A stretch of 34,714 nt of DNA. It comes from Streptomyces afghaniensis 772. Its GTDB lineage: Bacteria > Actinomycetota > Actinomycetes > Streptomycetales > Streptomycetaceae. Of the stretch, positions 1 through 34,714 are shown piece after piece (positions within the stretch are counted from its first letter, which is position 1; each line of letters starts with the position of its first letter). The stretch covers positions 1 to 34,714 of the forward strand of contig KE354143.1 in the NCBI GenBank assembly GCA_000415505.1, in the 5' to 3' direction. The translations under genes were made by a program, and so were the position numbers. The notes under the pieces are model-generated. The model searched no databases, was not told the DNA's origin, and saw only the letters and a program-made list of their open reading frames with translations.

Positions 1-1
1 G

Positions 2-172
2 ATCCCGCTCCTGGCGACCGCCCCCGTGAGCCTGGTCCTGCTGGCACTCCCGGACCACGGCTCGATGCTGGTCGCCGCCGTCGTGCTCGGGGCGCTGGTG
101 AACGCCCTGGTCATCGGCGCGTGCGCCCGGGCGCTGCGCGGGGGCGACAGCGCTCGTGATCAATACACATAG
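2..172 (+). CDS. C-terminal end of an integral membrane protein (partial)
   Basis: The frame that is open from the first bases ends at TAG 170-172 and encodes about 56 residues. They are strongly hydrophobic: a run beginning LLATAPVSLVLLALP, then a second run VAAVVLGALVNALVIGA, with a short charged tail ARALRGGDSARDQYT. This is the pattern of the last two membrane helices of a small multi-pass protein with a cytoplasmic C-terminus. The start lies outside the window, so the family cannot be named. Codon use is typical of the neighbouring genes. Confidence 0.6.
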   Translation: MPLLATAPVSLVLLALPDHGSMLVAAVVLGALVNALVIGACARALRGGDSARDQYT

Positions 173-175
173 GCG

Positions 176-596
176 TCAGGGCGTGCACGCCGCGGCGATC
201 GACGCGCTGTTCTCGTACAGATGATGCCGGGTGATCCGCCCGCCCTCGACGGTGAGCCGCAGCGCGAAGGGCCCTGAGAAAGACTTGCCGGTCGCACGGA
301 CGGTCCCGGAGAGGTGCCCCATCAGAACGGCGTCGGTACCGTCGACCAGGATCGTGTCGATGGACGCGCGGGCGTCCTCCGGCACGGTGTACTCGGCCAA
401 CGTCGTCGGCCTGAGCGGCACATTCGGCGGCCGTGGACCGAGGTCGGATCCAGGGAACGACGGGGTTCTCGGCCAGCATCCAGTCGACCTTGTCCGCGAA
501 GAGCCCGGTGAGCCCTTCGGTGTCGCCGGCGAGCCGGAGTTCGAGAAACTTCTGGACGGTGGCGCGGGTGGCGTCCGCGGCGCTGGTGGCTGTCAT
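176..596 (-). pseudogene. SnoaL-like / NTF2-fold protein, frameshifted
   Basis: The ATG at 594-596 opens a frame starting MTATSAADATRATVQKFLEL, followed by an LFADKVDWMLAENP segment. That is typical of the first helices and strand of SnoaL-like (NTF2-fold, ketosteroid-isomerase-like) small proteins. Near 420-440 the similarity moves to another frame, which continues with LAEYTVPEDARASIDTILV and ends HHLYENSASIAAACTP at the TGA 176-178. Joined, the two halves make a normal protein of about 135-140 residues. Uncorrected, the first frame runs on as arginine-rich nonsense. The break is either a real mutation or a one-base sequence error. Substrate unknown; many relatives are uncharacterised. Confidence 0.65.
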
Positions 597-661
597 GAGA
601 ACCAGCGTGCCGGGACGCCGAAGGCCCGTCGATTACGTCGGAGGTAAGGACGGGGACGCTT

Positions 662-1033
662 CTATGCGGCGCCCGAGTAGATGCAGTCCATGGGCACGTA
701 CCCGGTGGTGCCGCGGTACTTCACCTTGCGCCAGTGCGGCGAGTCGTCTCCACCGCACGAGCTGTAGACGCCGCCCTTGACGGTTCCACTGGACATGCAG
801 CCGTTGGTGTTCTTGTACCAGAGGCGCAGGGCTGTGGCGCTCATCTTCGGCTTGTTGCGGATCTTCACATTGGTGATGGCGTGCCCCATCGGGAAGTCCG
901 CCGTGCAGCCGGCCGCAGCCGTGGCCGCCGAGGCCGTCCCGGCCGCGACGGTGCCTTCCGCGGCCGTTGCGGTGCTGGTGCCGAGCATCGCGCATGTGGC
1001 GATGACCACGGGAATCAGGAGACGCTTGGTCAT
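662..1033 (-). CDS. Small secreted protein with an SH3-like look
   Basis: A 123-residue protein. The ATG at 1031-1033 is chosen because a GGGGGAAG ribosome site sits 7-8 bases upstream and a classic signal peptide follows: MTKRLLIPVVIATCAMLG with an Ala-rich cleavage region at about residues 19-25. The mature part is alanine-rich, then holds about 75 residues with four cysteines (GCTADFP, NGCMSS, SSCGGDD, MDCIYSG) and a GTTGYVP stretch. That suggests a compact disulfide-bonded bacterial SH3-like domain. It is probably exported to the cell wall or medium. The fold is inferred from pattern only. Confidence 0.7.
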   Translation of the reverse strand: MTKRLLIPVVIATCAMLGTSTATAAEGTVAAGTASAATAAAGCTADFPMGHAITNVKIRNKPKMSATALRLWYKNTNGCMSSGTVKGGVYSSCGGDDSPHWRKVKYRGTTGYVPMDCIYSGAA

Positions 1034-1233
1034 TCGGGTCTTCCCCCTTGAACCTGCGAGGTCGGGTGCGGGCATGCCAGGAGAAGGCGCGAACGTTCCC
1101 CCGTTCCGTCGCACGTTGCAAGTGGGAACCTATCAGAGGGTACGGGCGCGTTTTCGCTGGACCGACGGCACACACAAGACCTCAACAACCGCTGCTGCGA
1201 ATGGACTTGGCCGGCACCGACGCGCTCGGACGA

Positions 1234-1845
1234 TCACTGCCCGACCCGTCCGTCGATCAGCTCACGCAGCAGGTCGGCGTGACCGCAGTGGCGCGCGTAC
1301 TCGCCGATCTGCGCCACCAGCACGTCACGCAGCTGGAGCTGCCCACCCGGCTCGGGCCCGAGGTCGGAGTACCCGGCGTTCCGTGTGGCGAGGTCGGTGA
1401 CACCGGCCAGATACCGCTCGTTGAGCTCCACCTCGGTCCGCCACTGCCGCCACGCCTCCTCCACGACCACCGGGTCCGCGACCGCACCGTTGAAGTCACC
1501 GTCCCGGTCCTCCTCGGTCCGGTACAGCTTCGGCGCGTCGTCCCCGGCCATCACCCGCCGGAAGTGCCGCTCCTCCTCGGCCAGATGCCGCACCAGCCCG
1601 AGCAACGACATGGTGGACGGCGGCGCGGACCGCCGAGCCATCTGCTCCGCGTCCAGCCCCGCGCACTTCATCTCCAGGGTGAGGCGGTAGTGCCGCAGGC
1701 TCTCCAGCAACGCCCCACGTTCATCGACGATCTCCACCTCGGTCTCGCGCGGGTCGTCGCCCGGATCCACCCACATGTCGGGATAGACGCTCGCCCGCGT
1801 CCACCGAGCGACCGCTGGTTCACTGACGTGCTCGTTCGAGACCAT
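1234..1845 (-). CDS. DinB family protein (DUF664 type)
   Basis: 203 residues starting MVSNEHVSEPAV. The sequence matches the DinB/DUF664 four-helix-bundle family common in actinomycetes: an ESLRHYRLTLEMKCAGLD helix, the SLLGLVRHLAEEERHFRR helix with its histidine, and a C-terminal EYARHCGHADLLRE motif whose histidines usually complete a metal site. Family members include thiol-dependent transferases and many proteins of unknown role, so no reaction is assigned. It stands alone on the minus strand. I see no strong ribosome site before the start codon, so the exact start is less sure than the family. Confidence 0.85.
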   Translation of the reverse strand: MVSNEHVSEPAVARWTRASVYPDMWVDPGDDPRETEVEIVDERGALLESLRHYRLTLEMKCAGLDAEQMARRSAPPSTMSLLGLVRHLAEEERHFRRVMAGDDAPKLYRTEEDRDGDFNGAVADPVVVEEAWRQWRTEVELNERYLAGVTDLATRNAGYSDLGPEPGGQLQLRDVLVAQIGEYARHCGHADLLRELIDGRVGQ

Positions 1846-2167
1846 GCGGGGATGGTGGACGACGTGGGGAAGTGACCGCCACCGAATATCGGAGCCATGA
1901 GGTTCCCTATTCGGCGGTGCCTATCGCTTCTGTGCCCTGTAGCGCTTCATTAGCAGGGTGGTCCGCGCTTGGTCCGCCCGACCATTGAGCTCAGCCAGGA
2001 GATCGTCAGGGCACAACTCGTAACCTGGCCCCAAAGCGGGACCATACGCAGGCTGCGGCCGTCAGGCGAGGAAGTTTCTCTCTGGTTCCTCACGTAGGAC
2101 CCGACTCCGTATGTACGGCCCGACTCCATGTCACACCGGCGTTGGCGTCTTGCTCGAGCACAACAAC

Positions 2168-2206
2168 AAGCCCCCTGCCGGCGGAGAACCCTCGGGCAGG
2201 GGGCTT
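2168..2206 (-). terminator. Rho-independent-type hairpin
   Basis: A perfect 12-bp stem (AAGCCCCCTGCC at 2168-2179 with its complement at 2195-2206) and a 15-nt loop. Read on the minus strand it is followed by TTGTTGTTG. It lies 13 nt past the TAA of the minus-strand remnant that ends at 2219, so it was probably that gene's terminator. The layout resembles the gpmA terminator region. Confidence 0.7.
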
Positions 2207-2218
2207 ACGATTGTGCGC

Positions 2219-2355
2219 TTACTTCTTCTCCCCCTGGGTGTTGTCGGGGATCCCGGTGGGCTGGCTGGGAGGAGTAGAGACACGTGGGCTTCGGCTTCGT
2301 CGGCCTCCACCACCGTGCGGCTGGCAGTAGCCGTTTCATCCGGCTGGGTTTCCGC
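2219..2355 (-). pseudogene. C-terminal remnant of an unidentified gene
   Basis: On the minus strand the peptide DRNERAETQPDETATASRTV runs on to EADEAEAHVS. It then continues in a neighbouring frame as TPPSQPTGIPDNTQGEKK and TAA at 2219-2221, just before a terminator hairpin. Acidic/Pro-rich composition and a terminator placed directly after the stop suggest a real C-terminal tail. An in-frame stop lies just upstream of the first piece, and the frame changes near 2275-2285. I read this as the degraded end of a lost gene. The family cannot be identified from a low-complexity tail. Confidence 0.35.
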
Positions 2356-2760
2356 ACGCTCGTTCCTGTCGCGTCACTCCAGCGCAGCGCCCCATGAAGC
2401 GAGTCTGGCAGAGGCTGCGCGGGCAGGAGGCGACTGAGAGGCAACTGCTTGCGAGAGCTACGGAGTCTCACATGTGGTGCGGCGGACTTCAGCGCTCGAG
2501 GTCGGGCGCTGCCTCGATGACGTCAGCCCAGACGCGATCGATCCAGGGGTTGCCCTTGACACCGAGGCGTGCGGCGACGGCGTCGTCGAAAAAGCACGCC
2601 TGAGCGACTCCTACCGTCTCGTCGGGCCACCGATCCGCGATACGGAACCTCTGGGCGTGACCCGCACTCCACCGGCCGGAGCCGGGATCGCCGGTCGCGG
2701 AGCACCTCGGGGCGGCTTAGGCTTGAGATCAAGGGCCCTCGAGTGGAAGGGAACCTTGAG

Positions 2761-3075
2761 ATGCATTTCGTTCTGATCGCGACCCACACCCCGGAAGTCT
2801 GTCCGACCTCTCACGCGACAACGCGCGACTTGATGCTGCAGACCGCACCTGATATCCCGAACCTCGCCCAGAAGGCAGGCGTCGAGATCGTGGCCGGCCC
2901 CTTCGTCAACCGTGAACACACGATTGTCGTGGTCGTACAGTCCGACAAGGTCGAGAACGTCGACCGCTTGCTGATCGATTCTCGCCTCCCTCAATGGAAC
3001 CGCGTCCGCGTGCTGCCGTCGCTGACCATGGAGGAAGGACTCACCGATATCGAAGCGCAGACGCCGATCTTCTGA
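2761..3075 (+). CDS. Conserved small protein (DUF3303 / dimeric ferredoxin-fold type)
   Basis: 104 residues from the ATG at 2761, with a GGAAGG ribosome site about 8 bases upstream. A longer in-frame extension exists, but it is arginine-rich and lacks a better start. The sequence MHFVLIATHTPEVCPTS, then AGPFVNREHTIVVVV and a closing RVRVLPSLTMEEG, has the beta-alpha-beta rhythm of small dimeric alpha-beta barrel proteins (DUF3303, YCII or muconolactone-isomerase-like). It lacks a membrane segment or signal and should be cytosolic. No function can be stated. The neighbours are debris, so context does not help. Confidence 0.65.
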   Translation: MHFVLIATHTPEVCPTSHATTRDLMLQTAPDIPNLAQKAGVEIVAGPFVNREHTIVVVVQSDKVENVDRLLIDSRLPQWNRVRVLPSLTMEEGLTDIEAQTPIF

Positions 3076-3100
3076 ACCCACCCGCTCAGGCACGCGGCCG

Positions 3101-3571
3101 GTGCTTCGATGCGGGCGCCGAGATGCGCAATGGCCCTCCCGCCATCAGAGCAGACGAACACAGCCGGCCCCGCCTTCGCCTTCTTCAGGGCCGCGTGCTC
3201 TCACGCCGCGCCGGGCTGGAGATCGACCCGGCGCAGGTCGTGGAACGAGCAGCTGGAACACGGCTGCTGCCCTGGCTGGCTACGTGAGCCGGACGTTCGT
3301 ACGGTCACAGGAGACTGCGACCAGCCACCTCCGTGCCTACTTCGGTCAGCCTTTGGAGTTCTCGCGATACCTTGCCGCGGAGCGTCTCGTCGCCGATGCG
3401 AACCTGACCGAGGAGCAGCGCGCCGAGGTCGTCACGGCACTCGCACAAGCCATGATTGCCGGGACCGTCGCACCAGTTGCGGACATACCGAATGGCTCGA
3501 ACGTTGACGCGGGAACGCGCGTGCGTAGGCAGGCTACGACGGTGCCAAGATTTATCGCTCATGGCTCCTGA
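3101..3571 (+). CDS. Unrecognised ORF, possibly decayed
   Basis: Open reading frame whose second half has coding-like codon choice and composition: HLRAYFGQPLEFSRYLAAER, then NLTEEQRAEVVTALAQAMIAG, ending FIAHGS at TGA 3569-3571. The first 55 or so residues are Arg/Ser/Pro-rich and look like a wrong frame, so the true start may be near 3280 or the 5' part may be broken. It overlaps the ATG at 3561 of the next fragment, as coupled genes do. I do not recognise the family. Confidence 0.25.
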   Translation: MLRCGRRDAQWPSRHQSRRTQPAPPSPSSGPRALTPRRAGDRPGAGRGTSSWNTAAALAGYVSRTFVRSQETATSHLRAYFGQPLEFSRYLAAERLVADANLTEEQRAEVVTALAQAMIAGTVAPVADIPNGSNVDAGTRVRRQATTVPRFIAHGS

Positions 3572-4023
3572 CCTCTACGGCACCTCCAGGGCGCACAGCG
3601 TGGAGGAACTGGCAACCGCCGTGGGATGAATGCTCTCAGCTTGGGAAGCTGGGGTCAGTTGGGGCTGATTCGTGTGCTGACCTGCGCGAACGGTTCGGAG
3701 AGCTGAATGCGGAGCCCGGCCGCAGCCTGTCCGCCCGGATCGCGCGCACGCAACGCCTCGCCCGATCCCTCCACGCCCTGTGCAACCACTACGAGAACAG
3801 GGACCACGAGTGCCCGAAGGCGCCCGAGCGAGCCGCGTACCTGCGCATGCTTCAGCACTACCTCGCATGCCCGGCGTGCGGGGCCGTGGATGACAACGGG
3901 AGGCCATCGGCGGGTGCGAGGCCGGGCGACCGGCTATATGAGGAGTACCGGCGGACACGACGCGGCCCTGCCGCCCCGCCGGCAGCAACCCGAGAGAAGA
4001 AGGGGAACCGCCGCCCGGCCTGA
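3561..4023 (+). pseudogene. Broken Cys/His-containing small gene
   Basis: An ATG at 3561 opens MAPDLYGTSRAHSVEELATA, which stops at 3627. In frame 1, open from 3529 to the TGA at 4021-4023 but without a usable start codon, a convincing protein continues. It reads DLRERFGELNAEPGRSLSAR, then HALCNHYENRDHECPKAPER, LRMLQHYLACPACGAVDDNG and a basic tail GNRRPA. The C-x-H...H-x-C...C-x2-C spacing suggests a possible zinc site. G/C-ending codons support coding. A frameshift near 3625-3680 would join the parts. I do not recognise the family. It is easily missed because the main part has no start codon. Confidence 0.4.
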
Positions 4024-4097
4024 GGGCAACCGACGGTCACGGTGCAATCGGAACGGGGAGGCCGACGCCGGGAAGGCGGCCCCAGCTCACAGCGAGA

Positions 4098-4131
4098 AGC
4101 CCCTGCCTACGGGACCTCGTAGGCAGGGGCT
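4098..4131 (-). terminator. gpmA terminator
   Basis: A perfect 13-bp stem (4098-4110 with 4119-4131) and an 8-nt loop GGGACCTC, located 16 nt beyond the gpmA stop codon on the minus strand. No U-tract is obvious, as is usual for Streptomyces terminators. Confidence 0.8.
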
Positions 4132-4146
4132 CGAATCAAGTACCGC

Positions 4147-4908
4147 TTACTTCTTCTTCCCCTGGTTCTTGACCGCCTCGATAGCCGCCGCAGCCGCATC
4201 CGGGTCCAGGTACGTCCCGCCCGGGTTCACCGGCTTGAAGTCGGCGTCCAGCTCGTAGGACAGCGGGATGCCCGTCGGGATGTTGAGGCCCGCGATGTCC
4301 GCGTCGGAGATGCCGTCCAGGTGCTTGACCAGGGCGCGCAGGCTGTTGCCGTGGGCGGCGACCAGGACCGTGCGGCCGGTCAGCAGGTCGGGGACGATCG
4401 CGTCGAACCAGTACGGGAGCATGCGGACGACGACGTCCTTGAGGCACTCCGTCTGCGGCCGCAGCTCCGGCGGGAGGGTCGCGTAGCGCGGGTCGGAGAA
4501 CTGGGAGTACTCGGCGTCACGGTCCAGCGCCGGCGGCGGGGTGTCGTAGGAGCGGCGCCACAGCATGAACTGCTCCTCGCCGAACTCGGCGAGCGTCTGG
4601 GCCTTGTCCTTGCCCTGGAGGGCGCCGTAGTGGCGCTCGTTCAGGCGCCAGCTGCGGTGGACCGGGATCCAGAGGCGGTCGGCGGACTCCAGGGCGAGCT
4701 GCGCGGTGCGGATGGCGCGCTTCTGGAGGGACGTGTGGACGACGTCGGGGAGCAGGCCGGCGTCCTTCAGCAGCTCGCCGCCGCGCGTCGCCTCCTTCTC
4801 GCCCTTCGCGGTCAGGTTGACGTCCACCCAGCCGGTGAACAGGTTCTTCTCGTTCCACTCGCTCTCGCCGTGGCGGAGGAGGATCAGCTTGTACGGTGCG
4901 TCGGCCAT
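4147..4908 (-). CDS. gpmA: 2,3-bisphosphoglycerate-dependent phosphoglycerate mutase
   Basis: 253 residues, the normal length for dPGM. It interconverts 3- and 2-phosphoglycerate in glycolysis/gluconeogenesis, in the cytosol. The phosphohistidine motif [10 protein letters not shown] lies at about residues 10-19. [19 protein letters not shown] and RRSYDTPPP follow, and the second catalytic histidine is in [13 protein letters not shown]. The chosen ATG at 4906-4908 ([16 protein letters not shown]) matches the family N-terminus. The 31-residue upstream extension is not conserved-looking. The C-terminus ends NQGKKK. It is divergent from the MFS gene. Confidence 0.96.
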
Positions 4909-5065
4909 GCCCCAGAGCGTAATCCACGCATTCGCCCGTTCGCGTGGCTGCCCGGCAGGCGGACGTTTGACGGGTTCTGTTAATTGAGTGGCCTCCGTCA
5001 AGCGGGACTTTGTAATTTGTGACCCCTACGTGCGCCGCTTACATCCTTGCGCCCTGGGGGAGCCC

Positions 5066-6367
5066 ATGTCGTCCATGCCGTACGCCCTGCGGGCCAGACG
5101 TGCCGTCCGGGAGACCGTCTCCGGACTGCCCCGCGAGTTCTGGTGGCTGTGGACCAGCACCCTCGTCAACCGGCTCGGCGCCTTCGTCGCGACCTTCATG
5201 GCGCTGTATCTGACGCTCGACCGCGGCTACTCCGCCACGTACGCCGGTCTGGTCGCCGCCCTGCACGGGCTCGGCGGGGTGATCTCCTCACTGGGCGGCG
5301 GCGTGATGACCGACCGGCTGGGGCGGCGGCCGACCCTGCTGATCGCGCAGGCCTCGACCGCCGTGTCCGTCGCGCTCCTCGGGTTCGTGCACCACCCGGT
5401 GGCGATCGCCGGCGTCGCGTTCCTCGTCGGCATGGCCAGCAACGCGTCCCGGCCCGCCGTGCAGGCGATGATGGCCGACATCGTCCGGCCCGAGGACCGT
5501 ATCCGCGCCTTCTCCCTCAACTACTGGGCCATCAACCTCGGCTTCGCCGTCTCCTCCATGGGGGCCGGGTTCATCGCCGAGGTCAGCTATCTCGCCGGGT
5601 TCCTGATCGAGGCGGGGATGACGATGGTCTGCGCGATCCTCGTCTTCGTGAAGCTGCCGGAGTCCAAGCCCGCCGAGACGGTGAAGACGACCGCTGCCTC
5701 CGACAGCTCCGTCAGCCTCGGGACCGTACTGCGCGACGGGCGCTTCATGAGCGTCGTCGGGCTGTCCTTCCTCGTCGCGCTGATCTTCCAGCAGGCGTCG
5801 GTGGGGCTGCCGGTGGCGATGGGCGAGGCCGGGTTCACGTCCGCCGAGTACGGCATGGCGATCGCCGTCAACGGCGTCCTGATCGTCGTGCTCCAGATCC
5901 CGGTCACGCGATTCATCGAACACCGGGACCCGCGCCGGCTGCTCGTCGTCTCGTCCGTCCTCGCGGGGTACGGCTTCGGACTCACCGCCTTCGCCGGGTC
6001 GGTCGGCGTCATCGCCCTCACGGTGTGCGTGTGGACGCTGGCCGAGATCGTCAACGCCCCGACACAGACGGGCCTGGTCGTCCGGCTGTCCCCGCTCCAC
6101 GGACGCGGGCGCTACCAGGGGATGTACAGCATGTCCTGGTCCGTCGCCGCGCTCGTCGCCCCGCTCATGTCCGGGTTCGTCATCGACCGGTTCGGGGCGG
6201 AGTGGCTGTGGGGGCTGTGCGCGGTGGTCGGGACGGTGGCCGGGCTGGGGTACGGGGCGTTGCTGCGGCGAGTGCCGGAGGAGGAGCCCGCTGAGCCGAC
6301 CGATCCGGCCGGGCCTGCCGCCGCGGCCCCAGGGGAGGTCCCGGAGCGTTCCGCGTCCGCTCCCTGA
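5066..6367 (+). CDS. MFS transporter
   Basis: 433 residues with about 12 hydrophobic segments. The family signature between helices 2 and 3 is present as GGGVMTDRLGRRPTLL, and RPAVQAMMADIVRPEDRIRA follows in the domain typical of drug-efflux-like MFS carriers. The C-terminal tail is Pro/Ala/Glu-rich and cytoplasmic. The start is taken as ATG 5066 (MSSMPYALRARRAVRETV). A GGGGGAG ribosome site at 5056-5062 is slightly close for it and also suits the ATG at 5075. Probably a proton-coupled exporter in the cell membrane; substrate unknown. It is divergent from gpmA and followed by the serine hydrolase gene. Confidence 0.9.
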   Translation: MSSMPYALRARRAVRETVSGLPREFWWLWTSTLVNRLGAFVATFMALYLTLDRGYSATYAGLVAALHGLGGVISSLGGGVMTDRLGRRPTLLIAQASTAVSVALLGFVHHPVAIAGVAFLVGMASNASRPAVQAMMADIVRPEDRIRAFSLNYWAINLGFAVSSMGAGFIAEVSYLAGFLIEAGMTMVCAILVFVKLPESKPAETVKTTAASDSSVSLGTVLRDGRFMSVVGLSFLVALIFQQASVGLPVAMGEAGFTSAEYGMAIAVNGVLIVVLQIPVTRFIEHRDPRRLLVVSSVLAGYGFGLTAFAGSVGVIALTVCVWTLAEIVNAPTQTGLVVRLSPLHGRGRYQGMYSMSWSVAALVAPLMSGFVIDRFGAEWLWGLCAVVGTVAGLGYGALLRRVPEEEPAEPTDPAGPAAAAPGEVPERSASAP

Positions 6368-6424
6368 TCCGGTTCCGGGGTGTCCCCGATGGTGTGGCGA
6401 TACGGCGCTTGATGAGCTGTTCCC

Positions 6425-7697
6425 ATGACCCGTCACCGCCACCACCACAGCCAGCCGCAGGCAGCCCGCCGCCTCCTCGTCGTTCTCGCCGCGCTCGTCG
6501 GCACCCCTCGCCGTCGCCGCCTCCGCGGTGGCCGGTACCTCCCACCACCCGCCGCCCCGATTACAGCCGGACGGCCAGGCAGTCCAGAAGGACCAGGCAG
6601 CCCATACGAGGACCCAGGCCGTGCTGGACCAGATCGTCGCGCAGGGCACCCCCGGCGTCATCGCCCAGGTTCGCGACCGGCACGGAGTGTGGGACGGCCG
6701 GGCCGGTGTGCGGAAGCTCGGCTCGGAGCGGCCGCGGAGCACCCACGAGAGGTTCCGTGTCGCCAGCGTGACCAAGACCTTCACCGCCACCGTGCTGCTC
6801 AAGCTCGAAGCCGAAGGCAAGCTGTCGCTGGACGACAGCGTGGCCAAGTGGCTGCCGGGAGTGGTGCGCGGCAACGGGTACCGGCCCGGGCACATCACCG
6901 TGCGGCACCTGCTCAACCACACGAGCGGGATCTTCGACTACAACATGGACGCCGGCTTCCGGGCCAGGTACGCCGGTGAGGAGTTCGACCGGAACCGGTA
7001 CACCAGGTGGTCCCCACGGGAACTGGTGGACATCGCGCTGGCCCACCCGCCGAACTTCCAGCCGGAGCAGGGCAGCAGGCCCGGCCGCCCCGGCGAGTGG
7101 GATTACTCGGACACCAACTACGTCCTCGCCGGCATGGTCATCGAGAAGGCCTCGGGCTGCAGTTACGCGCGTGCCGTCGAGCGCCTCGTCATACGGCCAC
7201 TCGGTCTGCGCGGCACGAGCGTGCCGGACACCGTGCCCGGACTGCCCGCGCCCCACGCGCGGCACTACTCGACGCTCTTCGAGGACGGGCCGCAGGCGAA
7301 GGTGCGCGACGTCACCGAGTTCAGTCCCACGGTCGCCTTCTCCGCAGGACAGCTGATCTCGACCGTCGGCGACGTGAACACCTTCCTGTCCAGCTTGCTG
7401 GCCGGTGACCTGCTGCCGCCCGCACAGCAGCGGCAGCTGCTCGACGCCGTCCCGGTCGACGGGGACAAGGGCCATGGCGGCCCGGAGGACGTCTACGGCC
7501 TGGGCCTACGGCACTTCAAGCTCGCGGAGGGCTGCTGGGCCTGGGGGCACGGCGGCATGATCCCCGGCTCCGCGACCCGCACCCTAGCCGCGGCGGACGG
7601 CCGGCAGGTCATGACCATGAACCGCAACGGCGACTGGGGCGAGCAGCGGCTGGAAGACGCCGCTGTCGAATCCGAGTTCTGCCGGAGCGCTCCCTGA
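6425..7697 (+). CDS. Secreted serine hydrolase (beta-lactamase / D-Ala-D-Ala carboxypeptidase fold), frameshift in signal peptide
   Basis: The mature enzyme has the class C/AmpH-type motifs: SVTK (the nucleophile S-x-x-K, in RVASVTKTFTATVL), YSDTNY in place of Y-x-N, and HGGMIPG as the H-x-G triad. It should act outside the cell on peptidoglycan peptides, D-amino-acid peptides or esters. A start at ATG 6425 gives a good export signal (twin-Arg-like head, then RRLLVVLAALVG), but that frame derails. The protein continues in the next frame from about 6500 (LAVAASAVAGTSHH). Removing one C from the CCCC run at 6504-6507 joins them. A GTG start at 6528 also gives an intact but signal-less protein. 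Confidence 0.85.
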
Positions 7698-7725
7698 GGC
7701 CGGCCGACCGGCCGCGCCGCTCACT

Positions 7726-7977
7726 TCACTGGACGGTCAACGGCACCGCGTGGATCTCGTCCGCCTTGTGTCCCGCGCGTTCGTGAATGCGCTGGACCGC
7801 TTCCGCGGAGGGTGCTTCGGAGAGGCAGTAGACGAGGCCGGACTCCGGGTCCGCCCAGGCCCTCTCGAAGTGCACGTTCTCGTCCCCTTCTATGGCGAGG
7901 TCCGCGTTGTGGGCCTCGCGCAGCTGCTCTTCCGTGATGCCCTTCATGCTGTGGTGGACATCCATGAACTTGGCCAT
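7726..7977 (-). CDS. SCO4226-type small metal-binding protein (DUF4242)
   Basis: 83 residues, MAKFMDVHHSMKGITEEQLR to HKADEIHAVPLTVQ. From memory this is almost identical to S. coelicolor SCO4226, a DUF4242 ferredoxin-fold protein described as binding nickel. The likely ligand-bearing stretch MDVHH and the ENVHFERAWADPESG and YCLSEAPSAEAVQRIHERAGH segments are all present. The start is fixed by a GGAAGGAGG ribosome site just upstream of the ATG at 7975-7977; a longer frame exists but is out of character. It is cytosolic. Its position next to phoU is as I recall it from S. coelicolor. Confidence 0.9.
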   Translation of the reverse strand: MAKFMDVHHSMKGITEEQLREAHNADLAIEGDENVHFERAWADPESGLVYCLSEAPSAEAVQRIHERAGHKADEIHAVPLTVQ

Positions 7978-8095
7978 GACGTCACGCCTCCTTCCCAGTA
8001 CCCGGCGGCACGCGCCGGTACAGCGGGCGTACCTCCATGGTCCGCCCGTACGGGCACGGAGGCGACCACAACGGTCCACGACGTCCACAACGCCG

Positions 8096-8127
8096 CAGGG
8101 CCCCGGCGGCGAACCGCCGGAGCCCTG
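8096..8127 (-). terminator. Hairpin downstream of the Cys-rich peptide gene
   Basis: A 14-bp stem with one mismatch and a CGAA loop, 24 nt past the stop codon at 8151. It probably ends the small minus-strand gene and isolates it from the SCO4226-like gene. Confidence 0.55.
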
Positions 8128-8150
8128 TGGGTCGTACGAACGTGCCGGCG

Positions 8151-8306
8151 TCAGCCGCACTGGCAGGGGCTGCCCGACTGGCAGCCGCAGCCGCAGCCCG
8201 AGCCGCAGCCGCATGCGGCGACCAGGGGCAGGTTCCTGATCTCGGCGGGCTGCTCGGTCCGGCGCTCCTGCGCGGGGTCGGGCGTGGTGCTGGGGGATTC
8301 GGCCAT
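8151..8306 (-). CDS. Cys/Gly-rich mini-protein
   Basis: 51 residues from the ATG at 8304-8306, which has a strong GAGGAGGGA ribosome site. The N-terminal half is ordinary and charged (MAESPSTTPDPAQERRTEQP). The last 20 residues form a dense cluster with seven cysteines in CGCGSGCGCGC and SPCQCG. That spacing (C-G-C, C-x-C) is what small metal-binding peptides such as metallothioneins use. It sits beside the SCO4226-type metal-binding gene and upstream of phoU. A metal-buffering role is inferred only. The ribosome site and stop-proximal hairpin support a real gene. Confidence 0.7.
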   Translation of the reverse strand: MAESPSTTPDPAQERRTEQPAEIRNLPLVAACGCGSGCGCGCQSGSPCQCG

Positions 8307-8464
8307 GGGTCCCTCCTCGAGGCTGGTGCCTGTGCCCATTGGACGCCCGTTCCGCCAGGCGCATCAACGGCGCACTGAGGCGCCCGCGCGCCCCGGCCGA
8401 TCCCCGCCCGGCCCTTTCACGCCGGAGCAGGACCGGGCGAAACCGAGGGAAGGCAAACCGAGGA

Positions 8465-9166
8465 TCAGGCGCTCTCCGCCCCCGTCGCCGCCTGGATCTC
8501 CGGCTGCGAGTCCGCCTGCAGCTCGTCCGCGTGCTCACCCGTCACCAGGTACACCACCCGCTTGGCGACCGAGACCGCGTGGTCGGCGAACCGCTCGTAG
8601 TAGCGGCCGAGCAGCGTCACGTCCACGGCCGTCTCGATGCCGTGCTTCCAGCGGTCGTCCATCAGGTGCTGGAAGAGCGTGCGGTGCAGCAGGTCCATCT
8701 CGTCGTCGTCCTGCTCCAGCTGGAGCGCCAGGTCGACATCCTTGGTGATGATCACCTCGGCGGCCTTGGCCATCAGGCGCTGGGCGAGCTGGCCCATCTC
8801 CAGGATGGTGGCGTGCAGGTCGCTCGGGACCGCGCGGTCCGGGTAGCGCAGGCGCGCGAGCTTCGCCACGTGCTGGGCGAGGTCGCCCGAGCGCTCCAGG
8901 TCGGCCGACATGCGCAGCGACGTGACGACGATGCGCAGGTCCGTCGCCACCGGCTGCTGCCGCGCCAGCAGGGCTATGGCCCGGGCCTCCAGGTCGTGCT
9001 GGAGCTCGTCGACCTTCTGGTCGGCCTCGATGACGTTCTCGGCCAGCTTCAGGTCGGAGTCGAGCATGGCGGTGGTGGCGCGCCCGATCGCCGAGCCGAC
9101 CAGCCGGGCCATCTCCACCAGACCGTCGCCGATCGAGTCCAGTTCCTCGTGGTACGCGTCCCGCAT
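8465..9166 (-). CDS. phoU: Phosphate signalling regulator PhoU
   Basis: 233 residues, MRDAYHEELDSIGDGLVEMA onward. It is an all-helical protein with two PhoU repeats, each with the metal-binding E/D-x-x-x-D pattern (for example VDELQHDLEARA and DDEMDLLHRTLFQHLMDD). ADLERSGDLAQHVAKL and FERFADHAVSVAKR are the matching helices of the two halves. PhoU links phosphate uptake to the PhoR-PhoP sensor system. A GAGAGGGAAG ribosome site precedes the ATG. It is divergent from phoR across the PHO box at 9306-9338, so phosphate starvation probably induces it through PhoP. The tail is Ala/Glu-rich. Confidence 0.95.
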   Translation of the reverse strand: MRDAYHEELDSIGDGLVEMARLVGSAIGRATTAMLDSDLKLAENVIEADQKVDELQHDLEARAIALLARQQPVATDLRIVVTSLRMSADLERSGDLAQHVAKLARLRYPDRAVPSDLHATILEMGQLAQRLMAKAAEVIITKDVDLALQLEQDDDEMDLLHRTLFQHLMDDRWKHGIETAVDVTLLGRYYERFADHAVSVAKRVVYLVTGEHADELQADSQPEIQAATGAESA

Positions 9167-9305
9167 CAGGCTTCCCTCTCGTGCGTCTGTGTCGGGGGTT
9201 CAAGGGCCGGGGCCCACCGAACAACCGGCGGTACGACCGTCGTATTACCAACGGTCCGAACCCCACGCTCCCACGTTCCGGCCCGTACGCGTCCGTTTCC
9301 GTCAT

Positions 9306-9338
9306 CCCAAATGAACCAATACTGGCTCCTAGGTGAAC
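9306..9338 (-). promoter_or_regulatory. PHO box (PhoP operator) in the phoU/phoR-phoP intergenic region
   Basis: On the minus strand two clear 11-bp direct-repeat units, GTTCACCTAGG (9328-9338) and GTTCATTTGGG (9306-9316), flank a poorly conserved middle unit of the same length. This is the known Streptomyces PhoP-binding architecture, with GTTCACC as the core. It is oriented toward phoU but placed to act on both divergent promoters. Confidence 0.9.
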
Positions 9339-9411
9339 TCTGGGCGACGAGTGTTCGAGCTCGCAGCCCGACGGCTGTGGCCCGTGCCCGACCCATGCCT
9401 AACCTGGGTGC

Positions 9412-10704
9412 ATGGACGTGAACGCGGCGGTCGCCGCAGCGGCAGCGATCGCCGGGGTGCTCACCGGCGTGATCGCCATGCTGGCGTTCCGCTGGAGTGA
9501 GCGCGAACAGAAGCGCCCCACACGGACGTCCCTGCACACGGACCCGGTGCTGCCACCGGGCGTGGACACCGTCCTGTCGGTCCTCAGGTCCTCCGCCGTC
9601 GTGCTCGACGAGGCGGACGCGGTGGTCAAGGCCAGCTCGGCGGCGTACGCCCTCGGCCTGGTCCGCGGCGGCAAGCTCGCCGTCGAGCCGATGCTGCAGA
9701 TGGCCCGGGACACCCGGCGCGACGGGGAGATACGCCAGGTCGAGCTGGACCTGCCGCGGCGCGGAACCGGACGCGGGGAGGCCCTGGCCGTCTCCGCGCG
9801 GGTCGCGCCGCTCGGCTCCCGGCTGGTGCTGCTGCTCGTGGAGGACCTCACCGAGGCCCGCCGGATCGAGGCGGTGCGGCGCGACTTCGTCGCCAACGTC
9901 AGCCATGAGCTGAAGACGCCCGTCGGCGCCCTCTCCCTGCTGTCCGAGGCCGTCATGGACGCCTCCGACGACCCCGAGGCCGTCGAGCGGTTCGCCGGGC
10001 GCATGCAGATCGAGGCCACCCGGCTCACCAGCCTGGTCCAGGAGCTCATCGACCTGTCGCGGGTGCAGAACGACGACCCGCTGGAGGACGCCGAGCCGGT
10101 CCGCGTCGACGAGCTCGTCGCCGAGGCCGTCGACCGCTGCCGGCACCAGGCCGGCACCAAAGAGATCACCATGGCCGCGGGCGGCACCGCCGACCTGCAT
10201 GTGTGGGGCAACCGCGGCCAGCTCGCCGCCGCCCTCGGCAATCTCGTCGAGAACGCGGTCAACTACTCGCCCGCCCGCACCCGCGTCGGCATAGCGGCCC
10301 GCAAGGTGAACGCGCCCGGCGGGGAACAGATCGAGATCGCCGTCACCGACCAGGGCATCGGCATCTCCGACAAGGACAAGGAGCGCATCTTCGAGCGCTT
10401 CTACCGCGTCGACCCGGCCCGCTCCCGTGCCACCGGCGGTACGGGCCTTGGGCTGGCGATCGTGAAGCACGTGGCCGCCTCGCACGGCGGGGAGGTCACG
10501 GTGTGGAGCGCCGAAGGCCAGGGCTCCACCTTCACCCTGCGGCTGCCGGAGGCCGGTGCGGCCCGCGACCGCGCACATCAGCAGCCCGCCCGAGAGATAC
10601 GCGCAGGAGGCGCGGGCCTCGACGAGGAGGCCGGGCGGTCCACCCCCACATCCCCCGAATCAACCGCGTACGAAACGCTTCCTGCCCCGGAGGTCCTTCC
10701 GTGA
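9412..10704 (+). CDS. phoR: Phosphate-sensing histidine kinase PhoR
   Basis: 430 residues. An N-terminal membrane helix (about residues 5-26) is followed by a PAS-like region (about 50-145). The DHp helix carries FVANVSHELKTP with phospho-acceptor His165. The ATPase domain has the N box NLVENAVNYS (277-286), G1 DQGIG (313-317) and G2 GTGLGLA (343-349). The enzyme autophosphorylates and controls PhoP according to phosphate supply. Its stop overlaps the phoP start (GTGA). No ribosome site precedes the ATG. A TAACCT -10-like box ends six bases before it, so the transcript may be leaderless. Confidence 0.96.
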   Translation: MDVNAAVAAAAAIAGVLTGVIAMLAFRWSEREQKRPTRTSLHTDPVLPPGVDTVLSVLRSSAVVLDEADAVVKASSAAYALGLVRGGKLAVEPMLQMARDTRRDGEIRQVELDLPRRGTGRGEALAVSARVAPLGSRLVLLLVEDLTEARRIEAVRRDFVANVSHELKTPVGALSLLSEAVMDASDDPEAVERFAGRMQIEATRLTSLVQELIDLSRVQNDDPLEDAEPVRVDELVAEAVDRCRHQAGTKEITMAAGGTADLHVWGNRGQLAAALGNLVENAVNYSPARTRVGIAARKVNAPGGEQIEIAVTDQGIGISDKDKERIFERFYRVDPARSRATGGTGLGLAIVKHVAASHGGEVTVWSAEGQGSTFTLRLPEAGAARDRAHQQPAREIRAGGAGLDEEAGRSTPTSPESTAYETLPAPEVLP

Positions 10705-11381
10705 CCCGAGTGCTCGTCGTCGAGGACGAGGAGTCCTTCTCCGACGCCCTGTCGTACATGCTCCGCAAGGAGGGCTTCGAGGTCGCCGTCGCGACCACCG
10801 GCCCCGACGGACTCGACGAGTTCGAGCGCAACGGCGCCGACCTCGTCCTCCTCGACCTGATGCTGCCCGGCCTGCCGGGCACCGAGGTCTGCCGCCAGCT
10901 GCGCGGCCGTTCCAACGTCCCCGTCATCATGGTGACCGCCAAAGACAGTGAGATCGACAAGGTCGTCGGCCTGGAGATAGGAGCCGACGACTACGTCACC
11001 AAGCCCTTCTCCTCGCGCGAGCTGGTCGCCCGCATCCGCGCCGTGCTGCGCCGCAGAGGCGAGCCGGAGGAGGTCACCCCGGCCGCGCTGGAGGCCGGCC
11101 CGGTCCGCATGGACGTCGACCGGCACGTGGTCACCGTCGGCGGCACCAAGATCGATCTCCCGCTGAAGGAGTTCGACCTGCTGGAGATGCTGCTGCGCAA
11201 CGCCGGCCGCGTGCTCACGCGCATGCAGCTCATCGACCGGGTCTGGGGCGCCGACTACGTCGGTGACACCAAGACCCTCGACGTCCACGTCAAGCGCCTG
11301 CGCGCCAAGATCGAGCCGGACCCGGGCGCCCCGCGCTACCTGGTCACGGTCCGCGGCCTGGGCTACAAGTTCGAGCCGTAA
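10701..11381 (+). CDS. phoP: Response regulator PhoP (OmpR/PhoB family)
   Basis: 226 residues from the GTG at 10701 (MTRVLVVEDEESFSDALSYM), overlapping the phoR stop by four bases. Receiver domain: acidic pocket E8/D9, phospho-acceptor Asp52 (LVLLDLMLPGLPG), Thr79 and Lys101 (TKPFSSRE). The C-terminal winged helix includes LKEFDLLEMLLRNAG, TLDVHVKRLRAKIEPD and RGLGYKFEP. It is the master regulator of the phosphate response in Streptomyces and binds PHO boxes like the one at 9306-9338. The neighbouring lipoprotein frame runs into its 3' end on the other strand. Confidence 0.97.
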   Translation: MTRVLVVEDEESFSDALSYMLRKEGFEVAVATTGPDGLDEFERNGADLVLLDLMLPGLPGTEVCRQLRGRSNVPVIMVTAKDSEIDKVVGLEIGADDYVTKPFSSRELVARIRAVLRRRGEPEEVTPAALEAGPVRMDVDRHVVTVGGTKIDLPLKEFDLLEMLLRNAGRVLTRMQLIDRVWGADYVGDTKTLDVHVKRLRAKIEPDPGAPRYLVTVRGLGYKFEP

Positions 11382-11404
11382 GCCGGCCGCGTACGACGAA
11401 CGCG

Positions 11405-11436
11405 AAGGGCGGGACCTCCCAGGAGGTCCCGCCCTT
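11405..11436. terminator. Bidirectional terminator between phoP and the convergent lipoprotein gene
   Basis: A perfect 15-bp stem (11405-11419 with 11422-11436) and a 2-nt loop, 23 nt after the phoP stop. It is symmetrical and lies between converging genes, so it can serve both strands. Confidence 0.85.
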
Positions 11437-11459
11437 TCGTACGGCTGTCCGGCGCGGGC

Positions 11460-12153
11460 TCAGTCGCCCGGCGCCCGCCCCGGCCGTGGCGCTCGCCGAG
11501 GCCGCGTCGGTCGGCGTGCCCGGCGACTCGTGGCCGCCCGGGGTCTCGCCGGCGGCGGGGCTCTCGGTGCCGGCCGGCGAACCGGAGGGGCTCCCCGACG
11601 GCGAACCGGACGGGGACGCCGAGCCGCCCGGCGCGGCCGGCACCTCGGTCGGGCCCCACTCGGCGAAGTAGTGCTTGGCCGGGACGACGAACGCGCGCAG
11701 GCTGACGTCGCCCGTCTTGCTGAAGGTGAAGGTGACCTTCTGGGCGTTGCCGTCGCGGACGGCCTCGCGGCTGCTCGGCAGCATGGCCGTCGCGTTGTCC
11801 TTGCCGCCCAGGACCAGGCTGCCGCCGGCCGGGATGCTCAGGCTGCCGCCCTTGGCGGGCTTGAGCTCGGCCTCCTTGCCGGTGCCGGGCAGGGTGATGG
11901 ACTCCAGCGTCTCGGCGGTGGTGCCGGAGTTGAAGAAGGTGGCGGAGATCGCGGCCGGGCCGGTCGACTCGAGGTCGGGCTGCGTGATCACGATCGCGTT
12001 CTGGATCTTGATGTTGCCGACGCTCGTCGCCGCGTTGTCCGGCTTGATCTCGAGGGTCTGCGCGTCGTTGCCCGCGCCGCACGCGGCGAGCGAGGCGACG
12101 GAGAACGCGATGGCGGCCGCGGCGAGGACGCCGCGTCGAAGGCTGCTGCTCAC
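11460..12153 (-). CDS. Exported lipoprotein (DUF461 / PCuAC-like), 3' end out of frame
   Basis: MSSSLRRGVLAAAAIAFSVA followed by the lipobox SLAACG marks a lipidated, membrane-anchored secreted protein. The core (about residues 30-175; IKIQNAIVITQPDLESTGPA, ISATFFNSGTTAETLESITL, KVTFTFSKTGDVSL) resembles the immunoglobulin-like DUF461/PCu(A)C copper-chaperone fold, but I do not see the Met/His copper ligands. A Gly/Ser/Pro-rich low-complexity tail with GSPSGSPSGSP repeats follows. As written, the frame misses the natural TGA at 11460-11462 by one base. It runs through the terminator to 11344, inside phoP, so a one-base error or mutation in the GC-rich tail is likely. Confidence 0.8.
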
Positions 12154-12745
12154 GGCGGCGGCAACTCCTTGACTCGAGCGGAGCGGCCGATAAAGCCGCC
12201 CTAAGTGTCTGTCAGCAGGCCACAGGTTACCGAGCCGTTCCCGCCCGGCCGCACCCGACCCCCCGGCACCCGTGCTCCCACTGAGTCACAAGTGACACCT
12301 GGGTCACATTGCCGGGGCGCTCGTCCTGCATTCACATAAGAGCCTCGGAAGAGCCTCGGACAGCAGCGCAAATTTTCCGTGAAGGAATGCGCGGATCACC
12401 TCGGAATTGATCACCGGCGACTCGCCCGGACGCCCGGTGATCAATTCCGGATTCGACCGGACCCCGGCTCGGGCCACCGAACGGAGTAGCGGAAGTCGAT
12501 CATACGGAACCGGACATATGGGGATGTTCGGCCGCCTGGAGGAGGGTCCGGATGTGTGTAACGTACGCGTTTCGCTCGGCCCGGAGAGCCGCTCCGACCT
12601 GCGAATACCTTCTTCCACTCCCTGTCCGAAGCACGTTCCTGTTGGACTTGTCAAGCCCCGAGATATGCCCTGACCTGCGAAAACGCCATTCAGAACCCGC
12701 AGTTTCCGTGTTACCCTGGATAGCCACGGAAGGGGTACCTGTCAC
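12154..12745. other. Long lipoprotein-carD intergenic region
   Basis: About 590 bases between divergent genes, without a convincing gene. It contains GTCAC/GTGAC elements around 12284-12307, a direct repeat of GAGCCTCGGA at 12340 and 12351 (11-bp period), a long inverted repeat at 12402-12449, and the carD promoter region. A TACCCT -10-like box lies at 12712-12717, with a GGAAGGGG ribosome site before carD. The low-GC patches fit regulatory DNA. Confidence 0.5.
12402..12449. repeat. 16-bp inverted repeat upstream of carD
   Basis: The arm CGGAATTGATCACCGG (12402-12417) is exactly complementary to 12434-12449, with 16 bases between. The arms contain GATC and are AT-richer than their surroundings. 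It is not directly downstream of any gene, so it is more likely an operator or part of an RNA structure than a terminator. Confidence 0.7.
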
Positions 12746-13228
12746 ATGACGTTCAAGGTTGGCGACACCGTGGTCTATCCCCATCACGGGGCCGCGCTGA
12801 TCGAGGCTATCGAAACTCGCCAGATCAAAGGCGTGGACAAGACCTACTTGGTGCTGAAGGTCGCCCAGGGTGACCTGACAGTGCGTGTGCCAGCGGACAA
12901 TGCGGAGTTCGTCGGCGTGCGTGATGTGGTCGGTCAGGACGGGCTGGACCGGGTCTTCGAGGTGCTGCGCGCGCCGTACGCCGAGGAGCCCACGAACTGG
13001 TCCCGTCGTTACAAGGCAAACCTGGAGAAGCTCGCCTCGGGCGATGTCATCAAGGTCGCAGAAGTGGTGCGTGACCTGTGGCGTCGTGAGCGTGAGCGCG
13101 GACTCTCTGCCGGTGAGAAGCGCATGCTCGCCAAGGCCCGCCAGATTCTGGTGAGCGAGCTCGCCCTCGCGGAGAACACCAACGAGGACAAGGCCGAGGC
13201 CCTGCTCGACGAGGTTCTCGCCTCCTGA
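12746..13228 (+). CDS. carD: CarD/CdnL family RNA polymerase-binding regulator
   Basis: 160 residues. The N-terminal Tudor-like RNAP-interaction domain ([20 protein letters not shown], about residues 1-55) binds the RNA polymerase beta subunit. The helical C-terminal domain (about 60-160; [40 protein letters not shown]) contacts DNA near the -10 element. This protein stabilises open promoter complexes, notably at rRNA and housekeeping promoters. Length and sequence match the essential actinobacterial CarD. A GGAAGGGG ribosome site lies 8 bases upstream. It precedes ispD-ispF by 286 bases. Confidence 0.96.
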
Positions 13229-13413
13229 GGCGAAGCCGGTCGCTCAGCACTCTGCTGATCAGCCCTGCACATCGAAATGCCGCGGTGCCCGATGACGATT
13301 CCTCTGTCGCCGGGCGCTGCGGCATGTTCGTACTCGGACGCCGAATGCGCCGTCACCGCCGGATGTGTTATCACTCACGATCCGGTGCTTGGCGTGCCGG
13401 GCCCGGGCAGCCG

Positions 13414-13447
13414 GCTCGACCGGCGTCACGGAAGGGTCCGGTCGAGC
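13414..13447 (+). terminator. Possible carD terminator hairpin
   Basis: A 10-bp perfect stem, GCTCGACCGG (13414-13423) with its complement at 13438-13447, and a 14-nt loop. It lies between carD and ispD. Its distance from carD (about 185 bases) makes the terminator role tentative; it could also be a leader structure for ispD. Confidence 0.4.
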
Positions 13448-13514
13448 GCGTCGCGCCCGGCACTCCTCCAGGCCATACCCACGCCAGGGCAACACACAAA
13501 CCTGACAGGAACCG

Positions 13515-14279
13515 ATGTCTGACGATTCGCGCCCTTCGCCGTCGGCCGCCCCCTCGGCAGCCCGTACGGCGGCCGTGATCCCGGCCGCCGGCCGTGGTGT
13601 ACGGCTCGGCCCGGGCGCCCCCAAGGCGCTCCGCGCGTTGGGCGGCACCCCCATGCTCATCCACGCGGTCCGCGCGATGGCCGCCTCCCGCGCCGTCTCG
13701 CTGGTCGTCGTCGTGGCCCCGCCCGACGGTGCCGCCGAGGTCAAGTCGCTGCTCGATGCGCACGCGCTGCCCGAGCGGACCGACTTCCTGGTCGTACCGG
13801 GCGGGCGGACCCGCCAGGAGTCCGTGAAGCTCGGCCTGGACGCGCTGCCGCCCGGCCACGACATCGTGCTGGTGCACGACGCGGCCCGGCCGCTGGTGCC
13901 CGTGGACACGGTCGACGCCGTGATCGAGGCCGTACGCGATGGTGCCCCGGCCGTGGTCCCGTCGCTGCCGCTCGCCGACACCGTCAAGCAGGTCGAGCCC
14001 GCCCGGGCGCCCGGCGAGCCGGAGCCGGTCGTCGCCACGCCGGAGCGCGCACGGCTGCGGGCGGTGCAGACACCGCAGGGCTTCGACCGGGCCACGCTGG
14101 TACGGGCGCACGAGACGGTCACCGGGGACGTCACCGACGACGCCGGCATGGTCGAGCAGCTCGGCCTCACGGTCGTGGCGGTGCCCGGCCACGAGGAGGC
14201 GTTCAAGGTCACCCGGCCCCTGGACCTGGTGCTCGCGGAGGCGGTCCTGGCCCGCAGGAGGCTCAACGATGGCTTCTGA
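13515..14279 (+). CDS. ispD: 2-C-methyl-D-erythritol 4-phosphate cytidylyltransferase
   Basis: 254 residues. IspD transfers CMP from CTP to methylerythritol phosphate, the third step of the MEP isoprenoid pathway, in the cytosol. After a Ser/Ala/Pro-rich N-terminal extension it has the nucleotide-binding loop [19 protein letters not shown] with the key lysine, [13 protein letters not shown], the [11 protein letters not shown] motif and [10 protein letters not shown]. The end ([18 protein letters not shown]) includes the conserved K-x-T. The start ATG at 13515 has an AGGA site upstream. It overlaps ispF by 11 bases, so the two are translated together. Confidence 0.96.
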
Positions 14280-14790
14280 CGAGGTGCCCGCGATGGACGA
14301 GACACCCGGGATGCCGCTGCCCCAGGTCGGCATCGGCACCGACATCCACGCCTTCGAGGAAGGCCGCGAACTGTGGTGCGCCGGCCTGAAGTGGGAGGGC
14401 GAGGGCCCAGGCCTGGCGGGCCACTCGGACGCGGACGTCGTCGCACACGCCGCGTGCAACGCGCTGTTCTCGGCGGCCGGTCTCGGCGACCTGGGACAGC
14501 ACTTCGGCACGGGCCGCCCCGAGTGGTCGGGCGCGTCGGGCGTCACGCTGCTGACGGAGGCGGCCCGGATCGTCCGCGAGGCCGGCTTCCGCATCGGCAA
14601 CATCGCCGTACAGGTCGTGGGCCCGAGGCCGAAGATCGGCAAGCGCAGGGACGAAGCTCAGGAACTGCTGTCGAAGGCGGCCGGAGCACCGGTTTCCGTA
14701 TCGGGCGCGACGACGGACGGACTGGGCTTCCCGGGACGTGACGAGGGCCTGATGGCGGTGGCGACGGCGCTCGTCGTGCGAGCCGGGTGA
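14269..14790 (+). CDS. ispF: 2-C-methyl-D-erythritol 2,4-cyclodiphosphate synthase
   Basis: 173 residues. IspF cyclises CDP-ME 2-phosphate to MEcPP, the step after IspE in the MEP pathway. The zinc ligands are visible in GIGTDIHAF (D-x-H) and [11 protein letters not shown]. The family signature [14 protein letters not shown] and the C-terminal [19 protein letters not shown] also fit. The ATG at 14269 is favoured by a perfect GGAGG site 8 bases upstream, inside ispD; internal ATGs at 14293 and 14311 could give the more usual family length. It is co-transcribed with ispD. Confidence 0.96.
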
Positions 14791-14835
14791 GCGGCACTGC
14801 CCCACACACACCCCACGGCCTACTACCCTGGTCCC

Positions 14836-16233
14836 GTGACTATTCGCCTGTACGACACCAGCGCCCGGCAGATCCGTGACTTCTCCCCGCTCAAGCCGGG
14901 TTGTGTCTCGATCTACCTGTGCGGTGCCACCGTGCAGGCCGCACCCCACATCGGGCACATCCGGTCGGGTCTGAACTTCGACATCATGCGCCGCTGGTTC
15001 GAGTACCGCGGCTACGACGTCACGTTCGTGCGGAACGTGACGGACATCGACGACAAGATCATCTCCAAGGCGGACCAGCAGAACCGTCCGTGGTGGGCCA
15101 TCGGCTACGAGAACGAGCGCGCCTTCAACGACGGCTACACCGTGCTGGGTTGCCTGCCGCCCACCTACGAGCCCCGCGCCACCGGCCATATCACCGAGAT
15201 GGTCGAGATGATGCGCGGCCTCATCGAGCGCGGGCACGCCTACGAGGCCGACGGCAGCGTCTACTTCGACGTCCGCTCCTGGCCCTCCTACCTGGAGCTG
15301 TCCGGGCAGGACCTCGACGAGATGCGGCAGCCTGCCGAGGAGGGCATCACCGGCAAGCGCGACCCGCGGGACTTCGCCATGTGGAAGGCGGCGAAGCCGG
15401 GGGAGCCCAGCTGGGAGACGCCGTGGGGCCGCGGACGTCCGGGCTGGCACCTGGAGTGCTCGGCGATGGCGCACAAGTACCTGGGCGCCGCCTTCGACAT
15501 CCACGGCGGCGGCCTCGACCTGGTCTTCCCGCACCACGAGAACGAGATCGCCCAGGCCAAGGCCTACGGCGACGACTTCGCCGGGTACTGGGTGCACAAC
15601 GCCTGGGTCACCATGAGCGGCGAGAAGATGTCGAAGTCGCTCGGCAACTCGGTCCTGGTCAGCGAGATGGTCAAGCGCTGGCGGCCCATCGTGCTGCGCT
15701 ACTACCTCGGCACCCCGCACTACCGCTCGATGATCGAGTACAGCGAGGAGGCGCTGCGCGAGGCCGAGTCGGCGTTCGCGCGGATCGAGGGCTTCGTGCA
15801 GCGCGTGGTGGAGAAGGCCGGTGCCGTCGAGCCCGCCGCCGAGGTGCCGCTGGCCTTCGCCGAGGCGATGGACGACGACCTGGGCGTGCCGCAGGCGCTC
15901 GCCGTGGTGCACACCACGGTCCGGCAGGGCAACAGCGCGCTGGCCGCCGACGACAAGGAAGCCGCGGTGGCCCGGCTCGCCGAGGTCCGTGCCATGCTCG
16001 GCGTCCTCGGGCTCGACCCGCTCGCCGCCCACTGGGCGGGGGAGAGCGACCGCGGCGCCGACCTGCACGGCGTGGTCGACACGCTCGTCCGCATGGTCCT
16101 CGACCAGCGCGAGGCCGCCCGGGCCCGCAAGGACTGGCCCACCGCGGACGCCATCCGCGACCAGCTCGGCCAGTCCGGTCTGGTCATCGAGGACAGCCCG
16201 CAGGGGCCGCGCTGGAGCCTCGGACCGCGCTGA
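14836..16233 (+). CDS. cysS: Cysteinyl-tRNA synthetase
   Basis: 465 residues, the normal CysRS length. The class I motifs are PHIGH (residues 37-41) and KMSKSLGNS (DNA about 15628-15654). Zinc ligands Cys29 (LCGATVQ), the cysteine of [13 protein letters not shown], and the H/E of [18 protein letters not shown] are present. It charges tRNA-Cys. The mycothiol ligase MshC is related but shorter and differs at the C-terminus, so CysS is favoured. The GTG start lacks a ribosome site. A TACCCT -10-like box at 14824-14829 ends six bases before it, suggesting a leaderless transcript. Confidence 0.96.
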
Positions 16234-16258
16234 CCCGACCGCGATCCGGAAGATCGAT

Positions 16259-16286
16259 TGTGCCGCCCGGGCCTCCGGGCGGCACA
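16259..16286 (+). terminator. cysS terminator hairpin
   Basis: A 12-bp stem (16259-16270 with 16275-16286) with loop GCCT, starting 26 bases after the cysS stop and lying before the rlmB start. It probably terminates or attenuates cysS transcripts. Confidence 0.65.
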
Positions 16287-16330
16287 CTTCATAGACGTAC
16301 GTTCGTACCGCACCCACAGACAGGTAGGTC

Positions 16331-17272
16331 ATGGCAGCCAACAACCGCCGCATGTCCGGCAAGAAGGGCGCGCAGGTCGGCAGTGGCGGCCAGCGACGCA
16401 AGGGCTTGGAGGGCAAGGGCCCCACTCCGCCCGCCGAGATGCGCAAGGGACACAAGAAGAACCGTGTCGCCAGCGCCAAGGCGCGACAGACAGCCCGCCG
16501 CCCCGCGCCCCGGGGCCGCGGGGGCAAGTCCACGTCCGAGCTGGTCGTCGGCCGCAACCCGGTCTACGAGGCGCTGCGCGACGGCGTGCCCGCTTCCACG
16601 CTGTACGTCCAGCAGTTCATCGACAACGACGAGCGCGTCCGTGAGGCCCTCCAGCTCGCCGCCGAGCGCGGCGGGATCAACCTCATGGAGGCCCCCCGCC
16701 CCGAGCTCGACCGGATGACGAACGGGCTGAACCACCAGGGGCTCGTGCTCCAGGTCCCGCCGTACGAGTACGCCCACCCGCAGGACCTCGCCGACGCCGC
16801 CCTCGACGACGGCGAGGACCCGCTGATCGTCGCGCTCGACGGTGTCACCGACCCGCGCAACCTGGGCGCGGTAGTCCGCTCCGTCTCCGCCTTCCGCGGG
16901 CACGGCGTCGTCGTACCCGAGCGGCGGGCCGCCGGGATGACGGCGGGTGCCTGGAAGACGTCCGCCGGCGCGGCCGCCCGTACGCCCGTCGCCCGCGCCA
17001 CCAACCTGACGCGCGCGCTGGAGGCGTACAAGAAGGCCGGCATCGTGGTCGTCGGCCTGGCCGCCGACGGCGAGGTCGAACTCGGTGAACTGGAGGCCCT
17101 GGGCGGGCCCGTCGTCATCGTCGTCGGCAGCGAGGGCAAGGGGCTGTCCCGCCTGGTCGGGGAGACCTGCGACTACCGGGTGCGGATCCCGATGCCGGGC
17201 GGCGCCGAGTCGCTCAACGCCGGTGTGGCGGCGGGGATCGTGCTGTACGAGGCGGCCCGCCGACGCGCCTGA
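16331..17272 (+). CDS. rlmB: 23S rRNA (guanosine-2'-O-)-methyltransferase, SpoU/TrmH family
   Basis: 313 residues. A very basic N-terminal tail (about residues 1-65; Lys/Arg-rich, likely RNA-binding, typical of the actinobacterial form) is followed by the substrate-binding domain ([11 protein letters not shown]). The SPOUT methyltransferase domain has the three knot motifs: [29 protein letters not shown] and [20 protein letters not shown]. It uses S-adenosylmethionine to methylate a ribose in 23S rRNA. The exact target base is inferred from family membership. It follows cysS, as in other Streptomyces. Confidence 0.93.
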
Positions 17273-17400
17273 ACAAGCGTCCGCCATCTCACCCGTACGG
17301 GGTAATTCCGGTGACGTCGGGGCGACAAGGACAAGCTTGACGGGGTCCGGACAGATCCGGCGAGTCAAAGCAGTGTCCTATCCCGACGTCACTCGGTTAG

Positions 17401-19118
17401 ATGAGTGTGGACACCAGAACACCCCGCACACCCACGGGGGACCGCTCGTCGGGACTCGACGACGCTCCCGCGCTGAGCATGGTGAAGGTCCCGAGCGACC
17501 CGGCGCAGGTCATCGTCAATCACGCGAGTTTCCGCGTGCAGTTGGGCGTCTCGACGCGTCGCGTCCAGTCCCCCCGGGTCGCACGGCATCTGACCGCCAG
17601 CGAGGACACCGCCCGCATCCCCGTCGTCACCGCCGGGGGCGCGGCGGACGGGGCCACCACCCGCCGCCGGCCCGTCGTCTGGAGCGGCAAGTCCGCGCCC
17701 GACGACACCGGCGCCCACCGGCTCCTCCAGGCCGTCCGGCACGAGAGCGTCCGCCACCCCGACGAGTCCGCCACGGACACCGGGGCCACCCAGGTCATCT
17801 CCCGCGTCGGCACCGACCCGCAGGGCCCGGGCTACGGCGCCGGGCACCAGGGCGGCGGCTACGGCGGCACCGGCTACGAGGGCGACGGCTACCAGGACGA
17901 CCTCACCCAGACCGTCGAGACCCCCGTCATCGGCCCGCAGCGCACCCACGAGCCCGCCGACGGCTCCCGGCTGCTGCCGCCGATGCGCACGGTCGGCAGC
18001 GCCTACGACGAACCCGCCTACACCGACGCGGACTTCGAGGACCTCGCCGACGGGGCGGACGGCACCGAGCGGGCCGTCAAGCGCCACGGCGACGACCCGG
18101 CACGGCACGCCTACTATCCGGGCCGCCGGATGAACCTCGGCGTCGTCCTGCTCCCGCTGCGCGTCTTCCTGGGCTTCATCTCCATCTACGCCGGCATGGG
18201 CAAGCTGTGCGACCCCGTCTACTTCGACGGCGGCAAGCGCGGCTCCATGGTCAAGTGGCTCAACACCCTACACCCCTGGGAAGTCGCCGAGCCGCTGCGC
18301 CAGTTCGCCTTCGAGCACCCGGTCGGCACCGGGCTGGCCATCGCCTTCGCCCAGGTCATCGTCGGCGTCCTGACGGTCCTCGGCTGCTGGCAGCGTGTCG
18401 CCGCCTGCTTCGGCGCCCTGCTCTCGGCCGCGCTGCTGGTCACCGTCAGCTGGAAGAGCGTCCCCGCTACGAGACGCCCGACATCATCTACCTCGCCGCC
18501 TGGTCCCCGCTGATCATCGCCGGCGCCCCCGTCTACTCCGTCGACGGCCGCCTGGCCGGCAGCGCCTGGCGCCGCCTCGGACCCCGCGCCGACATCTGGG
18601 ACCTGCGCCGTTACGTGCTGCGCCGCGGCGCCCTCGTCACCGCCGTCGCCACCGGCCTCACGCTGCTCGTCGGCTCACTGCTCGGCGGCGCCGTCCGCGA
18701 CGCCGACCGGGTCGTCGTCCCCGGCCCGGGCGAGGCCCCGCGCAACGAACTGCCCGGCTCCCCGCTCCCGGGCGAACCCGGCAAGCGGCAGGACAGGCGG
18801 ACCCCGTCGGCCTCCTCCTCGCCCACCCAGGGCGCCACGGCCGGCTCGGCCAGCCCCAGCGCGGGCACCACGACCCGGCCGGGTGCCACCCGGGACGCCG
18901 GCACGGTCACCGGCGGCTCGCCCAGTCAGACCCAGGGCAGCGCGGGCCAGGCCCCGCCCCGGCAGTCCTCCCCGGCCGGCCAGGCCCCGAGCACCACCTC
19001 GGGCCCCACCTCCGGCGGCACGGGCTCGACCGGCGGCTCGGGCTCGACCGGCGGCTCGGGCGACGGTGACTCCTCGTCCACGGGCCGACCGGGCCTGGTG
19101 GGCGGCTTGCTGGGGTAG
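17401..19118 (+). pseudogene. DoxX-like membrane protein with long tails, frameshifted
   Basis: Frame 1 from ATG 17401 encodes a hydrophilic N-terminal half (about 240 residues, with a Gly/Tyr-rich patch GYGAGHQGGGYGGTGYEGDG). Three DoxX helices follow (NLGVVLLPLRVFLGFISIYA, AIAFAQVIVGVLTVLGCW, FGALLSAALLVTVSW). Near 18465 the coding switches frame and continues YETPDIIYLAAWSPLIIAGA, a transmembrane segment LVTAVATGLTLLVGSLLGG and a Ser/Gly/Thr/Pro-rich tail to TAG 19116-19118. Restoring one C in the CCCC run gives an uninterrupted protein of about 572 residues. The start has no ribosome site. Probably a cell-membrane protein of unknown role. Confidence 0.75.
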
Positions 19119-19132
19119 CCGACCGGCATGAG

Positions 19133-19174
19133 CGAGAAGGGGCCCCACACCCTCGGGTGTGGGGCCCCTTCTCG
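19133..19174. terminator. Strong bidirectional terminator
   Basis: A perfect 18-bp stem (19133-19150 with 19157-19174) with loop CCTCGG, between the DoxX gene and the convergent nucleotidyltransferase gene. It is among the strongest hairpins in the window and can serve both. Confidence 0.9.
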
Positions 19175-19192
19175 GCTTCTTCGAGCGAGCTC

Positions 19193-19924
19193 TCAGCGAC
19201 CCGACGCCGCCAGTTCCTTCGCGGCCTCCGTCAGATCCTTGGCCGTGTCGATGGCACGCCAATACGACCCCTGAGGGATCGTGAACCCGGCCAGCTTCCG
19301 CTCGCGGGCCAGCCGGGGAAACGTCGTGCGCTCGTGGTCCCCGCGGTCCGGCAGCAGCCCTGCGAACTCGGGGGAGAAGACATACACACCCGCGTTGATC
19401 TCGAAGGTCGACGGCGGGGCCTCGATGAAGTCCGTGATGCGGCCGAAGCCGTCCGTCTTCACCGCACCCCACGGCAGCCGCGGCCGGGCCAGGGCCAGCG
19501 TCGCGACGGCGTCCCGCTCGGTGTGGAAGTCCGCCATGTCACGCAGCGAGAACCGGGTCCAGATGTCGCCGTTCGTGGCGTACCAGGGCTGGTCCGGGTG
19601 GGGCAGATGCGCGGCCGCGTACTTGAGGCCGCCGCCGCGGCCGAGGGGCTCCGATTCCACGACCGTGGTGACGGAGACGGGCAGATCGGCCGTCTCGAGC
19701 CACTTCTGGAGCACCTCGGCGAGGTGGCCGCAGGAGACCACCACGTCCGTCACGCCCTCCTCGGCGAGCCAGGACAGCTGATGGCCGATGATCGGTGTCC
19801 CCGTCCCGGGGATCTCGACCATCGGCTTGGGCCGGTCGTCGGTGTACGGACGGAGCCGGGAGCCCTGGCCACCGGCCAGAACGACGGCTTGAACGGGGCG
19901 GGACGCGGCGCTCGGATCGCTCAT
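19193..19924 (-). CDS. Sugar-nucleotide nucleotidyltransferase
   Basis: 243 residues with the GT-A/NTP-transferase fold. The signature loop VVLAGGQGSRLRPYTDDRPK with its catalytic lysine (KPMVEI) lies at about residues 13-37. GHQLSWLAEEGVTDVVVSCG follows, then the metal-binding aspartate in ATNGDIWTRF, and FEINAGVYVF with GSYWRAIDTAKDL near the end. Such enzymes join a sugar 1-phosphate to an NTP, making NDP-sugars for cell-wall glycans or secondary metabolites; many prefer GDP-mannose or dTDP-glucose chemistry. The substrate cannot be read from sequence. The start MSDPSAAS has no competing upstream start. Confidence 0.88.
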   Translation of the reverse strand: MSDPSAASRPVQAVVLAGGQGSRLRPYTDDRPKPMVEIPGTGTPIIGHQLSWLAEEGVTDVVVSCGHLAEVLQKWLETADLPVSVTTVVESEPLGRGGGLKYAAAHLPHPDQPWYATNGDIWTRFSLRDMADFHTERDAVATLALARPRLPWGAVKTDGFGRITDFIEAPPSTFEINAGVYVFSPEFAGLLPDRGDHERTTFPRLARERKLAGFTIPQGSYWRAIDTAKDLTEAAKELAASGR

Positions 19925-20032
19925 GAGACCGAACTGTACGTGGCGTCCCGCCCGGGGCCGCGGCGGACGAGGGATCTCGCGTCAGCCGCTGCCGGCTTCT
20001 CACCTCTCTCGTGCGGCGGCAGGGCGGGGTGC

Positions 20033-20488
20033 TCAGCTGTGCGCGGCCGCGACGCCCGTGGCGAAGGCGGTGTCGCAGACCGGGCGGGCGTAGGACTGGG
20101 CGCGCGTCGGGCCGTAGACCCGGACGGCGGCCTCGCCTAGGGCGCGGGCGATGGACACGCAGTGCTTCGCCAGCGACGGGCGGCCGTTGACGGCCTGCTG
20201 GAGATGGGTGAGGGCGACGCCCGGGTTCTCCTCCTGGAGCTCGGTGAGCAGTTTGTCGCGCAGGACGTCCTGGGGGGCGCGCTTGGCGGCCCGCGGGGTG
20301 CCGGCGGACGTGCTGGTGTCCGCGGCGGTGAGCACCGGGTCGGAGGTGCTCCCCGACCAGTTGACTCGGGTGACCGCGAGGGTCCCGGAGAGCACCAGGA
20401 CGACGGGCAGGACGAAAGCGAGGGAGCGGCCGATCCGGCGGGCGGGGCCCCGGCCGCGTCGCGTCTGTTGGTTAGTGGAGTGCTTCAC
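20033..20488 (-). CDS. Membrane-anchored or secreted protein of unknown function
   Basis: 151 residues. A basic head (MKHSTNQQTRRGRGPARRIG) is followed by a hydrophobic helix SLAFVLPVVLVLSGTLAVT (about 23-41), so it is a signal anchor or cleavable signal. The extracellular part is helical (QDVLRDKLLTELQEENPGVA, LQQAVNGRPSLAKHCVSIAR) with two cysteines (KHCVSIAR, RPVCDTAF) that could form a disulfide. I do not recognise the family. It is a single gene next to the nucleotidyltransferase. Confidence 0.7.
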   Translation of the reverse strand: MKHSTNQQTRRGRGPARRIGRSLAFVLPVVLVLSGTLAVTRVNWSGSTSDPVLTAADTSTSAGTPRAAKRAPQDVLRDKLLTELQEENPGVALTHLQQAVNGRPSLAKHCVSIARALGEAAVRVYGPTRAQSYARPVCDTAFATGVAAAHS

Positions 20489-20631
20489 GCGTGTGAGGGT
20501 AGCGCGGGGTAATGGTTTGTAGACATTTAGTCACCGGTTCGGGGGATGAGAGAGTGCCCTTTTTTGGGTAAGGCGTTGACGCACACCGCTCGAAACGTCC
20601 GGTCTGCCGGGGTATTTGTCGACAACGAGAA

Positions 20632-20657
20632 GGGCCCCGCAGCAGGCTGCGGGGCCC
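20632..20657 (-). terminator. msiK terminator
   Basis: A 12-bp perfect stem (20632-20643 with 20646-20657) with a 2-nt loop, about 50 bases past the msiK stop on the minus strand. The flanks extend the pairing partially. Confidence 0.8.
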
Positions 20658-20706
20658 TCTTCGTCAACTTGGGTGATTCACCCGGGGTTGTGCGTTTGCC
20701 GACGGG

Positions 20707-21795
<1,089 letters not shown>

Positions 21796-21901
21796 GATGA
21801 GTGAACCCCTTCTACCGGCAGGAACGTGCCGGACGATCCGAGTAGGAAGGTGGTGCCACGACGGTGTTCCGTTGTGGTGTAGTCCACGCGTGTGAACTGG
21901 C

Positions 21902-22948
21902 TCAGGACGGTACCTGGCGTTCACGTGGTCTGTCAGTACCTCCGGGCCTGTGAACTTCGTGGAAATTTTCGAAGCCGCCGCACGGCTGCCGGTACCGGTC
22001 CGCCAGCGCCGCCACCGCCCGGGCCACGGCCTGCCGCAGCTCGGGCGGCCCGAGGACCTCCGCGTCCGGACCCAGCCGGAGCAGGTCCCCGACCGCCACG
22101 GCCTCCGTCTCCACGGGCAGCTCCACCGCCACCCAGCCGTCCGCGTCCGGCGCACCCGTGCTCTGAAGGGCCCGTGCACCCGCCGCCCCGAACTGCATCG
22201 GCAGCAGCCGCTGCCCCCGCGGTGAGAGACGCAGCCGGGCGACACCCTGGTGCAGGGCGGCCTCCAGCTGCCGGGACGACTCCTCCCAGTAGGCGGCCAG
22301 GTCGAAGCCGGCCGGACGGTCGAAGAGCTCCCCGGTCTCCTCAACGGTCAGCAGGCGGGACACCCGGTACGTCCGCACGGTCTCCTCCGCCAGGGCGACC
22401 AGGTACCAGATGCCGCCCTTCAGGACGAGCCCCAGCGGCCACACCTCCCGGCGCACCTCACCCCGCCACCGCCGGTAGTGCACCCGCAGCACCCGCCGCT
22501 CCCACACGGCCGCCGCGACCGGCTCCAGACACGGCACCGGATCGGCTTCCCGGAACCACGCCGGCGCGTCCAGGTGGAACCGCTCCTGCACCCGCCGCGC
22601 CTGCCCGGCCAACTCCGCCGGCAGCGCGGCCTGCACCTTCAGCTGGGCACTGGCCAGCACCGCCCCCAGACCCAGATCCCGCGCCGGACCGGGCATCCCG
22701 GCGAGGAACAACGACCCGGCCTCGGCGTCGGTCAGACCGGTCAGCCGGGTCCGGTAGCCGTCCACCAGCCGGTAGCCGCCCTCCGGCCCGCGATCCGCAC
22801 ACACCGGTACACCCGCCGCGCCCAGCGCCTCGACGTCCCGGTAGACCGTGCGCACCGACACCTCCAGCTCGGCGGCGAGCTCGGGCGCGGTCATTCGCCC
22901 GCGGTTCTGGAGCAGCAGGAGCAGGGAGAGGAGCCGGTCGGCGCGCAT
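21902..22948 (-). CDS. YafY-type transcriptional regulator (HTH_11 + WYL)
   Basis: 348 residues from ATG 22946-22948 (MRADRLLSLLLLLQNRGRMT); an ATG three codons earlier (22957) is possible. The N-terminal helix-turn-helix (LAAELEVSVRTVYRDVEALG) binds DNA. The central WYL domain (about residues 140-220, with LRVHYRRWRGEVRREVWPLG and GGIWYLVALAEETVRTYRVS) probably binds a small ligand or nucleic acid. A WCX-like C-terminal domain follows. Neither start has a clear ribosome site. It is divergent from the DUF3224 gene across a 10-bp inverted repeat at 22976-23000, so it probably controls itself and that gene. Confidence 0.92.
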   Translation of the reverse strand: MRADRLLSLLLLLQNRGRMTAPELAAELEVSVRTVYRDVEALGAAGVPVCADRGPEGGYRLVDGYRTRLTGLTDAEAGSLFLAGMPGPARDLGLGAVLASAQLKVQAALPAELAGQARRVQERFHLDAPAWFREADPVPCLEPVAAAVWERRVLRVHYRRWRGEVRREVWPLGLVLKGGIWYLVALAEETVRTYRVSRLLTVEETGELFDRPAGFDLAAYWEESSRQLEAALHQGVARLRLSPRGQRLLPMQFGAAGARALQSTGAPDADGWVAVELPVETEAVAVGDLLRLGPDAEVLGPPELRQAVARAVAALADRYRQPCGGFENFHEVHRPGGTDRPRERQVPS

Positions 22949-22975
22949 GGGAGCCATTGTCCGGCGTACGCGTCG

Positions 22976-23000
22976 GTACCTGACAGGAGATGTCAGGTAC
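22976..23000. promoter_or_regulatory. Palindromic operator between WYL regulator and DUF3224 gene
   Basis: Arms GTACCTGACA (22976-22985) and TGTCAGGTAC (22991-23000) are perfectly complementary around GGAGA. The site lies in the divergent promoter region, 28 bases from the regulator's furthest start. Regulators of this kind commonly bind such sites next to their own gene. Confidence 0.75.
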
Positions 23001-23071
23001 AGCGAAGAGAGTGGAGGTCGCGGAACGGCCCGCACGGCCATCGCCTGATCTCCGATTCGAGAGGACCACCC

Positions 23072-23491
23072 ATGCCCGGCACCACACGCACCACCACCGG
23101 ACACTTCACCTTCGCCGACTGGCAGGAACGCGTGATCGGCCCGGGGGAGGACGCGAACCCCCGGCTCGCCCACGCCTCCGTCCGGAACACCTTCAGCGGC
23201 GGCATCGAGGCGGCCGGGACGCTCTGCGAGTACTCCATCGTCTACGTCACCGAGAAGACCGGCTCCTACACCGGCATGGAACTGATCACCGGCCGGCTCG
23301 ACGGGCGGGAGGGGAGCTTCGCCGTGGAGGAGCGGGGGTGGTTCGGCGAGGACGGGACGGTGCACTGCACGTTCGAGGTGGTGCGGGACTCCGGGAGCGG
23401 GGAGCTGGCCGGACTGCGGGGGAAGGGCGGGTTCACCGCGCACCACGGGGAGACGACGGTGGCGTACCGCTTCGAGTACGAGCTGGAGTGA
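23072..23491 (+). CDS. DUF3224 family protein
   Basis: 139 residues, MPGTTRTTTGHFTFADWQER to YRFEYELE. The pattern fits the small DUF3224 beta-barrel family: an N-terminal TTGHFTFADW, VRNTFSGGIEAAGTLCEYSI, TGSYTGMELITGRLDGREGS and a closing VAYRFEYEL. Members are cytosolic and of unknown function. The ATG at 23072 has a GAGAGGA site upstream. The palindrome at 22976-23000 suggests control by the divergent WYL regulator, which is the only functional hint. Confidence 0.85.
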   Translation: MPGTTRTTTGHFTFADWQERVIGPGEDANPRLAHASVRNTFSGGIEAAGTLCEYSIVYVTEKTGSYTGMELITGRLDGREGSFAVEERGWFGEDGTVHCTFEVVRDSGSGELAGLRGKGGFTAHHGETTVAYRFEYELE

Positions 23492-23579
23492 GACCGGCCG
23501 ACGGGGAACTTCGTGGCTCGGGGTAACGGGCTCTGTGTACAGTGGTGCCGCCCTCGCGTACGGCGTTGTAGTACGCGGT

Positions 23580-23653
23580 GCCTCCTTAGCTCAGATGGCC
23601 AGAGCAACGCACTTGTAATGCGTAGGTCGTCGGTTCGAATCCGACAGGGGGCT
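23580..23653 (+). tRNA. tRNA-Thr (anticodon TGT)
   Basis: A 74-nt cloverleaf. The acceptor stem GCCTCCT pairs with AGGGGGC (one G-T pair). The D arm is TTAGCTCAGATGGCCAGAGC. The anticodon stem ACGCA/TGCGT encloses loop CTTGTAA with anticodon TGT at 23614-23616. The T arm GTCGG-TTCGAAT-CCGAC is standard. The 3' CCA is not encoded. Its 3' end faces a truncated integrase gene, the usual attachment-site arrangement for integrative elements. Confidence 0.96.
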
Positions 23654-23659
23654 CCGCTG

Positions 23660-23691
23660 AACCCCAGGTCGGATTGCTCTGACCTGGGGTT
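23660..23691 (+). terminator. tRNA-Thr terminator
   Basis: An 11-bp stem, AACCCCAGGTC (23660-23670) with GACCTGGGGTT (23681-23691), and a 10-nt loop, 6 bases after the tRNA. It is followed by TTCGTCGTC. Confidence 0.8.
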
Positions 23692-23697
23692 TCGTCG

Positions 23698-24313
23698 TCA
23701 GCGGATGCGGCGGCGGCGCCGGGCGCGAGCCGCGCGGGTGTCGGCGGTCTCAGTTCTGGTCTCAGTGGGGCCCGGATCCGCGGTGGTGGGCGTGGGCACG
23801 AAGAACTCGCCCATGCGTCGCATGGCGTCCTTGGACAGGTGGGATCGGCCCTTCACGTACCGCCGGGTCTGGCTGATCTGGGTGTGTCGGAGAATCTCCA
23901 TGATCGTGGGCATGTCCACGCCCAGCTCGTTGAGGATGGTGCCGGCGGTGGCGGCTCCCGTCGTAGAGGCGGCGGTCATCGATCCCGGCCTCCTTGAGCA
24001 GCTCCTTGAATTCCTCGTAGTCGGCGCGCGGGTCGAGCGGGCGTCCGTCCGGCCGTGAGAACACGACGTCGTGCTCCTGCCACAGTTCGCCGGCGGCGGC
24101 CCGCATCTCCTCTTGCCCGGCCTTGTGCTCGTGCAGAAACGGAATGAAGACGGGCGGGATCGGGACGGCGTTCCGGCTCTTCTTGGTCTTGGGGCGGGTG
24201 AAGACGAGCCCGCCCTCCTTTCGCTGCGGGCAGGCGCTCGCATGCCTCGTGCAGGTCTTGGGGCACGGCTTCGGGCAGCCTCGCTTGTAGCTCTTGTGCC
24301 TGGCACACGACAC
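23698..24313 (-). pseudogene. Tyrosine recombinase (integrase), truncated and frameshifted
   Basis: Only the C-terminal half remains. It starts at about 24305 with a Cys-rich insertion (HKSYKRGCPKPCPKTCTRHA), then GGLVFTRPKTKKSRNAVPIP, HEHKAGQEEMRAAAGELW and FKELLKEAGIDDRRLYDG. The frame then breaks at 23942-23962, exactly where the catalytic R-H-T box should be. The end is recovered in another frame: TILNELGVDMPTIMEILRHT, then ISQTRRYVKG with the nucleophilic tyrosine, and a basic tail. The first catalytic Arg box and the N-terminal DNA-binding domain are missing. The upstream edge abuts an unrelated fragment at about 24300. It lies beside tRNA-Thr, its probable attachment site, and cannot be functional as written. 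Confidence 0.88.
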
Positions 24314-24442
24314 GGTGCTCTACAACTCGATCTACCGTGCTGATGACGAGATGTTGGCCAACACGCACGTGTACGGCATCGGGGCCTACATGGCGCCTGT
24401 GTTCCACCTGCGACGACTCCCCGGAGCTGGCCTGTTCGACAC
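24294..24442 (+). pseudogene. C-terminal fragment of an XRE regulator (DUF5919 type)
   Basis: In plus frame 3 the peptide HDTVLYNSIYRADDEMLANT, then HVYGIGAYMAPVFHLRRLPG and LFDT, matches from memory the end of DUF5919-type XRE regulators common in Streptomyces. The helix-turn-helix half is absent: the left edge is the junction with the integrase fragment at about 24300. On the right the homology stops at LFDT and coding continues in frame 2 with a different protein. It is a leftover of a deletion or recombination. Confidence 0.7.
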
Positions 24443-24613
24443 CTCTGCTTCCGCGCGCGGCCGGTCGGTGGGGAACTCCGTACGAGCAACGAGACGACGC
24501 AGGTCCGCTGGGTCGACCCAACGGACCTGACGACGTTGGACGTGCACCCCACGATGCGGCTCCGGATCGAGCACGCCCTGGACCAGACGCGCACGACTCC
24601 CTACATCGGCTGA
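24443..24613 (+). pseudogene. C-terminal fragment of a NUDIX hydrolase
   Basis: Plus frame 2 encodes LCFRARPVGGELRTSNETTQ, VRWVDPTDLTTLDVHPTMRL and RIEHALDQTRTTPYIG, ending at TGA 24611-24613. The E-T-x-x-VRWV-D-P and R-I-x-H-AL...PYIG pattern is the usual end of Streptomyces NUDIX hydrolases. The Nudix box (GX5EX7REUXEEXGU) is missing, so it is inactive. NUDIX genes are frequent cargo of actinomycete integrative elements, which fits the nearby integrase. The break from the preceding fragment is near 24440. Confidence 0.72.
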
Positions 24614-24861
24614 TGCTTGGCGGCGGCGACCCGTTCGAGCACGCGGGACGTGCAGGCGAGGATCTCTGGCTCGGCCCGGCGGATGAACTGCCCGATCAGG
24701 CTGTCCGGCCCGTACCGTCCGGCAATCTCGTAAATCCGGTCGATCGGGTTCGTGGACGTGCCGTCCGGCGTTGTGTTCATGTCGCAGTAGCAGAGCGCGT
24801 CGTTCAGGTGCGCGCTCTCGCGGGGAATCCGGAGGTCCGTTGCCGCGCAGGGCGGGGACAA
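24601..24861 (-). CDS. Small unknown protein at the end of the minus-strand cluster
   Basis: 86 residues from 24861 or 59 from the ATG at 24778-24780. The latter (MNTTPDGTSTNPIDRIYEIA) looks like a more natural start, although no clear ribosome site is seen for either. The core is GRYGPDSLIGQFIRRAEPEI and CTSRVLERVAAAKHQPM, a short helical protein with no signal or membrane segment. The stop overlaps the end of the NUDIX fragment on the other strand. I do not recognise it. It lies downstream of the radical SAM gene in the same direction. Confidence 0.5.
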   Translation of the reverse strand: MSPPCAATDLRIPRESAHLNDALCYCDMNTTPDGTSTNPIDRIYEIAGRYGPDSLIGQFIRRAEPEILACTSRVLERVAAAKHQPM

Positions 24862-25166
24862 CGTGCAGCGCTACCTCGCGTAGGGCGCGAGCTAACGCAG
24901 GAGGGGCACACAGTGAGGGGCGGGCGGCTGCGCTCACCCCTCACGCGTGTCTACGGCGCTTCGCTCTCCACCGCTTCGGTGTCGACTCGTAGGGCGTCGT
25001 CGTACTCGTTCAGCGTCTCCAGCACGCTGTTCCTGGCCGTGTCGTCGAGGCTCGCGCAGGCCTCGACCTGGTCGCATCTCCAGAAGGGAGACCCGCCCGC
25101 TCTCTCGCCACGAGGACGGGGGTGCAGAGGACGGCGGGTATCTGTGGGGCGGCCCTGGGTCGGTGG
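24862..25166 (-). other. Gap with a start-less coding-like stretch
   Basis: The radical SAM frame stays open after its own stop, from about 25166 down to TAG 24951-24953. Its last part looks coding: SPFWRCDQVEACASLDDTAR, then NSVLETLNEYDDALRVDTEA and VESEAP, acidic with G/C-ending codons. There is no ATG or suitable GTG in frame, so this is either a small gene with a damaged start or the end of a once longer protein. The remaining bases (24862-24950) hold nothing I can identify. Confidence 0.3.
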
Positions 25167-26246
25167 TCAGCCGGGATGCGGTCCGCCGGTTGCTGCCGGA
25201 ACGGCGTGCAGCCGGGTCAGCCGCGCCGTCTCGTCGTCGCGGAAGGTCGCTACTTCGCGGCAGCGCCGGCTCATCACGAATTCGCCGAGCGACAGGCACA
25301 GGTCCATGCGCTGAATGCAGACGCCGACCATGAACGGGCCGTCCATGGCGCGGTACAGCCGGACGCCGTAGTACCCCTCCTGGCAGTCGTCCGGGTTGTT
25401 GAACCGGCAGTCGGCGCACGTCTCGGGCAGGCGCACGGGCCGGATGCTCTTCGCGTACAGCGTGCGCCCGTCGGGCAGGCGGTACCGCACCCGCTGATCC
25501 GATGCCCCGGCCGTGATGATGCGGCGGACCGGCACCGCGCCCAGGCGGTCGACGACGTCCTGCATGGCGGCCAGGGAGGCGCCCCCGTCCTCCAGCGATA
25601 CGAGCATCCGGACCACGACGGAGCGGCCGTGCCGCTCGATGATGCGGAGCACGCGGTCGACGTGGCTGCGGTCGGGGATCACGATGTTGACGGAGACCTT
25701 GATGCCGTGGGCGATCGCGGTCTCGATCGTCGCGTCGAGGGCGGCCAGCTTGCGCTCGGCGACCTTCGGTGAGGCCAGACGCGGTGCTTGTACGGCGGCG
25801 AGCTCGGCCGGGGTGGTGCCGAACACGGACAGGTTGATGCGGTCAAGACCGGCTGCCGCGGCGGCGGGCAGGACCGTGGCGCCGTTCTCGCCGTTCGAGG
25901 TGAGCCCGACGGTGAGTCCGAGGCGTCGGGCGATGGTGATCAGGCCGGGCAGGTCGGGGTGCAGCGTCGGCTCACCACCGGTGAAGTGCACCTCGTTCGT
26001 CGGGAGGCTGCCGCGCACAGCGGCGAGGGCCATGGCGAAGTCGGCGTCGGCGGCGATCCGGGCGGGCAGGAAGTCGGCGCCGTTGGTGCGGAGGTAGAGG
26101 GAGACGCGTCCGGTGCTGCCCGGTGCGGCGACGGGTGTTCCTTCGTTGTGGCAGAACGAGCAGGCGAGACCGCACGCGTCGATGATTTTCACGCGCAGGG
26201 TGCGGTCCGGTTTCACTTCCACCGGCACGTCGCTCAGGTCGTGCAT
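25167..26246 (-). CDS. Radical SAM protein with C-terminal auxiliary-cluster cysteines
   Basis: 359 residues. The radical SAM motif C-x3-C-x2-C is Cys25/29/32 (DACGLACSFCHN), so it binds a [4Fe-4S] cluster and S-adenosylmethionine. The SAM-binding GGE is at 90-92 (FTGGEPTLHPD), with later barrel strands GLTSNGE and INLSVFG. The C-terminal cysteines (277, 280, 288, 310, plus 317 and 329) suggest a second MoaA/SPASM-like cluster. The reaction is unknown; MoaA itself is unlikely because its C-terminal GG is absent. The ATG follows a GAAGGGGG site. It is cytosolic and sits downstream of the CYTH gene. Confidence 0.92.
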   Translation of the reverse strand: MHDLSDVPVEVKPDRTLRVKIIDACGLACSFCHNEGTPVAAPGSTGRVSLYLRTNGADFLPARIAADADFAMALAAVRGSLPTNEVHFTGGEPTLHPDLPGLITIARRLGLTVGLTSNGENGATVLPAAAAAGLDRINLSVFGTTPAELAAVQAPRLASPKVAERKLAALDATIETAIAHGIKVSVNIVIPDRSHVDRVLRIIERHGRSVVVRMLVSLEDGGASLAAMQDVVDRLGAVPVRRIITAGASDQRVRYRLPDGRTLYAKSIRPVRLPETCADCRFNNPDDCQEGYYGVRLYRAMDGPFMVGVCIQRMDLCLSLGEFVMSRRCREVATFRDDETARLTRLHAVPAATGGPHPG

Positions 26247-26270
26247 GGTGCCCCCTTCTCCGGTCCGGTC

Positions 26271-26295
26271 CGGTCGGGGCGCGGTGCCCCGACCG
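26271..26295. terminator. Hairpin between CYTH and radical SAM genes
   Basis: A perfect 10-bp stem (CGGTCGGGGC at 26271-26280 with 26286-26295) and a 5-nt loop, in the 66-base gap before the radical SAM start. It could terminate, attenuate or protect the message. The adjacent CCGGT triplet repeat (about 26259-26274) may extend it. Confidence 0.6.
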
Positions 26296-26312
26296 GTGTC
26301 GCAGGCGCCGGC

Positions 26313-26852
26313 CTACTCGAAACGCAGGTCGGCGATGGAGTCCAGGTCGATGCCGTGGAGGCGATAGACCTTCGTGGTGTTGATCGATGTGAGCTGGTCG
26401 TGGCCGATGCCCAGCGCGGCGGCGGCCGTCCACACCTGCGCTTCGTCGTCGGCCTCGATCTCCAGATACGGCGGGATGCGGGGCCACTCGTCGACCTCCA
26501 GGCGAACGGCGCCGAGGGTGTACGAGGTGCGCCGGTTCTCCTGGTAGCTGCGCGGTGCCAGGCCGGCGAGCTCAAGCAGCGCGGCGGCCTCCTCGAAGCT
26601 GTCGACGGTGACCTCGGTCTCGTGTGTCCCGTCGACGGCGTCCGTCGTGATCTGTTTTACGCAGAGGGTGACGTCGGAGCCCGTGTCGCGTAGCCGCACC
26701 CATCGGCCGGGGACGGCCGGGATGGTGTCGTACACGTATCGCCGCATGAGGCGAGTCCCGTTCGTGCGCGTGCCACCGGCCTCGGTGATGAGCCGTGCGA
26801 TCTTCGCGGGGTCGACGTCGAGGGCTTTCGCTTCGAACTCAATACCTGCCAT
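26313..26852 (-). CDS. CYTH-domain protein (class IV adenylate cyclase / triphosphatase-like)
   Basis: 179 residues from the ATG at 26850-26852, with a CGGAG site upstream. The ExExK signature of the CYTH tunnel fold is residues 5-9 (EFEAK). Basic and acidic strand residues follow in order: RLMRRYVYDT, WVRLRDTG, VTLCVKQI, HETEVTVDSFEEA, VRLEVDEWPRIPPYLEIEAD. CYTH enzymes act on triphosphates (ATP to cAMP, thiamine or inorganic triphosphate); the CyaB-like arrangement fits best. Which substrate this one uses cannot be read from sequence. It lies 66 bases upstream of the radical SAM gene, in the same direction. Confidence 0.9.
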   Translation of the reverse strand: MAGIEFEAKALDVDPAKIARLITEAGGTRTNGTRLMRRYVYDTIPAVPGRWVRLRDTGSDVTLCVKQITTDAVDGTHETEVTVDSFEEAAALLELAGLAPRSYQENRRTSYTLGAVRLEVDEWPRIPPYLEIEADDEAQVWTAAAALGIGHDQLTSINTTKVYRLHGIDLDSIADLRFE

Positions 26853-26943
26853 GCGGTCTCCGATCGCTGGTCGCTGCTGGTGTCCAACGACCGTGCGGCG
26901 TACGGGGCCGCAGTCCGACAACGCCCACCGTTGGGGCCCCGGG

Positions 26944-27351
26944 CTACAGGCGTGTGCCGACGGCGATCGTGTCGTTGCCCGCGAGTCGCAGGATCGCCCG
27001 CAGGATGATCGGCAGACGGCGCTCGTCGAGGTCCTCCACGGAGGCCAGGGTGGTGATCCCGATGCCCATCATGGACAAGACCAGGTCGAGGAACACGCGC
27101 TGCTGCTCGTCCAGGCCGAGCCCGTACTGGAGCCCCGACAGCCCCTCGAAATCGGCGCGCGCGCCGCAGCTGGTGTCGACGACCAGAGCACGACGAACGG
27201 CCGGCATCTCCAGGATCGTCCGCTCCTCGGCGAGTGCCTGGACGGACGCCCGGGCGCGGGACGAATCGGCCGTGCGCAGCAGCTGCTTGCACAGTCTCGG
27301 CACCTCGTCGGTGACCTCGGGCGTCTCGGTCTCGGCCTCGGTGACGGTCAT
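26944..27351 (-). CDS. Unknown helical protein, coupled to the gene upstream
   Basis: 135 residues, MTVTEAETETPEVTDEVPRL onward. It is mostly helical and acidic at the N-terminus, with RASVQALAEERTILEMPAVR, FEGLSGLQYGLGLDEQQRVF and LDLVLSMMGIGITTLASVED. No signal, membrane helix or known motif was seen. Its ATG overlaps the stop of the preceding gene (ATGA at 27348-27351), which strongly indicates translational coupling and a shared complex or pathway. The 91-base gap to the CYTH gene shows no clear terminator. Confidence 0.7.
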   Translation of the reverse strand: MTVTEAETETPEVTDEVPRLCKQLLRTADSSRARASVQALAEERTILEMPAVRRALVVDTSCGARADFEGLSGLQYGLGLDEQQRVFLDLVLSMMGIGITTLASVEDLDERRLPIILRAILRLAGNDTIAVGTRL

Positions 27352-27809
27352 GCCGATGCCTCTGCTAGGCGTCGGTACCGGCCAGGGCCAAACGCGGCGG
27401 CGAGTACGGCAGGGTCAGTGAGTTCGCCCGAGCCGCCCGGGCGCGTCAGCCAGAACCGGCCGCAGGCAGGCCAGCCCGTCGGCGGGCAGTGCAGAGGCCA
27501 GCCGACCGGCTGCACTGTCACGGTCCGCAGGTCGCCCAGTTCGTCGGCGGCGTCGAGCGGCACGAGCCACCAAGCCATGTCGAGCGTCGGGTCGGCGACG
27601 ACCGGCCCACGGCGCTCGGGACGGATCCGGTTGGGTGCCTGCATGCTCGCGACGAGCGGGGCCTCAGCCGCCAGCCACGCGTTGCCGGACGGGATCGGCG
27701 CGAGCGCCTCAAGGTTCCATGCCTCGCGCACGAGGGCGGGGTGCGCGGAGCAGCCAGCGAGCCACGCGTCCCCCGCCTCGTACCGCTCGGCGCACTTCGG
27801 TAGGGCCAT
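27348..27809 (-). CDS. Unknown protein, first gene of a coupled pair
   Basis: 153 residues from the ATG at 27807-27809 (MALPKCAERYEAGDAWLAGC). Trp/Pro-rich sequence with several recognisable blocks: APIPSGNAWLAAEAPLVASM, RIRPERRGPVVADPTLDMAW, TVTVQPVGWPLHCPPTGWPA and CGRFWLTRPGGSG. The tail TDPAVLAAAFGPGRYRRLAE is also distinctive. I recall similar Streptomyces proteins beside XRE regulators but cannot name a family or function. The upstream frame to 27869 is an extension of poor quality. Three GATTGCGC repeats lie just upstream (27831-27867), likely its operator. Confidence 0.68.
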   Translation of the reverse strand: MALPKCAERYEAGDAWLAGCSAHPALVREAWNLEALAPIPSGNAWLAAEAPLVASMQAPNRIRPERRGPVVADPTLDMAWWLVPLDAADELGDLRTVTVQPVGWPLHCPPTGWPACGRFWLTRPGGSGELTDPAVLAAAFGPGRYRRLAEASA

Positions 27810-27830
27810 GACCGGGACGCTACGGAGGGT

Positions 27831-27867
27831 GATTGCGCCCCCGGGCAGCGATTGCGCGCGATTGCGC
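27831..27867. promoter_or_regulatory. GATTGCGC repeats upstream of the coupled gene pair
   Basis: Three exact copies of GATTGCGC at 27831-27838, 27850-27857 and 27860-27867. The last two start 10 bp apart. They fill the 87-base gap between the regulator gene's end and the start at 27809. A related pair lies at 29553-29570. Confidence 0.6.
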
Positions 27868-27896
27868 ACAGGGGCGGGAGGCTTGCGCCAGGTTGC

Positions 27897-28750
27897 TCAG
27901 GTGAGGTCCAGAGACGCCCTCGCGCGGCCGATCAGGCGCCGCGCTGGGGTCCCGTATTCGGCGGACTCGGCGAGCCAGTCCCACGCCCGCTCGTACAGCT
28001 GGACGTCGTCGTCACCGGTGAGCCACAGTTCCTCGCTGATGGTCTCAACGATGACGAGTCGCCGGTCGTAGATCCAGAATGCGTGCGGTGCGGTGCGGTG
28101 CGGCGCAACTGGGTGCCGAAGGGCAGGATGCCGAGTTCGATGCGCCGCTGTCCGACGAGGTTGTACAGCCGATCGAGCTGCTCGGCCATCACCTCGACAG
28201 GGCACGAGCGGTGGTACAGGGCCGCTTCGCAGACGAGGAACCGGAACGTCTTCTCCGGGTCGTACAGCGCCTCCTGACGGCGCATGCGCGTCTCGACGGC
28301 CGCCTCGGTGGTGGGCGGGATCCCGCGGAATTCGGCGTTGCTGTCGAAGATGACCCGCGCGTACTCGGGGGTCTGGAACAGGCCCGGTATGCGGGAGACC
28401 TCAAGGCCTCGCAGCAGCGTCGTGTTCTCGGTCTGACGGACGGCGATCTCCTGCCGACCGCGGTGCCCGCCCGCGAGCTGCCGGCGCCAGGAGCGGTGCC
28501 GCTGCTTCATGTCCAGGCCGGCGAGGAGTCCGTGCAGTTCCGGCTCGGCGTCCGGGCGGCCGACCGCGTTCGCCCACGCGGTCAGATCTGCGCGGGTCGG
28601 GGTCTGCTTGCCGTTCTGCAGGCGGGAGACCTTCGACGTCTGCCAGCCCAGCCTGCTGGCGATGCCCTTGCCTTCCAGACCGGCCTCGGTGCGCAGCTCC
28701 CGCAGCCGCGCGCCGAGGGCCTCGCGTGCGGTCTGGAAGTCGGTGGTCAC
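27897..28750 (-). pseudogene. XRE family regulator with DUF5753 domain, broken by a 5-bp repeat
   Basis: From GTG 28748-28750: an N-terminal helix-turn-helix (LGARLRELRTEAGLEGKGIA, SRLGWQTSKVSRLQNGKQTP), then the DUF5753 ligand-like domain (IPGLFQTPEYARVIFDSNAE, MAEQLDRLYNLVGQRRIELG, ILPFGTQL). The frame then slips at a GCACC tandem repeat (28085-28104) and would end after 58 nonsense residues. Removing one 5-bp unit restores AFWIYDRRLVIVETISEELW, LTGDDDVQLYERAWDWLAES and the natural stop at 27897. The intact protein would be about 283 residues, normal for the family. It overlaps the DUF6879 stop by four bases. Such regulators usually control the adjacent small gene. Confidence 0.88.
28085..28104. 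repeat. Five-base tandem repeat (GCGGT) inside the regulator gene
   Basis: Three perfect GCGGT units (28085-28099) and a fourth GCGGC. Losing one unit brings the two halves of the regulator back into one frame, so copy number decides whether a full protein is made. Confidence 0.85.
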
Positions 28751-29487
28751 ACTGTTGAAGCTACCCGTTTCGCGAACTCGGCTGGAGGCGCTGCGTGATG
28801 CCACGCGGCGTCCCGGACCTGGCAGGCGGAGAGCACCTCGGCAGGGTCTTCGGTGACGTACACGCCGAGGGTGGTGTCGTCCCCGTCGAACGCGAACCGG
28901 GCCACGATCTTCGAGTCGAACAGCCAGAAGTCGCAGTCGGGCAGACGCAGGGCGCATGCTTCGCTGCGGGGCAGGTACCGGATGTCTTCGCCGGCTGCGA
29001 TGTTGCTGGGTGCGCGGGCCAGCAGGAACTGCTGCCCCTGGGTGAGGGGCTCATCGGTCAGGCGGACGCGCTCGAAACGCTTGCCCTGCTCGACTTGGGT
29101 GCGGACGTTCTGCCGCCACGCGTTGGCCGGCTCGTTGGCGACGTCCTCGCCGGCAAGCCACTTCGGCCAGAGCGGGGACTGGCGGTCGGAGGCATAGCCG
29201 TGACGCGTTTCCAGCCGGAACGCGGTGTGCCGGAACTCTCGGAACAGGTGCGAGATCGAGGCGAACGGCTGGAGCTCGGGCGCAGTGGTGCGGGGCGCGT
29301 ACCGGGTCAGGAGGCTGCGGGGGACACGGACGAACGTCTCGGTCGGCTTGACGTCCCGTAGCTGCACGAGGTGCTGGGGGTCGGTCTCTCGGTCTCCCTG
29401 CACGAGGATCTCGTCTGTGCCATCGATCTCGTACAGGGTGGGACAGTCACCGTCATCGCTGGTGGTGCCGAGGAACCTGAGCGCCAT
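28747..29487 (-). CDS. DUF6879 family protein with an N-terminal extension
   Basis: 246 residues. The C-terminal two thirds (from about residue 75: FASISHLFREFRHTAFRLET, RVRLTDEPLTQGQQFLLARA, EDIRYLPRSEACALRLPDCD, FWLFDSKIVARFAFDGDD) is the DUF6879 domain that typically accompanies XRE/DUF5753 regulators in Streptomyces. The first 75 residues (MALRFLGTTSDDGDCPTLYE, IDGTDEILVQGDRETDPQHL) are often, as I recall, a separate small gene, so this looks like a fusion. The stop overlaps the regulator's GTG (GTGA), giving a coupled pair. Role unknown; a partner or effector of the regulator is likely. Confidence 0.85.
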   Translation of the reverse strand: MALRFLGTTSDDGDCPTLYEIDGTDEILVQGDRETDPQHLVQLRDVKPTETFVRVPRSLLTRYAPRTTAPELQPFASISHLFREFRHTAFRLETRHGYASDRQSPLWPKWLAGEDVANEPANAWRQNVRTQVEQGKRFERVRLTDEPLTQGQQFLLARAPSNIAAGEDIRYLPRSEACALRLPDCDFWLFDSKIVARFAFDGDDTTLGVYVTEDPAEVLSACQVRDAAWHHAAPPAEFAKRVASTV

Positions 29488-29552
29488 GTCGCCTCCGAGT
29501 CCTGGTGGGTTGGAGATCCAGGATGCGGGGTGGTTGTGCGGTGGCGCTCACG

Positions 29553-29570
29553 GATTGCGGCAGATTGCTG
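29553..29570. promoter_or_regulatory. Paired GATTGC direct repeats upstream of the DUF6879 gene
   Basis: GATTGCGG at 29553-29560 and GATTGCTG at 29563-29570, starting 10 bp apart. This spacing and core are shared with the 27850/27860 copies, as expected for one regulator acting at both promoters. Confidence 0.5.
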
Positions 29571-29579
29571 GTCGAGGGC

Positions 29580-29613
29580 CTTGGCCTCTGGTTGCGCGCA
29601 ACCAGAGGCCAAG
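29580..29613. repeat. 34-bp perfect palindrome
   Basis: Two 17-base arms (29580-29596 and 29597-29613) are exact reverse complements with no spacer; the centre is TTGCGCGCAA. It lies about 93 bases upstream of the DUF6879 start and 140 bases past the endonuclease fragment's stop. It could be a dimer operator, a terminator on either strand, or a recombination site. Confidence 0.8.
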
Positions 29614-29752
29614 CGGAGCCCACTTCGGCCGTACTCAGCCCTAAGCCACGGACATATCGGCGCGCCGTCTCCCCGGCCCCGTGGGGCGCGATCGCAAGGC
29701 GGGCGACTGCTATGCCGGAGTCGCCGAGGCGCAGCCGAAGCCTCTTCCCGCC

Positions 29753-30022
29753 CTACGGCATCCACGGAGCTGGTCCGGTGCGGGTCGCCCACGCGGCGAG
29801 GGCGCTCTCATCGTAGAGCCGGATGCCGTGGTGCCCTGCGTACTCGGCAGCTGGCCGGGTGAAGACCGAGGTGGTGACGACTGCGGCGATATGGGCGCCG
29901 TGGACGCTGAAGCAAGTCCCTCCGAACCGCTGGAGATCGGGCGAGCCGACCTCGGCTGCACACCGAAGCGCGGGCCATCGGAGGCACAACCCGCTGCCTT
30001 CGATGGCCCGTTCTGCCGTCAT
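29753..30022 (-). pseudogene. C-terminal fragment of an Mrr-like restriction endonuclease
   Basis: The frame encodes GSPDLQRFGGTCFSVHGAHI, AAVVTTSVFTRPAAEYAGHH and GIRLYDESALAAWATRTGPA before the stop at 29753. This matches the end of Mrr-type (PD-D/E-x-K) endonucleases of Streptomyces, in which GSPDLQRF follows the catalytic Q-x-K strand. That strand and everything upstream are missing or unrecognisable (the leader MTAERAIEGSGLCLRWPALR does not fit), so it is inactive. It is the last element-like feature before the core genes resume at 30047. Confidence 0.65.
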
Positions 30023-30046
30023 GAGTGACGTCGCATTCCGGCCGGG

Positions 30047-31138
30047 TCAGATCGGCTCCGGCCCGGGCCGTTTTCTGTTTCGGACGTCGCTGAGGGCATC
30101 GGTGCTGTCCACCCACTGGTCGATCGCGCCGGTGTCGGGCAGGGAGTGGAGGTCGGGGTTCTTGATGCGGGCGCGGAGTGCCGCCGTGAAGCGTTCCGCG
30201 TGGAGGACCTGGAACGGGCGGCTGTGGTACGGGCGGGTGGTGGGATCGACGGGGGTCGTGAGCGCCAGGTCGTTGTGGTGGGCGGCGATGGTCTCGTAGG
30301 CGTGCTCGAGGTGGTGCTCTCGGGTGTGCCAGTCGGGGGCCGCCAGCGCCGCGGTCAGGGTGGGGGTGAGCGCCGCGCCCTGGGGGGTCGCGGTGAAGGC
30401 GGTGCCGAGCCACTTGCTGTAGGGCGGGTAGCGGCGGTTCATGAGGAGGCTCAGGCGCATCAGGTCGCGGATCAGCCGGGCGGCCACGATCGCGGAGCCG
30501 AGTTCGTCGCCCACCTCGCCGCAGCGGCCTACGAAGGCCTCCTCCTGGGAGATGCGTTTCCACTGGCAGGCCAGGACGTACAGCCAGATGTCGTGCGGGT
30601 ACCAGCGCAGGGCGGTGCGGGCCCGGGCGAGCCGGTCGAGGCCGTCGTGGAAGACGGCGCCCGCGGTGACCTCGGCCAGGCGCTGGGTGGGCGTGGCCAG
30701 CCAGTCCGCCGTGGTGACGCCCTGGGCCGGGTCGAAGCCGAGCTGGTCCGTGAACCAGGTGGCGGAGTCCGTGATGTCGACGCGGTGGTGCACCGGGCCG
30801 TCGGTGCCGGTCATGACGCGGATGTCGGTGCCCGGGTCGTCGCCGGTGCGGGCGAAGTGGGTGGGGTGGCCGAGGAAGGTCTTCGGGAGGCGGCGGGAGA
30901 GGAGGGCGGTGAGGCGGGGGCCGTGGGCCTCGGCGTCTTCCGGGCGGAGGAAGAGCTGGAGGCGCGGGCCCCACTCGTGGTCGGCCGAGCGCGGGGTGTC
31001 GTAGCCGAGGACCTCGGAGCCGCTGCCGAGGCGGGCGGCGGAGTGGGGGATGCCGGGGAGGGCCTCGTCCAGGAGGGGGCGTACGGCCTCGGTGTAGAAG
31101 CGGCGGGAGAGCTCCAGGCCGGAGAGGAAGGAGGGCAT
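30047..31138 (-). CDS. DUF4037 domain-containing protein
   Basis: 363 residues. The N-terminal nucleotidyltransferase-like part has GSGSEVLGYDTPRSADHEWG and PRLQLFLRPEDAEAHG, where the GS and the two acidic residues are typical of that fold. The large helical DUF4037 region includes FTDQLGFDPAQGVTTADWLA, TALRWYPHDIWLYVLACQWK, RISQEEAFVGRCGEVGDELG and NRRYPPYSKWLGTAF. Members are presumed nucleotidyltransferases with unknown targets. It starts 3 bases after the stop of the APH-type gene, so the two are co-transcribed. The C-terminal tail is basic. The stop lies 25 bases from the endonuclease fragment's edge. Confidence 0.88.
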   Translation of the reverse strand: MPSFLSGLELSRRFYTEAVRPLLDEALPGIPHSAARLGSGSEVLGYDTPRSADHEWGPRLQLFLRPEDAEAHGPRLTALLSRRLPKTFLGHPTHFARTGDDPGTDIRVMTGTDGPVHHRVDITDSATWFTDQLGFDPAQGVTTADWLATPTQRLAEVTAGAVFHDGLDRLARARTALRWYPHDIWLYVLACQWKRISQEEAFVGRCGEVGDELGSAIVAARLIRDLMRLSLLMNRRYPPYSKWLGTAFTATPQGAALTPTLTAALAAPDWHTREHHLEHAYETIAAHHNDLALTTPVDPTTRPYHSRPFQVLHAERFTAALRARIKNPDLHSLPDTGAIDQWVDSTDALSDVRNRKRPGPEPI

Positions 31139-31141
31139 GGG

Positions 31142-32065
31142 TCAGGCGGTGCGGTCGCGCAGGCGGCGGGCGATCTCGAGTTGGTCGTCGTCCAGGGGGC
31201 GGCCGTCCTCTAGGTCCCACAGGGCGTTCTGGAGGAGGCGGCCGAGGGTCCAGGCGCGGGCGCGGGGGCGGTCCAGGGCGAGGACGTCGGTCATGGCGTC
31301 GAAGCGCCAGAGGATGTCGTCGGGGTCGTAGCGGTTGTCGATGGCCGGCCACAGTTCGAAGCCGGGGTCGCCGGCGAGGGGCTTGGGGTCGATGGCGAGC
31401 CAGGGGGCGCGGTCGGAGGCGAGGACGTTCTCGTCGTGGAGGTCCCAGTGGAGGAGCCGGTCGCCCGGCTCGTCGACGACCTCGCGTACGGCGGCGGCGC
31501 AGTCGGCGACGAGGCGGCGGGCCTCGGGGTCGGGGATGCGGTCGAGTGCCCACGGGGTCCGGTCCAGCATGGCCCGGGCGATGTCGCCGAGGCGGCGCAG
31601 GCCGGGCGGGGCGGGGAAGGAGGTGAGGTGGGCGAGGAGTTCGGCGATGGTGACGACGGCCTGGTGGGGGTCCGGGACGTGGGACAGCATCCGGGTCTCG
31701 TCGAGGCGTTCCAGCAGCATGGTGCCGGTGGGCTCGTCGTGGTCGAGGAGACGGACGGCTCCGTCGCCGTCCCAGGCGCGCAGCGCCACCGGTTCGCCTT
31801 CGCTCTCCTCGTCGAGGAGCTGGAGCTTGAGGACCGCGGGGCCGCCGTCGGCGCGGACGACCGGGAGGACCAGGGCGGACACGCCGTGCATGGGCGGCCC
31901 GTCGGGCTTCAGTCCCCAGCGGTCGAGGAAGCCGGCCGTCAGGTCCGGCAGTTCCTCGATGAAGGCGCGGCCCGCCTCGCCGTTGTACTTCTCCTGTGAC
32001 GCTGCCAGTTCCCGGGGGATGTCGATCACTTTCGGCACGGTAGTGGGGCGGGCCGGACGGGTCAT
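31142..32065 (-). CDS. Aminoglycoside phosphotransferase / hydroxyurea-type kinase family (APH(6)-like)
   Basis: 307 residues from the ATG at 32063-32065. Kinase-like fold: ATP-lysine in GGPAVLKLQLLDEESEGEPV, hinge MLLERLDETRML, catalytic H-x-D-x4-N in LLHWDLHDENVLAS and the metal aspartate in AIDPKPLAGDPGFELWP. The last motif is typical of streptomycin 6-kinase relatives. It may phosphorylate an aminoglycoside or an endogenous small molecule; resistance cannot be inferred from sequence. It lies 25 bases downstream of the quinone oxidoreductase stop and is coupled to the DUF4037 gene. The ribosome site is weak. Confidence 0.88.
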   Translation of the reverse strand: MTRPARPTTVPKVIDIPRELAASQEKYNGEAGRAFIEELPDLTAGFLDRWGLKPDGPPMHGVSALVLPVVRADGGPAVLKLQLLDEESEGEPVALRAWDGDGAVRLLDHDEPTGTMLLERLDETRMLSHVPDPHQAVVTIAELLAHLTSFPAPPGLRRLGDIARAMLDRTPWALDRIPDPEARRLVADCAAAVREVVDEPGDRLLHWDLHDENVLASDRAPWLAIDPKPLAGDPGFELWPAIDNRYDPDDILWRFDAMTDVLALDRPRARAWTLGRLLQNALWDLEDGRPLDDDQLEIARRLRDRTA

Positions 32066-32090
32066 GTGAATTCTCGGGCAGGGAGTCGCC

Positions 32091-33071
32091 TCAGGGCTCC
32101 AGGACCACCTTTCCCGTCGTGCCACGGCTCTCCAGCGCCCGGTGCGCGGCCGCGGCCTCGCTCAGCGGGAAGCGCTGTACGGCCGGGGTGAGGCGGCCGG
32201 CGGCGGCCTCGGCGAGGGCGCGCAGTTCGAGGGTGCGTACGGGGTCGGGGCCGCCTGCCTTCTGGAGCATCACGGGGCCGAGGACCTGCTCGGAGACGCC
32301 CTCGACGAGGTAGGGACCGCCGTCCTGGATTCCTTCCGCGGACCAGCCGAAGACGACGTGCTTGCCGCCGGGGCCGAGCAGGGCGACGGCCTCGCGGGCC
32401 ACCTCGCCGCCGACGCCGTCGAAGACCACGGTCGCGGCCCGGCCGCCGAGGTGGGCACGGACCTTCGCGGGCCACGCCGGGTCCTTGTAGTCGACGGCGA
32501 GATCGGCGCCGCCCGCCTGCACCCGGGCGACCTTCTCCGGCCCGCCCGCGAGGCCGACGACGGTGGCGCCGGCGTTCTTGGCGTACTGCACGAGGAGCGT
32601 GCCGATGCCCCCGGCCGCGGCCGGGACGACGGCCACCGAGTCGGGGCCGAGCTCGGCGAACTGGAGGATCCCCATCGTCGTACGGCCCGTGCCGATCATG
32701 GCGACGGCCTCGGCGAAGTCCAGGTTCCGCGGGATCTCGTGCAGTCGTGCGACCTCGGTGACGGCCAGTTCGGCGTAGCCGCCGGGGACGAAGCCGAGGT
32801 GGGCGACGACCCGCTTGCCGAGCCACAGGTCCGCGACGCCCTCGCCCAGGGACTCGACGACGCCGGCGACCTCGCGGCCCGGGATGGTGGGCAGCGGCGT
32901 CGGCTCGGGTGCCGGTCCCTGTCCGCCCTCACGCAGGGCGGTGTCCAGGAGGTGGACGCCCGCCGCCCGTACGGCGACACGGACCTGGCCGGGGCCCGGC
33001 CGCGGGTCCTCGACCTGCTCGTAGGTGAGGTTCTCGGCCGGGCCGTAGGCGTGCAGGCGGATGGCGTGCAT
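32091..33071 (-). CDS. Zinc-independent quinone oxidoreductase (MDR family), SoxR-regulated
   Basis: 326 residues from ATG 33069-33071, with a GAGGAG site upstream. MDR fold: an N-terminal GroES-like domain (PGQVRVAVRAAGVHLLDTAL, IPGREVAGVVESLGEGVADL) and an NADPH-binding Rossmann domain (AAAGGIGTLLVQYAKNAGAT, VVFDGVGGEVAREAVALLGP). No structural zinc cysteines are seen. It should reduce quinones or similar redox-active compounds using NADPH. It is the apparent counterpart of S. coelicolor SCO4266, a SoxR target. A SoxR box lies between its -35 and -10. The downstream APH and DUF4037 genes may share the transcript. Confidence 0.92.
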   Translation of the reverse strand: MHAIRLHAYGPAENLTYEQVEDPRPGPGQVRVAVRAAGVHLLDTALREGGQGPAPEPTPLPTIPGREVAGVVESLGEGVADLWLGKRVVAHLGFVPGGYAELAVTEVARLHEIPRNLDFAEAVAMIGTGRTTMGILQFAELGPDSVAVVPAAAGGIGTLLVQYAKNAGATVVGLAGGPEKVARVQAGGADLAVDYKDPAWPAKVRAHLGGRAATVVFDGVGGEVAREAVALLGPGGKHVVFGWSAEGIQDGGPYLVEGVSEQVLGPVMLQKAGGPDPVRTLELRALAEAAAGRLTPAVQRFPLSEAAAAHRALESRGTTGKVVLEP

Positions 33072-33103
33072 CGGGGCTCCTCGTGTCGTGGTGGTCTGAG
33101 CCC

Positions 33104-33134
33104 AGCCTGCAACCTCAAGCTTGCTTGAGGTCAA
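33104..33134 (-). promoter_or_regulatory. SoxR-type promoter of the quinone oxidoreductase gene
   Basis: On the minus strand a TTGACC -35 (33129-33134) and CAGGCT -10-like box (33104-33109) are separated by 19 bases, the long spacing typical of MerR-family promoters. The dyad CCTCAAGN4CTTGAGG (33113-33130) fills the spacer and matches the SoxR box. SoxR should activate the gene when redox-active compounds oxidise its iron-sulfur cluster. Confidence 0.88.
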
Positions 33135-34275
33135 GCTCCCGCCGGCCGAGCGCCAACGACACCGCCGTCAGGGCGCTGTTGAAGGACACCTCCGACAGCA
33201 CGCCCGGGGCCGCGACCTGGTCGCCGGCGAGGTAGACACCGTCGCCCCGGTCGACGGCCGGCCGGTCGCGCCAGCTGGTGCCGGGCAGGTCCACCGCGCC
33301 CGTACGGCCGTTCGCGACGGCGTCGCGACGCCAGGTGACGCGCTCGCGCCAGCCCGGGAAGCCCAGGTCGAGCAACTGCTCGGCGCGGGCGGTGCCGTCG
33401 GCCTTGGACTCGTGCGGGGCGATGGGGATCTGACCCTGGATGAGTTGCTCACCGGCCGGGGCGAGACTGCGGTCCTGGGCGGTGAACCGTTCGAGCCAGC
33501 CGGGCGCGTCGAGGTCGGACACCGCGAACGCGTCCCCGCGCCGCGTCCGTACGGCGAGGTCGACGAGGACGGTACGGCCGCTCGGCCAGGTCAGGGAGTC
33601 GTCGCCGAGCAGGCGCCGGGCGGCGTCGAGGGACGTCGCGACGACCACGGGCGTGTCGGTGGGGAGCGTGTCGACGCGGGACAGGGTCTCCATCCGGACA
33701 CCCAGGTTCCAGGCGCGGGCGGCCATCCGGTCGATGAGGGTGGCCCAGCCGCCGCGCGGGTAGTGCGCCTCGGGCGGCAGCTTGGTGGCGCGGCGCAGGC
33801 GCTCCTGCACGAACGCGGCCGACAGGGAGCCGGGGTCGTGGTGGAAGAGGGCGACGGCCGAGTAGTGGGCGGCGGCCCGGGCCCCCTCCTCGCCCGCGAT
33901 GCCGGTCGCCCAGGTCAGGAAGTCGACGTCCACGGGCGCCTGCTCGGCGGTCCGGCGCAGCAGCTTCAGCATCGGGAAGGGAGGGGTGCGGCGCAGCACG
34001 CCGTGGTGCCGCAGCCGTAGCCGGGCGGCTTCCAGGGGTGGGATCGGGGCGAGCGGACCGATCAGGTCGCGCTGCTTGAGCCAGGTCCAGTGCGGGCCGC
34101 CGTTGTAGAGGGCGTGCGGGCCCTCGTTCGTGCGGTAGGGGCCCTCGGCGGTGCGGGCCCGGCCGCCGAGGGTGTGGTGGGCTTCGTGGATGGTGACCTT
34201 GGCGCCCGCCTCGGCGGCGGTGATGGCGGCGGTCAGTCCGGCGAAGCCGCCGCCGATGACGGTGATGCGGTGCAT
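33115..34275 (-). CDS. FAD-dependent oxidoreductase (phytoene-desaturase / amine-oxidase-like)
   Basis: 386 residues from ATG 34273-34275. The N-terminal FAD-binding dinucleotide fold (ITVIGGGFAGLTAAITAAEA, then VTIHEAHHTLGGRARTAEG) is complete. The end GDGVYLAGDQVAAPGVLSEV SFNSALTAV is the second FAD-contacting motif of the family. PFPMLKLLRRTAEQ and YPRGGWATLIDRMAARAWNL lie between. Substrate unknown (carotenoid, protoporphyrinogen and amine oxidases share the fold). It overlaps the SoxR-type promoter: the last codons and stop are part of the dyad. It is divergent from the pentapeptide-repeat gene. Confidence 0.9.
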   Translation of the reverse strand: MHRITVIGGGFAGLTAAITAAEAGAKVTIHEAHHTLGGRARTAEGPYRTNEGPHALYNGGPHWTWLKQRDLIGPLAPIPPLEAARLRLRHHGVLRRTPPFPMLKLLRRTAEQAPVDVDFLTWATGIAGEEGARAAAHYSAVALFHHDPGSLSAAFVQERLRRATKLPPEAHYPRGGWATLIDRMAARAWNLGVRMETLSRVDTLPTDTPVVVATSLDAARRLLGDDSLTWPSGRTVLVDLAVRTRRGDAFAVSDLDAPGWLERFTAQDRSLAPAGEQLIQGQIPIAPHESKADGTARAEQLLDLGFPGWRERVTWRRDAVANGRTGAVDLPGTSWRDRPAVDRGDGVYLAGDQVAAPGVLSEVSFNSALTAVSLALGRRELDLKQA

Positions 34276-34395
34276 GGCTGGGGGTCTCCCGTCGGGTCGG
34301 GGTCGCCTTCTGCGAGTACGACCGACCGAGGGCACCGGAATGTGACATGGTCGGTGTCCTCGCAGGTCAGGGCCGATTGCAGTGGTGGGTGAACC

Positions 34396-34714
34396 ATGGG
34401 GGCAGTGGCGAGGAGAGCAGCGGGCGGTACGGGTGTGAAGGGCGCGCGGCGACCGGAGATCCGGCTGCCCGCACTGGAGCCGTTCACGGGCGGCGGGCTG
34501 GAGCCGGACGGGGACTACGACGGGCTGGAGTTCCGGCGGCGGATCTCGCGGGCAGGACGGGTCGGGGCCCGCTTCCTGGACTGCGCCCTGACGGAGTGCG
34601 CGCTGGACGAGGCCGGGCTGGCGGCACGCCTCCGTCCCGGACTCGGTCCTCGACGGGGGCCCCCGGGCGTTGGCACCAATCTCGCCGAGGCGACGCTGCG
34701 CGATGTCGAGCTGA
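34396..34714 (+). CDS. Pentapeptide-repeat protein (partial, runs off the window)
   Basis: From ATG 34396: a basic head (MGAVARRAAGGTGVKGARRP), then an A(D/N)LxX-like pattern (YDGLEF, ARFLDCALTECALDEAGL, TNLAEATLRDVEL) typical of right-handed beta-helix pentapeptide-repeat proteins. Around 34635-34670 the repeats are interrupted by RPGLGPRRGPPG. The alternative frame there reads DSVLDG, so a pair of compensating frameshifts is likely (sequence error or mutation). Function unknown; such proteins may mimic DNA or act as binding scaffolds. The window ends before the stop. Confidence 0.7.
   Translation, partial: MGAVARRAAGGTGVKGARRPEIRLPALEPFTGGGLEPDGDYDGLEFRRRISRAGRVGARFLDCALTECALDEAGLAARLRPGLGPRRGPPGVGTNLAEATLRDVEL

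What the first reader, a model, noticed from the sequence alone, without database searches (positions are those of the whole stretch)
24601..29487. Minus-strand cluster combining a radical SAM enzyme, a CYTH protein, two coupled unknown proteins and an XRE/DUF6879 pair
Seven same-direction genes with overlaps (GTGA at 28747, ATGA at 27348) and short gaps lie in accessory DNA beside a tRNA. The set mixes a radical SAM protein with auxiliary-cluster cysteines, a CYTH triphosphate-binding protein and two unknown families under what looks like one regulator. Coupling suggests one process, perhaps making or degrading a modified nucleotide signal. I know of no described system with this combination; the function is inference.
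Basis: partly seen in the sequence, partly recalled or inferred. Interest (0 to 1): 0.75.

Follow-up and report, generated by a model that had tools for sequence, protein, structure and literature searches.

The report
Radical SAM–CYTH enzyme pair in actinobacteria
Two neighbouring genes in this actinobacterial cluster, a radical SAM enzyme and a triphosphate-binding CYTH enzyme, form a mobile two-enzyme cassette found again in other bacteria and phage contigs and sometimes fused into one protein, so they very probably work together, most likely to make and control an altered nucleotide, while the other genes of the cluster are neighbours or wreckage.

Summary
The core is the adjacent CYTH (26313-26852) and MoaA-like radical SAM (25167-26246). 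In 78 of 80 homologous loci, CYTH sequence sits beside the rSAM on the same strand (2 of the 78 disrupted), in both gene orders; four proteins are natural rSAM-CYTH fusions (three changes on the tree). The pair is patchy (6 of 394 class genomes, the window's own included), reaches Bacillota, lies in four viral contigs, and usually has an XRE-type regulator nearby (52 of 80 loci within 4.5 kb, 2 of 80 at 4.5-9 kb). DUF6879-XRE-U173-U135 is a separate module that also occurs without the pair; the XRE is frameshifted here. The seventh "gene" is an HD-hydrolase remnant beside NUDIX, regulator and integrase remnants at a tRNA-Thr. Best explanation: the rSAM modifies a nucleoside or nucleotide (nearest solved relatives AbmM, MoaA, BlsE) and CYTH processes the triphosphate, analogous to thmA/thmC of 4'-thiothymidine. 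The pairing is shown; the chemistry is inferred. My searches of open PMC papers found none describing the pair.

The parts
25167..26246 (-). Radical SAM enzyme (359 aa), core of the cassette; CxxxCxxC 'CGLACSFCHNEGTP', GGEP, and five C-terminal Cys C277-x2-C280-x7-C288-x21-C310-x6-C317
   Evidence: PF04055 56.2 bits; C25, C29, C32, C277, C288, C310 in 65 of 65 aligned homologues, C280 in 64, C317 in 61; AF2 pLDDT 87.3, pTM 0.88; best PDB matches MoaA by Foldseek and AbmM by sequence profile
26313..26852 (-). CYTH / triphosphate tunnel-type enzyme (179 aa from ATG 26852), core of the cassette
   Evidence: PF01928 27.9 bits, cut-off 23.2; R53, R55, K66, E78, E80, R108, D121, E131, E133 in 47 of 47, E5, E7, R38 in 46 of 47, K9 in 45 of 47
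26944..27351 (-). U135, unknown protein; part of the separate DUF6879-XRE-U173-U135 module
   Evidence: no family; 3 of 120 genomes including the window's own, beside U173 in G007 and G067
27348..27809 (-). U173 (153 aa from ATG 27809), unknown protein; same separate module; overlaps U135 by ATGA
   Evidence: no family above cut-off; 12 of 120 genomes including the window's own; DUF6879 upstream on the same strand, 944-989 bp away, at 9 of 15 places
27897..28750 (-). XRE/DUF5753 regulator, frameshifted here at a CGCAC tandem repeat
   Evidence: DUF5753 profile positions 13-118 in frame 27932-28750 and 114-177 in frame 27897-28205, searched as two pieces; single 282-aa frames in L039 and L065
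28747..29487 (-). DUF6879 protein (246 aa), partner of the XRE
   Evidence: PF21806 174.5 bits; GTGA overlap with the XRE
24601..24861 (-).
   Evidence: tblastn 59.7%, E 3e-18 to the L148 HD protein residues 123-184 of 187; PF01966 in the L148 protein
24449..24610 (+). NUDIX hydrolase C-terminal remnant
   Evidence: tblastn 43%, E 9e-7 to the last 52 residues of a 205-aa NUDIX frame of L148; called NUDIX by eye from that frame
24306..24455 (+). XRE/DUF5919 regulator C-terminal remnant
   Evidence: tblastn 46%, E 2e-9 to residues 208-257 of the 281-aa L161 protein; PF19319 24.3 bits, cut-off 23.5, in that protein
23762..24313 (-). Probable tyrosine integrase fragment beside the tRNA
   Evidence: PF00589 E 0.048, 13.9 bits, cut-off 27.1; position next to the tRNA
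23580..23655 (+). tRNA-Thr (TGT), possible integration site
   Evidence: ARAGORN; no repeat of 13 bp or more of 23580-23739 elsewhere in the window

Best explanation
The cluster holds a two-enzyme cassette, radical SAM plus CYTH, next to an unrelated regulatory module and the wreckage of a mobile element. Shown: the two enzymes are a conserved, co-inherited, sometimes fused pair on accessory and phage-associated DNA with an XRE-type regulator often nearby. Inferred: the rSAM uses SAM and an auxiliary iron-sulphur cluster to alter the sugar or base of a nucleoside or nucleotide (an AbmM/MoaA-like reaction), and the CYTH enzyme binds the triphosphate form of the product in its tunnel and hydrolyses it, which protects the producing cell (as ThmC does for 4'-thiothymidine). 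The product would be a nucleotide antimetabolite, made under control of the nearby regulator.
For: Pairing: 78 of 80 loci with both orders (37 CYTH-rSAM, 41 rSAM-CYTH including 3 fusions), a further fusion in viral contig L120; the fusions need 3 changes on the rSAM tree; rSAM and CYTH distance matrices correlate (r 0.66 over 72 loci, best of 2000 permutations 0.13). Nucleotide link: best PDB profile match is AbmM 8wm2 (E 2.3e-15) sharing the 'SFCHNEG-P' motif, then MoaA and BlsE; Foldseek ranks MoaA and then AbmM first. CYTH keeps its charged tunnel residues and matches archaeal CYTH structures, 1yem (E 2e-12) and the triphosphate tunnel metalloenzyme Saci_0718 (E 2.6e-11) first. A parallel operon in same-genus genomes joins a second rSAM, a methyltransferase and the same CYTH family (12 of the 23 lower-scoring CYTH loci fetched, one with the rSAM in two pieces); a kinase frame was read in L161 and in the related arrangement of L133. 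Precedent: thmA (rSAM), thmB (nucleoside kinase) and thmC (NTPase, gives resistance when expressed alone) make 4'-thiothymidine (PMC12691670; abstract, section 7 and passages seen). Asymmetry: among 21 closest-type CYTH places (240 bits or more) have an intact rSAM of this family beside them, 1 is cut by a contig end, 2 have a broken rSAM, 2 a short remnant (one of them weak, E 2e-4), 2 a different rSAM, 8 none; the 8 unbroken rSAMs of this family seen each have a CYTH beside them.
Against: No activity was measured and no substrate is known. CYTH enzymes include cyclases and inorganic triphosphatases (recalled), so an NTP substrate is not assured. rSAM identity to AbmM and MoaA is only about 20% and scores are below the NCBIfam cut-offs shown. 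Against the antidote idea, L047 and L053 have a full-length rSAM frame and a disrupted CYTH, with no other CYTH copy found in their genomes, while L056 and L062 have a frameshifted rSAM and an unbroken CYTH: decay is not one-sided in the rSAM-selected set. I saw no kinase or exporter constant beside the pair. L113 lacks a nearby CYTH and L108 has it 8.4 kb away.
Confidence: 0.5

Rival explanations
1. Intracellular anti-phage cassette (overlaps with the best explanation in its chemistry): like prokaryotic viperins, the rSAM makes a chain-terminating or toxic nucleotide that blocks phage replication, and CYTH limits self-harm. Prophages carry it as cargo against competing phages.
For: PADLOC pVip profile matches the rSAM core (50.8 bits, E 3.7e-14); cassette in four viral contigs, two with clear phage genes around it (L119: tail spike and integrase; L120: Dit, endolysin, then fused cassette), plus L121 and L170; patchy distribution (6 of 394).
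Against: NCBIfam viperin model 37.9 bits, cut-off 180; PADLOC matches near the pair (52 families in 150 genes) do not exceed those farther off (51 families in 149 genes); no nucleotide kinase in the cassette; no phage test.
Confidence: 0.25
2. Signalling system: the CYTH is a class IV-type cyclase that turns an rSAM-modified NTP into a cyclic messenger sensed by the XRE-type regulator nearby.
For: The CYTH family contains class IV adenylyl cyclases (recalled); XRE-type regulators sit near the pair in 52 of 80 loci.
Against: cyaB equivalog score 19.6 bits, cut-off 57.95; the regulator types differ between loci (NsdA-like 24, XRE-DUF5753 19, two others 6 and 5), which argues against one ligand; no effector gene looks constant.
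Confidence: 0.12
3. CYTH is an obligatory biosynthetic step (supplies or trims the rSAM's substrate), not an immunity enzyme; the product may be a cofactor or small metabolite rather than an antimetabolite.
For: Fusions and conserved adjacency fit sequential steps.
Against: The same CYTH subfamily often stands without this rSAM (8 of 21 places with none, 2 with a different rSAM).
Confidence: 0.2
4. One reading: all seven genes form one nucleotide-signal system.
For: Same strand, short gaps; the order DUF6879-XRE-U173-U135-CYTH-rSAM recurs in L039 and L065.
Against: U173 and U135 beside the pair only in those two of 80 loci, and found elsewhere with DUF6879 and without the pair; the seventh gene is a remnant; the XRE is frameshifted.
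Confidence: 0.05

Closest known systems
thmA-thmB-thmC, 4'-thiothymidine cluster of Photorhabdus asymbiotica (PMC12691670)
   Same: Minimal cassette of a radical SAM enzyme with a nucleotide-hydrolysing partner, the same genes together in varying surroundings; thmC alone gives self-resistance (section 7).
   Different: No kinase in the window cassette; whether ThmA or ThmC is homologous was not tested (sequences not at hand); different phylum; no product known here.
AbmM, radical SAM enzyme of albomycin biosynthesis (PDB 8wm2)
   Same: Best solved relative by sequence profile; CxxxCxxCHNEGxP cluster motif; acts in nucleoside biosynthesis (PMC12691670 passages).
   Different: About 20% identity; as far as I recall AbmM belongs to a large siderophore-nucleoside cluster without a CYTH partner.
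MoaA, GTP 3',8-cyclase
   Same: Fold and rSAM core; highest NCBIfam score (71.4 bits) and top Foldseek matches.
   Different: Far below the MoaA cut-offs (325.25 and 284.05 bits); five conserved C-terminal Cys; no conserved Gly-Gly tail.
Prokaryotic viperin (pVip)
   Same: rSAM core; nucleotide chemistry as a model (recalled).
   Different: 37.9 bits, cut-off 180; C-terminal Cys-rich part; CYTH partner.
Class IV adenylyl cyclase CyaB / triphosphate tunnel metalloenzymes
   Same: CYTH family, conserved charged tunnel residues.
   Different: Below the cyaB cut-off (19.6 against 57.95 bits); adjacent or fused rSAM in most rSAM-bearing loci.

Membership tests
CYTH superfamily (PF01928) | Profile score above the curated cut-off and ExExK-type charged tunnel residues (motif recalled) | tested here: met
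   27.9 bits, cut-off 23.2; E5 and E7 46 of 47, K9 45 of 47, R53, R55, K66, E78, E80, R108, D121, E131, E133 47 of 47
Class IV adenylate cyclase (TIGR00318 cyaB equivalog) | Score above the equivalog cut-off | tested here: not met
   19.6 bits, cut-off 57.95
Class IV adenylate cyclase (TIGR00318 cyaB equivalog) | Makes cAMP from ATP | not testable with these tools
   needs an enzyme assay
Radical SAM superfamily (PF04055) | CxxxCxxC motif and profile above the cut-off | tested here: met
   56.2 bits, cut-off 29.5; C25, C29, C32 in 65 of 65
MoaA (TIGR02666/TIGR02668) | Score above the equivalog cut-off | tested here: not met
   71.4 against 325.25 and 57 against 284.05 bits
MoaA (TIGR02666/TIGR02668) | C-terminal Gly-Gly tail (recalled) | tested here: not met
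   GG near the end only in the window protein of the five aligned
Viperin (NF038283) | Score above the equivalog cut-off | tested here: not met
   37.9 bits, cut-off 180; the best PADLOC pVip match covers only profile 4-161 of 257
thmABC-type nucleoside-analogue cassette | rSAM beside a nucleotide-hydrolysing partner | tested here: inconclusive
   rSAM beside CYTH in 78 of 80 loci; CYTH activity unknown
thmABC-type nucleoside-analogue cassette | Nucleoside kinase (thmB) in the cassette | tested here: not met
   none within the window cluster; a kinase frame was read beside rSAM-B in L133 and L161 (family search of the L133 one)
thmABC-type nucleoside-analogue cassette | Homology of the rSAM to ThmA | not tested
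   ThmA sequence not at hand
AbmM-like sulphur-for-oxygen swapping rSAM | FeS cluster donates sulphur to a nucleoside sugar | not testable with these tools
   C-terminal Cys set conserved; chemistry needs an assay

The most novel reading that the evidence does not exclude
The rSAM-CYTH pair, including single-chain fusions and phage-borne copies, is an undescribed self-contained nucleotide-weapon module: one half makes a toxic nucleotide analogue, the other destroys it in its triphosphate form, and different radical SAM enzymes plug into the same CYTH antidote. It would be used against phages or rival bacteria and would mark a new route to nucleoside antibiotics.
Probability: 0.3. Interest if true: 0.87.

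Novelty: new variant of a known kind. Interest (0 to 1): 0.68.

Why it matters
If the reading is right, a two-gene (or one-gene) cassette spread over actinobacteria, some Bacillota and phage contigs makes and controls an unknown altered nucleotide. That gives compact, testable starting points for new nucleoside antibiotics or anti-phage compounds, and for a CYTH role in self-protection. Even without the mechanism, fusions and swapped gene orders link two enzyme superfamilies for which I found no described joint system in the papers searched here.

Tried and rejected
One seven-gene system: rejected. MoaA, viperin or CyaB membership: rejected on curated cut-offs. Defence-island context: PADLOC matches near the pair (52 families in 150 genes) do not exceed those farther away (51 families in 149 genes). 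Plasmid and phage records: no rSAM relative at E 1e-20 (plasmids) or 1e-10 (phages); CYTH none in phages at 1e-6 and one Rhodococcus conjugative plasmid at 52.3%, without an annotated radical SAM in the 12.5 kb shown, whose gene table may be incomplete. Element border: no repeat of 13 bp or more of the tRNA-Thr region elsewhere in the window. Decay asymmetry as proof of an antidote: not clear in the 80-locus set. Papers: searches for CYTH, class IV cyclase or triphosphate tunnel enzyme with radical SAM gave no paper on the pair; the one hit (PMC10473537, search listing only) is a report on a Vibrio phage. A second structural aligner was not available.

Limits: the genome scan kept 80 of 123 relatives and was seeded by rSAM N-terminal motifs, so it under-samples loci with a broken rSAM. 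Genes in loci were called by my own simple scorer, which misses and misplaces some genes; the regulator counts rest on it, and several loci are cut short by contig ends, so the 4.5-9 kb band is under-sampled. The near and far gene sets are random samples, 150 of 281 and 150 of 371 genes, from 68 of the 80 loci; from the far sample I left out one gene before aligning, L108:19501-20034, because it is a CYTH, leaving 149. The alignments A5 and A6 of unrelated proteins served only to pass many proteins to the family search, which lists only the 25 commonest families. The tree (quick method, 81 rows) left out L056, L062 and L067. The 21-place CYTH count leaves out the 28 further distinct places under 240 bits; of these, 23 lower-scoring ones were fetched and G102 was not. 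One search stopped with an error before its search and was redone.

Full report
What is in the window. Searches show the minus-strand genes at the stated coordinates, with the GTGA and ATGA overlaps. Pfam names DUF6879, XRE/DUF5753, CYTH and radical SAM; two proteins (U173, U135) have no Pfam family above cut-off and no NCBIfam or PADLOC match. The XRE is split over two frames at a CGCAC repeat, while L039 and L065 hold single 282-aa frames. The ORF at 24601-24861 holds the C-terminal end of an HD-domain hydrolase, followed by C-terminal remnants of a NUDIX gene and an XRE/DUF5919 regulator and a probable integrase fragment next to tRNA-Thr. In two same-genus genomes (L148, L161) the HD and NUDIX genes, and in L161 the DUF5919 gene, lie close together upstream of a related CYTH operon.

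The conserved unit is CYTH plus radical SAM. In one search, 181 of 199 genomes had some rSAM match, but close relatives (E below 1e-30) were in 7 genomes, the window's own included. In 7 of 8 loci fetched from the other six, a CYTH relative lay beside the rSAM, in either order (the exception is L038, whose rSAM is broken). A scan of genome contigs kept 80 of 123 relatives, from Streptomyces, many other actinobacteria and Thermoactinomycetaceae (Bacillota). In 78 of 80, CYTH sequence lies beside the rSAM on the same strand: 37 with CYTH first, 41 with rSAM first, three of these fused into one frame (L085 and L092 562 aa, L109 548 aa); a fourth fusion is in viral contig L120 (551 aa). Exceptions: L108 has its CYTH 8.4 kb away; L113 has none in the locus but its genome has two. 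Two of the 78 CYTH genes are disrupted: L047 by an insertion of about 1.7 kb, L053 by an in-frame stop. On the rSAM tree the fusions need 3 changes and the three-state arrangement (two orders, fused) 4. rSAM and CYTH distances correlate (r 0.66 over 72 loci, viral contigs included; maximum of 2000 permutations 0.13). At E 1e-40 the rSAM family occurs in 6 of 394 genomes of the class, the window's own included.

Neighbourhood. Pfam on genes near the pair (under 2.6 kb away, 150 of 281) against genes farther off (over 4.5 kb, 149 of 371) gives HTH_31 22 against 3, DUF5753 11 against 2, HTH_3 10 against 2; DUF6879 6, HATPase_c_2 9 and NUDIX 6 near and not among the 25 commonest families listed for the far set. 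By my gene clusters an XRE-type regulator lies within 4.5 kb in 52 of 80 loci and at 4.5-9 kb in 2 of 80; the commonest type (24 loci) matches the NsdA family in the one member scanned (L082). DUF6879 sequence occurs in 16 of 80 loci in 1.49 Mb. In the window's genome and 36 same-genus genomes tallies 137 DUF6879 matches, about 3.7 a genome; at roughly 8.5 Mb each, fewer than one would be expected in 1.49 Mb (a rough comparison: not all 80 loci are of that genus, and the two searches differ).

The other module. U173 was found in 12 of 120 genomes and U135 in 3 of 120, the window's own included. In the nine genomes covered by both, 9 of 15 U173 places have DUF6879 upstream on the same strand with a gap of 944-989 bp, room for one XRE gene (the list is cut off, so this is a lower bound). 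In G007 U135 follows U173, and that genome shows no CYTH match at 1e-15 and only weak generic rSAM matches. So DUF6879-XRE-U173(-U135) is its own module.

Mobile DNA. L119 has tail and tail-spike genes on one side and a phage integrase on the other; L120 has Dit and an endolysin upstream, then a regulator and the fused cassette. L121 lies in a 122-kb viral contig with tail-fibre-like and RNA-binding protein matches. L170 holds an adjacent CYTH and rSAM; a nearby peptidase looks to me like an endolysin, by eye only. L168 has a CYTH without a detectable rSAM.

The same CYTH with other partners. CYTH relatives were found in 27 of 199 genomes at 1e-15 and 21 of 394 at 1e-25. I fetched 36 loci. In 12 of the 23 lower-scoring CYTH loci fetched there is an operon of a second radical SAM (rSAM-B; in L158 in two pieces), a gap of about 550 bp, a methyltransferase and CYTH; 4 more have the methyltransferase alone, and 7 neither. 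In L161, and in L133 (a higher-scoring CYTH with rSAM-B and methyltransferase), that gap holds a P-loop kinase frame; the L133 one gives weak thymidylate-kinase matches. Of 21 closest-type CYTH places, 6 have the intact rSAM, 1 is cut by a contig end (G073), 2 have a broken rSAM (G023, G026), 2 a short remnant (one locus each in G351 and G395, the latter weak), 2 have rSAM-B (G124, G126) and 8 none.

Chemistry. The rSAM keeps C25, C29, C32 and C277, C288, C310 in 65 of 65 aligned homologues, C280 in 64 and C317 in 61. An AF2 model (pLDDT 87.3, pTM 0.88) matches MoaA and then AbmM first in the PDB (TM about 0.5-0.6). By sequence profile AbmM 8wm2 (E 2.3e-15) leads, sharing the SFCHNEG-P motif, then MoaA and BlsE. 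The CYTH keeps the charged tunnel residues and matches archaeal CYTH structures, 1yem and Saci_0718 first. Neither passes the NCBIfam cut-offs for MoaA, viperin or CyaB.

Mechanism. The common denominator is a nucleotide carrying a triphosphate. The closest working precedent is thmA-C: in PMC12691670 (abstract, section 7 and passages seen) a radical SAM enzyme, a nucleoside kinase and a nucleoside triphosphatase make 4'-thiothymidine, the triphosphatase alone gives resistance, and AbmM is said to swap oxygen for sulphur using its FeS cluster. I propose that the rSAM makes a nucleotide analogue and CYTH hydrolyses its triphosphate form. Pairing, fusions, regulator enrichment and phage carriage are shown; substrate, product and direction of CYTH action are inferred. 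Results against: decay is not one-sided in the 80-locus set, PADLOC shows no defence enrichment, and no kinase is part of the window cassette.

Literature. Searches on CYTH, class IV cyclase or triphosphate tunnel enzyme together with radical SAM and on CYTH with phage defence or radical SAM with Nudix and prophage gave no paper on the pair. They cover only the open-licence PMC library.

Noticed in passing
L133, L138, L139, L141, L145, L147, L148, L149, L158, L160, L161, L165, L166: A second conserved arrangement: a different radical SAM (about 300 aa), methyltransferase and the same CYTH family, with a kinase frame between rSAM and methyltransferase where read (L133, L161) and HAD, NUDIX and HD genes nearby in L148 and L161. 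A good candidate for its own study.
   Followed up: partly
window 23762-24861: Stack of truncated genes (probable integrase, XRE/DUF5919, NUDIX, HD) beside tRNA-Thr: a decayed integrative element.
   Followed up: partly
window 27897-28750: XRE/DUF5753 gene frameshifted at a CGCAC tandem repeat; real decay, phase variation or assembly error cannot be told apart.
   Followed up: partly
L119, L120, L121, L170: rSAM-CYTH cassettes in viral contigs, in L119 between tail genes and integrase and in L120 downstream of the endolysin; L120 is a single-chain fusion.
   Followed up: partly
L134, L151, L153: CYTH genes without the radical SAM but with a NUDIX hydrolase close by, and an XRE gene nearby in L134 and L151.
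   Followed up: no
window 30047-31138 and 31142-32125: DUF4037 protein next to an apparent kinase-like protein (by eye); relatives of the first lie in L056 and of the second in L037.
   Followed up: no
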